Assembly: GCF_009740285.1 (NCBI RefSeq)
Contig: NZ_CP046566.1
Span: forward strand, 2,600,501-2,664,500
Direction of reading: 5' to 3'
DNA from: Phnomibacter ginsenosidimutans
GTDB taxonomy: Bacteria > Bacteroidota > Bacteroidia > Chitinophagales > Chitinophagaceae
DNA length: 64,000 bases
Shown: in pieces, positions 1 to 64,000 of the stretch
Layout: every line of letters starts with the position of its first letter
Numbering within the stretch: position 1 is the stretch's first letter
Translations under genes and position numbers: made by a program
The notes under the pieces: model-generated
Database searches by the model: none
What the model was told of the DNA's origin: nothing
Seen by the model: only the letters and a program-made list of their open reading frames with translations

Positions 1-1
1 T

Positions 2-904
2 ATGTTGCAAAACCAATGGCCAGCGCCACCTCTCCTTTCGCCGCAGCAATTGCAGGGGCATCCGTTGGGTGTTGGTATTGAAGTGTATGCATTGCGCCTC
101 GACACATTGCATCCACTGGTATCGGGCAACAAATGGTTGAAGTTGTATGGTTGGTTGCAGACCAATCCTTCGCTGGCAAGTAATGGCATCATCAGCAAAG
201 GCGGTGCATGGAGCAATCATGTGCATGCCACTGCAGCATGGTGCCACTTACATCAACTGCCTTTTACCGCCATTATAAAAGCAGCAGCGCATACACGCAC
301 TGCCATGCTGGATGATGTGCAGCAATGGGGCGGCAACATCATCTATGCACACCGCAGCGAATTTTACAACGATGCACACTGGCAGGCCATTGCCGATGCA
401 CAACAACTCTTGTACATACCCATGGGTGGCGATGGACTTCCGGGTGTAAAAGGCGTACAGGACTACTTCGACAAACTCACAAACTTTACTGCAGATGCGG
501 TGTGGTGTGCCACCGGCACAGGCACAACAGCAGCGGGCATTTTGCAATCCTCCATGCCCTTTACGCATTTTCATGCTGTAAACCCCGGCATACAAGATGC
601 AACGGTGGATGCATTGTTGCATGCCACTGCTGCAACGCATCAAAAACAATTACAGCTTCATCATTTACCCAACGACCGGTTTGGCCGCTGCAGCGATGCA
701 ACCATTGACTGCATGCTGCAATGGCAATCCAACACAGGCCTCGCTACAGACATCATGTACACAGGCAAACTACTGCATGCCATGCAACGGCATTATGCGC
801 AGACAGAATATAGTTCACCACAAAAAATACTGCTCATTCATACCGGTGGCTTGCAGGGCAATCGTTCACACCCGTTATTAAGCTTGCAATCTACAGGTGG
901 GTAG
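2..904 (+). CDS. PLP-dependent D-cysteine desulfhydrase / ACC deaminase-like protein
   Basis: A 300-residue fold-type II PLP enzyme of the D-cysteine desulfhydrase / 1-aminocyclopropane-1-carboxylate deaminase family. The expected PLP lysine is in SGNKWLKL (Lys44), followed by a GGAWSNH phosphate/substrate motif around residue 67 and a CATGTGTTAAG glycine-rich phosphate-binding loop near residue 170. The ATG at position 2 is the first codon available, and family members begin close to this point, so the gene looks complete although it touches the window edge. In Bacteroidota these proteins are rarely characterised, so desulfhydrase versus deaminase activity cannot be decided here. A secreted-protein gene follows 40 bases downstream with its own likely promoter. 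Confidence 0.82.
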   Translation: MLQNQWPAPPLLSPQQLQGHPLGVGIEVYALRLDTLHPLVSGNKWLKLYGWLQTNPSLASNGIISKGGAWSNHVHATAAWCHLHQLPFTAIIKAAAHTRTAMLDDVQQWGGNIIYAHRSEFYNDAHWQAIADAQQLLYIPMGGDGLPGVKGVQDYFDKLTNFTADAVWCATGTGTTAAGILQSSMPFTHFHAVNPGIQDATVDALLHATAATHQKQLQLHHLPNDRFGRCSDATIDCMLQWQSNTGLATDIMYTGKLLHAMQRHYAQTEYSSPQKILLIHTGGLQGNRSHPLLSLQSTGG

Positions 905-918
905 CAGCGTTATATTTG
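884..918 (+). promoter_or_regulatory. Bacteroidota-type promoter for the 944 gene
   Basis: A TAnnTTTG -7 element (TATATTTG, 911-918) lies 25 bases before the start codon at 944, with a possible TTG -33 element at 884-886 (24-base spacer). It overlaps the 3' end of the preceding gene. The -7 match is exact; the -33 assignment is weaker. Confidence 0.5.
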
Positions 919-943
919 CCACGCCTTAGCGCCTTGTGATAGC

Positions 944-1873
944 ATGAAATGGATTAGCCGACTTGTATTGTTTACCGGATGGATGCTGGCTGCAACTGCA
1001 GCCATGGCACAGGATACTTTGCCCAAATTTTCAGTAGAAGACCGTGGCGGTGGCCGTGTGGTGGTAAGCTGGCGCAATCCTTATCCCAACCTTATACAGC
1101 TAGCGGTGCAGCGCAGTTACGACAGCACCAAAAAGTTTACCACGGTGTACTCTTCAACCAGTCCTGAGTTGCCGGTAAATGGCTACAGCGATAAAATTAT
1201 TCCCGGCATCAAATACTACTACCGGGTGTTTTATGTAATGGAAGGCGGCGCTTATTTTTTCACCAAAAGCATGCGCCCCACAGCTCCCCTCATTGTACCC
1301 AGAGACAGCGCCAGCAGCAATACCAACAACGGTAAAAAAGACAGCGTGGTGGTGGTGGATAACAAACGGGATCAGCTGGATGAAGAGCTGGTAAAAAAAC
1401 TGCAGAAAGGCAATAAGAAAGAAGATGAGGAAGAAGTGATTCCGCCCGACAAGCCGTTTTACATTAAGGTAAAAGATACATTGTACACCACGCTGATTAC
1501 AGCGGAGTTCTTTCGTTTTCGCGACAGCATCATGAAACAAACGAAAGACACTTTGTTTCAACTGACAGACGACACGATTTTACTGGGTATTTATGTGCCG
1601 CCGTTTTTGCAACGAACCAGTGAGTTTGTTTTTACCGACCGTGATGGTTACATCGTAATTAAACTGCCGGATGCAGCTACCAAGCGCTACGACATCAAGT
1701 TTATGGAAGAAGACGAAACGCTGGTGTTGGAATTAAAAGCCTTGAAAGAACCTTTTCTTATTTTGGATAAAACGAATTTTTACCACGGTGGCTGGTACAA
1801 ATTTGAGCTACTGGAAAATGGAAAAATCAAGGAACGAAACCGCATTTTCCTTGCCAGAGATTTTAGCCCATAG
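944..1873 (+). CDS. Secreted protein of unknown function with FN3-like N-terminal region
   Basis: A 309-residue protein with a clear signal peptide (hydrophobic stretch to about residue 22, ending AMAQ). Residues about 30-115 read like a fibronectin type III-type beta domain (VVVSWRNP..., then IIPGIKYYYRVFYV). A charged Lys/Asp/Glu-rich linker follows around residues 120-165, then a C-terminal region with no family I recognise. It probably acts in the periplasm or at the outer membrane, but no function can be assigned. Its last 11 bases overlap the 3' end of the convergent lipB gene. Confidence 0.7.
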   Translation: MKWISRLVLFTGWMLAATAAMAQDTLPKFSVEDRGGGRVVVSWRNPYPNLIQLAVQRSYDSTKKFTTVYSSTSPELPVNGYSDKIIPGIKYYYRVFYVMEGGAYFFTKSMRPTAPLIVPRDSASSNTNNGKKDSVVVVDNKRDQLDEELVKKLQKGNKKEDEEEVIPPDKPFYIKVKDTLYTTLITAEFFRFRDSIMKQTKDTLFQLTDDTILLGIYVPPFLQRTSEFVFTDRDGYIVIKLPDAATKRYDIKFMEEDETLVLELKALKEPFLILDKTNFYHGGWYKFELLENGKIKERNRIFLARDFSP

Positions 1874-2579
1874 GTTGCAGTTCTACCTCAAACACTTCTG
1901 CAAATTTATTGAGCAATACTTGCTTGCTTTCTTCAAAATCTATTGCATGGCCCAGCTCTTTGGCAATGGAAGTAACCTGCTTGCCCACAATGCCACAGGG
2001 AATGATATTATCGAAATACGTGAGGTCGGTATTCACGTTGAGTGCCCAACCGTGCATGGTAATCCAGCGGCTACAACGTACACCCATGGCGCAAATTTTG
2101 CGTTCATGGCCAGGCTTGTCCGGATCGAGCCACACACCGGTTTCGCCGGCCGAACGTTCGCCCTTCAAACCATAATGTGCAATGGTTTTGATGATGACTT
2201 CTTCGAGGTTGCGCAGGTACCGGCCAATGTCGGTGTACATTTTTTCTAAATCGAGAATGGGATAACCTACCAGCTGCTGCGGTCCGTGAAAAGTAATATC
2301 GCCGCCACGGTTGATTTTGAAATAATCAATATCCTGCGCTGCCATCTCTGCTTCGGAAATGAGGATGTTTTCGATATGGCCGCTTTTGCCCAAGGTATAC
2401 ACGGGCGGATGCTCCACCAACAGCAAATGATGTTGCGTACTTCGCTCTGCTGCTGGCTGTTCAAATTCGGCCCGCTTAATGTCGGTTGCCAGTTGCATCA
2501 GCCGCTCCTGTTCGTCCCACACGGGCTTGTAGCGTTGCAGCCCCAAATCTTTCCACCAAACTATTTGTTGTGTACCCAT
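1863..2579 (-). CDS. lipB: Lipoyl(octanoyl) transferase LipB
   Basis: Transfers octanoyl from acyl carrier protein to lipoyl domains of 2-oxoacid dehydrogenases and the glycine cleavage H protein. The 238-residue length fits the family. Visible motifs are NRGGDITFHGPQQLVGYP (substrate pocket), the lysine in RKICAMGVR, HGWALNVNTDL, and PCGI holding the catalytic cysteine. Starts at the ATG complementary to 2577-2579. Its stop codon lies inside the end of the convergent gene at 944, an 11-base tail-to-tail overlap. No lipA is visible nearby. Confidence 0.95.
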   Translation of the reverse strand: MGTQQIVWWKDLGLQRYKPVWDEQERLMQLATDIKRAEFEQPAAERSTQHHLLLVEHPPVYTLGKSGHIENILISEAEMAAQDIDYFKINRGGDITFHGPQQLVGYPILDLEKMYTDIGRYLRNLEEVIIKTIAHYGLKGERSAGETGVWLDPDKPGHERKICAMGVRCSRWITMHGWALNVNTDLTYFDNIIPCGIVGKQVTSIAKELGHAIDFEESKQVLLNKFAEVFEVELQPMG

Positions 2580-2640
2580 TTACTTTGCGAAAATAAGGAA
2601 CCTGCCCTCTGAAGCTGTTTAAACTCCATACACTGTCATT

Positions 2641-2760
2641 CCCATGGGTCTTTTTGGCTGCAACTGCGTTGGATTTTTCGCCGTAGGCTACCCGCTACGA
2701 CTGCAAAATCCGCCTTGTTTCGCTCAAAAATTACCCGATGGGTATTTCCAGTAATGAAAT
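2641..2760. repeat. Imperfect hairpin-forming intergenic repeat
   Basis: The gap between the divergent lipB and rluD-like genes holds an imperfect inverted repeat. GGATTTT (2671-2677) pairs with AAAATCC (2705-2711), and CGTAG (2682-2686) pairs with CTACG (2695-2699). CATGGGT and ATGGGT copies lie on the outer flanks. It resembles a dispersed extragenic hairpin unit. An in-frame ATG at 2715 would extend the downstream gene into this repeat, which is a reason to prefer the later start at 2802. Confidence 0.45.
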
Positions 2761-2801
2761 GTAAACAGCTTCTTTGGCAAAAATTTCCTGCAACAGCAAC
2801 C

Positions 2802-3863
2802 ATGCTCGACGAAGAATTGCAACTGCCCGACGAGGGCACCGAGAGTGATGAACTCTATAAAAGATTAGTGGTAAAAGCCGACAAAGGCCAGGAGCCCTTG
2901 CGCATCGATAAGTTTTTGATGAACCGCATTGAAGGCGCTACCCGCAATAAAATTCAGCAGGCCCTGCATGCCGGATTGATTACTGTGGATGGCCAAATGG
3001 TGAAGCCCAACTTTAAAGTGAAGGCCGGCCATGAGGTGATTGTGTTTAGCGAAGACCACCCCGACAGCAACGACATCATTCCCGAACCCATGGACCTCTA
3101 CATTGTGTTTGAAGATGATGATGTGTTGCTCATCAACAAGCCCGCCGGCATGGTGGTACACCCCGGCAGCGGCAACCCCAACGGTACGTTGGTGAATGGT
3201 GTGGCGCATTACCTGATGCAGCAAAACCCGGAGCTGACAGAGTTTAACCTGCCCCGCTTTGGGTTGGTACACCGCATTGACAAGAACACCAGCGGCTTAC
3301 TGCTGCTGGCCAAAACCGACCGTGCTTTGCAACACCTGGCCAAGCAGTTTTTCAATCATACCATCGACCGCAAATACGTGGCGCTGGTGTGGGGCGATGT
3401 GGAAGAAGACAGCGGCACCATTGAAGCCCACGTAGGCCGCAGCCCCCGCTACCGCAAGCAGTTTGAGGCTTTTCCGGAGGGTGAATATGGCAAACATGCC
3501 ATTACGCATTACAACGTACTGGAACGATTTCACTATGTAACGCTGGTGGAATGTGTGCTGGAAACCGGCCGTACCCACCAGATAAGGGTACACATGAAAC
3601 ACATTGGCCACACGCTTTTTGCCGACGATCACTACGGTGGCGACCGCATTTTGAAGGGTACCATTTACACCAAGTACAAGCAGTTTGTAGAAAATTGTTT
3701 TGCCCTCTGCCCCCGGCAGGCACTGCATGCCAAAACCCTGGGCTTTGTGCATCCCGTTACCAACGAACGCCTATTCTTTGAAGCACCAATCCCTACCGAT
3801 ATGACTGCCGTGATTGAAAAATGGCGGAAGTATTTTCAGACGAAAGGAAAAGTTGAAGATTAG
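2802..3863 (+). CDS. rluD: RluA/RluD-family 23S rRNA pseudouridine synthase
   Basis: A 353-residue RNA pseudouridine synthase. It has an N-terminal S4 RNA-binding domain (about residues 25-85, RIDKFLMNRIEGATRNKIQ), then the RluA catalytic domain with HRIDKNTSGLLLLAKTD, which carries the catalytic aspartate. The C-terminal part has GRTHQIRVHMKHIGH and the ALHAKTLGF motif typical of RluD-like enzymes. The start at 2802 (MLDEELQLP) is chosen over 2715 because the extra 29 codons run through an extragenic hairpin repeat. RluD isomerises uridines in 23S rRNA helix 69; RluC-type specificity cannot be excluded. A bidirectional hairpin follows. Confidence 0.9.
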   Translation: MLDEELQLPDEGTESDELYKRLVVKADKGQEPLRIDKFLMNRIEGATRNKIQQALHAGLITVDGQMVKPNFKVKAGHEVIVFSEDHPDSNDIIPEPMDLYIVFEDDDVLLINKPAGMVVHPGSGNPNGTLVNGVAHYLMQQNPELTEFNLPRFGLVHRIDKNTSGLLLLAKTDRALQHLAKQFFNHTIDRKYVALVWGDVEEDSGTIEAHVGRSPRYRKQFEAFPEGEYGKHAITHYNVLERFHYVTLVECVLETGRTHQIRVHMKHIGHTLFADDHYGGDRILKGTIYTKYKQFVENCFALCPRQALHAKTLGFVHPVTNERLFFEAPIPTDMTAVIEKWRKYFQTKGKVED

Positions 3864-3924
3864 TTGGTGGTTTGTAGTTTGTGGTTTATTGCTAATAGGA
3901 TAACAGTCAACTCATTTAATAAAA

Positions 3925-3959
3925 AACCGGCACAATGTTTTGAAAACGTTGTGCCGGTT
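3925..3959. terminator. Strong hairpin between convergent rluD and def
   Basis: A 35-base near-perfect palindrome beginning AACCGGCACAA and ending TTGTGCCGGTT, with a TTTTGAAAA centre and one G-U pair. On the minus strand it is followed by TTTT, so it best serves as the terminator of def, and it can probably act on rluD too. Confidence 0.8.
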
Positions 3960-3979
3960 GACTTTTACGGAGATTGGGC

Positions 3980-4561
3980 TTACGACTTCGGATAAGTCAT
4001 GCGATAATCCATCCGCACTTTGCCGTTGGAAATATCGAGCAGTTTGCCCTTGAGCAACTTACGTTTCAGCGGCGACAGGTAATCAATGAACAGTTTGCCT
4101 TCAATGTGATCATATTCGTGTTGGATAACCCTGGCGGTAATACCACCGAAGGTTTTGCGCTGGGGTTCAAATTTTTCGTTCACATATTCAATCGTCACCG
4201 TTTCAGGGCGCATCACATCTTCCCGCACTTTCGGAATGCTGAGGCAACCTTCGTTGTACGGCCATTCATCGCCGGCAAACTCTACAATGTGTGCATTGAT
4301 AAAAGTTTCTTTGATGCCCTCGTCACCTTCATACTCCTGACGTTCTTCTTCGTCCAGATTTTCGATGATTTGCTCACTATCGACGGTAAAAATGCGAATG
4401 CTGCGGTTGATTTGCGGAGCGGCCAAACCCACGCCATTGCTGGCATACATGGTTTCCCACATATCGGCGATGAGTTGAGTAAGATTGGGATAATCCGGCG
4501 TGATATCTACTGCTACCCGGCGCAAAATGGGCGATCCGTACGCTACAATTGGAAGAATCAT
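3980..4561 (-). CDS. def: Peptide deformylase
   Basis: Removes the formyl group from the N-terminal methionine of nascent proteins in the cytoplasm. All three signature motifs are present: GVGLAAPQ (about residue 44), EGCLSIP (cysteine metal ligand) and QHEYDH (two histidine ligands and the catalytic glutamate). The 193-residue length fits type I deformylases of Bacteroidota. It starts at the ATG complementary to 4559-4561, and the ruvX gene lies upstream on the same strand. The strong hairpin at 3925-3959 lies just after the stop. Confidence 0.96.
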   Translation of the reverse strand: MILPIVAYGSPILRRVAVDITPDYPNLTQLIADMWETMYASNGVGLAAPQINRSIRIFTVDSEQIIENLDEEERQEYEGDEGIKETFINAHIVEFAGDEWPYNEGCLSIPKVREDVMRPETVTIEYVNEKFEPQRKTFGGITARVIQHEYDHIEGKLFIDYLSPLKRKLLKGKLLDISNGKVRMDYRMTYPKS

Positions 4562-4703
4562 AATGGTTAAATGGTCAGTTCGATGAAGGAAAGCCCTTCT
4601 ACTTTTTTCTTTTTGATGGAATGCTTAAATGCTGCTACACAAGTCAATTCAACTTTCACAGTAACATTTCAATCTCCATCATTTGTTTGAATTGGCGCCA
4701 AAA

Positions 4704-5116
4704 TTAGCCTTTTTGCTGCAAGTATTCCTGCAGCATGAGGGTGGCGGCCATTTCATCAATGCGGCCTTTTTCGCGACGGTCCTTTTTTTCACCCCGGTGT
4801 CAATGAGGGCTTGCACCGCCATTTTGCTGGTGTAGCGTTCGTCCACCGTTTCAATGGGGATGGTCGGATGGTCTTTTTTAAAGAGGCGGATAAAGTCTTT
4901 CACGGGCTTGGTACCATCGGTGGCTTCGCCATCCAGCGACAACGGCAAGCCGATGATCACCCGCTCCACCGCTTCAGTAGCAAAATAGTTTTTGAGCCAT
5001 GGCCGCAGCCCATGCGAATCGACGGTGGTTAGGCCGCTGGCAATAATCTGCAACGGATCTGTAACGGCTACACCGGTGCGTTTTTTACCATAATCGAGGG
5101 CCATGATTCGAGCCAT
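4704..5116 (-). CDS. ruvX: RuvX/YqgF Holliday junction resolvase-like protein, 3' frameshift
   Basis: RNase H-fold protein linked to pre-16S rRNA processing and formerly annotated as a Holliday junction resolvase. It has MALDYGKKRTGVAVTD at the N-terminus, GLPLSLDG in the middle and DERYTSKMA near residue 100. As sequenced, a run of seven A (minus strand; T run at 4783-4789) puts the last ~36 codons out of frame, giving an aberrant tail that ends at 4679. Adding one A restores a family-like C-terminus (DRREKGRIDEMAATLMLQ) ending at a TAA at 4704-4706. This is probably an indel error in the assembly. The start at 5116 or 5122 is equally possible. Confidence 0.85.
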
Positions 5117-5177
5117 AAACACGAATTAAACAAATTGGACTGATTACACGAAAGGAATCAACCCGAATGATGCGAAT

Positions 5178-5196
5178 ATTACGAATTACACGAATT
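5178..5196 (+). repeat. Left arm of a perfect 19-bp inverted repeat around the GxxExxY gene
   Basis: ATTACGAATTACACGAATT. Its exact reverse complement occurs at 5802-5820, on the other side of the GxxExxY gene. Surrounding bases (from about 5112) contain further degenerate CACGAATT and TTACACGAA units. Confidence 0.8.
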
Positions 5197-5245
5197 ATTT
5201 TAGGGTACGCAACAACACTTACACTTTAAAAGCCTTACACCACAC

Positions 5246-5620
5246 ATGACTGAATTATTGTACAAAGATGAATCCTATCTAATCATTGGCAAATGCATGG
5301 AAATTCACCGGCTACTTGGTTTTGGTTTTAAAGAAGCCGTGTACAAAGATGCGTTGGAATTAGAGTTACAGGCAGAAGGCATTCCATTTCAAAGAGAAAA
5401 ACGTTTTGAGGTAGTGTATAAAAATGTGGTGTTGCGTCATCACTACGTAGCCGATTTTGTAGTGTTTGATCGCATTATTCTGGAGATAAAAGCCACTGCA
5501 GCAGTGCATGAAGCATTTACTTTTCAAACTGTCAATTATCTGAAAGCAAGTGGGCTTCGACTTGGTATGATTATCAATTTCGGTGAAAAGTCATTGCGAT
5601 ATCACCGGGTAATCCTTTGA
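5246..5620 (+). CDS. GxxExxY family protein (PD-(D/E)XK nuclease-like fold)
   Basis: A 124-residue protein with the name-giving motif G27-E30-Y33 (GFKEAVY) and a likely PD-(D/E)XK core: Asp70 in ADFVVFD and Glu80-x-Lys82 in LEIKA. The family is widespread in Bacteroidota and other phyla, and no biological role is established. The gene sits inside an AT-rich element bounded by a perfect 19-bp inverted repeat (5178-5196 and 5802-5820). Its stop codon lies within the first of two direct repeats (5611-5680 and 5707-5777). It points against its neighbours ruvX and the ubiA-like gene. A nuclease-fold gene in a repeat-bounded unit suggests a small mobile or selfish element, but that is inference. 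Confidence 0.85.
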   Translation: MTELLYKDESYLIIGKCMEIHRLLGFGFKEAVYKDALELELQAEGIPFQREKRFEVVYKNVVLRHHYVADFVVFDRIILEIKATAAVHEAFTFQTVNYLKASGLRLGMIINFGEKSLRYHRVIL

Positions 5621-5680
5621 ACACTAATTCAGCTAATATTCACGAATGACACGGATTGAATACAAGAAATAATAAATCAC
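5611..5680 (+). repeat. Direct repeat copy A after the GxxExxY gene
   Basis: About 70 bases, imperfectly repeated at 5707-5777. Shared blocks are AATCCT, TGAACACTAATT, GCTAAT, GACACG and ATTGAATACA, ending in AATCAC. The first bases include the stop codon of the GxxExxY gene. Confidence 0.7.
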
Positions 5681-5706
5681 AATTATACCTACACACTAAT
5701 TCGTGC

Positions 5707-5777
5707 AATCCTGTGAACACTAATTGGGCTAATTGCCACAGATGACACGAATTGAATACAGTAGATCAATTAATCAC
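5707..5777 (+). repeat. Direct repeat copy B after the GxxExxY gene
   Basis: Second copy of the unit at 5611-5680, offset by 96 bases, with scattered substitutions. It lies wholly outside any gene. Confidence 0.7.
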
Positions 5778-5801
5778 CATTAAACTTATATCCAATAAAG
5801 A

Positions 5802-5820
5802 AATTCGTGTAATTCGTAAT
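5802..5820 (-). repeat. Right arm of the 19-bp inverted repeat
   Basis: Exact reverse complement of 5178-5196. It lies about 20 bases from the 3' end of the ubiA-like gene. Confidence 0.8.
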
Positions 5821-5839
5821 CATTCGTTCCAATCCGTGT

Positions 5840-6761
5840 TTAAAGCAATAAATCCGCTATCACAAACACCGCAAACACCACGCTGGCAATACCATTGGCG
5901 GTCATGAAGGCGATGTTGACGCGGCTGAGGTCGCAGGGCTTCACGATGCTGTGCTGGTAAATGAGCATGCCGCAAAAGCCTGCTGTGCCCACCCAATACA
6001 ACCAACCAAATGAACCGTAAAAACCGGCCGCAATTACACAGGCAGCACTCAACAGGTGCAGCAGTTCACTTACCCGCAACGCCTTGGCAGTACCCAAAGC
6101 AGCAGGTATGCTGTGCAGCCCCTGGCTGCGGTCGAAGGCTTCATCCTGCAAAGCAAAAATGATGTCGAAACCGCTTACCCAAAACAACACGGTAAACGAA
6201 AACAACACGGGCAACACGGCAAAAACACCCGTTACCGCCAGATAAGCACCAATGGGTGCCAAACTCAACCCAAGCCCCAACACGAGGTGACATAAAGCTG
6301 TAAACCGTTTGGTATAGCTGTAAAACAAAATGACAAACAAGGCCACCGGACTCAGGTAAAAACAAATGGGATTGATGAAGTAAGTAGCGGTGATAAATAA
6401 CAGACAATTGAGAATGGTAAAACGCAGGGCACTGCTGGCGCCAATGATTCCTGCCGGAATTTCTCGAATAGCGGTACGTGGGTTTTGCGCATCAAAATTC
6501 CGATCGAGATAGCGGTTGAAGGCCATGGCCGCACTGCGGGCTTGTTACCATGCAGATGATGACGAGCATGAATTTGAAAAAATGATTTCCCCAAAAGTCG
6601 AAATTGGTTGCATCATTGCCCCTGCCAATAGTATTATTTATATTCCAAGTAAAATACTTTGGTTGCAAAACAGCCAGAAAAAAACCAATCAACGCAAAGG
6701 GCATTGCGAAGATGGTATGCGAAAACTTTACTAACGAAAGGTAATTTTTGATGGTCGTCAT
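5840..6761 (-). pseudogene. ubiA: UbiA/MqnP-like polyprenyltransferase, frameshifted as sequenced
   Basis: Integral membrane prenyltransferase of the UbiA superfamily, which joins a polyprenyl chain to an aromatic acid in quinone synthesis. The N-terminal part starts at 6761 ([18 protein letters not shown]). The Asp-rich motif [16 protein letters not shown] and a second motif around DIIFALQDEAFDRSQG are intact, and several hydrophobic membrane segments follow. Reading breaks at 6538-6541: an extra C (minus strand AAGCCCGC instead of AAGCCGC) separates the first ~74 codons from the rest. Removing it gives a continuous [16 protein letters not shown]. The motif also fits MqnP of the futalosine menaquinone route. 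Either a pseudogene or, more likely, an indel error. Confidence 0.8.
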
Positions 6762-6901
6762 AGTGTAAACAGGCTTTGCAGCGCAGGCCTGCAAGTTGCA
6801 TTTTTTACCACAATTGCGGGCTGTTGCTGCTCATTTGTTGAAAACGAAATGGGGAAGAAAGCATGGCTCCTTCCCCATTTGAACTTGTTGATTGATGCAG
6901 G

Positions 6902-9900
6902 TTATTTACCCAAGGGTGCCAACAGCTGCAACTGCAGTTGCTTCACGGCATCTTCATATTGTTTCCATTCTTTGCTTTCAAATGCTTGTACGGCAGTGTT
7001 GAAAGCCTGGGCATCGGCACTCACTTTTTTCATGGCCCAACCAAAAGTGGCTGGCGGTGCAGCGGCTGGCGGGTTTGGTGTACCAAATGCCGGATCGAGG
7101 TAGAAAGCCACGGAAGCCAGCTTGTTCATGAGCTGTTCGGGGTCTTCGTAAATACCCTGCACTTCTTCGCCAGGCATTACTTTGCGCATGAGTTCATCTA
7201 TCTTTTTGCTGGCCGCAGTTTTGGCATCGCTATAGCGGTGCTTGGCTGCCGTATCGGCTACTTGAGCTTCTACCAGTTTATCCGCCAGCTGCATGCGTTC
7301 TTTTGCATCGCGGAGTTTATCCATGCTTTGGGTAATGCCATTTACCATTGCTGCAAATTCGGTATATCCTTGCTGCCATTGCATTACAGCAGCCGCATTT
7401 ACCTGCTTGCGAGGATCATTGAGCACCGTAATGCTGGTAGAATCTGCCTGCTTTCCATACATGATTTTTACACTATAGGTACCCGCAGTTACATAAGCAC
7501 CAGCAGGTGGCTGCACTTCTTGCTTGGGCTTGGGCTGCACCGGCATTCTGAACCCATCCTGATTCAATTCCCACACAAAACGGTTGATGCCTTTTTGCGC
7601 CATCAGGCTCAGGTGGCGAACCACTTTTCCCTGCGCATTGCGGATTTCTACTTTTACCGAATCGGCTTCTGGTGCAGGACTACTGCTGTCTTTGCTGTTG
7701 AGTTTGGCCAACGAAAAACTGATGCTGGCGCCCCATAGTCGGTTGTCGCCTTTGTACATGGCATTGCCGCTAAAATGAGAACCTGCCCCTTCCCGCATGT
7801 TGGCGAGATAAGCATCCGGAGCAGGGTACACTTTCAATGGTTGTTGCACAGAAGCAGCCGCACCTTTTGCCGCTATTTCTCTAAGCGGACGAATATCATC
7901 GAGCACCCACAGTGCCCGGCCAAAAGTGCCAATGATTAAATCATGTTCACGGGGATGAATGGCCAAATCGTAAGTGCTGACCGTAGGATAACCATTCGTC
8001 CAGCGGCTCCAGTTTTTACCTTCATCTACACTCACATACAAACCAAACTCGGTACCTGCAAACATGAGTTTTGGTTCTACCGGATCTTGCACAAAGCTGA
8101 GTGCGTAACCCATTACTTTTTTATCATCTACCAAACGTTCCCATGTTTTACCAAAATCTTTGGTACGGAAAATCCATGGCGTCCAATCGTTTCGGCGGTA
8201 GTTGTTGATTACTACAAATGCTTCGCCTTCATTGAAGCGGCTGGCATGCACTTGAGGCACCCAACTGCCAGCAGGCACAGCGGGAATATTTTTACTAACG
8301 TTTGTCCATGTAGCACCGCCATCACGGGTTACTTGTATGTTTCCGTCGTCGGTTCCTACCCATATCACACCTTGCTTTTTGGCGCTGGCACTGATGGCAA
8401 TAATGGTGCAGTGGTTTTCGGCACCCGTTACATCATAGGTAAGGCCACCACTCAAGTGGGCTTTAATTTTTGCAGTGTCGTTCGTGGTTAAATCGGGCGA
8501 AATAATCGACCATGTTTTGCCGCCATCGTTGCTCTTGTGCAAAAACTGACTGCCGTAATAAATGGTGCTTGGATCAATGGGGTCTTGCCCGATGCCGGCA
8601 TTCCAATTGAAGCGTAAAAAAGTGCCATCGGGATGATAGGGTTTGCAGGGCTCAGAAGCGCCACTCTGAAAATCGACACGCAACAAATTGCCGCCCTGCC
8701 ACATGGCATAACCATAGCGTTGGTTAGGTTCTACTACTACATCAAAGCCATCGCCAAAAGCAATTTCATCCCAATATTGATTGCGAATGCCGCCGGTGCG
8801 CCAGGTGTAGGCAGGTCCACGCCAGGTGCCGTTGTCTTGCATACCTCCATATACGTTATACGGAATTTGCATATCGTAATTGATGTGGTAAAACTGTCCT
8901 ACAGGAAGCGTTTCGCTAAAGGCCCAGGTTTTGCCTTTATCACGAGTGATGGCCAAACCTCCATCGTTGCCATCAATCATAAAATTGGGATCTGTGGGAT
9001 GAATCCAATAGGTGTGGTGGTCACCGTGAATATTGTCCCAGCCGAGCAAGGTGTTGAAGCTTTTGCCACCATCTTCACTCACCGTTACATTGCTGAAAAT
9101 ATTGTAGAGCCTGTTTTCATTGGTTGGGTCTACAAACAAATCGCTGTAATAAAATGGCCGGTCGCCAATGTTTTGATTGGTGGTCATTTTCCAGCTAAAG
9201 CCACCATCATCGCTGCGGTACAGCGCATTCTTTTTCGACTCGATGAGTGCATACACCACGTTGGGATTATTGCGGGCCCAAGCCAAACCCATTTTACCCA
9301 GCTCTCCTGCGGGCAAGCCTTCTTTCTCGGTGAGTTTGCGCCAGGTATCACCACCATCCAGTGTGAGATACATGCCAGAACCAGCGCCACCACTTTTGAA
9401 AAACCAAGGCCAGCGGCGGTATTCCCACATGCTCACCAGCATTTTGTTGGGGTTGCTGGGGTCAACAATAAAATCGGCGGCACCGGTGCGGTCATTTACA
9501 TACAAAATACGCTCCCATGTTTTGCCGCCGTCTTTGGTGCGGTACACACCACGGTCATTGGTTTCGCCCCAGGCAGTACCCAATGCACTTACATACACTA
9601 CATCGGGGTTGTGTTTGTGAATGATGACCCGATGAATGGTTCTTGTTTTTTCGAGGCCCATGTTTTTCCAGGTACGACCGCCGTCAATGCTTTTAAACAC
9701 CCCGCCGCCCATGGTTTGGCTGTTGCGTGGATTGCCCTCGCCGGTACCAATCCAAATCACCTGCGGATTGCGTTGATCCACGGCCACTGCGCCAATAGAA
9801 GCAACGTTGAGACTGTCGGTCAATGGCGTCCATTGTGTGCCGCCACCTTCGCTGCGCCACAGACCTCCGCTGGCAGTGCCTACATAAATCATGTCGGGGT

Positions 9901-10057
9901 TTTGCAAATTCACATCCAACGCTGTTACACGGCCGCTCATACCGGCAGGGCCAATGTTGCGAGGCTTGATGTTTTTGAACAAACTCATGTCCAATGGTTG
10001 TGCTGTGGCTGCAACCGAAGCCAGTATGCACAACATGCTCAGCATGCGGGAAAACAT
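6902..10057 (-). CDS. Secreted BNR/sortilin (VPS10)-like beta-propeller protein
   Basis: A 1051-residue exported protein with a signal peptide (ending ATAQ near residue 20). About ten Asp-box repeats of the S/T-x-D-x-G-x-T-W type are spread over residues 60-720, such as SIDGGRTWKN, TKDGGKTWER, TLDGGDTWRK and SNDGGKTWSI. This pattern indicates one or two beta-propellers as in sortilin/VPS10-like or glycosidase-like proteins. The C-terminal ~300 residues hold an FlgD/FN3-like beta region (FVWELNQDGFRMP) and a charged helical segment. Such proteins are often annotated as glycosyl hydrolases in Bacteroidota, but no catalytic residues can be pointed to. It appears to be transcribed alone. Confidence 0.8.
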   Translation of the reverse strand: MFSRMLSMLCILASVAATAQPLDMSLFKNIKPRNIGPAGMSGRVTALDVNLQNPDMIYVGTASGGLWRSEGGGTQWTPLTDSLNVASIGAVAVDQRNPQVIWIGTGEGNPRNSQTMGGGVFKSIDGGRTWKNMGLEKTRTIHRVIIHKHNPDVVYVSALGTAWGETNDRGVYRTKDGGKTWERILYVNDRTGAADFIVDPSNPNKMLVSMWEYRRWPWFFKSGGAGSGMYLTLDGGDTWRKLTEKEGLPAGELGKMGLAWARNNPNVVYALIESKKNALYRSDDGGFSWKMTTNQNIGDRPFYYSDLFVDPTNENRLYNIFSNVTVSEDGGKSFNTLLGWDNIHGDHHTYWIHPTDPNFMIDGNDGGLAITRDKGKTWAFSETLPVGQFYHINYDMQIPYNVYGGMQDNGTWRGPAYTWRTGGIRNQYWDEIAFGDGFDVVVEPNQRYGYAMWQGGNLLRVDFQSGASEPCKPYHPDGTFLRFNWNAGIGQDPIDPSTIYYGSQFLHKSNDGGKTWSIISPDLTTNDTAKIKAHLSGGLTYDVTGAENHCTIIAISASAKKQGVIWVGTDDGNIQVTRDGGATWTNVSKNIPAVPAGSWVPQVHASRFNEGEAFVVINNYRRNDWTPWIFRTKDFGKTWERLVDDKKVMGYALSFVQDPVEPKLMFAGTEFGLYVSVDEGKNWSRWTNGYPTVSTYDLAIHPREHDLIIGTFGRALWVLDDIRPLREIAAKGAAASVQQPLKVYPAPDAYLANMREGAGSHFSGNAMYKGDNRLWGASISFSLAKLNSKDSSSPAPEADSVKVEIRNAQGKVVRHLSLMAQKGINRFVWELNQDGFRMPVQPKPKQEVQPPAGAYVTAGTYSVKIMYGKQADSTSITVLNDPRKQVNAAAVMQWQQGYTEFAAMVNGITQSMDKLRDAKERMQLADKLVEAQVADTAAKHRYSDAKTAASKKIDELMRKVMPGEEVQGIYEDPEQLMNKLASVAFYLDPAFGTPNPPAAAPPATFGWAMKKVSADAQAFNTAVQAFESKEWKQYEDAVKQLQLQLLAPLGK

Positions 10058-10113
10058 ATCTGTAAAAATTTAGAAGCGACAATTTACGGGTAAACCGTTT
10101 GCCTTACTTCAAA

Positions 10114-10643
10114 TTATTGCTGCGCCATGGCAAACAATTCGTAGAGCACAATGCCGGCTGCCACGCTGATGTTGAGCGAATGTTTGGTGCCTGCCTGTGG
10201 TATTTCAATGGCGCCGTGGCAGGCATCTATCACGGCCTGGTCTACTCCTTCCACTTCATTGCCCAGCACCACTGCCAGTGGTTGCTTGCCCTCCCACTCC
10301 ACCGCCGACAATAGTTTGGACTGACTGGTTTGCTCCACCGCCAGCACTTGATAGCCACGGGTTTTCAACGCTTCCACAGCGGTTACAGTATCCGCAGCAT
10401 ATTCCCATGCAACAGTCTCCGTTGCTCCCAAGGCCGTTTTGTGGATGTCGCGGTGAGGCGGCTGCGGCGTGTACCCGCAGAGGATGATCTGTTCTATCAA
10501 AAAGCATCGGCAGTACGAAAAACGCTGCCCACATTGTGCATGCTCCGCACATTATCCAGCACCACCACCAGCGGTAGTTTCGGCACTTCTTTAAACTCAT
10601 CGGCCGACAAACGACCGAGTTCATCCATGGAGAGTTTTTTCAT
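10114..10643 (-). pseudogene. SpoU/TrmH-family RNA 2'-O-methyltransferase, frameshifted as sequenced
   Basis: SpoU-class methyltransferase with a trefoil-knot SAM site. The start at 10643 gives an N-terminus of MKKLSMDELGRLSADEFK, then LDNVRSMHNVGSVFRTADAF (motif 1). The second part has VLGNEVEGVD (motif 2) and a C-terminal IPQAGTKHSLNISVAAGI (motif 3). The two parts are in different frames because a T run (A5 on the plus strand, 10499-10503) is one base short. Adding one T gives ADAFLIEQIILCGYTP. The protein would then have about 177 residues. Substrate (tRNA or 23S rRNA) cannot be decided. Probably an assembly indel. Confidence 0.8.
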
Positions 10644-10734
10644 ACACACGAATGGTTATAACAGGAATTAAATGAGATTGTCACGGATACCACGAATGAT
10701 AATTATTGGCGACTTATAGCCATTGCATTATGCA

Positions 10735-12009
10735 TCACTTTTCATACACCTGATAACCGAATGGTGGCAATACAATCTTTCTATCTTTTGGCAACAATTG
10801 TTGCGTAAAAATTTCTTTTATGCCTTCAGCAATGCGTTCGTCATTCATGTAAAACGATTGTGTTTCGTTGGTAAAATTGAGCAGCACCAATACTTGCTGG
10901 TTGTTGTGCTGTCGCAAAAAACAAAACACTCTTTCGTTGCTTACCGGCAATCGAAAAGTAGCACCCGAACCATTGGGCCCACCGGCTGCTTTGTTGCGTT
11001 TGCGCAGTTGTAGCAGCGCAGTATAAAAGGGTTCAAACTGCAGTTCGTTGGTCCAGGCAATTTCATCCTTATCAAAAAAAGACAAGCGTTTGGTATTCGG
11101 CAATTCCTGTCCGGAATATATCAGCGGAATGCCTGACCACATCGCACCAAGCACAAACAATGGTAAGGCGGCTGCACCATACTTTTCCCACTCGGTTCCG
11201 TTCCAGCTATTTTCATCGTGGTTGCTGGTGAAAAACATTTTGAAGGATGGCTTGGGATAACGGTCTTCGTATTTACTCAGCACCGCATCGAGCACAGTGT
11301 TGGTTTGTGTGGATGTAAAAAACTTTTCTGTGGTATGCATCCACTCCCAGGCATACGTAGCATCGAATGCCGCATGATAGGCTTCGTCTTCTGTTTCGGC
11401 CAGCCAAAACAATGGCTTGACTGCATCGCACTGGCGGCGGGCTTCAAACCAAAAATCGAGTGGCACCAAATGTGCCATATCGCATCGAAAGCCGTCGATG
11501 TCACAAGTTTTCACCCAAAACTGCATGCTCTCGATCATTTCGCGGCGCATGTCGTTGTTGCCATAGTCGAGATCGGCCACATCTTCCCAGCCATTCCGTT
11601 CCTGAAAATTGCCACTCGGGCTGAGGTCGTAGTAATCTCTTTTGCGGCCTTCCATCCATTCATGTCCATAGCCGGTATGGTTGGCCACCCAATCGATAAT
11701 CACTTTCATGCCTAATGCATGTGCCTGATGGACCAATGTTTTGAAATCATCAATGGTACCAAACTCGGGGTTAGTTTGCACATAACTGCTGCATGCGTAG
11801 TAACTGCCCAATGTGCCCAACCGCTTGGGTACACCAATGGGTGTAATGGGCATGAACCAAAGTGTTTCTACTCCCATAGCAGCTAGCCTTGGCAGGTGTT
11901 GGCCAAAAGCAGCAAAGGTTCCTTCGGCAGTGTATTGCCGCACATTTACTTCGTAAATATTGGTATGATAACACCATGGAACAGGTGAAAATTCTCTTGT
12001 CTGCATCAT
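10735..12009 (-). CDS. GH13 alpha-amylase family glycosidase
   Basis: A 424-residue GH13 enzyme with no signal peptide, so it probably acts in the cytoplasm on maltodextrins or related alpha-glucans. The four conserved regions are visible: DWVANHTG, DGFRCDMAH (nucleophile Asp), LAETE (acid/base Glu) and TSNHDEN (transition-state Asp). The short C-terminal beta domain ends near YQVYEK. Subfamily specificity (amylase, glucosidase, trehalose-related) is unclear. It starts at the ATG complementary to 12007-12009. The gap to the trmH-like gene carries degenerate CACGAAT/CACGGAT sequence like that around the GxxExxY gene. Confidence 0.88.
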   Translation of the reverse strand: MMQTREFSPVPWCYHTNIYEVNVRQYTAEGTFAAFGQHLPRLAAMGVETLWFMPITPIGVPKRLGTLGSYYACSSYVQTNPEFGTIDDFKTLVHQAHALGMKVIIDWVANHTGYGHEWMEGRKRDYYDLSPSGNFQERNGWEDVADLDYGNNDMRREMIESMQFWVKTCDIDGFRCDMAHLVPLDFWFEARRQCDAVKPLFWLAETEDEAYHAAFDATYAWEWMHTTEKFFTSTQTNTVLDAVLSKYEDRYPKPSFKMFFTSNHDENSWNGTEWEKYGAAALPLFVLGAMWSGIPLIYSGQELPNTKRLSFFDKDEIAWTNELQFEPFYTALLQLRKRNKAAGGPNGSGATFRLPVSNERVFCFLRQHNNQQVLVLLNFTNETQSFYMNDERIAEGIKEIFTQQLLPKDRKIVLPPFGYQVYEK

Positions 12010-12169
12010 GCTTCAAAGAAACGATAATATGGGACGCGGATTTTACGGATGCAACTGATTGCCGCAGATAATGCCACAAAAACAATAATGAGCTACAAAT
12101 TCACAGATGAATGGGTCTTGGTTTTACCAACAACTGTCAACCACCAACTAACATCTACCATCTAACATC

Positions 12170-12177
12170 TATTTTTG
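12170..12177 (+). promoter_or_regulatory. -7 promoter element of the MFS gene
   Basis: TATTTTTG, an exact TAnnTTTG match. It ends 8 bases before the start codon at 12186, so the transcript would have almost no leader. No convincing -33 TTG is seen. Confidence 0.45.
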
Positions 12178-12185
12178 CAGGGCTT

Positions 12186-13418
12186 ATGCTGAAAGGTCCG
12201 CTACTCAACAAGTATCCGCAACTCCGTACATTTCTGGTCGCCCGTTTTGCGTTCATTTTTGCCATGCAAATGGTTAACACGGGCATTGCATGGTACCTGT
12301 ACGAACTTACCCGAGATGTATTGTCGCAGGGTTTGCTGGGCCTGAGCGAAGTGGTGCCTGCCATCAGTCTGGCTTTGTATGCAGGGCATGTCATCGACAT
12401 CAGCGACAAACGCAACATGCTGCTGCGGGGCATGCTGCTCTACCTCACTGCCAGCATTGGATTGGGTATTGTGTCGAGCCAATGGGTATCATCGTCGCTG
12501 GGTGTACAGGCTACCGCTGTTTGTATTTATGTACTCGTATTTTTCACGGGTGTGTTTCGTGCTTTTACCGGACCAACTTTTCACAGCATTGTAGCACAAC
12601 CGATCAATGATAAATCGGATTTGCCCAAAGCCGTTACGCTGAGCAGCACAGCCTGGACCATGGCTGCCGTAGGCGGACCAGTGATAGCAGGATTACTGAT
12701 TGCACAAATCAGCCTTACGTTCATGTTTGCCATTTCTGTTTCGTTACTCCTACTGGCTGCTGCATTGGTAAGTAAACTGCCAAACCTGCCGGCACAGCAC
12801 AGCAATATGCAACAACGAACCTGGGAAAGTGTGCAAGACGGCCTGCGTTATGTTTGGAAAACCAAGGAAGTATTGAGTGCATTGAGTGTAGACATGTTTG
12901 CGGTGCTCTTTGGTGGTGCCGTGGCCATGCTGCCCGTATTTGCCAAAGACATTTTGCATGTAGATGCCACTGGCATGGGCTTGCTGAAAGCCGCACAGGG
13001 CATGGGTACCGTGATGGTGTTGTTTGTAATGGCCCGCATGCCGCTCACCAAAAATCAGGGCCGCATTATGCTGATGTGTGTGGCAGGTTTTGGTCTCAGC
13101 ATGATTGCTTTTGCCCTCAGCCGCAACTACTGGTTGTCGTTTTTCATATTGCTGATCAGTGGTGTATTCGATGGCATCAGCGTTGTTATTCGAAGTACTA
13201 TTTTGCAGCTGTATGTACCCGATGATATGCGGGGCAGAGTGAGCTCTGTCAACAGTATGTTCATCAACAGCAGCAACGAGTTGGGCCAATTTGAAAGCGG
13301 CATTGCAGCCCGATTGATGGGCACTGTTACCTCCGTTATTTTCGGCGGTTGTATGACACTGCTGGTAGTGGGCGTAAGCTGGGTAAAAGCCCCAAAGCTG
13401 CGAAAGCTGAAATACTAA
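12186..13418 (+). CDS. Major facilitator superfamily transporter (EntS-like)
   Basis: A 410-residue inner-membrane transporter with about 12 hydrophobic segments. The N-terminal half shows the MFS loop signature in GHVIDISDKRNMLL, between the second and third segments. The C-terminal half has PDDMRGRVSSVNSMFINSSNELG, a motif common to EntS/macrolide-efflux-like MFS proteins. The substrate is unknown; export of a small molecule is the family expectation. The start at 12186 (MLKGPLLNKYPQ) is preferred over 12111, because a promoter -7 box lies just in front of it and the longer form has a non-conserved head. Confidence 0.85.
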   Translation: MLKGPLLNKYPQLRTFLVARFAFIFAMQMVNTGIAWYLYELTRDVLSQGLLGLSEVVPAISLALYAGHVIDISDKRNMLLRGMLLYLTASIGLGIVSSQWVSSSLGVQATAVCIYVLVFFTGVFRAFTGPTFHSIVAQPINDKSDLPKAVTLSSTAWTMAAVGGPVIAGLLIAQISLTFMFAISVSLLLLAAALVSKLPNLPAQHSNMQQRTWESVQDGLRYVWKTKEVLSALSVDMFAVLFGGAVAMLPVFAKDILHVDATGMGLLKAAQGMGTVMVLFVMARMPLTKNQGRIMLMCVAGFGLSMIAFALSRNYWLSFFILLISGVFDGISVVIRSTILQLYVPDDMRGRVSSVNSMFINSSNELGQFESGIAARLMGTVTSVIFGGCMTLLVVGVSWVKAPKLRKLKY

Positions 13419-13428
13419 AATGGATTGC

Positions 13429-13455
13429 TGATGTACGATTTCTGATTTGAATAGA
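13429..13455 (+). repeat. Short AT-rich extragenic repeat, copy 1
   Basis: Contains CTGATGTACGATTTCTGATT, closely matched by CTGATGTACGATATCTGATA near 23313. Such units occur between genes in many Bacteroidota, and no function is visible. Confidence 0.4.
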
Positions 13456-13517
13456 AGTAATCCTCCTTGCCAACACTCCAACCTGTAAACTTTACCATTT
13501 AGAAATTCAATTAACTA

Positions 13518-13536
13518 CCCTTCGACAAGCTCAGGG
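13518..13536 (+). repeat. CCCTTCGACAAGCTCAGGG extragenic motif
   Basis: A 19-base motif with CCCT/AGGG ends forming an imperfect palindrome. Sequences of this type recur between genes in many bacteria. Only one copy is seen in this window. Confidence 0.45.
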
Positions 13537-13587
13537 CAGCAACAGGCATTGAAACTTTGGAACTTGTGAACACTGGAACTTTCAATC

Positions 13588-16392
13588 TCATTCCCCCTTC
13601 ACCTCATCCAACAGATACACAATGTGCTTGTATTGGATATCGCTGTGGTGCGACAAAGCCAGCTCACAGGTGGTAGAAGATGAATAGCCTTCACGGCTTT
13701 GTATTTGCGCAGCGGATTTGAGTTCTTGTGCAGTAGCTCCTTCTACTAATTCGGGCACCAGAAAACCACGGTCGCCGGCCATGCCGCAGCAGCCCGCACC
13801 GGCAGGCACTTCCGCTTTTGGCGCACAGGCTTTGGCCAATTGCACGAATGCATCATTCAATCCCAACTTGGTAACTGCACAGGCAGGATGCAGCACCACA
13901 GGTTCTTGCTTGGGATTGAGCTGAAGTTTGGGCAACACAGTTTGTTGCAGAAAAGCGACGCTATCCAACATTTGTAGCTGTCGCCATTGTTGTAAATACG
14001 GTTCGGGCAAATGCTTGCCGTTTTGCAAAAACGTGTAGGTGCATGAAGAGAAATCACACACAACAGGAAGCCGTCCTTTATCAGTCCATTGCCACAAAGC
14101 AGTTACCGCCTCTTGCAACAATTGCTGACTGGCTCCTACGTACCCCTTGCTGCTAAAGGGCTGACCACAGCATTGACTGCTTAACCCTTCCGGCATCAAC
14201 AGCTGTACGCCTGCCTGCCGGCATACATCGAGCATCGATTGCTGCAAAGATTTTGGTTCATCGCCATGCGCCATCACCCGGTTGATGCAGGAAGAAAAAT
14301 ACACCGCATCGGGTTGCGCCGGATTCGTTTTCGGTAAGCGTTTGGCGGCTTTCAAGCCATGCATCCACACAGGCATGCCGGGAAAGATTTTCCGCATACC
14401 ACGACTGATGCCACTGACCAATTTCACTTTATCCAACAATGAAAGAGCAGCAATACCAAACCGTGCCGTTGCAGCAACAAATCCGAAATGATGAGCCATC
14501 CAACCGGCGATGGCATTGCCCATTTTATCATGCTGCTCATGCCGCAAGCGTTTCACCAGCTCACCGGTATTGATATCCACCGGACAATCGGTAGCACACA
14601 AACCATCCGTGGCGCAGGTATCCAAACCATCGTACTGAAAAGATGACCGCAACTCTTTCAGCAATTGTTGTTGGTCTTGTTGTTGCAACCGCTGCAATGC
14701 CCTGCGGGCTACAATGCGTCGTCGAGGCGTCATCGTTACATCTCTGCTGGGGCAGTTTACTTCACAAAAACCACACTCAATGCATTTGTCTACTTCCTGT
14801 TCTACCTGTGGCAAATCTTTCAGGTGTTCGATGTGGGCCTGCTTACTGCTATTGATAATTACACCGGGATTGAGTAACCCTTTTGGATCGGCAGCTTGCT
14901 TGATTTGCTGCATGATGCGATAGGCTTCGCTACCCCACTCTGCTTCAATAAAAGGTGCCATGTTGCGGCCCGTGCCGTGTTCGCCTTTCAACGCACCATC
15001 GTATTTATTGACCACCAGCGAAACCACTTCCCGCATAAAAGCATCATACCGTTGCACTTCGCTTTCGGTGTCGAGCAGTTGTGTAATCACAAAGTGAATA
15101 TTGCCATCTTTTGCATGACCGAAAATGATGGCATTGTGATAACCGTACTTCGTAAACAGTTGTTGCAAGTCCACCAATCCATCGGCCAGTTTAGCCACGG
15201 GGAAAGTGATGTCTTCGAGAATAACCGTAGTGCCCCGCTGCCGCACAGCCCCTACACTCGGAAACATGCCTTTACGCAACTTCCAGTAAAAACTGCGTTC
15301 TTTTTCTTGTGTTGTAAAAGCTGCAGGATGCAGTAACGGCAGCTGTTGCAATGCATTGTTGGCGTTGCACAGCAAGCTTTCCAATGCAGCGGCATCCTCT
15401 GTTTGATATTCGCAGAGTAAGGCTGCTGCTCCATCTGGTAACTGCGTAAAAAAATCGGGTAATCCAGGTAAGTGTTCTACTGATTTCAGCGAAGCCCTGT
15501 CCATGAGTTCCAACGCTTCGGCGCCGGTTTCTTTCAAGGGTACAATAGCCGAGCATGCTTCATACAAATTGGGAAAATACAACATGGCCGCAGCCTTAAA
15601 TGGCTTATCAGCAATGGTACGTAGCGTTGCTTCTGCAATGAAAGCCAGTGTGCCTTCGCCACCCACCAGCAGGTGCGCAAATATGTCGAGCGGATGCTCA
15701 TAATCTACAAGTGCATTGAGTGAATAACCAACGGTATTCTTCGTGAGATACTTGTGCCGGATACGCTGCAGCAATGCATCATTGTTCAGTATTTGCTGCC
15801 GCAGTTCGGAGAGCGTTGTAGCTAGTGTTGATTGCTCCTGCAGAAACCTTTCATAATCGCTGGCATCTGCGGTATGGTATCGCTGTCCATCGGGCAATAC
15901 AAAATGAACGTGCTCGATGGTGTGATAAGAATTATCCTTTACACCACAGCACATACCCGATGCATTGTTGCTGATGATGCCGCCCATCATGGCCGCATTG
16001 ATACTCGCCGGATCGGGGCCAATTTTCTGGCTGTGCTTTTTCAGGTAATGATTCACCATACCTCCGGTGATGCCCGGTTGTACAGTTACTGCTTGTTTGG
16101 CAGCATGGACTTGTATCCCCCGCCAATGCTTGCTGATGTCTACCAACCAACCATCCGTAATAGCTTGGCCGCTGAGGCTGGTACCGCCTGCCCGAAATAC
16201 AACGGGCACAGATTGCTGCTGTGCCAATAAGAAAATACGTTGTACGTCTTCCACCGTTGCCGGAAACAAAACTGCCTGCGGAATGAGCTGATAAAAACCG
16301 GCATCAGAAGCATAAGAAATGCGATCGATGAGCCGGGTAGAAAACTGAGTTGCCGGTAAAATCTGCTGCAGCAATTGGTCGGTGGTTGGCAT
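13588..16392 (-). CDS. FAD-linked oxidase / Fe-S dehydrogenase fusion (D-lactate or glycolate dehydrogenase type)
   Basis: A 934-residue fusion of a GlcD-like flavoprotein and a GlcF-like Fe-S protein. Residues about 20-480 form the FAD-binding PCMH domain and C-terminal oxidase domain (FRAGGTSLSGQAITDGW; the GEHGTGRNMAPF motif). Two 4Fe-4S motifs follow, CIECGFCEVNCPSRD and CATDGLCATDCPVD. Then come two CCG domains (SQCCGQPFSSKGY and AGCCGMAGDRGF). It likely oxidises a 2-hydroxy acid such as D-lactate or 2-hydroxyglutarate (YdiJ-like) at the membrane. The start at 16392 (MPTTDQLLQQ) is preferred over 16467, which would overlap the divergent gene's promoter. Confidence 0.88.
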   Translation of the reverse strand: MPTTDQLLQQILPATQFSTRLIDRISYASDAGFYQLIPQAVLFPATVEDVQRIFLLAQQQSVPVVFRAGGTSLSGQAITDGWLVDISKHWRGIQVHAAKQAVTVQPGITGGMVNHYLKKHSQKIGPDPASINAAMMGGIISNNASGMCCGVKDNSYHTIEHVHFVLPDGQRYHTADASDYERFLQEQSTLATTLSELRQQILNNDALLQRIRHKYLTKNTVGYSLNALVDYEHPLDIFAHLLVGGEGTLAFIAEATLRTIADKPFKAAAMLYFPNLYEACSAIVPLKETGAEALELMDRASLKSVEHLPGLPDFFTQLPDGAAALLCEYQTEDAAALESLLCNANNALQQLPLLHPAAFTTQEKERSFYWKLRKGMFPSVGAVRQRGTTVILEDITFPVAKLADGLVDLQQLFTKYGYHNAIIFGHAKDGNIHFVITQLLDTESEVQRYDAFMREVVSLVVNKYDGALKGEHGTGRNMAPFIEAEWGSEAYRIMQQIKQAADPKGLLNPGVIINSSKQAHIEHLKDLPQVEQEVDKCIECGFCEVNCPSRDVTMTPRRRIVARRALQRLQQQDQQQLLKELRSSFQYDGLDTCATDGLCATDCPVDINTGELVKRLRHEQHDKMGNAIAGWMAHHFGFVAATARFGIAALSLLDKVKLVSGISRGMRKIFPGMPVWMHGLKAAKRLPKTNPAQPDAVYFSSCINRVMAHGDEPKSLQQSMLDVCRQAGVQLLMPEGLSSQCCGQPFSSKGYVGASQQLLQEAVTALWQWTDKGRLPVVCDFSSCTYTFLQNGKHLPEPYLQQWRQLQMLDSVAFLQQTVLPKLQLNPKQEPVVLHPACAVTKLGLNDAFVQLAKACAPKAEVPAGAGCCGMAGDRGFLVPELVEGATAQELKSAAQIQSREGYSSSTTCELALSHHSDIQYKHIVYLLDEVKGE

Positions 16393-16450
16393 GTTGGCAA
16401 ATGAGCCATGAAGGTACTTTATCGTAGCTGAATGAATGAGGCGGCTCCCG

Positions 16451-16458
16451 TATTTTTG
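16451..16458 (+). promoter_or_regulatory. -7 promoter element of the GNAT gene
   Basis: TATTTTTG, an exact TAnnTTTG match. It ends only 3 bases before the start codon at 16462, which implies a leaderless transcript if used. Confidence 0.45.
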
Positions 16459-16461
16459 AAC

Positions 16462-16957
16462 ATGCAATTATCCGACGTCATAATCCGCGACATAGCCCCT
16501 GCAGACAATGCGGCCATTGCCCGCATCATTCGTACTTCATTGGAAGAATTTGGTGCCAATCATCCGGGCACGGTGTATTACGATAAAGAAACCGATCACT
16601 TGTATGAGTTGTTTCAATCGACGCCGGGCTCATGGTATTTTATTACCACGAATAATGAGCAACTCTTAGGTGGCGCCGGCATTTTTCCCACCAAAGGTTT
16701 GCCAGAAGGCACTTGTGAGTTGGTAAAAATGTATTTACATGCCGATGCCCGTGGACTGGGTTTGGGCCAACGGTTGCTTGCATACCTGTTTTGCAAAAGC
16801 CAAAGAACTCGGCTATACGCACATGTACCTCGAAACCATGCCCGAGCTTACAAGGGCCATACCCATGTATGAAAAAAATGGCTTCCATTATTTGGATGGA
16901 CCGATGGGCCAAACGGGCCATTTCGGTTGTGCCATCCAAATGATGAAAGCCTTATAA
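16462..16957 (+). pseudogene. GNAT family N-acetyltransferase, frameshifted as sequenced
   Basis: A GNAT-fold acetyltransferase of about 165 residues. The first frame runs from MQLSDVIIRDIAPADNAAIA to the acetyl-CoA loop ARGLGLGQRLL. The second frame picks up at FAKAKELGYTHMYLETM and ends with YEKNGFHYLDGP and IQMMKAL. The break lies near 16777-16781, where one extra base in CGGTTGCTTGCATACC shifts the frame. Without it the join reads GQRLLHTCFAKAKELG. The acetylated substrate is unknown. It is convergent with sdhB. As with the other broken genes here, a sequencing indel is more likely than true decay. Confidence 0.8.
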
Positions 16958-16970
16958 ACGCAGTGCGTTT
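16956..16970. terminator. Short palindrome between convergent GNAT and sdhB genes
   Basis: AAACGCAGTGCGTTT, a small palindrome between the two stop codons. It is not followed by a T run on either strand, so termination is only a possibility. Confidence 0.25.
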
Positions 16971-16978
16971 CTATTCGA

Positions 16979-17740
16979 TTAGTTAGCAGTCAACGCTGCG
17001 CCGAGATACTCTTGGTTGAGGCGGGCAATGTTGGTGAGGCTGATACCTTTAGGGCAAACAGCTTCGCAGGCACCAGTATTGGTACATGCACCAAAGCCTT
17101 CCTTATCCATTTGTGCAATCATGTTGAGAGCACGTGATTTACGTTCGGGAGCACCCTGTGGCAGCAATGCCAGTTGCGTTACTTTGGCAGAAGTAAACAA
17201 CATAGCTGAACTGTTTTTACAAGCAGCTACACAAGCACCACAACCAATACAAGCTGCTGCGGCAAATGATGCATCCGCTTTATCTTTTTCAATAGGCAGT
17301 GCGTTGGCATCCACAGCATTACCCGTGTTTACGCTAATGAAACCACCCGCCTGAATGATACGGTCGAAAGCGCTGCGGTCTACCATCAAATCTTTCAGCA
17401 CAGGAAAAGCGCCGGCTCTCCAGGGCTCAATGGTGATGGTGTCGCCATCTTTGTAGGCACGCATGTGCAGCTGGCAGGTAGTGTTTTGCTCCCAAGGGCC
17501 GTGTGGACGACCATCGATATACAAAGAGCACATGCCACAGATGCCTTCGCGGCAGTCGTGGTCGAAAGCAATCGGGTCTTTGCCCTCAGCAATCAACTCT
17601 TCGTTGAGCACATCAATCATTTCCAGAAAGCTCATTTCTGAAGAAATGTTTTTTACCTGATATGTTTCAAAACCACCCTGAGCCTGCGCATTCTTTTGAC
17701 GCCATACTTTCAGGTTGAGATTCATATTATAATGTTCCAT
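16979..17740 (-). CDS. sdhB: Succinate dehydrogenase/fumarate reductase iron-sulfur subunit
   Basis: The electron-transfer subunit of complex II. It has a [2Fe-2S] ferredoxin domain with CREGICGMC and a distal Cys in NTTCQLH. It also has two C-terminal cluster motifs, [12 protein letters not shown] and [12 protein letters not shown]. The length (253 residues) fits b-type SdhB of Bacteroidota. An internal ATG five codons later (17725, [10 protein letters not shown]) may be the real start. It belongs to an sdhC-sdhA-sdhB order on the minus strand. It is separated from sdhA by 484 bases holding a four-helix-bundle gene bounded by inverted repeats. Confidence 0.95.
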
Positions 17741-17759
17741 AAGCTAACAATGAATGTGA

Positions 17760-17789
17760 CAATTTGAAGATTTGAAAATTTGAAAATGA
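17760..17789 (+). repeat. Left arm of an imperfect 30-bp inverted repeat in the sdh operon
   Basis: An AT-rich unit starting CAATTTGAAGATTTG and ending GAAAATGA. It matches 24 of 30 positions of the reverse complement of 18194-18223. The two arms bracket the four-helix-bundle gene. Confidence 0.65.
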
Positions 17790-17806
17790 AACCTCACTAG
17801 ATTATT

Positions 17807-18160
17807 TCAGGCGTTTGCTTTTGATGTTGCAATGATGCTAGAAAGTATTCTAATGATTTCATTTAATTGATTCATGATCTGTTCTTCGTATGGATAGCTG
17901 CCGCATCTGTTACACAGCATCAACCAGTACTTTGTTTCTGTTGCTTCCTTTGCTGAAATCTTCATTTTATGAATGAAATCAGCTTTGCTTTCTGCGTTTT
18001 GTGCTTCAAAAACATTTGCACCGATTGATGTGCCACATTTTAGAAGCTGATGACTGACCACGTACTTTTTCCGTCGCTCAAGTTCTTCACAGAATCCTAC
18101 AATTGCTTCGGAAAAATCCAGTGTTTTATTAACTATAACATTTTCCTTATCACTACGCAT
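17807..18160 (-). CDS. Four-helix bundle protein (S23 / 23S rRNA intervening-sequence type)
   Basis: A 117-residue all-helical protein of the S23/Avd-like four-helix-bundle family. Typical features are DFSEAIVGFCEELERRKKY, VSHQLLKCGTSIGANVFEAQ (the conserved GTSIGANV motif), FIHKMKISAKEATETKYWL and a C-terminal helix ending in SSIIATSK. Relatives are encoded in intervening sequences of 23S rRNA genes and elsewhere in Bacteroidota, and their role is not settled. Here it lies inside the sdh operon, in the same direction, between sdhA and sdhB. Imperfect inverted repeats at 17760-17789 and 18194-18223 bracket it, filling almost the whole gap. It looks inserted as a unit. Confidence 0.88.
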   Translation of the reverse strand: MRSDKENVIVNKTLDFSEAIVGFCEELERRKKYVVSHQLLKCGTSIGANVFEAQNAESKADFIHKMKISAKEATETKYWLMLCNRCGSYPYEEQIMNQLNEIIRILSSIIATSKANA

Positions 18161-18193
18161 GTTGTAAACTTTTGGGTGTGGTATTGAATTTTC

Positions 18194-18223
18194 TCATTTC
18201 CAAATTACCACATTTCCAAATTG
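18194..18223 (-). repeat. Right arm of the 30-bp inverted repeat in the sdh operon
   Basis: On the minus strand it reads CAATTTGGAAATGTGG at the start and GGAAATGA at the end, 24/30 identical to 17760-17789. It begins one base from the stop codon of sdhA. Confidence 0.65.
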
Positions 18224-18224
18224 T

Positions 18225-20198
18225 TTACTTGTAGCTTCTTTGGCTTGGCTTAACCACTTCATAGTCCAGCACTTCTTTGTGCAGTTCCCACTGATGGTCT
18301 CCTTTGTATTCCCAGGCGGCTACGTACATGTAGTTGGCATCGTCGCGTTGTGCTTCACCTTCGGGTGTCTGGCTTTCTTCGCGGAAGTGACCACCACAGC
18401 TTTCGTTGCGGTTGAGTGCATCAATACACATCAGTTCGCCCAGCTCTATAAAGTCGGCTACACGGTTGGCCTTGTCCAGTTCAGGGTTCAGCTCGTTGAT
18501 TTCACCGGGGATTTTTACATCGCTCCAGAATTCCTTTTTCAGCTGCTGAATTTCTGCAATCGCTTGCTTCAATCCCTCAGCGTTGCGAGCCATACCGCAC
18601 TTGTCCCACATGATTTTACCCAAACGCTTGTGGAAGCTTTCCACAGTTTTGGTTCCCTTGATACTCATCAGTTGTTGGATGCGATCGGCTACGGCTTTCT
18701 CTGCTTCCACAAATGCCGGATGATCTTCGGGCAGCGGCTTGGTATGAATATCGTCAGCCAGGTAGTTGCCCAAAGTGTAAGGAATCACGAAGTAACCATC
18801 GGCCAAGCCCTGCATCAGCGCCGATGCACCGAGGCGGTTGGCACCGTGGTCGCTAAAGTTGGCTTCGCCCAAAGCATACAAACCGGGCACGTTGGTCATC
18901 AGTTCGTAGTCTACCCACAGGCCACCCATGGTGTAGTGTACCGCGGGGTAAATGCGCATCGGTGTTTCGTAGGGGTTTTCGCCAGTAATCTTTTCGTACA
19001 TATCGAAGAGGTTACCGTATTTCTCTTTCACTACTTCTTTACCAAGGGCAATGATTTCTGCTTCGCTGGCATGGTCGAGGCCTTTTTTACCGGCTTCAAT
19101 TTTGCCGTAGCGCTTAATGGCATCGGCATAATCGAGGTATACAGCCTGCTTGCTGCTGCCTACCCCATAGCCGGCATCGCAACGCTCTTTGGCAGCACGG
19201 CTGGCCACGTCTCGGGGTACCAGGTTGCCAAAAGCCGGGTAGCGACGCTCCAGGTAGTAGTCACGCTCCTCTTCAGGAATATCAGCTGCTTTGCGGGTAT
19301 CGTTTTGTTTTTTGGGCACCCAGATACGACCATCGTTGCGGAGCGATTCACTCATCAGGGTGAGCTTGCTCTGGTGGTCGCCACTTACAGGAATACAAGT
19401 GGGGTGAATTTGTGTAAAGCAAGGGTTGCCAAAGAAGGCGCCTTTTCTATGGGCTTTCCATGCGGCAGTTACGTTGCTGCCCATGGCGTTTGTGCTCAAA
19501 TAAAATACGTTGCCATAGCCACCGCTGCACAGCAGTACGGCGTGGCCAAAGTGGCGTTCCAGTTTGCCACTCACCAGGTCACGGGCAATGATACCACGGG
19601 CTTTGCCGTCTACCACAACCACATCCAGCATTTCGTGGCGGTTGTACATGGTTACGTTGCCCAATGCTACCTGGCGTTCCAGTGCACTGTAGGCACCCAG
19701 CAACAACTGCTGACCCGTTTGGCCGGCAGCATAAAACGTACGCTGTACCTGTGTACCACCAAACGAACGGTTGCTCAGCAAGCCACCATATTCACGGGCA
19801 AAAGGCACACCCTGCGCCACGCACTGGTCAATGATGGCACCACTTACTTCGGCCAGGCGATGCACATTGCCTTCACGGGCACGGTAGTCGCCACCCTTAA
19901 TGGTATCGTAAAACAAGCGGTACACACTGTCGCCATCGTTTTGGTAGTTTTTGGCAGCGTTGATACCACCCTGTGCCGCAATACTGTGGGCACGGCGGGG
20001 GCTATCCTGAAAGCAAAACGCTTTCACTTTATAACCCAGTTCGCCAAGGGCAGCAGCAGCACTGGCACCAGCCAGGCCGGTACCTACCACTACAATTTCC
20101 AGTTTGCGTTTGTTAGCCGGGTTTACCAGCTTACAAGTGCTTTTATACGATGTCCACTTTTTGTCGAGCGGTCCGGCAGGAATTTTTGCGTTCAGCAT
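18225..20198 (-). CDS. sdhA: Succinate dehydrogenase/fumarate reductase flavoprotein subunit
   Basis: Catalytic subunit of complex II, converting succinate and fumarate with covalently bound FAD. A dinucleotide-binding motif [20 protein letters not shown] sits near residue 35. The FAD-linking histidine is in [14 protein letters not shown]. The active-site region contains [19 protein letters not shown], and a further family motif is [20 protein letters not shown]. The length (657 residues) fits the Bacteroidota/epsilonproteobacterial b-type enzyme. It is preceded by sdhC with a 119-base gap. Confidence 0.96.
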
Positions 20199-20317
20199 AT
20201 CGTTCGTATAAATGATTTGTGTTCTAAATTGTTTCTATTCTTTTATGCAACCAGCAGTTGTGCTACTATGTAGCTCCGGTTGTGTCACTCACTTCAACAG
20301 CATTGCACATACCGGAA

Positions 20318-21031
20318 TTAGCCTACCCAACCCAAATACATGGCAATGGGCATGAGGGCAAACAACAACGGCACCAGAATGGAGTAACCCACACCAATGC
20401 TTTGTACAATCGTCATCCACTTGTTGTTGTGTACACCCAATGTGCGGAAAGCACTCTGGAAACCATGCAGCAGGTGATACGCCAGCGAAATACAAGCCAG
20501 CACATATACAATCACTACCCACAGTTCACTAAAGGTTACTTTCATCAGGTTAAACATGTTGTGCATGCCTTCTACTTCGGGCATGTCGTCGCTTCCGGTA
20601 ATGCGGGCCTTTACCCAAAAATGAGCCAGGTGCAAAATCAGGAAAATCATGATGAGGGTACCCAGCAAACCCATGGCACGGCTGTACCATTTGCTGCCGC
20701 GGCCACCCAACTGTACTGCGTAGCCCTGTTTCCGCTTGCTACGGTTGCTGGCTTCCAGCATCAGGCCCTGCACAATGTGCAGAATGATACCGGCAAACAA
20801 TCCCACTTCGAGTATGCGGATTAAAATGGTGCTGCCCATAAAATGCGCTGCCTTGTTGAAAATAGCGCCGTCATCACTGGGGTCGAAAGGCCACACGGGC
20901 ACATTAAGGTCGGCAAAAATGCAGGCGTTGATACCTACGTGTACAATCAAAAAAACAATCAGGAAAAGTCCCGTGAGTCCCATCACGAGTTTCTTGCCAA
21001 TCGAAGAAGTAAACGCTTGTTTCCAGGTCAT
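20318..21031 (-). CDS. sdhC: Succinate dehydrogenase cytochrome b subunit
   Basis: A 237-residue di-haem cytochrome b membrane anchor of complex II (single-subunit b-type). Several hydrophobic helices carry histidines that could bind haem: LIVHVGINACIF, FAGIILHIVQG, LILHLAHFW and SLAYHLLHGFQ. It receives electrons from SdhB and reduces menaquinone. It is the first gene of the sdhCAB operon, with a good -7 promoter box at 21079-21086 on the minus strand, 48 bases upstream. Confidence 0.93.
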   Translation of the reverse strand: MTWKQAFTSSIGKKLVMGLTGLFLIVFLIVHVGINACIFADLNVPVWPFDPSDDGAIFNKAAHFMGSTILIRILEVGLFAGIILHIVQGLMLEASNRSKRKQGYAVQLGGRGSKWYSRAMGLLGTLIMIFLILHLAHFWVKARITGSDDMPEVEGMHNMFNLMKVTFSELWVVIVYVLACISLAYHLLHGFQSAFRTLGVHNNKWMTIVQSIGVGYSILVPLLFALMPIAMYLGWVG

Positions 21032-21078
21032 ATCGTAAGCTTGTAGTTCGGCAATACTTGCAATGTTGCAAGGCGCCG

Positions 21079-21086
21079 CAAAAGTA
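21079..21086 (-). promoter_or_regulatory. -7 promoter element of the sdh operon
   Basis: TACTTTTG on the minus strand, an exact TAnnTTTG match, 48 bases before the sdhC start. It lies in a 294-base intergenic region that also holds the promoter of the divergent barrel gene. Confidence 0.5.
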
Positions 21087-21272
21087 GGGATGTATCTTCA
21101 TTGCCCGCCGATAAAATCGGCCCGTTTACGAAGTTTATACCCTTTCTTTTTTATGCAAACGTTGAAGCATGACATAAATCAGGATTTTCAACGTTATACA
21201 TTTCAACTCAACAACTTGTCTTAAAAGAGGTTCTCCGTTGTTTAGTAGAATCACATGTATTTTTTACTGCAA

Positions 21273-21300
21273 TTGAACAACCGTTGCGCCCCTATCTTTA
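21273..21300 (+). promoter_or_regulatory. Probable promoter of the outer-membrane barrel gene
   Basis: TTG at 21273-21275, a 17-base spacer, then TATCTTTA (21293-21300), one mismatch from TAnnTTTG. The start codon follows 25 bases later. Confidence 0.4.
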
Positions 21301-21325
21301 CCACCTCAACGCTAATCCTTTTATC

Positions 21326-21925
21326 ATGAAGAAAACTTTGCAACTGATGTTGCTTTCAGCTGGCCTGATGTTGGGCAGCGCTGCAATGGCACAAGAAGAA
21401 GAATCTGGCCGGATATTCAAACCTTTTAAAGTTGACGTAAGCCTTGGCTACGCATTGCCCATGGGCAGTGGCACAGGTAGCAGAGGCGGTGCCTTGTTTG
21501 TGATAGAACCCAAATATGCCATCGTAGATCAATTTGCACTGGGCCTTCGCCTGGAAGGCGCCGCCATGGCCCGGGGCGTAGTGGTAAACGGAAACCAATT
21601 TGAAGGCGATGTGCAGGTAAACGGCTCTTACCTCATTACCGGCGACTTTTACCTGAGCAACCGCGGATTCCGGCCATTCATTGGCGCAGGTACGGGTTTG
21701 TATTCTGTTGCTGGTGCGTATGTGTCCAGCTCTACCACTACCACCGATGCCGATGTGCTCACCGACAACAATTTTGGTGGCATGTTTCGGGCAGGTTTCG
21801 AAGCAGGCCATTTTCGCCTGGGTGTAGAATACAATCTGGTGGGCAAAACCGATTTCAGCCTCGACAACAATTACATGGGCTTTAAATTAGGCTTGTGTAT
21901 TGGCGGTGGTCGTCGCAATAAATAA
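21326..21925 (+). CDS. Outer membrane beta-barrel protein
   Basis: A 199-residue exported protein. Its signal peptide MKKTLQLMLLSAGLMLGS ends at AMAQ. Alternating hydrophobic strands with aromatic ends follow (KVDVSLGYALPMGSG, FALGLRLEGAAM, GSYLITGDFYLSN, FRPFIGAGTGLYSV, FRLGVEYNLVG, YMGFKLGLCIGGG), typical of an eight-stranded OmpW/OprF-like barrel. The start at 21326 is chosen because the signal peptide begins there; an upstream in-frame ATG at 21284 would spoil it. It has its own promoter and a strong terminator and so is monocistronic. No ligand or role can be assigned. Confidence 0.85.
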   Translation: MKKTLQLMLLSAGLMLGSAAMAQEEESGRIFKPFKVDVSLGYALPMGSGTGSRGGALFVIEPKYAIVDQFALGLRLEGAAMARGVVVNGNQFEGDVQVNGSYLITGDFYLSNRGFRPFIGAGTGLYSVAGAYVSSSTTTTDADVLTDNNFGGMFRAGFEAGHFRLGVEYNLVGKTDFSLDNNYMGFKLGLCIGGGRRNK

Positions 21926-21947
21926 CCTACTTGTAGCACAAGACTTC

Positions 21948-21978
21948 AAACAGCTTCCCCACCGGAAGCTGTTTTTTT
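21948..21978 (+). terminator. Rho-independent terminator of the barrel gene
   Basis: AAACAGCTTCC (21948-21958), loop CCACC, GGAAGCTGTTT, running into seven T (21972-21978). A textbook intrinsic terminator, 23 bases after the stop. Confidence 0.92.
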
Positions 21979-22040
21979 GTCCGCTGCCTAGCCGCATACG
22001 CCGTTCATATAAATAGAAAAGGCGTTGCTTGGTTTGCCGC

Positions 22041-22048
22041 TAATTTTG
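22041..22048 (+). promoter_or_regulatory. -7 promoter element of the MacB-like permease gene
   Basis: TAATTTTG, an exact TAnnTTTG match ending 4 bases before the start codon at 22053. This again suggests a leaderless transcript. Confidence 0.45.
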
Positions 22049-22052
22049 AGCC

Positions 22053-23300
22053 ATGCGCAAAGTCATCAATATTGTTTGGAACAGTCTTAAAATGGCCCTC
22101 GAAGAATTACGCACCAATAAGCTGCGCACCTTCCTGTCGCTGTTTGGCGTAACCATCGGCATCTTTTGCATCATTGGCGTACTGGCCGTGGTGCAAAGTT
22201 TGAAGAACAACATTAAGGATGGCCTCAAAGACCTCGGCACCAACACGGTGTATGTGCAAAAATGGCCATGGGGCGGTGGCGGCGATTATCCCTGGTGGAA
22301 ATATGTAAAACGCCCCGAACCCAAGTACGAAGAAATGCGCCCCATTAAAACCCGCAGCCAGTATGCCGATGCGGTGGCATTTATGCTCTTCAACAGCAGT
22401 AATGTAGAATACAAAGACAACCTGCTGACCAATGTAAGTTGGTACGGTGCCACCGAAGAATTCAACCGCATTCAGGAAATCAAACTCGGCGAAGGCCGCT
22501 ACATATCTTCCAGCGAATTTGCCAACGGCTCACCCGTGATAGTGATGGGTTATGAAAATGCCGTGAAGCTGTTTGACGACCCGCAAAAAGCCGTAGGCAA
22601 ACAAGTAACCATTGCCGGCCGCACCGGCACCATTGTGGGCGTTATGAAAAAAGCCGGTCAAAGCATGGTGGGCGCCTGGGATTTCGATAACATTATTATT
22701 GTGCCTTTCAACTTTTGCCGCCAGGTGGTTGACGAACGCAATGCCGGCCGCTTCTTGTTGGTAAAAGGCCGCGAAGGTGTGGCCGTTGCCGATTTGAAAG
22801 ATGAACTTAAGGGCATTATGCGGAGTGTACGCAAACTGCGCCCCACCGAAGACGACAATTTTGCCCTCAACGATGTAACAGCCAGCAGCCAAAGCCTCGA
22901 TGCCTTGTTTACCAACCTCAATATCGGCGGTCTGGTCATTGGCGGCTTCAGCCTCATTGTAGGCTTGTTTGGCATTGCCAATATCATGTTTGTAACCGTA
23001 AAAGAACGTACCTCTCAAATTGGTTTGAAAAAAGCGGTTGGTGCCCAGCGGTCTTACATTATGACCGAGTTTTTGCTGGAATCGTCTTTCCTCTGCATCA
23101 TCGGCGGATTAATTGGATTGCTGCTGGTCTTCCTCATTACACTGGCTCTGAGTGCTGCGCTTCCTTTTCAGGTAAGTCTGTCGGCGGGTATCGTAGCCCT
23201 TGCCATGGGCATCAGCATTGGCGTGGGTTTGATGGCCGGTATCATTCCGGCGTGGAATGCCGCAAGGCTTGATCCGGTGGTAGCGATTAGAAGTAAGTAG
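22053..23300 (+). CDS. MacB/FtsX-type ABC transporter permease
   Basis: A 415-residue inner-membrane permease with the MacB/FtsX layout. One N-terminal transmembrane helix (LRTFLSLFGVTIGIFCIIGVLAVVQ) is followed by a large periplasmic MacB_PCD domain (about residues 45-240). Three C-terminal helices follow, starting near GGLVIGGFSLIVGLFGIANIMF, with the FtsX motif VKERTSQIGLKKAVGA. The protein ends with the family's AARLDPVVAIRSK. Such permeases need a separate ATPase, and none is adjacent. The exported substrate (lipoprotein, peptide or drug) is unknown. Confidence 0.9.
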   Translation: MRKVINIVWNSLKMALEELRTNKLRTFLSLFGVTIGIFCIIGVLAVVQSLKNNIKDGLKDLGTNTVYVQKWPWGGGGDYPWWKYVKRPEPKYEEMRPIKTRSQYADAVAFMLFNSSNVEYKDNLLTNVSWYGATEEFNRIQEIKLGEGRYISSSEFANGSPVIVMGYENAVKLFDDPQKAVGKQVTIAGRTGTIVGVMKKAGQSMVGAWDFDNIIIVPFNFCRQVVDERNAGRFLLVKGREGVAVADLKDELKGIMRSVRKLRPTEDDNFALNDVTASSQSLDALFTNLNIGGLVIGGFSLIVGLFGIANIMFVTVKERTSQIGLKKAVGAQRSYIMTEFLLESSFLCIIGGLIGLLLVFLITLALSAALPFQVSLSAGIVALAMGISIGVGLMAGIIPAWNAARLDPVVAIRSK

Positions 23301-23312
23301 AAAGTTTGATGT

Positions 23313-23339
23313 CTGATGTACGATATCTGATATTTCATG
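23313..23339 (+). repeat. Short AT-rich extragenic repeat, copy 2
   Basis: CTGATGTACGATATCTGATA, nearly identical to the unit at about 13429-13455. The rest of the 220-base gap to tsaD holds AT-rich ATTAGCTAATTAGC and ATTAGCACATTT units. Confidence 0.4.
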
Positions 23340-23501
23340 TATGATTTCGGAAGTACGACTTCGGGTTGCTGGTGTTGATTTGTTGTTCGGTCTTCAGTTG
23401 TTGGTAGCTCTTCTTTCTTTACCCTCGACCTTATGTATTCCATTAGCACATTTTCAAATTAGCTAATTAGCTCATTTTCTTATTAGCACATTTGCATCTC
23501 C

Positions 23502-23509
23502 TACTTTTG
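23502..23509 (+). promoter_or_regulatory. -7 promoter element of tsaD
   Basis: TACTTTTG, an exact TAnnTTTG match, 11 bases before the start codon at 23521. Confidence 0.45.
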
Positions 23510-23520
23510 CGCCATTACAC

Positions 23521-24537
23521 ATGGGCATATTGACATCTTCTGCTACCATACTCGCTATCGAATCTTCCTGCGATGAAACTTCTGCGGCCGTTTGCCGCAA
23601 TGGAGAAATTGTATCGAATATCATTGCTACACAAGCGGTGCATCAGCAATACGGCGGCGTGGTACCAGAGCTGGCCAGCCGGGCTCACATGCAAAATATT
23701 TTGCCCGTAGTGCAGCAGGCTTTGCAAGCAGCACAATGCGAGTTGCAAACAGTTGATGCCATTGCTTACACTCAAGCCCCCGGTCTGATTGGTGCATTGC
23801 TGGTGGGCAGCGGCTTTGCCAAAAGCCTGGCACTGGCGCTGGATAAACCCCTCATTGCCGTGCATCACATGCAGGCACATGTGCTGGCCAATTTGATTGG
23901 TGAACGTCGTCCTGCTTTTCCTTTTTTATGCCTGACTGTAAGTGGCGGCCACACGCAAATTGTACGCTGCGATAGCCCCTTACAAATGACCGTGATTGGC
24001 GAAACATTGGATGATGCTGCCGGCGAAGCCTTCGACAAAAGTGCCAAACTCATTGGCCTGCCCTACCCCGGTGGTCCGCTCATTGACAAGTATGCACAGC
24101 AAGGAAAGCCCATCTACAAATTTGCCGAGCCCCAAATACAAGGATTGGATTTCAGCTTCAGCGGATTGAAAACATCCATCCTCTATTTTTTGCAAAAAGC
24201 ACAAAAAGAAAATCCTGAATTTGTACAGCAAGAGCTGGCCAATATCTGTGCTTCTGTGCAGCATAGCATCATTCAAATACTCATCAAGAAGCTGATGAAA
24301 GCAGCGAAAGAAACGGGCATCAAAGAAATATGTGTGGCCGGTGGTGTAAGTGCCAACAGCGGTTTGCGCAAAGCCTTGCAAGCCACCGGCGAACGCTTTC
24401 ACTGGAACACCTACATGCCGGCTTTTGAATACTGCACGGACAATGCCGGCATGATTGCCATTGCGGCATATTACAAATACCTCGACGGGCAATTCAGCTC
24501 ACTCGATGCATCGCCTTCGGCCAGAGCCAGTTGGTAA
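23521..24537 (+). CDS. tsaD: tRNA N6-adenosine threonylcarbamoyltransferase TsaD
   Basis: Transfers threonylcarbamoyl to A37 of ANN-reading tRNAs, working with TsaB, TsaC and TsaE. The ASKHA fold is visible from AIESSCDETSAAVCRNG at the N-terminus. The metal site HHMQAH lies near residue 117, with SGGHTQIVRC, DDAAGEAFDKSAKLIGLPYPGG and the C-terminal TDNAGMIAIA. The length (338 residues) is normal. Its stop codon lies in the A-run that forms the T-tract of the terminator of the convergent efflux operon. Confidence 0.96.
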   Translation: MGILTSSATILAIESSCDETSAAVCRNGEIVSNIIATQAVHQQYGGVVPELASRAHMQNILPVVQQALQAAQCELQTVDAIAYTQAPGLIGALLVGSGFAKSLALALDKPLIAVHHMQAHVLANLIGERRPAFPFLCLTVSGGHTQIVRCDSPLQMTVIGETLDDAAGEAFDKSAKLIGLPYPGGPLIDKYAQQGKPIYKFAEPQIQGLDFSFSGLKTSILYFLQKAQKENPEFVQQELANICASVQHSIIQILIKKLMKAAKETGIKEICVAGGVSANSGLRKALQATGERFHWNTYMPAFEYCTDNAGMIAIAAYYKYLDGQFSSLDASPSARASW

Positions 24538-24567
24538 AAAAAATACCGGATGGTAGATACCACCCGG
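24536..24567 (-). terminator. Terminator of the leftward efflux operon
   Basis: The hairpin CCGGGTGGTA / TACCATCCGG (minus strand, 24546-24567, one mismatch) runs into TATTTTTTTT. It overlaps the end of tsaD and lies downstream of the DUF2892 gene. Confidence 0.75.
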
Positions 24568-24603
24568 CCATAGCAGTTAGTCCCGAATATGTTGCGAAGG
24601 ATG

Positions 24604-24792
24604 CTACTCCTTCACTCCCGCTTTTTTCAGGATGACTTCCAGCGGGCAAAATTTAGTAAACGAAGACTGAAGCAGATTGAGGCCAACAAAGGCTGTTAGT
24701 GCCAACCAATTGAGGTGCACAAATACCGCTAGCGATACACTCATCAGTATCATAATGCCGGCCACCATGCGAACTATATTTTCTCTACACAT
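24604..24792 (-). CDS. DUF2892 / YgaP-type small membrane protein
   Basis: A 62-residue protein with two hydrophobic segments (VRMVAGIMILMSVSLAVFVH and WLALTAFVGLNLLQSSF). It has the family motif FTKFCPLEVILKKAGV near the end, including one cysteine. DUF2892 proteins often sit with rhodanese or metal/sulfur genes; the role is unknown. Here it is the last gene of the tolC-hlyD-RND-PII-like run, 12 bases after the PII-like gene, and is followed by a terminator. Confidence 0.85.
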   Translation of the reverse strand: MCRENIVRMVAGIMILMSVSLAVFVHLNWLALTAFVGLNLLQSSFTKFCPLEVILKKAGVKE

Positions 24793-24804
24793 GTGTTTGT
24801 CTTT

Positions 24805-25119
24805 TTACGATTCATAACTCGTTGCTTCTACCGGAACGATGAATGCCCTTATGGGAAAAGCATCGCCGTTGGCAGCATTGTATTCTTTTATCAGCGATAA
24901 TGCTTTGGCTGATGTATCAGCGTTGGTAAAACTGAACAAGATGAGTGAATCAAATTCACCATCACGGTTGCCAAACCAATCGTCGAGCAGGTTCTGGTCG
25001 TGCTCATCTTTTACACCGGTAGTATCGCTCATGCTAAACACCCGCACACCAGCTTCATGAAAAATGTTTGCCACGGCATCTTTGAAGTCGCGGAGGCAGG
25101 TTACAATCAACAATTTCAT
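24805..25119 (-). CDS. Small PII-like protein linked to RND efflux
   Basis: A 104-residue protein starting MKLLIVTCLRDFKDAVANIF. Size, the opening beta strand-helix pattern and the later FDSLILFSFTNADTSAKAL and IRAFIVPVEA strands fit a PII-like ferredoxin fold, as in small proteins often found beside RND efflux genes. The T-loop region is Asp/Glu-rich (KDEHDQNLLDD). The start at 25119 is chosen because the family head (MKLLIV) begins there; a longer form to 25194 would run across a hairpin. Role in signalling or metal binding is inference. Confidence 0.65.
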   Translation of the reverse strand: MKLLIVTCLRDFKDAVANIFHEAGVRVFSMSDTTGVKDEHDQNLLDDWFGNRDGEFDSLILFSFTNADTSAKALSLIKEYNAANGDAFPIRAFIVPVEATSYES

Positions 25120-25150
25120 ACAGTGATTTTTTTGAAATGAAGAAGGAAAA

Positions 25151-25188
25151 GAAAGCGTCACGAAATGTTGAGTAACGTGAACGCTTTC
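25151..25188 (-). terminator. Hairpin between the RND and PII-like genes
   Basis: GAAAGCGTTCACG ... CGTGACGCTTTC (one bulge, 13-base loop) followed by TTTTCC on the minus strand. Probably a partial terminator or attenuator within the efflux operon. Confidence 0.5.
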
Positions 25189-25204
25189 GGTCACTCACTC
25201 ACAA

Positions 25205-28200
25205 TTACAATTTGTTCAGCTTTGTATATTTCTTTTTCAGCATTTTGTAATAGAGCAACGGCACTACCAGCAAAGTGAGGAAGGTAGATGTAATGGTACC
25301 TCCCATGAGTGAAATGGCCAGACCCTGAAAGATGGGATCGAACAGGATGATAACCGCACCCAGCACAACTGCACCAGCTGTGAGCAAGATGGGTGTGGTA
25401 CGTACAGCACCCGCTTCTATCACAGCTTGCCGCAGCGGTACGCCATCTTTCAAACGGATGTCAATGAAGTCAATCAACAACACGGAGTTGCGCACCATCA
25501 CACCCGCAAGTGCAATAAATCCAATCATGGAAGTAGCGGTGAAGAAAGCACCCATAGCCCAGTGACCGAGTACTATACCTACCAGCGACAATGGTATAGC
25601 AGCCAGCATTACCACAGGCACCATGAAGTTTTGGAACCAGCCTACAATCAACATGTATATCACTACAATCACTACAATAAAGGCGATGCCCAAATCACGG
25701 AACACTTCATAAGTAATCTGCCATTCGCCATCCCACTTCACCGAATACTGATCTTCGAATTGTGGCTGCTGTGTGTATTCTTCTTTTAAAGAATAACCTG
25801 CAGGCAGTTCCACATTTTTCAGGCTGTCCGAAATTTTCATCATGGCATAAGAAGGACTTTCCAACTGGCCTGCCATATCGGCCAATACATACACTACCCG
25901 CTTCTGGTTTTTCCGGTAAATGCTTTTCTCTTTGATGGCAGGTTGCACCGTAACCAAATCACCAACGGCTATGGCCTGTCCCATTTGGTTGATGACTTTC
26001 AGGTGTTGCAAATCACCCAGGCTGGCTTTGTCGGCATCATTCAGTTGCAACACAATATTTACCGGATTGTAAGAAGCCGGCTTGTGCAAGGTACCCACTA
26101 CACTACCAGATAACGCACTGCGGATTGTAGCTACTACTTGTGCAGGTGCTACACCGTACCGCATGGCTTTCTCTTTGTCTACCACAAAGTCATATTCCGG
26201 CTGATCATCTTCTACCATCCAGTCTACATCCACTACATCTTCAGTGGTATTCAGCAAATGCTTGATTTGCTTCGCCACCTGAATTTGTCCTTCATATTCG
26301 GGACCATAAATTTCGGCCACCATAGTAGACAATACCGGAGGGCCAGGTGGCACTTCCACAATTTTCACATTGGCGTGGTAGCGGGCTGCAATCTTTTGAA
26401 TAGCAGGGCGCATTTCTTTGGCAATGTCGTGGCTCTGCTTCTTGCGTTGGCCTTTCTCTACCAGGTTAACCTGTATGTCGGCTACATTATCACCACGGCG
26501 CAGGTCGTAATGGCGCACCAATCCGTTGAAACTGATAGGTGCAGAAGTGCCCACGTACAACTGGTAGTTTTCTACCAATGGCTGATTGCCTACATACGAT
26601 GCAATGTCACGTGCAACAGCAGCTGTTTTTTCCAGCGTTGTTCCTTCCGGCATGTCTATCACTACCTGAAACTCATTCTTGTTGTCGAAGGGCAGCATTT
26701 TTACAGCCACAGATTTTGTATAAAACAACATCATGGAACCAATGAGGATAGCTACAGTACCGAAGATGAATGCATAGCGTTTTGTACGACTCTGCAACAA
26801 CGGATCGATAAAGGCTTTGTAGATTTTATAAATACCACTCTCTTCCAATTTATGTCCGTGATGGTCGTGCTTGCCACCAGCCTTTTCTTTTTCACGTAAA
26901 AAAAGATATCCGAGGTATGGTGTCAATGTCAATGCGACAATCAGCGACAGCATCATGGCAATAGAAGCGCCGATTGGCATCGGGCTCATGTAAGGCCCCA
27001 TGAGGCCGGTTACAAATGCCATGGGCAATACTGCAGCAATAACCGTAAACGTAGCGAGAATGGTGGGATTGCCCACTTCGTTGATGGCGTAAATAGCAGC
27101 TTGCAGTGGTGGCAGCCGCTTCATTTTGAAGTGCCGGTGCATGTTTTCGGCAATGATGATGGAATCATCCACCACAATACCGGTAATAAACACCAATGCA
27201 AACAACGTGATACGGTTGAGCGTATAGTCAAGTGCGTAATAAGCAAACAATGTGAGGGCAAATGTGACAGGCACTGATAAGAACACCACCAGACCACCAC
27301 GCCAGCCCATCGCCAGCATTACAAACAAGGTTACTACTACGATAGCGATGAATAAGTGCAACAACAACTCACTTACTTTTTCCGAAGCTGTTTCGCCATA
27401 GTTGCGGGTCACAGTTACCTGCACATCATCGGGCACCAGTTGCTTTTTGGCATGTTCTACCTGGCTTACAATTTGCTCAGATAAATGCATGGCATCTGCA
27501 CCTTTTCGCTTTGCTATTGACAAGGTAATAGCAGGATACTCCGCATGGTATTGATTGCGGGCTGTATCGTGTGCTCCATAACCAAACACCACATATTGAT
27601 TGGGCGTTTCCGGACCATCGCTAATGGTAGCCACATCTTTCAAAAACACTGGCTGCTGCTGGTTGGTTCCCACTACCAATGCAGCAACGTCTTCTGCATT
27701 GGTGAGGAAGTTGCCCGTTTCAATGTTGTACGCAGAATCCTTACTGAGCAAAGTGCCGGCATTTACCTGCACGTTGCTGCCCTGTATGAAATTGCTGATG
27801 CTCAGAAAATCAACTTTGTGTTGTGCCATCTTGTCTTTGTCGAGCACCACTTTTACCTGACGGCTACGGCCTCCAATAATTCGTACATCAGACACGTTGG
27901 GCACTTTCTTCACTTCGTTGGTCAGTGCTTCACCAATCTGACGCAGCTGGTAGTCGTCGTACTTTTCGCTCCAGAGAGTAATGCCCAATGCAGGCACATC
28001 ATCAATGGCACGGGTTTTCACCAATGGCATGGTAACACCGGGCGGCATTTTATCCATGTTTTTTCCAATCTCGTTGTAGAGTTTTACCAGCGAACGTTCA
28101 ATGTCTTCGCCCACATAAAACTGTACAATCAGCATGGCCTGCCCTTTCATAGAAGTGGAGTACACATACTCCACCCCTTTAATGTTGGAAATCATTTTTT

Positions 28201-28417
28201 CCAACGGGGCACTGATTTTCGTTTCTACTTCTTTGGGGGTAGCACCGGGGAAGCCGATGAAAATATCGGCCATCGGCACTTCTATCTGTGGCTCTTCTTC
28301 GCGGGGCATGAGCATGGTGCTGTAGCCGCCAATCAGTAAGAAAGCCACCATCAACAGGATCGTTAGTTTCGACTGAATAAACGACCTGGCTATTTTACCT
28401 GATATTCCTTCTTGCAT
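25205..28417 (-). CDS. Efflux RND transporter permease subunit
   Basis: A 1070-residue inner-membrane RND pump of the AcrB type. It has the N-terminal first helix (KLTILLMVAFLLIGGYS), two large periplasmic loops, and the TM4 region with the proton-relay aspartates in GIVVDDSIIIAENMHRH. The sequence does not show a heavy-metal (CusA) signature clearly, so the substrate stays open; drugs, solvents or metals are possible. It belongs to an operon with a TolC-type channel and a HlyD-type adaptor upstream and a PII-like protein downstream, together a complete tripartite pump. Confidence 0.93.
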   Translation of the reverse strand: MQEGISGKIARSFIQSKLTILLMVAFLLIGGYSTMLMPREEEPQIEVPMADIFIGFPGATPKEVETKISAPLEKMISNIKGVEYVYSTSMKGQAMLIVQFYVGEDIERSLVKLYNEIGKNMDKMPPGVTMPLVKTRAIDDVPALGITLWSEKYDDYQLRQIGEALTNEVKKVPNVSDVRIIGGRSRQVKVVLDKDKMAQHKVDFLSISNFIQGSNVQVNAGTLLSKDSAYNIETGNFLTNAEDVAALVVGTNQQQPVFLKDVATISDGPETPNQYVVFGYGAHDTARNQYHAEYPAITLSIAKRKGADAMHLSEQIVSQVEHAKKQLVPDDVQVTVTRNYGETASEKVSELLLHLFIAIVVVTLFVMLAMGWRGGLVVFLSVPVTFALTLFAYYALDYTLNRITLFALVFITGIVVDDSIIIAENMHRHFKMKRLPPLQAAIYAINEVGNPTILATFTVIAAVLPMAFVTGLMGPYMSPMPIGASIAMMLSLIVALTLTPYLGYLFLREKEKAGGKHDHHGHKLEESGIYKIYKAFIDPLLQSRTKRYAFIFGTVAILIGSMMLFYTKSVAVKMLPFDNKNEFQVVIDMPEGTTLEKTAAVARDIASYVGNQPLVENYQLYVGTSAPISFNGLVRHYDLRRGDNVADIQVNLVEKGQRKKQSHDIAKEMRPAIQKIAARYHANVKIVEVPPGPPVLSTMVAEIYGPEYEGQIQVAKQIKHLLNTTEDVVDVDWMVEDDQPEYDFVVDKEKAMRYGVAPAQVVATIRSALSGSVVGTLHKPASYNPVNIVLQLNDADKASLGDLQHLKVINQMGQAIAVGDLVTVQPAIKEKSIYRKNQKRVVYVLADMAGQLESPSYAMMKISDSLKNVELPAGYSLKEEYTQQPQFEDQYSVKWDGEWQITYEVFRDLGIAFIVVIVVIYMLIVGWFQNFMVPVVMLAAIPLSLVGIVLGHWAMGAFFTATSMIGFIALAGVMVRNSVLLIDFIDIRLKDGVPLRQAVIEAGAVRTTPILLTAGAVVLGAVIILFDPIFQGLAISLMGGTITSTFLTLLVVPLLYYKMLKKKYTKLNKL

Positions 28418-28466
28418 AATAATGTAATTGATCGTGTAGCCCTATGGCTGGTCAATAAATGGTCGT

Positions 28467-29574
28467 TTACTTTTTGATTTGCAAAGGCGCACCATTGTAC
28501 AACGGCGATGCAGCTTCAAGCACATACCCTTCGCCTGCAGCAAGACCCGACAAAATTTCTACCTGGTCGCCAACGGTTTTGCCCGTACGCACCCAGCGAA
28601 GTATTGCCGTATTGTTGGCACTTACTGTGTACAATCCAACGAGTTCGTCTTTATGCACCAGTGCCTTTGCTGGAATCACAACATTTGCACTACTGTTGGC
28701 TTGCACTGGCTTGTCTACCGGAATAAACACCTGCACATACATGCCCGAATACAAACCGGTTTTATCACCGGTGATGGCCATTTTTACCACATATTGGCCA
28801 CCGGTCATTTGTGCAGAAGGGCTGATTTCTGTAATCACAGCATCCAGATTTTTTTGGATGGCTTTTACCTGCACCTGTGCTTTAGCACCTTTACGCAAGG
28901 CACCAATTTCTGTTTCGCTTACGGTGGTTGACACTTGTAGTGTACCAGCCTGTTCAACAGTCAACAATGGCATGCCGGGATTAGCCATGTCACCATCGTC
29001 GGCCATGCGGGCTTGTTACTACACCATCAAACGGTGCAGTGAGGGCAATGTAACCACCCTGTGCATTTACTTCATTGCGCATTTGGCGGGCTGCTTCCAA
29101 CCGTGCTTTTGCAGCATTGTATTGCAGTGTTACGTTGTCCAGTTCTTTGGCGGTAGCACTTTGTTTTTTGTACAAATTGTTGAAGCGTTCGTAATCCTTT
29201 TGTGCACTGGCCACATGAGCTTCCGCTTCTGTGATAGCCGCATTGGTTTGCATGCGTTTTGCCTGAATGTCTTCGGCAGCAATATTCACCAGGGTTTGGC
29301 CACGACGAACACGATCGCCTACCTGTACATACATTTTAGTGATATGCCCCATCATGCGGGTGCTGATGTTAGCGGTTTGCTTCGATTCGAGCTGACCGCT
29401 TACTGCAATACCGCCGTTTACCGCACCTGAAGGTGTAGCCAATGTAACAGTTATGGGCGTTTTATTTTCTTGTACGGCCACAGGATCTTCGCCGCCGCAG
29501 GCAGTGAGCAACAGGGCTACGAAAGACAGCGAAGCCAATGCAGCAACGCGGATGTTTGGTTGATTGTGAAACAT
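28467..29574 (-). pseudogene. RND efflux periplasmic adaptor (HlyD/AcrA type), frameshifted as sequenced
   Basis: Membrane fusion protein that bridges the RND pump and the TolC channel. The first frame (29574 to about 29011) has a lipoprotein signal (LLLTACGG), the lipoyl half-motif GDRVRRGQTLVNI, a helical hairpin (about residues 100-165) and ITAPFDGVVTS. The second frame continues RMADDGDMANPGMPLLTVEQ and ends in GAPLQIKK. The break is an extra C at 29009-29011 (AAGCCCGC for AAGCCGC), the same sequence context as the break in the ubiA-like gene. Corrected length is about 369 residues. Probably functional in the organism. Confidence 0.85.
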
Positions 29575-29578
29575 ATGC

Positions 29579-30916
29579 TTATTGAGTATTTGCGGTGAGA
29601 AATTGGATAAGAGCAGCAGTGCTGTTGCGCTGGAAAATGGCGTTGGCCAAAGCCAGCTTTTGCTGCGACAATTGGTTTTGCGCCATCAGCAAATCGGTAT
29701 TTCCGGCCAAGCCTTGCTCATGCCGGTCTTTCAACATGCGGAGAGCTTCGGTAGCAGTAGCAACGGCAGCTTCCTGCTGCGCAATGCGATAGTTGGCATC
29801 ATCATATTGACGAATGGTTTTGGCCAATTCCAAATCGCTTTGTTGTCTTTGTATATCCAGCTGATCAGCAAGCCGGGTACGCTCTAATTGTTGCGTAGCC
29901 AATTTATTTTTGGTGCTGTTGCCTTTGAAAATATCCCAGCTAAGCATGGCGCCTGCCAGGTAAGAACCAGAACCAAAACCCAACAGGCTGCGGTCGTTGT
30001 ACTGATAGCTGGCGAAGGCATTGAGCTTGGGTAAGTAACTTTTTTTACCCGCGGCCATTGCTAAATCGCTGGCATCAATGGCAGCTTGCATGGCCGCAAA
30101 ATCGGCACGGTTTGCAGCAATAGTTTTGCCGGTGTTTACAGTCATGCTATTTGCACCTTGCTGTACGGCGTACACTGTTCCGTAAGGTTTGTCCATCAGC
30201 AAACTCAGAAAATCGCTGGCATTGGCAATATTGCTCTTCGCTTCAGCAATGGATGATTCAATGCCTGTCATCATCACTTTAGTATTCATGAGATCGGCCT
30301 TTTGCATCAGGCCTTCGTCTACCCGGTGTTGAACAAATACGGCCGTAGCTTGAGCAGTGGCCAGGGCTTCTTGCAACACACTTACTTGCTGGTACAGCAA
30401 TTGTAATTGCAGGTAGGCTTTTTGTACTTCGTACGTGAGGTATTCTTTGGTTCTTTGTGCTTTGTACCCATAAATGTCTGCCTGCTTTGCAACTGCTTTG
30501 CGCAGGTGAATCATGTCGAGGTTTAGAATGGGTTGCTTTACCTGCAGCTTGGCCGTAAAATCACCAATGCTTTTGGGGTTATTCAATAAAGTGGGATTAA
30601 AATCAGCCGCCTGAACTGATTGCTGCTGGAGCTTAAATCCAAACACGTTCAAAGGATTATCTGAATGCAATGCAGTAAATGAAAAATCTACCTGAGGCAG
30701 AAATACAGCATCCATTTCCTTGTACTTCGACTGCGCAATGCGCTGCTCCAACATGGCCAGCTGCACATCTTTATTGCGTTGCAATGTGCTGTCAATGGCC
30801 TGTTGCAAACCAAGACTTACGGTGTTGTTTTGTGCTGTAGCGCCAACTACAATCAACATCAACACGCCTGTTTGCCAAAACGATTTAATAATGTAATTCC
30901 AAAATCTGTTGCACAT
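29579..30916 (-). CDS. TolC-family outer membrane efflux protein
   Basis: A 445-residue outer-membrane channel. A signal peptide ends at GATAQ. Two OEP repeats follow: LGLQQAIDSTLQRNKDVQLAML and, in the second half, LELAKTIRQYDDANYRIAQQ, each with long amphipathic helices. It is the first gene of the efflux operon, 4 bases before the adaptor gene. The ATG at 30916 is preferred to a TTG at 30937, because the longer form would start inside a promoter -7 box (30935-30942). Confidence 0.9.
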   Translation of the reverse strand: MCNRFWNYIIKSFWQTGVLMLIVVGATAQNNTVSLGLQQAIDSTLQRNKDVQLAMLEQRIAQSKYKEMDAVFLPQVDFSFTALHSDNPLNVFGFKLQQQSVQAADFNPTLLNNPKSIGDFTAKLQVKQPILNLDMIHLRKAVAKQADIYGYKAQRTKEYLTYEVQKAYLQLQLLYQQVSVLQEALATAQATAVFVQHRVDEGLMQKADLMNTKVMMTGIESSIAEAKSNIANASDFLSLLMDKPYGTVYAVQQGANSMTVNTGKTIAANRADFAAMQAAIDASDLAMAAGKKSYLPKLNAFASYQYNDRSLLGFGSGSYLAGAMLSWDIFKGNSTKNKLATQQLERTRLADQLDIQRQQSDLELAKTIRQYDDANYRIAQQEAAVATATEALRMLKDRHEQGLAGNTDLLMAQNQLSQQKLALANAIFQRNSTAALIQFLTANTQ

Positions 30917-30934
30917 CTTGCTGAAAAATTTCGG

Positions 30935-30942
30935 CAAAACTA
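30935..30942 (-). promoter_or_regulatory. -7 promoter element of the efflux operon
   Basis: TAGTTTTG on the minus strand, an exact TAnnTTTG match, 18 bases before the tolC-like start at 30916. Confidence 0.5.
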
Positions 30943-31074
30943 TCCTCGCCTTCTACCCTTCTTCGTGATAACAATCACACGGAATCATACACCAAAAGCC
31001 TTGCCCACATTGCGTTTCAACGTGACATTTGTTACATCATATCTCTGCATTCTCTTATCCTCACCTATCTTTTA

Positions 31075-31108
31075 TTGTATGCAACAGTAATTTCCTCACC
31101 TACATTTG
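31075..31108 (+). promoter_or_regulatory. Promoter of the trmN6-hscB pair
   Basis: TTG at 31075-31077, a 23-base spacer, then TACATTTG (31101-31108). The start codon of the methyltransferase gene is 25 bases further on. Confidence 0.5.
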
Positions 31109-31133
31109 TCATTGCTAAAAGTCCTATTCATCC

Positions 31134-31856
31134 ATGTCCAATAGCTGGTTTCAATTCAAGCAGTTTACCATTCATCAGGACAAGTGTGCCATGAAGGTGA
31201 CCACCGATGCCTGCCTGTTTGGTGCCTGGGTAGCAGCACATGTAAAAAAACTTCCAACTAAACTCTTGTATGATTTAGGAACAGGTACCGGCTTGCTGAG
31301 TATGATGCTGGCACAAGCCCGGTCAGATATGCGCATTGTAGCGGTAGACATTGAGGAAGCTGCAGTGTTGCAAGCCCGCAACAATGCAGCAGCATCGCCT
31401 TTTGCCCATCAAATTGAAGTATTGCAGCAAGACATCCGTTGGATGCCGGCCGAACCGAAAGCCGATTTTATCATCAGCAATCCGCCTTTTCATGAGCTGC
31501 AGCTCAGCTCCATTTTTGATGCAAAAAACATTGCCCATCATTCCGATGCTTTGCTGCTCGAAGAATTATTCCTGAAAGCAAAATCGTTGTTGGCTGCAAA
31601 TGGACAATTTGCCGTGCTGCTGCCTTTTTACCGCAAGCAAGCCATGCTCACTTTAGCAGCAGAACTTCATTTCACGGTGGTGCATGGGTGCGATGTGCGG
31701 CAAACGCCCAAACATGATTTATTCAGAACGATGGCCATTTTTGCCCATGGTACCGCCCCGCATGCAACATTCAGCAACATGAGCATTGGCGGCGAACAAG
31801 AACAATACGACCCGGTATTTGTACAATTATTGAAAGACTATTACCTGAAATTGTGA
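31134..31856 (+). CDS. tRNA1(Val) (adenine(37)-N6)-methyltransferase (YfiC/TrmN6 type)
   Basis: A 240-residue class I SAM-dependent methyltransferase. Motif I is LYDLGTGTGLLSMMLAQ, motif II is MRIVAVDIEEAAVLQA, and the adenine-N6 catalytic motif is NPPF in DFIISNPPFHE. The N-terminal FTIHQDKCAMKVTTDACLFG is the family head. It is expected to modify A37 of tRNA1(Val) in the cytoplasm. The hscB gene follows after 6 bases, so the two are probably cotranscribed. Confidence 0.9.
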   Translation: MSNSWFQFKQFTIHQDKCAMKVTTDACLFGAWVAAHVKKLPTKLLYDLGTGTGLLSMMLAQARSDMRIVAVDIEEAAVLQARNNAAASPFAHQIEVLQQDIRWMPAEPKADFIISNPPFHELQLSSIFDAKNIAHHSDALLLEELFLKAKSLLAANGQFAVLLPFYRKQAMLTLAAELHFTVVHGCDVRQTPKHDLFRTMAIFAHGTAPHATFSNMSIGGEQEQYDPVFVQLLKDYYLKL

Positions 31857-31862
31857 CGCATA

Positions 31863-32348
31863 ATGAACTACTTCGAATTATTTGATATTCCGGTGGCTTT
31901 CACCGTCAACAAAGCGGAGCTAACCCGCACTTATGTGAAGCTGCAAAAGCAGTATCACCCCGATTTTTTTGGTCAGGAGTCGGACGAGGCACAGGAAAAG
32001 GCCATGGAAATGTCGTCGCTCATTAACCAGGCCTGGAAGACATTTCAAACGGAAGATGCCACAGTGAAATATGTGCTGCAGCTGCATGGTATGCTGGAGG
32101 AAGAAGAAAAGTTTGCCCTGCCCCCCGCTTTTTTGATGGAGGTAATGGAACTGAATGAAATGCGGATGGATGGTGCCGATGCGGCCAGTATCAAACAACG
32201 GGTTGACGACCTCCAGGCAGAAATAAAGACGCCCGTTTCAGGTATTTTAACCAGTACTGATACGGCCAGCCTGAGCGAAAATGCCTTGCAACAAGTAAAG
32301 ACCTGGTATTATCAGAAAAAATATTTGGACCGATTGTTGGCTGAATAG
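31863..32348 (+). CDS. hscB: Fe-S cluster co-chaperone HscB
   Basis: A 161-residue J-domain protein. The HPD motif is in KLQKQYHPDFFGQE (about residue 37), followed by the HscB C-terminal three-helix domain (LQLHGMLEEEEKFALPPAFLMEVMELNE), which binds the IscU scaffold. HscB delivers IscU to the chaperone HscA for Fe-S cluster transfer; neither gene is nearby. It overlaps nothing and ends 40 bases before the tRNA gene. Confidence 0.93.
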   Translation: MNYFELFDIPVAFTVNKAELTRTYVKLQKQYHPDFFGQESDEAQEKAMEMSSLINQAWKTFQTEDATVKYVLQLHGMLEEEEKFALPPAFLMEVMELNEMRMDGADAASIKQRVDDLQAEIKTPVSGILTSTDTASLSENALQQVKTWYYQKKYLDRLLAE

Positions 32349-32387
32349 CTAAACGCTGTAATATTGCAACCCGTTGCGAAACAAGCT

Positions 32388-32471
32388 GCCCAGATGGCGG
32401 AATTGGTAGACGCGCTAGACTCAAAATCTGGTTCTCGCAAGGGAGTGCAGGTTCGATTCCTGTTCTGGGCA
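32388..32471 (+). tRNA. tRNA-Leu (anticodon CAA)
   Basis: An 84-base class II tRNA. The acceptor arm GCCCAGA pairs with TCTGGGC, with discriminator A. The D-arm is GGCGGAATTGGTAGACGC. The anticodon stem CTAGA/TCTGG encloses the loop CTCAAAA, giving anticodon CAA (UUG codon). There is an extra variable arm and a T-arm with GGTTCGATTCC. No CCA is encoded. Confidence 0.97.
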
Positions 32472-32482
32472 CAACCCTAGTC

Positions 32483-32515
32483 AAGGCACTTCAGTGAAGA
32501 AGTGCCTTTTCTTTT
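32483..32515 (+). terminator. Rho-independent terminator after tRNA-Leu
   Basis: AAGGCACTTC, loop AGTGAA, GAAGTGCCTT, then TTCTTTT. It lies 11 bases past the tRNA. Confidence 0.9.
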
Positions 32516-32556
32516 GCCCCTGATTAAACTGGCGGCATGCATTTTACTTCAACATC

Positions 32557-33177
32557 TTACAATGTGGTCTTGGATGCAAACAATTTGCCGCCAATAGGCA
32601 ACAAGGTTTTTCCGAACTGCGCTTTGAAAATGTAGGCTGCAGACAAATAAAAGGATGCAAGGCTGATGAGTAATTCAGCATATGCAGCCAACTGATGTGC
32701 CGCTTCTTTCAGTGCTTCATTGGTAGACAACACAGAAATGCTCAGCCCAATAAAAAGCAAATCAATCAAAGCAAAGATGGCGAATAACACGGTGTTGGTT
32801 TGTGTAGCGCCGATGGTCATGTACAGGGTAAATATGAGGTACCCAATAAAAGCAACGCCCAACTGACGGGAGTCTGCTGCGGCTTTTAATGAGTCACCCA
32901 AAGCCCCCATACCAATAAGCCACGACATACCCACTGCCAACCAGAAAAAACCATAAGCGATGAACGCAGTGCCGCCAAATGCATTGCCCTTTTTAAAATC
33001 ATATACACCCGCTACCAATTGCGCCAGGGCGCCCAAAAAGATAGCCCAAGGCAGCACCATGGATGTGCCTTGTGTAAGCCCGAGTTTTTGCGAAGAAGCT
33101 ACCAGTGTAACCATGGCCAAACCAAATAAACCCAGTGCTGTAGGGTCGGGATGCGAAGTATGTTGTTGCTGTTGCAT
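32557..33177 (-). CDS. GPR1/FUN34/YaaH (SatP-type) acetate uptake transporter
   Basis: A 206-residue membrane protein with about six hydrophobic helices. The N-terminal HPDPTALGLFGLAM corresponds to the family's NPAPLGL signature, and GTAFIAYGFFWLAVGMSWL is a second conserved region. Homologues are proton-coupled acetate and succinate channels or transporters. The start at 33177 is chosen over 33195 as closer to family heads. It is monocistronic, transcribed leftward towards the tRNA. Confidence 0.85.
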   Translation of the reverse strand: MQQQQHTSHPDPTALGLFGLAMVTLVASSQKLGLTQGTSMVLPWAIFLGALAQLVAGVYDFKKGNAFGGTAFIAYGFFWLAVGMSWLIGMGALGDSLKAAADSRQLGVAFIGYLIFTLYMTIGATQTNTVLFAIFALIDLLFIGLSISVLSTNEALKEAAHQLAAYAELLISLASFYLSAAYIFKAQFGKTLLPIGGKLFASKTTL

Positions 33178-33320
33178 GATGTGTACTTTTTTCACCCGAA
33201 AAGTAAATGCTTACATCAGGACACATTATGACATTACTCAACACATGCTATGATTTACCAAAGCAAAAATCCTACTGCCATGAGCGTGGATGGCAAGAGG
33301 ATGTAAATTGTAATTCATAT

Positions 33321-34256
33321 TTACAAAGCCAGCAATGGCAGCAGCGTTGCCCTGCTGATGCGCAACACCGTACCATGCCTGATGCCTTTCGGAAAATGCA
33401 CTTTGTCTGAAATGTCTTCCCACTGAATGAGGTCTTTGGAAGCAACCGCACCGTAAGTATGACTGGTGTATTTATCAAAGTAAACCACCCACTGCTCACC
33501 TACTCTTGCCACAGTTGGTCCTTCAGCCCAATACTTACCCGTAATAGGTGCAGAAGGTTTGCTGAAACCTTTGTGTGCATGCTTACTGAAGGTGATGCGC
33601 AGATTTTTTTGTGGCGGCGTTTTGGTTTCATCTTTCAACAGCATGGCGTAGCGTTTGCCAACCAGAAAAATGCTGGCATCAATCACACTAAAATCATAAT
33701 CATACAACAACTGGGCTTGGCTAAAGCTGCGAAAATCTTTTGTGCTCACATAATACATGCGGTGATTGTAGCGTCCGTCGCCAGATTGACTACCTGCTGC
33801 AAAACGACCCGGAATAGTGGTAGCCCAATAAATAATGTACTGTTGCTTTTTGGCATCGTACGTTATTTCGGGTGCCCAGCAGTTAAGTGCACTGTCTTCA
33901 TGCGCCATCACGGGAATGTATTGCTGCTCACTCCAATGAATAAGATCTGATGAGGACGCATAACCAATGCCGCGGTCATTCCAACTCACTGTCCATACCA
34001 TATGAAAGCGGCCATCAATGCCTTGAATAATGCAAGGGTCACGCATCAGGCTGTCTTTGCTCAACACAGGTCGCAGCAATGATTTATCGTTTTTGATAGC
34101 CTTGTAGGTATAGCCATCTTCGCTATATGCCAAGTGAAGACCGTCTTTGCCATTGTTGTTGAAATAAGCAAAGAGGTACACACTATCCTGAGCAATTGAA
34201 ACATGCATACAGGCAAAGCAAAAGAGCAATAAGAAAAATGAAAACCGCCGTTTCAT
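33321..34256 (-). CDS. Glycoside hydrolase family 43-like exported protein
   Basis: A 311-residue secreted five-blade beta-propeller protein of the GH43-like type. A signal peptide ends at SIAQ. Family-like segments are MRDPCIIQGIDGRFHMVWT, CWAPEITYDAKKQQYIIYWA, FSVIDASIFLVGKRYAML and YWAEGPTVARVGEQWVVYFD (candidate acid/base in AEGPT). GH43 enzymes release arabinose, xylose or galactose, which decorate rhamnogalacturonan-I side chains. Its start codon overlaps the GH2 stop by one base (TAATG). It is the last gene of the 14-gene leftward rhamnose/pectin run. Confidence 0.8.
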   Translation of the reverse strand: MKRRFSFFLLLFCFACMHVSIAQDSVYLFAYFNNNGKDGLHLAYSEDGYTYKAIKNDKSLLRPVLSKDSLMRDPCIIQGIDGRFHMVWTVSWNDRGIGYASSSDLIHWSEQQYIPVMAHEDSALNCWAPEITYDAKKQQYIIYWATTIPGRFAAGSQSGDGRYNHRMYYVSTKDFRSFSQAQLLYDYDFSVIDASIFLVGKRYAMLLKDETKTPPQKNLRITFSKHAHKGFSKPSAPITGKYWAEGPTVARVGEQWVVYFDKYTSHTYGAVASKDLIQWEDISDKVHFPKGIRHGTVLRISRATLLPLLAL

Positions 34257-37119
34257 TACAACAAATCATTTACTGAAGGCATGGTGAACTGCTGCCGCTG
34301 ATCTTCGGGCGAAGGCAGGCCAAAATAAAACCACAATGTGTGTTTGATAGGTTTGCCGTCAAACACTTTGGGCTCACTTTGCGGACCTAACACTTTGGTA
34401 TTGGTGTTTAAACCCAACGCTAACTTGGTACCAACGGGCGGTATTGCATCAAGCCATGAAATATCGCCAGAAGGCAATACCGGATGTGGTTTAGGACCGC
34501 TCAATCCGTAGAAGTTAAACAACCGGACAAACAAACTGTCGTCTTCACTGGCCATTAAGAATTTTCCTTCTACCGTATTCATTTCCATCCAGGCAATGTT
34601 GGCGTAATAACCTTTAAACTCTGGAAAATTCCATGGATAGCTACCGGTTATGGTATTGTTGTTCATGTTTTCATGTACACTAAACCGACCGCCCAACATC
34701 CGGTTTTTCCAAACTCTGTAAGGCCCGTTGCCCAACCAGCGGGCACCCAGCATAAAGTTTTCAGGATAGCTGAAGCTAATGCCTGCAAATTGTTGCGTTC
34801 CTACGGGTGCATATTGGTATTCCAGCTTCACCCAACCACCGGGCTGCATGGTCCACACGGCTTGTTGCATAGTGCCCGTATAAGTAACCGTTACTACCGC
34901 ATTGGCACCTTGCTTGCCGGCAACAACCGACTGCACTTTGGCATCACCACCTACCAGCACAGGGCCATTGGCAAACGACAATGGGCCACGGTCTGCATTA
35001 GCCACTTTTTCAAGCAAGCCAGTAGATTTATTGATGGCAATACTTACCGGGCCTGATTTCAGCGTAATCAATGTATCGTTGTCTGCAATTGTGACGCTGT
35101 CTTTTCCGCTACGGCTCATGGCCGCAGTCAACAAGGCCTGATTGTTTTTTATGCGCCGGATATCACGAATCACTTCTGCTCCGTGCTGGTCAACAACAAT
35201 CAATTCCAACGCATCGTAGTTGCGCCAATCAGTGGGTAGCATCAGCGATAAATTGCCTGTTTTCAAGGGAGCAATATCGGGTGATGCAGCATTGCCTTTT
35301 TTCAACACACTGGCACCTTTTTGTCCGCTGTATGGCTTGGTATAATTCAACAATTGCCATTTGAATACACAACTATTGAGGTTGCTATAATGATACCGGT
35401 TTTCAAGAGCCACTGTTCCGTCGAAACTGGCAGGCAGCAAATCGGGCCAGCTGATTTTTACAGGTGAAAAAATATCGCGGATGGCAAAAAAACTGCCTTC
35501 CTTTTCCCGATGTGGCCCCAATACGCCATCTGGTGCATTCACGCCATTTACATCTATAAGGTTGTTCATGTCGGTTCTTACCAATCCCTCATCTACCAGT
35601 GCCCACAAAAATCCACCGGCACTTTTTTTCGCTTTCCAATGCAGCTCCCAAAAGTCGTACAAAGCAGCACCGCCACCACCATCATCCTGACTGTGCAAAA
35701 ATTCAGTCGGCATATAAATGTGTGGTTCGTCTTCAAGTATTTTCTTGCTGCTGTAATAATCTTCGTAATGGTTACAATCAATACCATTGAAATCATTGCC
35801 GGGACGATGATGTGCATGTATCACCGGACGTTTGCTAAAATCATACATACCATAATCATCATCCAATTCTTTGTTGTGCCCACCTTCATTGCCATTGCTC
35901 CAGATGATGATGCTCGGATGATTGGCATCCCGTTCTACCATTTCTTTTACCAATGGTGCACCGGCTTTGGTACTGTATGCTTTTTGCCAGCCGGCCAACT
36001 CATCCAACACATACAAGCCCAATGAATCGCAGATATCCAGAAAAGATTGATCGGGTGGGTAATGCGAACAACGAACAGCATTCATGTTCATTTGCTTCAT
36101 CAGTTGCACATCCATCAAATCAATTTTCGCATTTACGGCCCTGCCTGTTTCGGGCCACCACACATGCCGGTTCACCCCTTTCATTTTTACCTGCGTGCCA
36201 TTGATGAAAATGCCTTCACCCTTACGAATCTCGATGGTTCTGAAACCAAACTTCTGTGTAATGCTGTGCAATTTTTTACCCGCATGCAGCCAATCTAATT
36301 GCAGCTTGTACAAGTTGGGCGTTTCCGCATTCCATGTTTGTATGCCCGCCAGCTGATGACGCAATACAAACGCAGAATCTTTACCCGTAACCGGTTGCTG
36401 AAAACTTGCTACCAGCTTTCCTTTGCTATCGAATAGGCTGGCTTTAAGTTGCGAAGCCTGTACCGGTTTTTGTAAAAATACTTGTGCTGCAAAACTGCCA
36501 TCTGCTTTTGCATCAATAGAAGTACGTACAATATGCGAAGCGGGCAAAGCCATCAAATACACCGGACGAAAAATGCCGCCTAATATCCAGTAGTCGGCCA
36601 AGCGTTCAGCGTTGTTTACACTGGCATCAGCACTCATTTTACTCACGGTTACTTCCAGCAGGTTATCCTTGCCCCACAAGAGTTTATCAGCAATATTGTA
36701 TTTGAATTGATAGAAGGCACCTTGATGAACCGGACCAGCCAACTTACCATTAATCTTTACTTCTGTGTCCGTCATCGAACCTTCGAACACAATGAAAATA
36801 TCTTTGCCTTTCCAGCTGTCGGGTACTTTGAAGCGATGCTTGTATTGTCCCTGTTCATCATGAAAGCGAAAGTTTTTACCATAGGTCACATAATCACGGC
36901 CATAATCATAGCCACCAAAGCCATGCTGCTCCCAATGCGATGGCACAGGAATGGTTGTCCACTTACCGCTGTTGCGGCCTTTGGTGCATAAAAATCCCAT
37001 TGTACAGTGTGCTCATTATCTGTTCCCGAGAGGTAACGCAGTTCTGTTTGTTGCGCAATTACATTGCTACAACAAATAATGATTTGCAACAACAATCCAG
37101 CCAATACATACCGTTTCAT
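34256..37119 (-). pseudogene. GH2 beta-galactosidase-like enzyme, frameshifted near the N-terminus as sequenced
   Basis: A large exported GH2 enzyme of about 950 residues. The signal peptide starts at 37119 (MKRYVLAGLLL). The sugar-binding domain includes VPSHWEQHGFGGYDYG. The TIM-barrel core has NRHVWWPETGRAVN, acid/base Glu in WSNGNEGGH and a likely nucleophile region MPTEFLHSQDDGGGG. A C-terminal beta-sandwich region follows. One A is missing from the AAA run at 36980-36982 (minus strand), which breaks the reading frame after VQWDFYAP; restoring it gives VQWDFYAPKGRNSGKWTT. In rhamnogalacturonan loci, GH2 enzymes remove galactose or uronic acids; the exact linkage is unknown. Confidence 0.85.
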
Positions 37120-37131
37120 ACACATGTTCAT

Positions 37132-39963
37132 TTATAATTTCTGCAAGGCAGTCAGGGTTACTTCACTCAGCAGGCCAGAAGGTTTGGGCATCCATTTGAT
37201 GGGCGTAAACAATCCATCGGCACCACGATTCTCCGCCAGCTTCGCAGGAAAATTGGTGTTATAAAATTTCTTCCAAGGCACTCCGTTTTTCTCCAGTAAA
37301 ATCATTTGGTTGGCCATGCTGTTGCTCACTTCAATTTGTATGCTGTTGGTTGGCTTCAACCAAGCTGCATCCACTATCAACGTATAATCAGGACCCAACA
37401 CAGTGCCAGCTTTTTTACCATTGATCCACACGTTGGCACTCTCGCCTACTTTGCCCAAATTGAGGCGGTACCACTTGGCATTGCCTGCAGGCCGTGCAAA
37501 ACTGCTGCGATAAGTAGCCACCCCACTGTAATAGGTAAACGCATTGCCCCATTCACTCCAAGATGTTAGTGATGAAACAGTAGTAGCTGCCGGTGCATTG
37601 GGAAAACGATCATCGAAACTGACAGCCCATGTTTTGCCAATAGCGACGGGCTTAGCAATTGTCTGATACAACGGATATTTTGTTGCCGCATTTACAGCAC
37701 CCACTTGTACAAAGAGTGAACCTGCAGCGGGCAATTGAAGATGCACCAATAAATGCCCGTTACTATTTCGTTTTGTTTGTGCCAAACCCGTTTCGCCTGT
37801 CATAGGATTGTAAATACCGACAGCTGCAGCAACCACATTCAACGGAACCCAGGCATCAACAGCACTGTCTTTGGCATTGCAAATGAAATACACTTTGCTA
37901 CCATTGTAGTTGCGGCGGATAAACTGCAAACCCATATCTACCAAGGCTTCCCGCTGAAAGCCCGCTGCATCCAGCAAATGCTGCTCATTAGCACTCATGC
38001 TTATGCTGCCGTTGCCATGCTGCGCTGTTTTTACTGCACCATTTTCTTTCCATTGAATACCAGACAATAATTGTTTCAACGCTGCGGCATTCGCATCATA
38101 GTTGGCTAAGCCAGGCACATCATTGGGCATGGCATGATACACCAGTAGCTTTGCACCTTGGGATACCAGTTGCAACAGCTGTTGCATGCTAGCCAACGGA
38201 ATGTATTGATTGCCCGGAAGCAAAATTGTTTTATATGAAGTGCCACCAGTATGCAACACCCCATTGCGTACACTCACCTGTTGTAATTGCTTGTCCGAAA
38301 TAAAATCGAATCCGTAGCCTTTTGCCTGCATCCATTCGCTGATGTGGGCAAAGCGGGTGCCATTGAATTCGGGCCGCATAGCATCGTAATGTTTTAGTAA
38401 GTCGCGGCCATGTTCCATTTGCGCATCCGCAAAGGGATAATATACCAACACATCATTATCAATGCTGCCTGCCTGCAAAAATGATTGGCTGCGTTCTACA
38501 TATTTATTCAAGGCCGGAAACTGCTGCCAAAAAGGATTGTTTTGATTGAAATGCACCGCGGCATAAAACATCCAGCCTGGCCAACCTGCACTTGCCGGCG
38601 AGTAGTTGGTGCCATGATATACAATGTGATTGACACCACCGATAAAGTATTGATCAATGGCTTTTTTGACGCCGCCCAATGTGCTTACAAAATGATCATC
38701 GAGCCAGGTAGCCGCTTCCGCTGCTGCTAATTTTTTACCTGCTACATGCGCTGTAGAAGTAGCAAACTTAAAGCGCAACAACTCCGTTCCTTCTGTTTCT
38801 GGAATATCAACAGCTGCGTATAAATCCATGGTATTGCCCGGCGATCCATGACTTTGATTTCGTACGATGGCGCCATTCTTTTTGGCCCATGCTACCCAAG
38901 GTTGTGTAAAGTTTTCCAAGATTAATTCGGCAATCACTTCCCGATAATCGAACAACACTCTTGCATTGCTGTTGGCATCTGCCTTACCAAATAAAGCAGG
39001 CAAATAATTTTCCAACCTATACCCTTTGCGCTGTGCAAATTCATCGAGTAAACGTGGCGTCCAGTTGGCCTGACCACGGGCATCATCTACCTCATAAGAG
39101 TCGTTGAAAAAACCCCGCAAAGCGCTGATGTCTTTACCCGCAAAGGCTGCATCAAATTTGCTGAAATACGTATCGATAGCAGGTTTGCTAAAATGATCGA
39201 TGGCATTGCCTTCGCCACCGGGTGCGGCTCTTTCTACCAGCTTTCCATGCCAGCCTAAAAACAACGCATACACTTTGCAATCATCGGTTGGCGCTACCCA
39301 GTCAATGCTGCCATCTGCTTTTACCAAAGCGGTGATGTCAATGGGTGAAGCATTTGCGGGATAAGCCATCAATGTAATCAAAGGCAAAGGCTTTGCAAAC
39401 TTCACCTGATCGATGGCTAACTGTTGCAGATTGATGTTGCTCTCCACCGGATCTTTTACGGCTTCCAATTTTGGCGGCGTAGTACTTGTGCCTTTGATAA
39501 AAGGCTGTTGTGTGGCCGCAATTTTATCAGGTATAGCGGTGCCTTTTTGTAGTGTCCAATTTTTACTGATGACTTGCTTACAAGCATGCTCGTAGCTAAT
39601 CCACGGACCGCCAAAAGGCCAGCCCGTTCCTGTGGCCATGTCTACCTGCATGCCATTTGCAGTAGCCTGTTGCAAAGTATGTTGCAGCATGTCTACCCAT
39701 TGTGCAGAGAGGTACTGAATGAAGTTGGGTTCTTCGCCTTTTACACCATAGATGGGCGTAATTTCTACACCGCCCAAACCCGCATCGCTGTACATTTTCA
39801 ACAGTCGGCTAATGTCAGTTTTATTTACCGCACTGCCCTGCCACCACCAGCGTGTCCACGGTTTGGTTTCAGCAGTACTCACAGGCCACTGTAGCGATTG
39901 TGCCGAAACACTCAACTGAAAAAAAGCTGCACAAATGAGAATGACTATTTTATTTTTCATCAT
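37132..39963 (-). CDS. GH106 alpha-L-rhamnosidase
   Basis: A 943-residue secreted enzyme with a signal peptide ending SVSAQ. The family head KPWTRWWWQGSAVNKTDIS, VEITPIYGVKGEEPNF and MATGTGWPFGG are typical of GH106 rhamnosidases. The central part includes NQSHGSPGNTMDLYA and IVYHGTNYSPASAGWPGW. A C-terminal jelly-roll region carries GESANVWINGKKAGT. In rhamnogalacturonan-I breakdown, GH106 removes terminal L-rhamnose from backbone oligosaccharides, supplying the rhaT/rhaIKEW pathway encoded upstream in the same run. Gaps to its neighbours are 12 and 9 bases. Confidence 0.92.
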   Translation of the reverse strand: MMKNKIVILICAAFFQLSVSAQSLQWPVSTAETKPWTRWWWQGSAVNKTDISRLLKMYSDAGLGGVEITPIYGVKGEEPNFIQYLSAQWVDMLQHTLQQATANGMQVDMATGTGWPFGGPWISYEHACKQVISKNWTLQKGTAIPDKIAATQQPFIKGTSTTPPKLEAVKDPVESNINLQQLAIDQVKFAKPLPLITLMAYPANASPIDITALVKADGSIDWVAPTDDCKVYALFLGWHGKLVERAAPGGEGNAIDHFSKPAIDTYFSKFDAAFAGKDISALRGFFNDSYEVDDARGQANWTPRLLDEFAQRKGYRLENYLPALFGKADANSNARVLFDYREVIAELILENFTQPWVAWAKKNGAIVRNQSHGSPGNTMDLYAAVDIPETEGTELLRFKFATSTAHVAGKKLAAAEAATWLDDHFVSTLGGVKKAIDQYFIGGVNHIVYHGTNYSPASAGWPGWMFYAAVHFNQNNPFWQQFPALNKYVERSQSFLQAGSIDNDVLVYYPFADAQMEHGRDLLKHYDAMRPEFNGTRFAHISEWMQAKGYGFDFISDKQLQQVSVRNGVLHTGGTSYKTILLPGNQYIPLASMQQLLQLVSQGAKLLVYHAMPNDVPGLANYDANAAALKQLLSGIQWKENGAVKTAQHGNGSISMSANEQHLLDAAGFQREALVDMGLQFIRRNYNGSKVYFICNAKDSAVDAWVPLNVVAAAVGIYNPMTGETGLAQTKRNSNGHLLVHLQLPAAGSLFVQVGAVNAATKYPLYQTIAKPVAIGKTWAVSFDDRFPNAPAATTVSSLTSWSEWGNAFTYYSGVATYRSSFARPAGNAKWYRLNLGKVGESANVWINGKKAGTVLGPDYTLIVDAAWLKPTNSIQIEVSNSMANQMILLEKNGVPWKKFYNTNFPAKLAENRGADGLFTPIKWMPKPSGLLSEVTLTALQKL

Positions 39964-39972
39964 AAATATGCG

Positions 39973-41304
39973 TTAGTTGCCATCTGGCTTTGCCTTTGCA
40001 ATCACCGGGCTCAGTGGCCAATAAAAATGCGCTGCTTTATCTGGCTGCGAAGGATTGAATGCGGGTAATGCCGGCGAGAGATACTGCGCCAATGGCAATT
40101 GAATATCTCTCATACCCTGCGCAATGCAACGGGCAATTTCGTAAGCGCCATACGGGTTAAAATGCGTGTTGTCGAGCAAGGCTTTTTCCTGACCGGGAAA
40201 GCTGTTGGCCGGATAAATTACAAATCCTTTTTCCGAACCTTTTGGGCCCCATGCTTCGTAGAGTTGAGCACTCATGTTGTTGAGATCAATCAATGGCACT
40301 TGCAAATCGGCCGCTACTTTACGCATGGCCGCTGGATAATCGCCCAGAGTGTTGATGACATGCCCGCTGCTGTCAAAGTTGCGGCGGTGCATAGAAGTCA
40401 CCAACACCGGATGCCCCCCTTTTTGACGACAACTCTCAATGTATTGGTGCAGCAGCTTGGTATAGCTTTCCCATGGGCCGATGCCAGCGCCTTTTTGCTT
40501 CTGATCGTTGTGGGCAAACTCTATGAACAAATAGTCGCCGGGCTTCATGAGACTCAGTATTTTTTCCAACCGCTTTGCACTCAAAAAACTGTTCAGTGCT
40601 TCGCCCGACTCTGCATAATTCGCCACCACAACTTTATCAGTTTGAAATAGCTGAGGTATCATTTGCCCCCAAGCAGCGTAGGGTTCAGAAGCCTGATCGA
40701 CTACTGTAGAATTGCCAGCCAAAAACACAACAGGCACATTTTGAACCGGCGTTATTTCCAAAGCACACAGTTTTGGTAAGCTGTCATTTATTTCCAGCGT
40801 CAGTTTGTTATCCCAATGCCAGTATTCTCTTTCCCGGGCTTTGATTTTTACCTGCGTATTCGTGCCTGCAATCATAGTATCACGCACATGCACCAGAAAG
40901 GATACTTCTTTCACTTCCTTTGTATTGGTGATGACTTGCGGCAATACTGCCCTGCGGCATTCGGCACGAACAATAGTGGAAGAAGTGCCTGCTACATCGC
41001 CCAACCACAGTTTCACCCGATAGTTGCCTTCGGGCAAGCTTACACTAAAAAAGAAAGGCTTATTGGCGGTTACAAAATCATTGGTTCGTTGATCTTTTCC
41101 TTTTCGCTGTACGGCCGTAATAACAGCACCAGGCTCAAAGCCGAAACCTGCAGCATCGCTATACATCGCATTGGCTGTAACTGCAGTAAATCCTTTCGCT
41201 GCTTTTCCATTACCAAAATCGAAGCGCAAGGTTTGTGCCGAAATATGTCTGCTGCAAAAAGACAGCATCCACAACAACAACCAATATCGCCCAACTTTTT
41301 TCAT
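39973..41304 (-). CDS. Rhamnogalacturonan acetylesterase (CE12, SGNH) with N-terminal beta domain
   Basis: A 443-residue secreted esterase. After the signal peptide (ending HISAQ), residues about 20-180 form a beta-rich region (LRFDFGNGKAAKGFTAVTA, YRVKLWLGDVAG), probably carbohydrate-binding. The SGNH hydrolase part begins at VFLAGNSTVVDQ, with block III in FIEFAHNDQK and the C-terminal Asp-His pair in DNTHFNPYGAYEIA. Block I reads GNS instead of the commoner GDS, and the serine is kept. It removes acetyl groups from galacturonic acid residues so lyases can act. The start at 41304 is the first ATG; the next gene upstream ends at 41328. Confidence 0.85.
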   Translation of the reverse strand: MKKVGRYWLLLWMLSFCSRHISAQTLRFDFGNGKAAKGFTAVTANAMYSDAAGFGFEPGAVITAVQRKGKDQRTNDFVTANKPFFFSVSLPEGNYRVKLWLGDVAGTSSTIVRAECRRAVLPQVITNTKEVKEVSFLVHVRDTMIAGTNTQVKIKAREREYWHWDNKLTLEINDSLPKLCALEITPVQNVPVVFLAGNSTVVDQASEPYAAWGQMIPQLFQTDKVVVANYAESGEALNSFLSAKRLEKILSLMKPGDYLFIEFAHNDQKQKGAGIGPWESYTKLLHQYIESCRQKGGHPVLVTSMHRRNFDSSGHVINTLGDYPAAMRKVAADLQVPLIDLNNMSAQLYEAWGPKGSEKGFVIYPANSFPGQEKALLDNTHFNPYGAYEIARCIAQGMRDIQLPLAQYLSPALPAFNPSQPDKAAHFYWPLSPVIAKAKPDGN

Positions 41305-41327
41305 GAGATTATTTTCAACGCTGTTCA

Positions 41328-42701
41328 CTACTGTTCTGTAAACATGAGTGCACTGTCGTTTAGTTTGAAATGCTTTTGCTGTGTCAAAATCATTACTTCA
41401 GCACAGGCCAGCAAAACCGGACCATAGCCATGCGCTGCAAACACATTTACAGGACGATGATAATAGAACGCAGGTTCGAAACCCATGCCTGTACCTACAC
41501 ATGTACCTTCTACTTGTCCCTTGTCGTTTACCTTGGTGCTAACGGCATTCCATGCCAGCAGTACAGCAGGACCAAACGCCTTTGCATCGAGCCATCCTTT
41601 GTTGATGCCATGCGCCATGCAATAGGCATAAATAGCAGTAGCCGATGTTTCAAGATAAGAGTCGCTGCGGTCGAGCAACTGATGCCAGAATCCACTACCC
41701 GATTGATACGCTGCCAGGCCAGCAGCATGTTGTTGAAACTGCTTCAATACCTTGGCATAGCCCGGATGCGAAGCTGGCAATACATCCAGCAACTCACTCA
41801 TAGCCATGAGGGCCCAGCCATTGGCACGCCCCCAGTGAAATTGCGGATGTGGCTCCATGCCCTGAATCCATCCGTGCATGTATAATCCTTTGCCTGTATT
41901 AAACATACGTTCACTAAACTGCAATATCTGGCGCACTGCATCATCGTAATATGCGTTATTACCTGTGAACTTGCCCATTTGTGCCAATGCAGGTACACTC
42001 ATGTATAAATCATCGAGCCAAATGCTGTTGGGCAATGGCCTGTTGCGGGCCAGGGTTTTATCTGCCAACCGAAATTCTTTGTTGCTGATAAAATCCATGT
42101 AGCGATCAATTAAGGGCCGCATGGGCGTTTGCAAATTGCCATTGGCCGACTTAATCATGGCAGCACACACAGCACCGGCATCATCCAATGCATGTGGCTC
42201 CAGTACCTGCTTGAGCGGATTGCGGTATTGCGGAAACGCTTTGCTCATCTGGCTAAAATAGGGCGCCACTTTTGCCAGAAATTGTACCCTGTTGTGTGTA
42301 TAGTCTGCATACTTTTTATCGCCGCTGGCTTCACTCATCCGCAACATGGCCGAATAGGTAACACCCCATTCATAACTGGTGAGCCGGTAATCACCGGTTT
42401 GCAGTATGATGTTTGTATCAGGCTTCGACAAATCGGTAGTAACCTGACCTGTTCGCTTATCGAGCAATGCATACGGCGTGGTAGCATCGAGATAGGCAAA
42501 TACTTTATCGGCAACCGCTTTAATTTTTTGCTGAGAAGGCGTTTCGTATGGCACCGGATAATCGGGCTTCAACAAGTGCAATGGCGAAGTAGCATCGCTG
42601 CCGCCGGTTTTTACATACTGTGCTTGCAGGCTACCTGCAGTAGTGCAAATACATGCTGCTGCCAGCATGCTCATTTTTCCCAATGATTTCATAGGCTTCA
42701 T
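41328..42701 (-). CDS. GH105 unsaturated rhamnogalacturonyl hydrolase
   Basis: A 457-residue (alpha/alpha)6-barrel enzyme with a signal peptide ending SLQAQ. Conserved GH105 segments are EPHALDDAGAVCAAM (catalytic aspartate region), WLDDLYMSVPALAQM, WGRANGWALMAMSELLD and SGSGFWHQLLDRSDSYLETS. It hydrates and removes the 4,5-unsaturated galacturonic acid left at the non-reducing end by rhamnogalacturonan lyase, such as the PL11 encoded at the right edge. It is the first of five CAZyme genes that follow the lut genes. A 162-base gap with a strong hairpin lies upstream. Confidence 0.9.
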   Translation of the reverse strand: MKPMKSLGKMSMLAAACICTTAGSLQAQYVKTGGSDATSPLHLLKPDYPVPYETPSQQKIKAVADKVFAYLDATTPYALLDKRTGQVTTDLSKPDTNIILQTGDYRLTSYEWGVTYSAMLRMSEASGDKKYADYTHNRVQFLAKVAPYFSQMSKAFPQYRNPLKQVLEPHALDDAGAVCAAMIKSANGNLQTPMRPLIDRYMDFISNKEFRLADKTLARNRPLPNSIWLDDLYMSVPALAQMGKFTGNNAYYDDAVRQILQFSERMFNTGKGLYMHGWIQGMEPHPQFHWGRANGWALMAMSELLDVLPASHPGYAKVLKQFQQHAAGLAAYQSGSGFWHQLLDRSDSYLETSATAIYAYCMAHGINKGWLDAKAFGPAVLLAWNAVSTKVNDKGQVEGTCVGTGMGFEPAFYYHRPVNVFAAHGYGPVLLACAEVMILTQQKHFKLNDSALMFTEQ

Positions 42702-42767
42702 TCAATCGTTATTGAAAAATCGGTTTTGCTGCAATGTTGTGTGTGGCTTTTCAAGCACAAAAAACAG

Positions 42768-42809
42768 TTGCGCAATAAATACTTCTTTGGTGAAGCAATT
42801 ATTGCGCAA
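42768..42809 (-). terminator. Long hairpin between lutC and the CAZyme genes
   Basis: Perfect 11-base arms TTGCGCAATAA (42768-42778) and TTATTGCGCAA (42799-42809), with an inner CTTC/GAAG pairing. On the minus strand it is followed after three bases by TTTTTT, so it fits a terminator or attenuator between the rha-lut part and the CAZyme part. An operator role is also possible. Confidence 0.7.
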
Positions 42810-42863
42810 ACAAAATACGGAACAGCAGTGGTCAATCGTCCTGTTGCGTCCTGAAAAAACCGA

Positions 42864-43457
42864 TTATGGTAATAAAAAAACGGTCATGGTTTTGGGGCCA
42901 TGAGCACCCAACACCAGCGACTGTTCTATATCGGCAGTTTTAGAAGGTCCTGCAATGAACACACCAAAATCGTATTGCCCCATGGCTTGTACTTGTTGAT
43001 AGGCTTTATGCATGTTGGGTAGCAACGACTGCAGTGGCAGCAACACTGCCAAATGCTGACAAATAAAAGGCAGAGCACGAAGCTTGTATTGTGCTTCCGT
43101 TACCCACACAGCGCCATTTTCGGCTACGCCAAATGCAGCATCCATCAGGGCAATGTCCACATTTTGCAACATCGCTGGTGCATCAAACGCTGCATCAGGC
43201 AAAGCCTGAAAACCTTGTACAGTAGCCGATACATTGAGAATATTGCTGTTGTCATCAAATGCCTGCAATATGGTAGCCGTTGCATCTTCGCCAGATAAAA
43301 TGCGGATGACACGCCCACCAATGCCCGACAAGGTTTCAACAAACTTTTGCAGCGCATCCCACTGTGCGGCATGTGCAGGCAATTCCAAATCGGGCAATGC
43401 AACAGTGGCCGGTTGATTGGCTTTTACTTGTGCTAATATTTTTGCTCTCGATGACAT
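42864..43457 (-). CDS. lutC: Lactate utilization protein C (LUD domain)
   Basis: A 197-residue LUD-domain protein. Typical segments are SSRAKILAQVKANQ, a central ALMDAAFGVAENGAVWVTEA and the C-terminal FIAGPSKTADIEQSLVLGAHGPK. LutC is the third component of the LutABC complex, which oxidises L-lactate to pyruvate. Its ATG overlaps the lutB stop (ATGA), implying translational coupling. The start at 43457 is set by this overlap. It is the last gene before a strong hairpin. Confidence 0.92.
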   Translation of the reverse strand: MSSRAKILAQVKANQPATVALPDLELPAHAAQWDALQKFVETLSGIGGRVIRILSGEDATATILQAFDDNSNILNVSATVQGFQALPDAAFDAPAMLQNVDIALMDAAFGVAENGAVWVTEAQYKLRALPFICQHLAVLLPLQSLLPNMHKAYQQVQAMGQYDFGVFIAGPSKTADIEQSLVLGAHGPKTMTVFLLP

Positions 43458-44845
43458 CAGGCTTTCTTGTTTTTGGCGTACCACTCACTAAACGATTGCT
43501 TTGGCGGCGCAGGCATTTCCCGCTGTTTGTACCATGGATTCAAACTGTTTTTCACCATAAACGGCGCCAGGCGCAGCACGGTTCTGGCAGCTTTGCCCGC
43601 AAAGCGGTACAACGCAGGCTTACCCAACAACCATCCGGCCATTTTCATCGACACTGCTTTGCCTTTCGGCGCCAGTCCATCTTTGTACAATTCCTGTCGC
43701 CATTGATACAACTGTTCGTGAATATCAATTTTTACCGGACACACATTTGTGCAAGAGCCACACAGGGTACTTGCAAAAGGCAAATCGGCATGTTTTCGCA
43801 TATCAAGATTGGGCGCCAGTATAGAGCCGATGGGACCACTGATGGCATACTTGTAGCTATGGCCACCACTGCGCCGATACACCGGGCATGTATTCATACA
43901 CGCACCGCAACGAATGCATTTCAAAGAATTACGAAATGCCTCTCTCCCCAACTGCCGGCTTCTGCCATTATCTACCAGCACTATATGCAACTGCCTGCCG
44001 GGTGCGGGTTTGCGAAAATGACTGGTGTAGGTTGTAATGGGCTGCCCGGTAGCACTGCGGGCCAGCAAGCGGGTAAATACGCCGAGGTGCTGCCGCTGCG
44101 GAATCAGTTTTTCAATACCCATGCAAGCGATGTGTACATCAGCTAAATGGGTTCCCATGTCGGCATTGCCTTCATTGGTACACACTACCACTTCGCCGGT
44201 TTCAGCTATGGCAAAATTGACACCGGTGATGGCGACTTTGCGGGTCAGAAATTTTTCGCGTAAATGAATACGGGCAGCGCCAGTGAGGTATTGCGGATCG
44301 GCATTGCCTTTTGGTGTTTGTAAATGCTGATGAAATAATTCACCGATTTCTTCTTTTTTCCAGTGAATGCAAGGCAATACAATATGGCTGGGTGTTTCGC
44401 CGGCCAATTGCACAATGCGTTCGCCCAAATCTGTATCTACCACATCAATGCCATGCTCATGCAGGTATTCATTCAGCCCACACTCTTCGGTGAGCATGCT
44501 TTTGCTTTTTACAATTTGCTGCACTTTGTTTTCCTGCAAAATGCGGTGCACAATGGCATTGTGCTCTGCAGCATCAGCAGCCCAGTGCACACTGGCGCCA
44601 TTGGCCAATGCCTGTGCTTCAAACTGCGTCAGCAGGTCGTGCATATTGCTCAGTACATGTGCTTTGATATCGGAAGCTGTTTGGCGCAACCATTCCCACT
44701 CAGGGACAGACCACGCAGCCTTATCCCGCTTTTGCCGAATCCACCACAGGGTTTCATCGTGCCAGTTTACACGATCTTCATCCTTGTTGAATTGTTGGGC
44801 CAATTCAGCATGCGGTTGTGAAGCTTTATTTAGATGTACACTCAT
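43457..44845 (-). CDS. lutB: Lactate utilization protein B (iron-sulfur, LUD domain)
   Basis: A 462-residue LutB/YkgF protein. The N-terminal LUD domain (about residues 60-300) includes SMLTEECGLNEYL and GVNFAIAETGEVVVCTNEGN. Two 4Fe-4S motifs follow: CIRCGACMNTCPVYR and CGSCTNVCPVKIDIHEQ. It carries electrons in L-lactate oxidation with LutA and LutC. The order lutA-lutB-lutC is canonical, with a 20-base gap from lutA. In this locus it would handle L-lactate produced from rhamnose-derived lactaldehyde. Confidence 0.94.
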   Translation of the reverse strand: MSVHLNKASQPHAELAQQFNKDEDRVNWHDETLWWIRQKRDKAAWSVPEWEWLRQTASDIKAHVLSNMHDLLTQFEAQALANGASVHWAADAAEHNAIVHRILQENKVQQIVKSKSMLTEECGLNEYLHEHGIDVVDTDLGERIVQLAGETPSHIVLPCIHWKKEEIGELFHQHLQTPKGNADPQYLTGAARIHLREKFLTRKVAITGVNFAIAETGEVVVCTNEGNADMGTHLADVHIACMGIEKLIPQRQHLGVFTRLLARSATGQPITTYTSHFRKPAPGRQLHIVLVDNGRSRQLGREAFRNSLKCIRCGACMNTCPVYRRSGGHSYKYAISGPIGSILAPNLDMRKHADLPFASTLCGSCTNVCPVKIDIHEQLYQWRQELYKDGLAPKGKAVSMKMAGWLLGKPALYRFAGKAARTVLRLAPFMVKNSLNPWYKQREMPAPPKQSFSEWYAKNKKA

Positions 44846-44865
44846 GAATAGTTGTTCAATTTTAC

Positions 44866-45597
44866 TCAGGCACCGTTCAATATTTCTGCAATGTGCATCA
44901 CTTTAATGGGGCTTTGCTGTCGTTTCAAAATGCCTTCCAAATGCATGAGGCAACTCATGTCTGCACCGGTAATCACTTCTACACCTTGCCGCTCATGATC
45001 GGCCACTCTGTCTTTGCCCATTTTGGCACTCACCGATTCTTCAAACACACAAAAGGTACCGCCAAAACCACAGCATTCATCTTTACGATCAAGCCTGGCC
45101 AATTGCAATCCTTCTACCATGTGCAAGAGTTGCTCTGGCTTTGAAAATGGTTCCGCTACCAACTCACTCATTTGCGACAAATGCAAACCGCGTTGCCCAT
45201 GGCAGCTTTGATGCAAACCTACCCTGTGCGGAAATCTGGCGTCAATGATTTTTACCTTCAGTACATCCGTTAAAAACTCGGTGAACTCATACACACGACT
45301 GCGTATTTGTGCAGCAGTTGTTTCATCTTCATGGTTCAAGTGCTGTTTGATGTGCAACACGCAACTACCCGACGGACCAACAATGTAATCGTAGCCACGA
45401 AATGCATCCACTATCACCCGATTGCAGCCCGCTTGCTGGTCTTCAAAACCAGAATTGGCCATGGGTTGTCCGCAGCAGGTTTGGTTCGGAGGAAACTCAA
45501 CAGTACAACCCAATTTCTCTAACACCTGCATGGTGGCAATAGCTACCTGCGGATAAAACTGATCTACATAACAAGGCACAAACAAGGCCACCCGCAT
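44866..45597 (-). CDS. lutA: Lactate utilization protein A (CCG-domain oxidoreductase)
   Basis: A 243-residue protein with two cysteine-rich CCG domains: PNQTCCGQPMANSGF near residue 40 and KDECCGFGGTFCVFE near residue 175, as in LutA/YkgE and heterodisulfide reductase-like subunits. GPSGSCVLHIKQH and HQSCHGQRGLHLS hold further conserved residues. It is part of the LutABC L-lactate-oxidising system and is separated from the tandem aldolase gene by only 3 bases, so it lies in the rhamnose operon. Confidence 0.94.
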   Translation of the reverse strand: MRVALFVPCYVDQFYPQVAIATMQVLEKLGCTVEFPPNQTCCGQPMANSGFEDQQAGCNRVIVDAFRGYDYIVGPSGSCVLHIKQHLNHEDETTAAQIRSRVYEFTEFLTDVLKVKIIDARFPHRVGLHQSCHGQRGLHLSQMSELVAEPFSKPEQLLHMVEGLQLARLDRKDECCGFGGTFCVFEESVSAKMGKDRVADHERQGVEVITGADMSCLMHLEGILKRQQSPIKVMHIAEILNGA

Positions 45598-45600
45598 ATG

Positions 45601-46899
45601 CTATTCTTTTATAAATGCTTTTCGTAAATCTTCTACCTGTTCATCACTGATGGGTACCATTTCTCCCAACGATGCAGCCAGCACCAAACTCTTGGCACTA
45701 AACTCTGCTACTTCAAGATAATCGAATGTTTGCAGCAATTTGTCACCCGTCACCAATATGCAGTCGTTTTCAATCAGCAATGCCGGACATGATTTTGACA
45801 ACTGACCTATGATGGCTTCCGATTCACCAAACTGTTGTCCAAATGGAATCTTATGTACATCCTGCAAAAAAATCCAACTCTCTGGTATCGTCCGCACATT
45901 AAAGTTGGCTTTGCTGCTGGCAAATGCCATGAGGTACGTAGACTGTGTGTGAATGATGCTGTTGATGTGCGGGTGTGTTGCGTAAATTTTTTGGTGCATC
46001 AGCGCACTGCGACTGGGTACTTTGCCCGGCTCAGCACAACCATCTTTTACTTGTACTACATCGCTGGCTTGCAAATCCCAACGAGGCACGTCGGTTGGTG
46101 TAATCAAAAAATCATTGCCCCGCCAGCGAACAGAAACTGTGCCGTAAGAACTCGTCATCAAACCTTGTGTACAAGCCCTGCGAACAATATTGCAGATTTG
46201 ATGACGGATAGCCCGTTCATCACTCGGATGTTCGGCTTTTTCCATCACCGGGAGCTGTACCAGGTGCTCATCAAAATCATTGATTTGCTCATTGGTTAAA
46301 AAGTTGGGTGTACCCACCATGCTGGCATACAAAATGGTGCGGGCACTAAACTCCAGTGTTTCAAAACGCAGGAAGGCATCTGCCAAATCGCTGCCACCAA
46401 CTACAGTGCCATGGTTTTCCATGATCACTGCAGAAAATCCTTTCTTGAATTCGCCTGCAATCACATCGCCCAACGCAGCACTACCGGGCAGGCGGTAATC
46501 GGCGTAGCCAATAGGTCCGCATACTTTTCTGGCTTGCAAAATGATGTTGGTATTGGGAATTTGTCGCACAATACTAAACGACACCAATGCCGGCGGATGT
46601 GCATGAATAATGGCTTTCACATCGGGCCTTGCCTCGTAAATAGCTTTATGAAAAGGAAATTCGGAAGAAGGTTTGTGACGGCCAATAATGCTGCCATCCG
46701 CTTTTACACACACAATGTCATCAATGGTCAGCGAGCCTTTATCTATGCCGGACGGCGTTACCCAAATATCACCCTGTTCATCTATCACCGAAATATTGCC
46801 ACCAGAAGTTGTGGTCAATCCGCGGCGGTAAATGCGGCTGATGACCATAGCGACCTGTTCACGGGGGTGTTGCCAGCTGGTATTTAAAATGTTGTCCAT
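45601..46899 (-). CDS. Tandem class II aldolase/adducin-domain protein with degenerate second domain
   Basis: A 432-residue protein with two class II aldolase/adducin domains in a row (about 10-200 and 225-420). The first keeps the expected zinc and catalytic residues: GGNIS, Glu80 in SSEFPFHK, His99 and His101 in IIHAHPP, and His163 in ENHGT. At equivalent places the second has Ser298, His317, Gln319 and Asp379, so it has lost its acid and two metal ligands. The first domain may cleave or epimerise a sugar phosphate such as a rhamnulose- or fuculose-1-phosphate-like substrate; the second may be structural. It lies between rhaK and lutA. Its true substrate is unknown, since RhaEW already supplies an aldolase. 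Confidence 0.85.
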   Translation of the reverse strand: MDNILNTSWQHPREQVAMVISRIYRRGLTTTSGGNISVIDEQGDIWVTPSGIDKGSLTIDDIVCVKADGSIIGRHKPSSEFPFHKAIYEARPDVKAIIHAHPPALVSFSIVRQIPNTNIILQARKVCGPIGYADYRLPGSAALGDVIAGEFKKGFSAVIMENHGTVVGGSDLADAFLRFETLEFSARTILYASMVGTPNFLTNEQINDFDEHLVQLPVMEKAEHPSDERAIRHQICNIVRRACTQGLMTSSYGTVSVRWRGNDFLITPTDVPRWDLQASDVVQVKDGCAEPGKVPSRSALMHQKIYATHPHINSIIHTQSTYLMAFASSKANFNVRTIPESWIFLQDVHKIPFGQQFGESEAIIGQLSKSCPALLIENDCILVTGDKLLQTFDYLEVAEFSAKSLVLAASLGEMVPISDEQVEDLRKAFIKE

Positions 46900-46934
46900 A
46901 TTAAAAAAGAGTTGCCGGCATGAAGATGATACAG

Positions 46935-46966
46935 GCTGCTATGCTGCCGACGATACACATAGCAGC
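46935..46966 (-). other. Hairpin between rhaK and the tandem aldolase gene
   Basis: Perfect 9-base arms GCTGCTATG (46935-46943) and CATAGCAGC (46958-46966) with a 14-base loop, in an 88-base gap. It has no following T run, so RNA processing or stability is more likely than termination. Confidence 0.5.
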
Positions 46967-46987
46967 ATGCAGATTTATGGTAAAAAA

Positions 46988-48361
46988 TCAGTGGTCATAA
47001 TGTGTCAGTTTCAGCAAATTGTGTGGAATGGGTTGTGTGTTCCAATGTGTGTGAATAGCCAGTGCCGCACCAATGGCAGAAGCTTGTGCCACCTGCGAAG
47101 CATACACTTGCACATGCGGATAAGCTTTAGCCAACAACTGCATGAACAGCGGATTGTTGCTAAAGCCACCATCAACAAACAATTTGCTAACCGGCTCACT
47201 GCCTCGCAACACAAATTGTAGTGCATGCACTTGCTGTGCTACCATATCGAGCATCAATTGATGATAGGCTTCGGTTGCAGTAGCAAACAAGGATAACTCC
47301 CGGTGAGCAAAAGCAGCTACACTTACATCGTTCAGTACTTCATAGGTTGCCGGAGTTACGCGTTGGCGCAATGCTTCCAGCAAATATTCGTCAGGCTTGA
47401 TGTGTTTGTAAAAGTCATCGGCTTCGCCAAAATGAGCAGCAATGCGTTTGGCTTCCTGCTCATGAAAATGCCCTGCAAAAAGGCGTGATGCTTTTACAGG
47501 CTTGCCTTGATAGCTGAGGTAGCACAAACAATCATGCTGCAATTGCTCATCAGTCAGCGGCGATGCGTTAAAAGGATTCAATGCAATACACCAGGTGCCG
47601 GTAGACAACAATACAAATGGTTCTTGCTCACATGCCAGGTAAGGAATTAATGCGGCAGAACTATCGTGCAGGCCCACACCACAGGCAAGTGTATGCGATT
47701 GTACCTGACAGGTATACACAGCATCAGATGGAACTATGGCGGGTAATTTCTCCGACATCCCTTCTTCTGCTACCCACTGCTGATACGTTTGTGTATCAAA
47801 ATTCCACAGGTTGGTATGGCAGCCAATGCTGGTCATTTCCGACACCGGCACTTTGCTGATAGCATACGCCAGGTATTGAGGTAAATGCAACGCATATTGC
47901 ACTTGTGCAAACCGCTCCGGCTGTTCGTATTTCAACCGGTACAATTGCATGCCCGAGTTGAGGTTGCCCAACACAGGTGATGCCGCCGAACGGGAAAAAG
48001 CCACTTCGCCACCATAAGCATTGTAAAACTGCTGCTGCAAGTCAGCATTGTATGGCTTCAGGTAATTGTACAACGGGAAGACCGGCTCACCTGCTGCATT
48101 GATGTAAACAAAACTGGCACCATATGCAGACACGTTCACCGCTTTTACATCGTAATCGGTCAGCTGAATGATTTGCTGCAAAAAATCGCCCAGCAATTGT
48201 TGGAGCTTTGGCAAATCCTCGCAAGGAAAACCATCCTCGTCGGTAACTTCTGCCAACTGTTGCGCATACTCGGCTACAATGTTGTAGCCTTCATCTATCA
48301 GAAAAAGTTTTTTGTTGGTTTTACCAACGTCCAGTATTGCTATAACAGGTTGTCGATTCAT
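46988..48361 (-). CDS. rhaK: Rhamnulokinase (FGGY family)
   Basis: A 457-residue FGGY carbohydrate kinase. The N-terminal phosphate motif is IAILDVGKTNKKLFLID, a variant (DVGKTNKK) of the usual DxGTTS. The second ATPase part has VKLFVDGG-like SKLFVDGGFSNNPLFMQ and ASAIGAALAIHTH. GVGLHDSSAALIPYL is the family's central segment. From context (rhaI, rhaM, RhaEW, rhaT in the same run), it phosphorylates L-rhamnulose at O1. It lies 39 bases after rhaI and 88 bases before the tandem aldolase gene. Confidence 0.88.
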   Translation of the reverse strand: MNRQPVIAILDVGKTNKKLFLIDEGYNIVAEYAQQLAEVTDEDGFPCEDLPKLQQLLGDFLQQIIQLTDYDVKAVNVSAYGASFVYINAAGEPVFPLYNYLKPYNADLQQQFYNAYGGEVAFSRSAASPVLGNLNSGMQLYRLKYEQPERFAQVQYALHLPQYLAYAISKVPVSEMTSIGCHTNLWNFDTQTYQQWVAEEGMSEKLPAIVPSDAVYTCQVQSHTLACGVGLHDSSAALIPYLACEQEPFVLLSTGTWCIALNPFNASPLTDEQLQHDCLCYLSYQGKPVKASRLFAGHFHEQEAKRIAAHFGEADDFYKHIKPDEYLLEALRQRVTPATYEVLNDVSVAAFAHRELSLFATATEAYHQLMLDMVAQQVHALQFVLRGSEPVSKLFVDGGFSNNPLFMQLLAKAYPHVQVYASQVAQASAIGAALAIHTHWNTQPIPHNLLKLTHYDH

Positions 48362-48400
48362 TGTTCACGGCCTTGTTGAAGAAAGGCTTCATTCAAAAAC

Positions 48401-49675
48401 TTACAAACCGGTAGCAACTGTGTTGCTGCCACGTTCGTCTACCAGTGCTTTGCGTACGCCTGCATTTCTGTACAGCTGCAAAGGTTGCAATGCCGCACCT
48501 GCCCGCAAACGAGCTTCTGCCACCAGCGGCCGCACATCGGTACGATAGGCTTGTTGCAAAATTTCTTGTGCCTGCGTTACGTCGTTGTTGAGCTGAGCTG
48601 CTTTCAGTGCAGCAGCATCTACCAGCAATGCCTGCGCATATGCCAGCATAATGGCTTCCACGCTTTGCAGCAAATCTTCCAGCGGGTCTTTCAGGTTGTG
48701 GCTGGCATCAATCATCCAACCCAAATCGGTGGCGTGGTTCATGCCACGGGCATCCATGCCTTCTACCAGCTCTTTAAAAATGAGGAATAACTGATACGGA
48801 TTGATGCTACCCACTGTCAGGTCATCATCACCATATTTCGAATCGTTGAAATGGAAACCGGCCAGTTTGCCTTCCATCAACAACAGCGATACAATTTGTT
48901 CAATATTGGCATTGAGTAAATGGTGTCCCAAATCAACCAGCGTGTAGGCTTGCGGCCCCAGCTTGTTGGCGTAGAGCAGGCTTTGGCCCCAATCGCCAAC
49001 CGTCATGCTGTAAAAGTTGGGTTCAAATGCTTTGTACTCTACAAACATTTTCCAATCGGAAGGCAGTGCTTTGTAAATCACTTCGAGGCTTTCAAGCGTA
49101 TTTTCAAATGCATTGCGAAAATTGAGTTGCCCAGGAAAACTGGAACCATCGGCCAACCACACCGTGAGTGCTTTTGAGCCCAGCGCATCACCATGTTGAA
49201 TTACATCAATATTGTGTGCAATGGCTTGCTCCCGAACGGCTTTGTTGACATGCTGCAACGAGCCAAACTTGTAGCTGAGTGGTTGCCCCGGCTGATCCTG
49301 AAAAGTGTTGGAGTTGACAGCATCAAAAGACAAACCAAAACTGCCTGCCAGTTCACGAATGGCTGCGTAATCTTTTGGAATATCCCAGGGAATATGCAAT
49401 GAAATAGAACCGCTGCTATTGTTGAGTGCATGCAGCAATCCTACGTCTTCAATTTTTTCTTCGAGATTGCGGGGCTCGCCGGCGCCGGCAAAACGACCAA
49501 AGCGGGTGCCACCTGTGCCCAAGGCCCAACTGGGAATGGCTACATTAAACGCCATCAGTTTTTGTATAATGGCTTCTGCCTGATCTGTTTCTTGCAATAC
49601 GGCATGCAGGCGGGCCTGATGTTTTGCCTGCAGGCTTTCGTTGTGTTGTGCTATGTGGTTGGCGGCGATACGCAT
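48401..49675 (-). CDS. rhaI: L-rhamnose isomerase (RhaI type)
   Basis: A 424-residue TIM-barrel sugar isomerase of the RhaI kind, not related closely to RhaA. Conserved parts are PSWALGTGGTRFGRFAGAGEPRN, ISLHIPWDIPKDY, MFVEYKAFEPNFYSMT (metal-binding Glu), LVDLGHHLLNANIEQIV and GFHFNDSKYGDDD (metal-binding Asp). It converts L-rhamnose to L-rhamnulose with a divalent metal in the cytoplasm. The next gene upstream is rhaM with a 65-base gap. Confidence 0.9.
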   Translation of the reverse strand: MRIAANHIAQHNESLQAKHQARLHAVLQETDQAEAIIQKLMAFNVAIPSWALGTGGTRFGRFAGAGEPRNLEEKIEDVGLLHALNNSSGSISLHIPWDIPKDYAAIRELAGSFGLSFDAVNSNTFQDQPGQPLSYKFGSLQHVNKAVREQAIAHNIDVIQHGDALGSKALTVWLADGSSFPGQLNFRNAFENTLESLEVIYKALPSDWKMFVEYKAFEPNFYSMTVGDWGQSLLYANKLGPQAYTLVDLGHHLLNANIEQIVSLLLMEGKLAGFHFNDSKYGDDDLTVGSINPYQLFLIFKELVEGMDARGMNHATDLGWMIDASHNLKDPLEDLLQSVEAIMLAYAQALLVDAAALKAAQLNNDVTQAQEILQQAYRTDVRPLVAEARLRAGAALQPLQLYRNAGVRKALVDERGSNTVATGL

Positions 49676-49701
49676 GATAGTTGTTTTAAAAAATGAAACG
49701 A

Positions 49702-49719
49702 ATCAGCGGGCTGGCTGAT
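49702..49719 (-). other. Small hairpin between rhaM and rhaI
   Basis: ATCAGC (49702-49707) and GCTGAT (49714-49719) around a GGGCTG loop, 26 bases before the rhaI start. It is near enough to affect translation initiation, but it is small. Confidence 0.35.
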
Positions 49720-49740
49720 GTGCATCCGCAAGGGCTTGCA

Positions 49741-50058
49741 TCAGGGAAGGTAAAATACTTCCGGCAAGGGCGTGCTGACGGGAGAATTGTCGGGGTTGCT
49801 TTGCATGATGTCTTTCATGTAAGCCCACCAACGTTGCATAATAGGTTGTTGTGGCAATGCATCGAGTGCTGCAGGGTCGCTGGCTTCGAGCACCCCAAAC
49901 AATGTGCGTGTTTCTGTATCAAGAAAAATGCTGTAGTTGCTTACACCAGCCTGCTTGAGCAAATCGGCCAGCTCTGGCCATATCTCATCGTGTCTGCGTT
50001 TGTACTCTGCTTCCTGTCCGGGATGCAACTGCATCTTAAATGCTCTCCTTGCCATCAC
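49741..50058 (-). CDS. rhaM: L-rhamnose mutarotase
   Basis: A 105-residue RhaM/RhaU dimeric alpha/beta-barrel protein that interconverts alpha and beta anomers of L-rhamnose. Family residues are in [20 protein letters not shown] (catalytic His in [10 protein letters not shown]), [17 protein letters not shown] and [12 protein letters not shown]. Two ATGs in a row (50058 and 50055) are possible starts. The upstream gap of 91 bases to the RhaEW gene holds a GC-rich hairpin. Confidence 0.93.
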
Positions 50059-50076
50059 ACTCTTCGGTTTAAATGG

Positions 50077-50119
50077 TAGTTAAGGGGAGCCGGCGCAGAA
50101 GCGCCAGCCCGGTTAACTA
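50077..50119 (-). other. GC-rich hairpin between rhaEW and rhaM
   Basis: Base TAGTTAA (50077-50083) pairs with TTAACTA (50113-50119). The tip GGCGC-AGAA-GCGCC is very stable, with an internal loop between. No T run follows on the minus strand. It suggests mRNA processing or protection within the rha operon. Confidence 0.55.
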
Positions 50120-50149
50120 TCGATGCTTGCTTATGAAAAAGTTCTGTTC

Positions 50150-52270
50150 TTATCTGTAAAAGCCCATGGCCACACCACCATCTACATTGATGGCATTGCC
50201 CGTGCTTTTGTTGAGCAATCCGCCCACCAATGCAAAGCAGGCATTGGCAATGTCTTCGGGCAAAATCACTTCGTTGAGCAACGTACGCTTGGCGTAGTAA
50301 GCAGGCAGTTCTTCTACGGTAATGCCATATGCTTTGGCACGACCTTCAGCCCAACCACCGGCCCAAATATTGCTGTCCGCAATAACGGCATCGGGGTTCA
50401 CCATGTTTACCCGAATCTTATCGCCGCCCAGCTCTGCAGCCAGCAAGCGTGTAAGATGTGCCTGACCTGCTTTGGCAGTACCATAGCCTGCATTGTTGGG
50501 GCCTGCCACCACCGCATTCTTCGAAACGATGTTGACAATATCACCACCAAAACCTTGCTTCCGCATGATGGCTACTGCAGCTTTGGATACGAGGAATTGC
50601 CCTTTTACCAAAATATCGTAGAGTCGATCAAACTCTTCTTCGCTGTGGTCGGCAATGGCTCTTGAAATACTAATGCCTGCATTGTTTACAATGATGTCAA
50701 CACCACCAAAAGCAAGGCTCGCATTTTGCATGGCTTGTGCTGCAGATGCAGCATTGGTTACATCAAGCAGGGTAACAGCCACTACATCTTTACCAAACAG
50801 TTTTTGAAATTCTTTGCTGGTTTCTTCGAGGCGTTCTGCATTCACGTCGTTCAGCACTACGCAGGCCCCTTCTTCTGCATATTTTTTGGCAATGGCTTTA
50901 CCAATACCACCACCACTGCCGGTTACCATGGCTACACGTCCGCTCAATGCTTTGGGCTTGGGCATGCGTTGCAACTTGGCTTCCTCGAGCAACCAGTATT
51001 CAATATCAAAAGCTTCCTGGCGGGGCAACGACGTGTATTCGCTGATGGCTTCAGCACCACGCATCACGTTGATGGCATTGATGTAAAACTCCGCGGCCAC
51101 ACGGGCTGTTTGTTTGTCTTTGCTAAAAGTGAACATACCAACGCCAGGATAAAGAATCACCACCGGGTTGGGGTCTCGCATAGCAGGACTATTGGCATGC
51201 TTGCAGGTATTGTAATACTCCGCATACATGTTGCGGTAAGCTTCAAAAGCGGGTGCCAGTTGAGCTTGTATTGTTTTTACATCGGTAAGGTCAGCATTGG
51301 GCGACAGCTCCAGTACCAGCGGACTGATTTTGGTACGCAGGAAGTGGTCGGGGCAACTGGTACCAAGCGGTGCCAGGCGATCCAAATCGTTGCTGTTGAT
51401 GAATTGCAACACTCTTTCGTCATCTGTAAAATGACCAATCATTTTTTGGTAGCTGCTGCAAAAGCCACGCAGAATGGGCGCAATAGCAGCGGCTTGCTGT
51501 AGGCGATTTTCCGCAGGCAATGAATCGATTTTCTGACCACCAAACACAGGTGCATCTTGTCCTACTTTCGACTCAATGTATTCTGCACAACGCTCTACTA
51601 CTTCCAATGTATTGATGTAACATTCGTAAGCAGTATCGCCCCAGGTAAACAAACCATGCGAACCCAGCATGATACCGCGGATGCCGGGGTTGGCATCGAG
51701 GCAGGCTTTCAACTGCAAGCCCAAATCGAAACCGGGACGCTGCCATGGTACCCAACCAATGCTGCCGCCAAATAATTCCTGCGTGATTTGCTCTCCATCT
51801 TTTGCAGCAGCTATGGCAATGGCTGCATCGGGATGCAGGTGATCGATATGCTTGAATGGCAGAAAGCCGTGCAGCGGTGTATCAATAGATGGCGCTTTGC
51901 TATCGAGATCGTAAATGCAATGGTTGAAAAGGCCGACCATTTCATCTTCCATTTCCAAACCAGTGTAAATGTTTTGCAGGCTGCGCAAACGGTCTACATA
52001 CAGCGCTGCCAAACCACTCTTTTTGAGTGTACCAATATCGCCACCACTACCCTTCACCCACATCACTTCGGTTTCGGTACCGGTGAGTGGATCTTTGGCC
52101 ATAGCCTTGCAAGAGGTATTGCCACCGCCATAGTTGGTAAGGCGCAAATCGGCCCCCAACATATTGGAGCGGTAAATGAGTAACGCTACTTCATCGCCTT
52201 CCATGCTGGCCGCTTTGGCTTCATCCCACAGGTAGCTTACGTGTTTAAATTCAGTTGTAACTGTTGACAT
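50150..52270 (-). CDS. Bifunctional rhamnulose-1-phosphate aldolase / L-lactaldehyde dehydrogenase (RhaEW type)
   Basis: A 706-residue fusion. The N-terminal class II aldolase domain (about residues 10-400) has NYGGGNTSCK, a histidine metal site HIDHLHPDA and GSHGLFTWGD; it splits L-rhamnulose-1-phosphate into DHAP and L-lactaldehyde. The C-terminal short-chain dehydrogenase domain (about 425-700) has the NAD motif TGSGGGIGKAIAKK, NNAGIS and the YxxxK active site in YGTAKAGQ; it oxidises lactaldehyde to lactate. The start at 52270 (MSTVTTEFKHV) is preferred over 52294. With LutABC downstream, this forms a route from rhamnose to pyruvate. Confidence 0.9.
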   Translation of the reverse strand: MSTVTTEFKHVSYLWDEAKAASMEGDEVALLIYRSNMLGADLRLTNYGGGNTSCKAMAKDPLTGTETEVMWVKGSGGDIGTLKKSGLAALYVDRLRSLQNIYTGLEMEDEMVGLFNHCIYDLDSKAPSIDTPLHGFLPFKHIDHLHPDAAIAIAAAKDGEQITQELFGGSIGWVPWQRPGFDLGLQLKACLDANPGIRGIMLGSHGLFTWGDTAYECYINTLEVVERCAEYIESKVGQDAPVFGGQKIDSLPAENRLQQAAAIAPILRGFCSSYQKMIGHFTDDERVLQFINSNDLDRLAPLGTSCPDHFLRTKISPLVLELSPNADLTDVKTIQAQLAPAFEAYRNMYAEYYNTCKHANSPAMRDPNPVVILYPGVGMFTFSKDKQTARVAAEFYINAINVMRGAEAISEYTSLPRQEAFDIEYWLLEEAKLQRMPKPKALSGRVAMVTGSGGGIGKAIAKKYAEEGACVVLNDVNAERLEETSKEFQKLFGKDVVAVTLLDVTNAASAAQAMQNASLAFGGVDIIVNNAGISISRAIADHSEEEFDRLYDILVKGQFLVSKAAVAIMRKQGFGGDIVNIVSKNAVVAGPNNAGYGTAKAGQAHLTRLLAAELGGDKIRVNMVNPDAVIADSNIWAGGWAEGRAKAYGITVEELPAYYAKRTLLNEVILPEDIANACFALVGGLLNKSTGNAINVDGGVAMGFYR

Positions 52271-52296
52271 ATTCAATGTGTTTCGAAAAAACAAGA

Positions 52297-53391
52297 TTAT
52301 GGTTTCATGCTATTGCCCCAACCTACCACCAGCACAGATGCAATGATGATGAGGATACCGGCTATTACTGTAGCAAATGTTTTTTTGTTGACGCCTTTCC
52401 ATTCTTTCAACACCAGCCCCCAAGTGTTGGCAATGAGGATGATGAAGGCCATGTGCAAAATCCATGAGCTGGCACCGTTGCCCATTTTGCTTTCGCCCAT
52501 GCCATAAAAGAAAAATTGTAAAAACCAGGTGGTACCTGCCAATGCTGAAAAAAGAAAATTGCGCAGCAGTGGTGTTTTGGTATCGGTGTAGTTGCCAAAA
52601 GTTTTGTTGCGGGCATTGAGTGCCATGCACCAAATAAAATTGGTGGTGAGTCCGCCCCACAGCAGCACTACGTAAATCACGTTGTTGAGGTAGAGAAAGT
52701 TTCCGGTTTCGTTGGGGTTGGCAGCTTTCCAGGCAGCGTTGGCTACATCGGCCATGGGCTTTCCTGCTTCAATACCAAAATTGAAACAGGCACTGAGCAC
52801 ACCAGATACAATGGCCACAAACATGCCAAGGCCAAACTTGTATTCCGTTTTTACTTCCATGCCATGCGGGTCGGTAGCTTCGGCCTGCAGTTGCTTTTCC
52901 TTCATGGTACCGGCCTTGCCGCTTACGATGATGCCAATCACACAAAGGAGCAAACCAGCCAACACGGTTTGGCCCCAGCTCTCAGCAAGCATCATGCTGA
53001 ATGTGTCTTTGCCTACAGCAGGAAACAGGTCGTAATAAATGGAAGGAATGAGCGACCCAAAAACCATACACAAACCAAGGATAACGCTGCTGCCCAACGA
53101 TACGCCGAGGTAGCGAACACCCAAGCCGTACGTAAGGCCACCAATGCCCCAGAGTATGCCAAAGAAATAAGTATAGCCCAGCACCGAACTATCGGTTTGT
53201 GCAATGATGTCTGAAAAATTGGGAATGGTTAAATACGCAGCAATGGGTGGCACAATGAGCCAGCTAAACAAGCCGCCTACAATCCAGAAACTTTCCCACG
53301 CCCAGCCTTTCACCCGCTTAAACGGAATGTAAAAACTACCCGACGCAAAGCCGCCTAAAAAATGAAATAAAACACCTAGAAAAACCTGCAT
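52297..53391 (-). CDS. rhaT: L-rhamnose/proton symporter RhaT
   Basis: A 364-residue membrane permease with about ten hydrophobic helices. RhaT-family segments are GGFASGSFYIPFKRVKGWAW near the N-terminus, GILWGIGGLTYGLGVRYLG and FNFGIEAGKPMADVA. It imports L-rhamnose with a proton across the inner membrane. It is the first gene of the leftward rha run, divergent from the GntR-type regulator across 186 bases containing a perfect 8-bp-arm palindrome. Confidence 0.94.
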   Translation of the reverse strand: MQVFLGVLFHFLGGFASGSFYIPFKRVKGWAWESFWIVGGLFSWLIVPPIAAYLTIPNFSDIIAQTDSSVLGYTYFFGILWGIGGLTYGLGVRYLGVSLGSSVILGLCMVFGSLIPSIYYDLFPAVGKDTFSMMLAESWGQTVLAGLLLCVIGIIVSGKAGTMKEKQLQAEATDPHGMEVKTEYKFGLGMFVAIVSGVLSACFNFGIEAGKPMADVANAAWKAANPNETGNFLYLNNVIYVVLLWGGLTTNFIWCMALNARNKTFGNYTDTKTPLLRNFLFSALAGTTWFLQFFFYGMGESKMGNGASSWILHMAFIILIANTWGLVLKEWKGVNKKTFATVIAGILIIIASVLVVGWGNSMKP

Positions 53392-53458
53392 GAGAACAAT
53401 CGCTTTTTACAAATGGCAAATCAATCAATCATCAAAATAAATACTTGTACAGCACAGC

Positions 53459-53480
53459 CTATCATGCACTGTCATGATAG
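53459..53480. promoter_or_regulatory. Palindrome in the rhaT-regulator gap, candidate operator
   Basis: CTATCATG (53459-53466), CACTGT, CATGATAG (53473-53480): perfect 8-base arms with a 6-base spacer. Its position between the divergent rhaT operon and the GntR-type regulator suits an operator for autoregulation and rha control. A weak TTATTTTG -7-like box for rhaT lies between it and rhaT. Confidence 0.5.
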
Positions 53481-53577
53481 CGTTTGCGTAGTTCCTTCCT
53501 TTTCGGTAGGGCGCCATTACCTACCTTTACGCCCCGCAGCAATGGCTGCCACAAACGAGTCCATAATTGCGCCGCCT

Positions 53578-54609
53578 ATGAAAAAACCGGTCATTTATCA
53601 GTACCTGCATTTTGATTACTATTCTGCCACGCCAAAATATTTGCAGCTGGCCAACTGTATCATTAATGCCATCAGCGAAGGCAAGATAAAAAAAGATGAC
53701 CCGCTGCCTTCCATCAATGAACTAAGTTTTGAGTTTGAAATTTCGAGAGATACCGCTGAAAAAGGGTACAAACATTTGAAGGCCCTGGGTGTGCTTGGCT
53801 CTGTGCCCGGCAAAGGCTACTTCATTAAATGTACCGAAGTGGATCAGGAATTGAAAATTTTCCTGCTCTTCAACAAGTTGAGTTTTCACAAGAAAATTAT
53901 CTACGATGCGTTCAGTCAATCATTGCCTGATAAGGCGCTTATTGACCTATACATCTACAACAACGATTTTTCGCTGTTCAAAAAACTCATTTACAACCGC
54001 AAAGAAGATTACACCCATTTTGTAATAGTGCCCCACTATACCGATGGCGAAGACAATACGGCTGAAGTGCTGAGTGTGTTGCCCAAAGACAAACTCATTT
54101 TAATGGACAAGTTGCTGCCTGGTTTTACCGGCGACTACGGTGCCGTGTACGAACAATTTGATAAAGACCTGCAAGCCACACTGGAGCAGGCCTTGCCACA
54201 GTTGGAAAAATACCAAACTATCAAGCTCATTTTTCCGGAAGATTCTTATCACCCGAGAGAAATTATCCGTGGCTTTACCATGTTTTGCCGGCAGTATGCC
54301 TTCAACTACAAAGTGGTACACCGCATAGAAGATGAAGCCATTGAAAAAGGCGATGTGTACATCAACCTCATGGAAAATGATTTGGTGACACTCATCGAAC
54401 GCATCATGGAAAAGAAGCTGAAGCTGGGGAAAGAAGTGGGTGTGATTTCGTACAATGAAACGCCACTGAAGAAAATCATTCTTAATGGCATCACGACCAT
54501 TTCAACCGATTTTCAGAAGATGGGCGAAACTGCTGCGCAAATGATTTTAAATCACAACCGACAGCATGTACACAATCCGTTTTACCTCACCCTGCGCCAA
54601 TCGCTGTAA
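53578..54609 (+). CDS. GntR-family transcriptional regulator with LacI-type sugar-binding domain
   Basis: A 343-residue regulator. The N-terminal winged helix (residues about 12-85) reads YLQLANCIINAISEGKIKKD, PLPSINELSFEFEISRDTAE and GVLGSVPGKGYFIK, typical of GntR. The remainder resembles a periplasmic-binding-protein/LacI effector domain (VIVPHYTDGEDNTAEV, KLILMDKLLPG, ITTISTDFQKMGETAAQMI). By position, divergent to rhaT, it likely senses L-rhamnose or a derivative and controls both this and the flanking pectin genes. The start at 53578 (MKKPVIYQYL) is preferred over 53413, which would run through the palindrome. Two secreted-protein genes follow in the same direction. Confidence 0.88.
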   Translation: MKKPVIYQYLHFDYYSATPKYLQLANCIINAISEGKIKKDDPLPSINELSFEFEISRDTAEKGYKHLKALGVLGSVPGKGYFIKCTEVDQELKIFLLFNKLSFHKKIIYDAFSQSLPDKALIDLYIYNNDFSLFKKLIYNRKEDYTHFVIVPHYTDGEDNTAEVLSVLPKDKLILMDKLLPGFTGDYGAVYEQFDKDLQATLEQALPQLEKYQTIKLIFPEDSYHPREIIRGFTMFCRQYAFNYKVVHRIEDEAIEKGDVYINLMENDLVTLIERIMEKKLKLGKEVGVISYNETPLKKIILNGITTISTDFQKMGETAAQMILNHNRQHVHNPFYLTLRQSL

Positions 54610-54620
54610 GTTGTTCAACT

Positions 54621-55304
54621 ATGCTGTGGCGCTTCATGTTTGTACTGCTGGCAAGTATTACTGTTGCGCTAACCACAGCAGCACAGCCGGCAAAAGGTAA
54701 ACATGTTGCAGCCATATCTTTTGGCAATAGCTTAGACAGCAACCTGTGGCTGGCACACATGCTACACAATAGTCACAACCGTGTATTTACGCAGCAGGAT
54801 ACACTGTGGCTCAATTGTGCAGATGGCGTAACGTTATGGTTAAAAAAATCATTGCCCCAATCGTACATCATCAGTTTTGACCGGGGCTTTCCTTCAGATA
54901 CATCCGGTGCCAATTATCGCCTCAGTGATGTGAATCTGTTTTGGCAAGCCACACCAACCGATACAGCCAACCCCAGTGGTAAACTGGAAGGCTACGACCG
55001 TTGGCGGTTGTATTACGCCGGCATTGGCGGCAATTACAACAGCACTACCCGTTTTAGAAAATACGATGGCAGTGGCAACCGCTTACTATTGCAGGAATAT
55101 ACCCAACCCAACTACCTGCTACAACCCAACACCGTGTATCATTGTACGTTGCTTGTACATCCACCGCTTACACAATTGTGGGTGAATAATCAACTATGGT
55201 TCAGCTATACCGATGCACAACCGTTGCGGCAGGGGCTGTTCGGAATACGCAGCACCAAATCAAATCAATGGATTACGAATTTCAACATATGGTTGCCAAA
55301 ATAA
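54621..55304 (+). CDS. Secreted DUF6250/DUF1961-like protein (concanavalin-like fold)
   Basis: A 227-residue exported protein, with a signal peptide ending TTAAQ. The body has concanavalin/lectin-like strands: SYIISFDRGFPSDTSGANYRL, YDRWRLYYAGIGGNYN, TTRFRKYDGSGNR and a C-terminal QGLFGIRSTKSNQWITNFNIW. These fit the DUF6250/DUF1961 group seen in polysaccharide-utilisation loci. Some relatives may bind or cleave pectin fragments; no catalytic residue can be named. It begins 11 bases after the regulator gene and overlaps the next gene by 16 bases. Confidence 0.7.
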   Translation: MLWRFMFVLLASITVALTTAAQPAKGKHVAAISFGNSLDSNLWLAHMLHNSHNRVFTQQDTLWLNCADGVTLWLKKSLPQSYIISFDRGFPSDTSGANYRLSDVNLFWQATPTDTANPSGKLEGYDRWRLYYAGIGGNYNSTTRFRKYDGSGNRLLLQEYTQPNYLLQPNTVYHCTLLVHPPLTQLWVNNQLWFSYTDAQPLRQGLFGIRSTKSNQWITNFNIWLPK

Positions 55305-56269
55305 TTGCCACTGCATTGTTGAGCATTAGTTGCTGCACAAGTCATGCACAAACGTTCAGCATTCAGCAATATGCCAACAACAACAAACGCTACAACATAC
55401 AGTTTGGCCGCGATAGTGTAGCGCAGTTTTGGTTTGATGATACATTGCGTCGCCCCTATCTGCACCGCATATTTGCACCCGACCAAGTGCTCATCAGCCG
55501 TGGCTATCCGTTGATGCCCTTGCTCAACGATACTACAGATCATCCGCATCAGGTAGGTGTATGGTTTACGTATGAAGATGTAAATGGCAGCGACTTTTGG
55601 AACAACTCTCTCTGGCCAGCTGCCGACCGCAAAGGGAAATTGGGCAGCATTGTGGTAGATAATCTGTTATCGCAAACTAAAGGCGCAGCAGCCATATTGC
55701 AATTTCATGCCCGATGGAAAGACAATCAGCAACAAGCTATTTTGCTCGATACAACGACCTTGCATTTCAGCAAACAAGCCAACTACTACATTATTGACTG
55801 GACAACGAAGCTTACTGCACTCAAGCCTGTTACGCTTGGCGATGTAAAAGATGGAACCTTTGGCATAAGGCTTCGCCGCGAATTACAAATACCTTGGAAA
55901 GGCGAACAATCCGGTGCCAATGGCAACTACCTTTCTTCATCAGAACTTACAGGCCACGAAGTATGGGGCAAGCGGGCCAATTGGGTAATGCTGCACGGAC
56001 AAGTACAACAGCAGTCAATCAGCGTGGTGATTATCGATCATCCTAAAAATCTGCACTACCCGGCTTATTGGCATGCCAGAGGTTATGGTTTATTTGCTAT
56101 AAATTCACTGGCGCAAAAAAGTTTTGATGCCATCAAACCTGCATATACAACCAGACTACAACAAGGAGAAAGTTTACAGCTGCAATACAGGCTCGTGATA
56201 GCAACAGGCACTACGCCCCTGCACAAAAACACTGTAATGCAATTGGAAAAAGATTTTAGCCGTCAATAG
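55289..56269 (+). CDS. PmoA-like / DUF6807 family secreted protein
   Basis: A 326-residue exported protein with a signal peptide MVAKIIATALLSISCCTSHAQ, hence the choice of the start at 55289 (an ATG at 55268 is also possible). The family segments are RPYLHRIFAPDQVLISRGYP, DHPHQVGVWFTYEDVNGSDFW and FGIRLRRELQIPW. Proteins of this family are found near sugar-degrading genes and are called PmoA-like only by historical naming; no monooxygenase function is implied. It is coupled to the preceding gene by overlap. It ends one base before the convergent glycosidase-like gene. Confidence 0.75.
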   Translation: MVAKIIATALLSISCCTSHAQTFSIQQYANNNKRYNIQFGRDSVAQFWFDDTLRRPYLHRIFAPDQVLISRGYPLMPLLNDTTDHPHQVGVWFTYEDVNGSDFWNNSLWPAADRKGKLGSIVVDNLLSQTKGAAAILQFHARWKDNQQQAILLDTTTLHFSKQANYYIIDWTTKLTALKPVTLGDVKDGTFGIRLRRELQIPWKGEQSGANGNYLSSSELTGHEVWGKRANWVMLHGQVQQQSISVVIIDHPKNLHYPAYWHARGYGLFAINSLAQKSFDAIKPAYTTRLQQGESLQLQYRLVIATGTTPLHKNTVMQLEKDFSRQ

Positions 56270-56270
56270 C

Positions 56271-58403
56271 TTAAAAGAAAGGCTGCAATCCTTCCCATTT
56301 CACTTGCCAATTGGCATTTTTAGGAATGCCAGGCTGCGCTTCGGTATTGCCCTCAAAGCCAGCCAGCATCAATGCTACAGCAGTAAGTACACCACCATTA
56401 CCCGGCAGGTACAAGCGTAGTCTGTCGTCCTGATAATTGTGGCCATTGGGTAAATAACGATTTGTACGAATGGGCATGAGCAATGCATCTACCGCTTTAT
56501 CGGGCATGTTTAGCCGTGTAGCCGTCATAGCCGCCATTGGAAAATCCCAGCCCCATGTATCGTCCCATGTCCACACGTTCCAAACATGATTGAAGGTGCG
56601 ACGCATGGTTTCCTTATCCAGCATGCTGCTGGCGGGCAACATACCAAGTGTACCATACACCGCCGGATGATCGGTTAAATAACGTGGATTTGTGTAACTA
56701 TCCGGAGCACTTTCTGTAGCGAGGTAAATGCTATCCTGCACAGGCAGTGGCGACAATTTCTGGAGCACATCATCCCACTTTGCCTGGTGTGGCATGCCCA
56801 TGCGAACCCGCCATGCCTGTGCCGTGGTTAATGCCCAATGCCAGTAATGCAATTCATAGGTGGGGTTGAAAGTTTGTACGGCTTCAAAACGCTCTTGTGC
56901 AGGTATTAATCCCGGGCCTAAAATATACCGGCCCTTGCTGCTATCATACCACGCATAGCTGGCCATGAAATCGGCAGTAGCAAAAACCAAATCGCTATAG
57001 CGTTTGAGAACCGCTTTATCATTTTTGCTTTTGTACAACAACTCTGCAAACGTGATAAAATGTGGTTGTTGCCAAATGAGAAATGCACCAACAGAAGAAG
57101 GACTTTCATTGCCTTCATGATCGACCATTTTCTGCCAACGTACGCCTTCATACCCCTGACGAACAGCAATGGCTTTTGCTTCATCATACACGGTCCGGTA
57201 CCACTGCATGCTTTTTTCCAGCAGCTCGGGGCGGCCCCACAAAGCAAAGTGAACAGCATGCCACCAATGCATTTCCAAATGTGGTTTTCCAAACCAACTA
57301 TTGTAGGTAAGGCCGGTTTCTTGTGGCGGAAAATTGCCGGCACATTGTACTTTGGTAAGGTATTGCGACAACACTACCCGGCGTTCTATTTCAAATGCTC
57401 GTGGGTCTTTGCAACCGCCAAAATCTACAGCAGCGCCGCTTTGCCAAAATGCCTGCCAGCCCTTGGTAGTGCTGGCTTGTACTTCATGCCATTTGCTTAC
57501 AGATGCAGGTAACGATGCTGCAAACTCCAACGACATGCCAAATGTGGTGCCATCGGCGGGTGTGATAGAAAAAAGATGTGGTTGTGTATTGTTCACTATT
57601 GCATTGCCTGCAAAAGCGGCTTGCGCAAAATACCGGGTGCTATCCAATTGATGCTGCCAAACCGCTTGCTGATTGCTGCTTTGAATCAACTCGCTGCGGT
57701 GTTTATCGTTGTGCAGGTAAACAGCACCGCCATCAGCCCACTCACCCGTTGGATACGGAAATGACAAAATAAAACGAAGTCGTTTTTGTTGTATCAATGC
57801 AGAAGTCACCTGTACCGCAATAGCATCCCTTTCTTGATGACTCATGGTTTGAACATACACGGGCACCCCTTCCAATTCAAAGCTGCTATGTATAATGCCT
57901 GTCCACAAGTGAAGGGTCTGTTTGATGTTGCGTAAATCTGCGGACGTGGCAATGCTGCCATCTTTTTTAATGAGTTCAAAACCCAAGTGGCCCAAGTGCA
58001 ACCGATGTGGATTTTGCCGAAAATAATCACCAGCTTGTTTGTTGCGAAGCGGCTCTTTTATTTGTACACCAAAGCTCACTTTTCTGCCATGCAGATTGTA
58101 CTCCCGCAAAGATTCTTCGAACCGGTATTGCTGTTCGTTGGGAAAACTATGCCAGCCCCATTCGCTTTGTGTGCCCAGTGGTACGCCCTTTTGGTATTGT
58201 TGCGGAAATGTTTGCAAACCAGTAGCATCCACAGTAAAAGCGAAAGCACCATTACCAACCGTCAGCGATTGCAACGAATCGAATGACGACACCTGCACAT
58301 TGTGCCTGCTGACAACCGCTTTCCTGTTGATAGGCTGCGCCACTGCCAGCAATGACAACAAACAGCAACCAAATATTGCCCACACACGACGATAACGAAT
58401 CAT
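56271..58403 (-). CDS. Six-hairpin glycosidase-like secreted protein (GH65/GH95-like)
   Basis: A 710-residue exported protein (signal ending LAVAQ). The N-terminal beta region contains RHNVQVSSFDSLQSLTVGNG and GVPLGTQSEWGWHSFPNE. The helical barrel part has HLEMHWWHAVHFALWGRPEL, GYEGVRWQKMVDHEGNESPS and FLIWQQPHFITFAELLY, which read like the (alpha/alpha)6 core of GH65/GH95-type enzymes; a glutamate in NESPSS could be catalytic. The exact CAZy family cannot be stated. It is the last gene of the right-edge leftward operon, so a role on rhamnogalacturonan oligosaccharides is likely. Confidence 0.7.
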   Translation of the reverse strand: MIRYRRVWAIFGCCLLSLLAVAQPINRKAVVSRHNVQVSSFDSLQSLTVGNGAFAFTVDATGLQTFPQQYQKGVPLGTQSEWGWHSFPNEQQYRFEESLREYNLHGRKVSFGVQIKEPLRNKQAGDYFRQNPHRLHLGHLGFELIKKDGSIATSADLRNIKQTLHLWTGIIHSSFELEGVPVYVQTMSHQERDAIAVQVTSALIQQKRLRFILSFPYPTGEWADGGAVYLHNDKHRSELIQSSNQQAVWQHQLDSTRYFAQAAFAGNAIVNNTQPHLFSITPADGTTFGMSLEFAASLPASVSKWHEVQASTTKGWQAFWQSGAAVDFGGCKDPRAFEIERRVVLSQYLTKVQCAGNFPPQETGLTYNSWFGKPHLEMHWWHAVHFALWGRPELLEKSMQWYRTVYDEAKAIAVRQGYEGVRWQKMVDHEGNESPSSVGAFLIWQQPHFITFAELLYKSKNDKAVLKRYSDLVFATADFMASYAWYDSSKGRYILGPGLIPAQERFEAVQTFNPTYELHYWHWALTTAQAWRVRMGMPHQAKWDDVLQKLSPLPVQDSIYLATESAPDSYTNPRYLTDHPAVYGTLGMLPASSMLDKETMRRTFNHVWNVWTWDDTWGWDFPMAAMTATRLNMPDKAVDALLMPIRTNRYLPNGHNYQDDRLRLYLPGNGGVLTAVALMLAGFEGNTEAQPGIPKNANWQVKWEGLQPFF

Positions 58404-58422
58404 AAAATAATGAGTGAAATGA

Positions 58423-59220
58423 TTATGGTTTCAGATATGCTTGCAATGGCATCTTCGGCAGCGCTTTAATACCAGCAGCTACTTTGCCCGCATTCAACTC
58501 AGCACCCGGCAAACTAGTGTGTGTATGATCGCCAAAAAATAAAGTATTGACAGTTGCCGTGTCCATGGTTTCATATGCAGCTGCCACCAATTCATTCAGG
58601 TCAATAAAGTATGCGCCATTTTGCTCAGCAATTTGTTTGGCCCACAAACCATAATCCTGATTGGAGCGGCGGATTTTCCCTTGCTGCCAATTGTTGCGGG
58701 GCACCGGCGAACACACAATTGCAGTGGCGCCTTTTGCTTTGGTATCGGTCACGTATTTACGCATGTACCAACCGTAAGTATGCACCACTTCCTGCACTTT
58801 CCTAATAGGATTGTAAATCTCTTTTTCTTCATCGCCAATGCCCCGTATTGTACCACGGGCACGGGAAGTATCATCCAGCGGGCCAGCATCGTTGTGGCCG
58901 AATTGCATGATGACAAAATCGCCGGGTTGTAAATTATTCATGATGCGATCCCAACGGCCTTCTGTCATGAATGTGCGGCTGCTACGGCCACCAATGGCAT
59001 GGTTCTGAATTTGAATACGGGTTGTATCAAAGTAAGGATGTAAAACTGTGCCCCAACCCCACTGCTTGTTTTTCCCTGTGCCATCACCATTGCGAACAGT
59101 TGAGTCGCCAATGATATACAACACCGGCTTGCGTTCTGTTTGTACCCAAAAAGCTTGCAGTACTACAGCTGTTGCCAGCAACAAGGTTGTTCTCCAGATA
59201 AAATTGCGTCGTTGTATCAT
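58423..59220 (-). CDS. Rhamnogalacturonan acetylesterase (CE12), compact form
   Basis: A 265-residue SGNH hydrolase with a signal-like N-terminus (TTLLLATAVVLQAFWV). Block I is YIIGDSTVRNGDG (nucleophile Ser), block II has AIGGRSSRTF, block III is MQFGHNDAGPLDD, and block V is FGDHTHTSLPGAELNA. It removes acetyl esters from rhamnogalacturonan-I. It is smaller than the CE12 protein at 39973, lacking the N-terminal beta domain, and the two probably differ in location or substrate. Gaps to its neighbours are 12 to 19 bases. Confidence 0.88.
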   Translation of the reverse strand: MIQRRNFIWRTTLLLATAVVLQAFWVQTERKPVLYIIGDSTVRNGDGTGKNKQWGWGTVLHPYFDTTRIQIQNHAIGGRSSRTFMTEGRWDRIMNNLQPGDFVIMQFGHNDAGPLDDTSRARGTIRGIGDEEKEIYNPIRKVQEVVHTYGWYMRKYVTDTKAKGATAIVCSPVPRNNWQQGKIRRSNQDYGLWAKQIAEQNGAYFIDLNELVAAAYETMDTATVNTLFFGDHTHTSLPGAELNAGKVAAGIKALPKMPLQAYLKP

Positions 59221-59232
59221 GTTGTCTTTTTT

Positions 59233-62200
59233 TTAATCTGCTTGTAAAAGTGTAATGGCCATGGTTCCAATCACAACATCGTTGCTGATGGATTTCCATG
59301 CAATGGATTGCAAAGTTTTGTCTGCACGAAGTGGAATATCAACCACCGTGGCAGCACCACCATCAATGGCCATATTGGTCATGCCTTTAATGCTGCTGTA
59401 TTTGGGTTTGGCCGTCATCCACACTTCCCCTGTGGCCAGATGCACTCTTGGCGGCCTTGGTGTTTGGCGGGCAAACTGATAGCCGTCCTCAATATAATCC
59501 TGCTCGATGGGCCACCAGTTTTCCGGATTGATCAGCGGCAGTGAATCCAATGTACCGTCTGTATATTTTACCAATACGGCACCATTCACTATCCGGCTTT
59601 GCATTGGGTTGGTACTACCAGCCATCAGCAACCAGGCATGTCTTGCTTTGCCACTCACCGGTACTTGCAACACATCCGGATAATTGTCCCACATACTGGT
59701 GAAGGCAATGTTTTGAGTTGTAGAAGGAACTGAAAAGCTCACACCGTTGGGCAGCATCAATACAGAACCGTTGAATTGCATTTTTTTGCGCAATCCAGTA
59801 TCGCTGATACTGGCAGTGGCCTGCGGATAACACCATTGACCAAAACCTTGCAATGGCAATTGCAGGGTTGGCACTGCCAATCGTGGCGAAGCATAGCGCT
59901 GCTGAAAGATATCAGTAACTGCTGCATTCAGCATAGCACCAAGCTGAATGGTTGTTGTTTTAGTATTGGTTGACAAACCTATCTGCCAATCAATAAACTG
60001 CAGAGATTGTTTAGTGCCATTTACCAAACCCAGTTCAATATGATTGGTGCCGGGCAGCAATGCAGTTACCGGTATACGAAGCTGTCTTTTACTTGCCTGC
60101 CACAGCAGGGCTACTGATTGCTGCCAACCATTAACAACAACAGACTTTACTGCTGCAGGCAAATTCAATTGCAGTTGTACAGCGCCGTTCAAGTTTGTTT
60201 TTGAAACAATGGCTGCAGCAGGATTCACCTGAATCAATACCGGCTGCCACCAAATAGCAGCTCCGTGCTGCACTTGTACAAACAGGTGACGGCTTCCCAA
60301 TTGACCCACCACTTTTGCCTGTATGCCTGACTGTGTATTTTTTACTTGCTGCAATACTCCTTGCGGATCTTTCAGCTGCAAAATTTTAAGCAGCGGAAAT
60401 GGCATGCTCAAGGTTTCTCCCCGCACAGCTTGATATGTGGTTTTGGGCAATGGACGCAAAGTGGCATTGCTCCAAACAATTCGAATGGCATAATGCGTTG
60501 CCGCCGGTAATTCGATATTCAGTAGAGGCTGACCAATATGTGCTGCATCAAATTGAACGGGCACTTGCACTCCATTTACCAATACCGTTGGTAAGTAAGT
60601 ACTGATGGCAGGAATGCGCAACGCCGTTTGCATTTTCACCGGCCATTGTTGATGAATATCCCACAACTCTTCTATGCCATTTCTTTTAAACGACACCTGA
60701 ATATCGGGCACTGATAATGAGGCATGCTGCCATGCTTTTGGAAAGCCCGGTTCAATCAGCAAGCGTTGCTCCAGTACATTGGGTTTAATACCAAACAATC
60801 CTTCCACTACAGTTCTGGCGGCTACACCTACAGGATCGGCAAAGTCGCGGTAGAGTTCGCCACGGGCAGCATCAAACGACAAGAGCTGATGAAAGGCACC
60901 GGGACCTGCACCGCAATACAAACTTTCCATCAGGCTACTTTTCCACAGCTTAAATGCCTGCTCGTTATCACCAGCCTGCCAGTACGCCAGCGATGTATGC
61001 ATCAACTCACCCAATGCCACGTTGTTGATACTCCATACATATGGGTGCCAGTTGGTAGTACTGCGCAACAAAAAAGAATCAGGAACGCCTTTTATTTTGA
61101 ATGGGATAGCAGGTATTTCATGAGAAACGTATTGCATCATTTGCCATGCCTGAAATGGATCGGGCACTTTGGAATCAATGGCATGATACACCGTCCACAA
61201 AGCAGCTGCGGGATGCACAAGCCGATGCCCCAATGCATCTTTGTATTCTGCCAACCATCCTTTATCCGCCAACCACAGATTCTGCTGAATGGCATTCATA
61301 ATTTTATTGGCCTCGGCAGCATACGCTATGCCGTCTTTACCAATAAGTGCAGCCAGCCTGGCAGCGGCACTAAATGCCCGGTAATTGTACGCTGAAGAAT
61401 GTGCCACACCGCCGCCGCTGTACTGCAATGCATCACTTGCCCAAATACAACAGTAAGCATCGTACAAACCATCATCATCTGTATCAAAATTTCTTTTCTC
61501 CCATGCCAAATGGCGTTCGAGCAAGGACCACATGCTTTGTACAAATGCTGTGTCACCCGTCCATTCAAAATGTGTGAGCAACTGATCCACAAACACCAGG
61601 TTCATATCATAGTGGTGTGGCCGGATATCGCCATTGGGATTTCTGCAGATATAGCCACTGCTAAAAACTGCATTGCCAATTTTTTCCTGATGCCGTGCAA
61701 GGTTCAAAGCAGTATCCATCACTACCGGTCCGGCTGAAGGATTAACGATTTGGCTTTTGGCATACGCTTCAAAATGCGTACGGGCTCTGTCGTGCCATCC
61801 CAACGGATCGGCAACATTTGCACCACGCCATCCGGGCAATCGCATACGCCACGCTACTGCTCCATGCATGTAAGTAGGATTATCCCAAATGGCATTTCCA
61901 GCATTGGCCAAAACAGGCCCCAACTGATTGATCCACTCGTCAGGAGTTGACAACTTTATCCGTTCACTTATCTGATCAATTTGTTGTAACGCTTCTTGAT
62001 ACTGTGCCGCCAATTGTCCATTCGGTGTTTGCTGTGCACCGGGCGTCCACTGCAACCATTGCGGCGCATCAGCATTCAAAGAAAACGAAGCTTTTAGTAC
62101 CGGATGGTTGATGGCTACCGGAGCCGTCAATAGTTGTGCAGCCTGTTGCGTTTGCGTCAAATCAACGGTAGCGAATGAGGTCGAAGTTGGAAAACTGCCA

Positions 62201-62835
62201 GACACCACATGTTCTTCATAATGATCGGTGATGGTAAATGTGCCGCCAGTACCAAAACGAATATTGTTGCCCGAGCAATAGCCGGGCTGCAAATACCAAA
62301 CCGATTCGGGGTCTGCGCCTATGTCACCATCACGGGAAAACTTTTTACCACTTACACCACCGTACACTACATGCAACTGCACATCGGCTGCAATATTGTT
62401 ACAGGTCAGTTGCATCAACAGACCTTCATCCGCTTGCATCGCCAGCACATCCAATTGCAATGAACCAGTACCCAACAGTTTATCCCGCAACACATACTGC
62501 ATGTGCTCAGGCCTGTATCGGGTTTCTATGCTATCAGCATCATTCACCCATTTGATGCTTCTGCCCTGCTGAATGGCCAATCGAATATTGCCACCCATGC
62601 CGGGCAGGTACAATCCAAACTCAGGCACATCACCTGCTTCAATCCTGAATGCCGTATTGGTACTGTATAAGCTTCGGTTGAAACGCATTTTTCCCTGCTG
62701 CTTTACAAACCATCCATCTTGTGGTGCATAATGCAGCTGACGCCATTTGGCAGCTGGCAACTGCTGTTGCGCTTCAGCTGCATGAGCCAAAACGAAGGCA
62801 AGTATCAACTGTAATAGTAAATGACGTAAATGCAT
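59233..62835 (-). CDS. DUF4450 domain-containing large secreted protein
   Basis: A 1200-residue exported protein with a signal peptide ending HAAEAQ. The N-terminal part (WRQLHYAPQDGWFVKQQGKMRFNR split over residues about 32-55, and VPEFGLYLPGMGGNIRLAI) is the DUF4450 signature. A long helical, six-hairpin-like region follows (about 280-720), including YMHGAVAWRMRLPGWRGAN, HHYDMNLVFVDQLLTHF and VWSINNVALGELMH. The C-terminal third is beta-rich. DUF4450 proteins are found in pectin loci of Bacteroidota; the reaction is unknown to me. It lies between PL11 and CE12 genes. Confidence 0.82.
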   Translation of the reverse strand: MHLRHLLLQLILAFVLAHAAEAQQQLPAAKWRQLHYAPQDGWFVKQQGKMRFNRSLYSTNTAFRIEAGDVPEFGLYLPGMGGNIRLAIQQGRSIKWVNDADSIETRYRPEHMQYVLRDKLLGTGSLQLDVLAMQADEGLLMQLTCNNIAADVQLHVVYGGVSGKKFSRDGDIGADPESVWYLQPGYCSGNNIRFGTGGTFTITDHYEEHVVSGSFPTSTSFATVDLTQTQQAAQLLTAPVAINHPVLKASFSLNADAPQWLQWTPGAQQTPNGQLAAQYQEALQQIDQISERIKLSTPDEWINQLGPVLANAGNAIWDNPTYMHGAVAWRMRLPGWRGANVADPLGWHDRARTHFEAYAKSQIVNPSAGPVVMDTALNLARHQEKIGNAVFSSGYICRNPNGDIRPHHYDMNLVFVDQLLTHFEWTGDTAFVQSMWSLLERHLAWEKRNFDTDDDGLYDAYCCIWASDALQYSGGGVAHSSAYNYRAFSAAARLAALIGKDGIAYAAEANKIMNAIQQNLWLADKGWLAEYKDALGHRLVHPAAALWTVYHAIDSKVPDPFQAWQMMQYVSHEIPAIPFKIKGVPDSFLLRSTTNWHPYVWSINNVALGELMHTSLAYWQAGDNEQAFKLWKSSLMESLYCGAGPGAFHQLLSFDAARGELYRDFADPVGVAARTVVEGLFGIKPNVLEQRLLIEPGFPKAWQHASLSVPDIQVSFKRNGIEELWDIHQQWPVKMQTALRIPAISTYLPTVLVNGVQVPVQFDAAHIGQPLLNIELPAATHYAIRIVWSNATLRPLPKTTYQAVRGETLSMPFPLLKILQLKDPQGVLQQVKNTQSGIQAKVVGQLGSRHLFVQVQHGAAIWWQPVLIQVNPAAAIVSKTNLNGAVQLQLNLPAAVKSVVVNGWQQSVALLWQASKRQLRIPVTALLPGTNHIELGLVNGTKQSLQFIDWQIGLSTNTKTTTIQLGAMLNAAVTDIFQQRYASPRLAVPTLQLPLQGFGQWCYPQATASISDTGLRKKMQFNGSVLMLPNGVSFSVPSTTQNIAFTSMWDNYPDVLQVPVSGKARHAWLLMAGSTNPMQSRIVNGAVLVKYTDGTLDSLPLINPENWWPIEQDYIEDGYQFARQTPRPPRVHLATGEVWMTAKPKYSSIKGMTNMAIDGGAATVVDIPLRADKTLQSIAWKSISNDVVIGTMAITLLQAD

Positions 62836-62853
62836 GTGCGTGGCATTTGATTG

Positions 62854-64000
62854 TTATTGTGAAACAGCAACTGCTTTGGAAGCCAACTGCTTTACTTTTT
62901 CTGCAACCGAATAGCTGGTATGTGGCGGTTGATTGTAAGCCACATTTTGCCAAACAATGCTCAAACGGTACTGATGATCTTGCAAAAAAGTAGTGAGCTT
63001 ATGCGGCGTTGGAATTGGTGTAGAAAAAATACGCAGCTCATTGTTGTCTGCTGTGCGGTAAATCAACTCTTCCCGCCAATCGCCCCAAATATCGGCACTC
63101 AGCACCGGGTTAGCCTTGGTACCATTGTTGCTAACGCAATTGTATTGACGAGCATCAAAAATGCGGATGGCTTTATTGCTGGCAGTATCCCAACGTTCAA
63201 TGGTTGTACCATTCAAAATTTCGCTGTACGCATCGCCATCCCAATACATACCCATGTTGCATGCAGGAGCCCTGTCTGCAATTTTATTGCCTTTAATATC
63301 AAACACACCTGTGATGCCTGCACCAGCTACCCAACACTCGGCGCCATCATAGCGGGGATCCATGTCTATGGCCAATCCACGGCCGGGTCCTTCGCCATCC
63401 TCCCCTGCTTTTACAGAAGCTTTTTTCCAAATGATTTCACCGGTTTTTGCATCCCGCAGATTGGCGCCGGCATCGCCAAAACGTTCCTGAATGTGAAACA
63501 CTTCCAGCCCCGGACGTGATGGATCGAGATCGCTTACATGCAATGCATCACCGTGGCCAATACCCGTGCTGTACAAACCTTTGCCATCATCATCCACCGT
63601 CATGGCACCATATACAATTTCATCTTTTCCATCATTGTCTACATCGGTTATGGTAAGATTATGATTGCCCTGACCAGCAAAGTTTTTCATTCCGTTATTG
63701 GTATCGAACACCCAACGGGATTGCAGTTTTTTATTGCTGAAATCCCATGCGGCAATCACCGTTCTGGTATAATAACCCCGACACATAATTACACTCGGAT
63801 GTTTGCCATCGAGGTAAGCAACTGCGGCTAAGAAACGATCCATGCGATTACCATAACCATCTCCCCAAATGGCTTTCAAATCTTGCTCCGTTGGTTGATT
63901 GCTGGAAGGATGCCTTGCAGGAATGTAATCAACAGTGTGAAGCACTTCACCGGTCAGTCCATTAAAAACGGATAAGAATTCTGGGCCGGCTAAAATATAG
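62854..64000 (-). CDS. Rhamnogalacturonan lyase (PL11), 5' end beyond the window
   Basis: The C-terminal 382 or so residues of a family 11 polysaccharide lyase, an eight-bladed propeller that cuts the rhamnosyl-galacturonic backbone of rhamnogalacturonan-I by beta-elimination. The open frame runs past the edge (YILAGPEFLSVFNG and TGEVLHTVDYIPARHPSS upstream of the first possible start). It shows the calcium-site-rich repeats typical of PL11: DVDNDGKDEIVYGAM, HVSDLDPSRPGLEVFH, AIDMDPRYDGAECWV and SADIWGDWREELIYRT. The start and signal peptide are outside the window. It is the first visible gene of the right leftward operon. Confidence 0.92.
   Translation of the reverse strand, partial: YILAGPEFLSVFNGLTGEVLHTVDYIPARHPSSNQPTEQDLKAIWGDGYGNRMDRFLAAVAYLDGKHPSVIMCRGYYTRTVIAAWDFSNKKLQSRWVFDTNNGMKNFAGQGNHNLTITDVDNDGKDEIVYGAMTVDDDGKGLYSTGIGHGDALHVSDLDPSRPGLEVFHIQERFGDAGANLRDAKTGEIIWKKASVKAGEDGEGPGRGLAIDMDPRYDGAECWVAGAGITGVFDIKGNKIADRAPACNMGMYWDGDAYSEILNGTTIERWDTASNKAIRIFDARQYNCVSNNGTKANPVLSADIWGDWREELIYRTADNNELRIFSTPIPTPHKLTTFLQDHQYRLSIVWQNVAYNQPPHTSYSVAEKVKQLASKAVAVSQ

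Follow-up and report, generated by a model that had tools for sequence, protein, structure and literature searches.

The gap between the succinate dehydrogenase genes sdhA and sdhB of Phnomibacter ginsenosidimutans holds a small cassette, in which one gene for an S23-type four-helix-bundle protein is framed by two inverted arrays of a short repeat. The same architecture was found at most of the S23 loci that we examined in relatives. Furthermore, the type of repeat goes with the subfamily of the S23 protein, arrays of the same kind stand without the gene at other gaps, and sites that are occupied in one genome can be empty in a close relative. These observations suggest that S23 protein and repeats act together as a single unit. 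We read the cassette, with a probability of roughly 0.6, as a selfish unit resembling REPINs and their RAYT proteins, whose S23 protein would recognise its own 7-8-mer repeats.

The window, that is, the whole stretch of DNA that was analysed, comprises 64,000 nt of contig NZ_CP046566.1, and the features of the cassette and its host operon are listed in Table 1. An earlier note on this DNA had reported an S23-type gene between sdhA and sdhB, and domain searches confirmed the gene as well as its neighbours. Specifically, the 117-aa ORF exceeded the curated cut-offs of both PF05635 (E 1.1e-22; 80.7 bits, cut-off 33.8) and the TIGR02436 four helix bundle protein model (92.4 bits, cut-off 24), placing it in the S23 / 23S_rRNA_IVP family, and its sequence matched the solved structure 2rld (3e-24). 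No catalytic domain was found in the S23 protein of the window. The imperfect inverted repeats, given in the note as 24 of 30 matching positions, were recovered here as arms complementary at 25 of 31 positions, and both arms are arrays of an 8-mer resembling AATTTGAA. The TAA stop codon of sdhA immediately adjoins the upstream arm. In the arm test described below, the cassette scored 32, whereas none of 1196 other placements in the window scored above 30; these placements avoided the vicinity of the cassette and that of a PF13366 gene at 5267-5593, whose own arms score 45. At Rfam gathering thresholds, a tRNA was the only match in the window.

Table 1. Features of the cassette and its host genes, in window positions; arm sequences are given in operon sense.
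Feature	Position	Strand	Domain, family or structure match
sdhA (succinate dehydrogenase/fumarate reductase flavoprotein), upstream host gene	18225..20198	-	Pfam Succ_DH_flav_C, FAD_binding_2
Upstream arm, ACAATTTGGAAATGTGGTAATTTGGAAATGA, AATKTGNN octamer array	18194..18224	-	
S23 / 23S_rRNA_IVP four-helix-bundle gene, 117 aa, co-oriented with the operon	17807..18160	-	PF05635, TIGR02436, 2rld
Downstream arm, inverted copy, TCATTTTCAAATTTTCAAATCTTCAAATTGT	17759..17789	-	
sdhB (iron-sulphur subunit), downstream host gene	16979..17740	-	Pfam Fer2_3, Fer4
Complete cassette, 466 nt from arm to arm	17759..18224	-	

We measured sdhA-sdhB gaps in 28 genomes, including that of P. ginsenosidimutans (28 gaps; two of the 30 loci lacked the sdhA end). 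As the note had stated, the two genes are usually almost contiguous, with a gap of at most 137 nt in 18 of the 28 genomes and a median of 69.5 nt. An S23 gene with arms was present in four gaps, namely those of P. ginsenosidimutans, G018, G012 and G016; the arms of the latter three were judged by eye, and the S23 frame of G016 is open only in part. The six remaining gaps were 176-1202 nt long and mostly contained other ORFs as judged by eye, and the gap of G022 holds a PF13366 (GxxExxY-type) gene. Sites without the gene, for which the note had proposed to look in close relatives, were found within the genus: G006, with a 99% identical SdhB, has retained, on either side of a 27-nt filler, the downstream arm and 20 nt of the upstream one, and G002 (SdhB 98%) has a 30-nt gap with neither arms nor gene. 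SdhA or SdhB sequence adjoins 27 of the 80 closest S23 loci from named genomes. When the sdh label is mapped on the S23 tree, it changes 6 times, compared with 24 times after shuffling; 23 of 28 sdh copies form one group with weak support (83/86), and the tree does not settle the position of the window copy. Since S23 genes at sdh cluster on the tree, mobility there would be old, and the sdhA-sdhB cassette looks like an old, mostly inherited element that has been lost repeatedly. The mobility considered in the note holds in that site occupancy varies among close relatives, but the sdh copy does not look freshly mobile; conservation between sdhA and sdhB, which the note had named as speaking against its proposal, is half borne out by the 27 loci.

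We compared cassette turnover among the genomes G000, G002 and G006. No clean insertion with target duplication was seen when six cassettes were compared with nine counterpart loci. At L001, L004 and L131, homology ended no more than about 35 nt from the arms, and at L132 it ended 68 and 31 nt outside them. At L001 and L131, the entire stop-to-start spacer differs between the occupied and the empty site, which is compatible with insertion but equally with replacement or with rapid turnover of the spacer. At L006, a decayed relic retaining much of one arm is present in G002 and G006 (by eye), and at L003 about 260 nt of S23 are gone in G006. The L132 site carries a different hairpin in P. ginsenosidimutans, and relatives have another heptamer array at the L004 site (both by eye). 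When L189 was set against L131, the relatives had an S23 cassette, whereas the spacer of P. ginsenosidimutans was only 31 nt long and contained a small hairpin of CCCCTAAAGGGG.

PF05635 was matched 159 times in 34 of 39 genomes, with eight matches in P. ginsenosidimutans, which is among the 34. We examined 117 of these matches, mainly the better-scoring ones, from 31 genomes; those left out were mostly partial or weak matches, plus the sdh copies of G012, G016 and G018 that were viewed with the sdh gaps. Nine of the 117 loci have stops in the matched part, and two were dropped because of short flanks, leaving 115. The upstream flank was then locally aligned with the reverse-complemented downstream flank, using a threshold score of 28. 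Inverted arms reached this score at 82 of the 115 loci, compared with 1.8% of permuted pairs, 0.5% of the 1196 placements elsewhere in the window and 1.4% of 72 placements that had been shifted. Seven of the eight loci of P. ginsenosidimutans passed, L002 (29) and L004 (28) barely so, and its L008 is among the 33 loci that scored below 28. For plasmids, 45 records with S23 were available, and 12 were chosen for taxonomic spread (10 from Cyanobacteria, one from Gemmatirosa and one from Bernardetia of Bacteroidota). Arms scored at least 28 at 11 of these 12 S23 genes, 10 of the 11 outside Bacteroidota, and eight exceeded the permuted 95th percentile of 36, which is high because the cyanobacteria share repeat units. 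The arm units on plasmids include AACAGGG and GGTGACA, and on two cyanobacterial plasmids an S23 gene with arms lies between cas6 and cas4. The singular new setting that the note had seen in the sdh operon is thus too narrow a description, given that arms are usual at the S23 loci of the relatives examined and on the plasmids sampled.

The arms are quasi-tandem 7- or 8-mers that differ between loci and match within a locus. Their period is 7 in 53 and 8 in 22 of the 82 elements, and their autocorrelation is 0.55 at lag 7, 0.52 at lag 14 and 0.41 at lag 8, compared with 0.22-0.37 at all remaining lags between 2 and 19. In the inward direction the arms contain little C, which is rarer than G in 72 of 82. 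Elements have a median length of 508 nt, and the longest arms observed around an S23 gene, at L137 of G032, are near-identical inverted copies of about 160 nt each (score 203). Taking as neighbours the longest open frames rather than annotated genes, as was done for all position and orientation counts of S23 loci, arrays and PF13366 genes, we found that the upstream arm adjoins the stop codon, at a median of -0.5 nt (40 of 54 within -10 to 15), and that the downstream arm lies ahead of the ATG, at a median of 14 nt (44 of 66 within -10 to 25). The S23 gene is co-directed with both neighbours at 48 loci, opposed to both at 6, and mixed or unclear at 28. Host contexts are diverse and include sdh, rplR and, as named by eye, acc and groES-groEL. 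At L010, the groES-groEL gap (names by eye) has a TTTGAAA array on one side and a GCACATTAGC array on the other, before the groEL start codon.

We next consider how the repeats relate to the protein. At non-syntenic loci, arm likeness correlated with protein identity (r 0.133, 0/999 permutations; r 0.139 with either arm orientation), compared with r 0.028 in the reversed-arm control. With a limit of 0.45 for similar arms, which was set during that analysis, similar arms were found in 2% of pairs below 30% protein identity, 2.4% at 45-50%, 15% at 50-55% (n=40), 36% at 55-60% (n=14) and five of seven pairs at 60-80%. In the subfamily of the window copy, AATKTR-like octamers are shared by 80 loci, which come from Flavobacterium, Arenibacter, Niabella and Pedobacter, among others. 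When such units were counted with one mismatch allowed, at least three were present in both arms at 63 of the 80 loci compared with 1 of 111 other S23 loci; when a single arm sufficed, the counts were 78 of 80 and 3 of 111. Note that these loci are not independent. They represent 22 flank contexts, and two contexts alone account for 26 and 24 of the 80 loci, so that part of the coupling between arms and protein is explained by shared ancestry at a site; 18 of the 22 contexts have at least one locus with units in both arms. An arm score of at least 28 was likewise observed at 63 of the 80 loci, compared with 48% of permuted pairs, a high rate because the unit is common to all of them. In six orthologous S23 pairs of equal length (three pairs of unequal length were not counted), codon differences were 2-9 synonymous and 0-6 non-synonymous in five pairs and 30 and 11 in one, counts that are too few to measure selection.

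Three exact AATKTGNN units were found in 16 of the 39 genomes. Arrays away from the cassette were present in seven of nine genomes with the subfamily compared with seven of 30 without (Fisher p 0.005), where a close S23 was defined as at least 100 bits by tblastn, a cut chosen after the results were seen. The count of seven of nine applies with the cassettes' own arms removed, a step checked by tblastn on 50 array loci, six of which contain S23; with own arms counted, it was nine of nine compared with seven of 30. G001 and G009 have AATKTGNN only as the cassette's own arms. The reversed control pattern was absent from 37 genomes and occurred six times in G001, compared with two real matches, and three times in G012. 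G022 has no close subfamily S23, yet 34 AATKTGNN array matches, and its arrays adjoin the ribosomal protein gene rplR. For a second unit, GTGAANN, arrays were found in five of six genomes with its S23 group compared with nine of 33 others (p 0.016); this comparison is partly circular, as the genomes were picked beforehand, but from loci chosen by arms and protein likeness, and own arms are still counted. Among 75 distinct arrays, a few of which are cassette arms, 34 closely follow a stop codon and have the same sense, and 25 closely precede a start codon and have the opposite sense; nine stand after a stop in the opposite sense, five before a start in the same sense, seven near neither and 12 inside called ORFs, with overlapping categories. 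Two-arm hairpins with short loops and no S23 gene were seen at L282, L288, L289, L297 and L303-L305. At L283 of G011, a genome without PF05635, three octamer arrays each precede one ORF in a row of ORFs on the same strand, and a fourth array lies behind the last ORF of the row.

Genes of other families were also seen between inverted arms. In the window, the PF13366 (GxxExxY-type) gene at 5267-5593 (+) lies between arms at 5173-5202 and 5796-5826 that are built on ATTACGAATTACACGAATT, the whole spanning 5173-5826. Among PF13366 genes of relatives (L152-L181) and the window, inverted arms scored at least 28 at 16 of 31, compared with 2.2% of permuted pairs. These arms are of another style, with CACAGAG and CACAAAG and a weak period near 9, and PF13366 may be a second small-gene family with its own arm type. 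At L301 (975-2002), inverted AATKTGNN arrays roughly 1 kb from each other enclose a GIY-YIG nuclease gene (PF01541, 5e-13), which may represent a third type of cargo or a nested element.

In the reading that we prefer, an S23 cassette would consist of one small four-helix-bundle gene and two inverted cognate 7-8-mer arrays in the stop-to-start gap of an operon. The S23 protein would bind the repeat units in a sequence-specific manner, and arms and protein would spread and persist together as a selfish unit, with intercistronic gaps as the sites that tolerate copies. Hairpins consisting of arms only would be non-autonomous derivatives. Another enzyme is presumed for the copying step because the window S23 protein has no recognisable catalytic domain. 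REPIN/RAYT is the closest mechanistic analogue of this putative unit. The likeness lies in inverted hairpin doublets, extragenic dispersal and the tie of each class to one type of protein gene (PMC3116915); here too, gene-free inverted doublets are dispersed in extragenic space, with the 12 of 75 arrays inside called ORFs as the exception. In contrast, the repeat here is a 7-8-mer array and not a REP, and the cargo is a four-helix bundle of PF05635 and not a Y1 (HUH) tyrosine transposase. Y1_Tnp had no match in nine of the 39 genomes, including G017, which has three S23 matches and 268 GTGAA array matches. A general dependence on a Y1 transposase was rejected, as S23 carriers without a Y1_Tnp match exist, and so was a required partnership with a reverse transcriptase, as there are S23 carriers without RVT_1.

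The note had likened the cassette to the intervening sequences (IVSs) of 23S rRNA genes, and this likeness stands. In Coxiella burnetii, the 23S rRNA IVS is 428-444 nt in total (428-nt element), has a 28-bp stem and an S23 ORF, and is excised by RNase III; tandem heptamers lie on its 5' side, where they separate the RNase III site from the start of the ORF. IVSs are patchy in presence and their ORF is decayed in some strains (PMC4990558). The window cassette shares with them the S23-family ORF, a similar overall length, the terminal inverted repeats around the ORF (25/31), tandem short repeats, patchy presence and occasional decay of the ORF. However, it lies between sdhA and sdhB and not inside an rRNA gene, its arms are made of octamers, and gene-free array copies are many. 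From this similarity of anatomy, it is possible, though in our judgement unlikely, that the arms pair in the sdh transcript, so that RNase III would cut the stem, release the S23 mRNA and uncouple sdhB from sdhCA, as the note proposed. In 70 of 79 elements (three of the 82 were omitted for length), the predicted sense RNA pairs half or more of the upstream arm with the downstream one, but antisense RNA pairs about equally (68/79), and the sense RNA of the window cassette, while folding better than its shuffles (z -3.97), leaves the arms unpaired in its minimum-free-energy fold. The 48 co-directed against 6 opposed loci would suit excision from an mRNA, but PF13366 genes have a similar orientation bias (15 against 3), so that this bias need not be specific to S23. 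Upkeep of a stem at the RNA level should favour sense-strand mismatches compatible with G.U pairs. Three of four mismatch sets, two of which overlap in loci, lean in this direction (70/59, 16/10, 23/14), but the main set shows no lean (70 against 70), and the pooled lean is not significant (p 0.35 for the S23 sets; p 0.17 for all four, with PF13366). Moreover, single gene-adjacent arrays would not be excisable in this way. The counts of mismatches and folds lend no support to the RNA processing proposed for the sdh mRNA but would also be compatible with cleavage by RNase III.

Lack of a significant G.U bias would fit homogenisation at the DNA level, and with it the idea that the arms are quasi-palindromic microsatellites grown by slippage or template switching, in which S23 genes merely lodge. 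That the arms are short quasi-tandem repeats and that gene-free arrays are common agrees with such passive filler, but it fails to predict like units around related S23 proteins at non-syntenic sites, and we regard it as rather improbable. We give similarly low weight to a regulatory role, in which S23 would be an RNA-binding regulator forming a TRAP-like ring, the arrays flanking starts and stops its operators, and the cassette an autoregulator of the host operon. Such a role would be in line with the homopentameric ring of a Xanthomonas S23 homologue (PMC4990558), with the translational control that MacGregor proposed for TAACTGA arrays before start codons (PMC4679880), and with the 25 opposite-sense arrays upstream of start codons and 34 same-sense arrays after stop codons among the 75. 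Against it, 14 placements break this rule of sense (5 before a start, 9 after a stop), the content of the gap at one site differs between relatives, the host genes are as diverse as sdh, rplR and, by eye, acc and groES-groEL, and no common regulon was seen among them, though this was not a systematic search. A relic or partner of a diversity-generating retroelement, with S23 as an Avd-like accessory protein of a reverse transcriptase, is highly improbable. S23 and Avd are related (PMC10053308), but the match to the Avd model was only 21 bits compared with a cut-off of 80, and Avd membership was rejected; the genome of P. ginsenosidimutans (one contig, 99.4% complete) has eight S23 matches and no RVT_1, and 26 of the 39 genomes are without an RVT_1 match.

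Short repeat arrays and S23 genes have been described separately. TAACTGA heptamers occur as direct repeats in Beggiatoaceae, Cyanobacteria and five Bacteroidetes, with S1, Csp and Csr proteins as candidate partners, none of them established (PMC4679880). They resemble the arrays studied here in being 7-mer arrays just before start codons with a patchy distribution across phyla, but differ in being, as described there, almost wholly direct repeats; neither '23S' nor 'four helix' occurs in the searched text of that paper. In the P6b region of the Nostoc trnL intron, degenerate heptanucleotide repeats of several classes base pair into a hairpin as our arms could, but they lie within an intron, and no ORF is mentioned in the relevant passages (PMC3488679). 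As far as the consulted parts of these sources go, the TAACTGA arrays and Nostoc trnL heptamers (PMC4679880, PMC3488679), as well as the Geobacter heptamer sites (PMC2700814), are described with no link to S23. On the protein side, several insertion sites in the rRNA of CPR bacteria hold S23 ORFs (PMC11270868), and the S23 proteins of rRNA IVSs are presented as having no known function (PMC4990558). 23S_rRNA_IVP genes in cas loci, likewise members of this family between operon genes, were read as having a cas-associated function, and arms are unmentioned in the pertinent part of that report (PMC3936711). In the open-licence PMC literature, we found no publication that connects S23 genes, as a class, with heptamer arms on their flanks.

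A wider reading, which we hold tentatively and at somewhat less than even odds, is that S23 is the missing sequence-specific partner of 7-8-mer arrays across Bacteroidota and Cyanobacteria. Each subfamily would read its own unit, perhaps one per ring subunit, and gene and arms would form one class of selfish intergenic elements across phyla, of which the rRNA IVS would be the case that landed in an rRNA loop. The pairing of gene and array with matching units at most of the S23 loci examined (82/115) gives both the protein and the repeats a concrete, testable function. It also suggests that where an S23 gene lies in a cas locus or in the sdh operon, it occupies the gap as a cassette and does not belong to the surrounding system.
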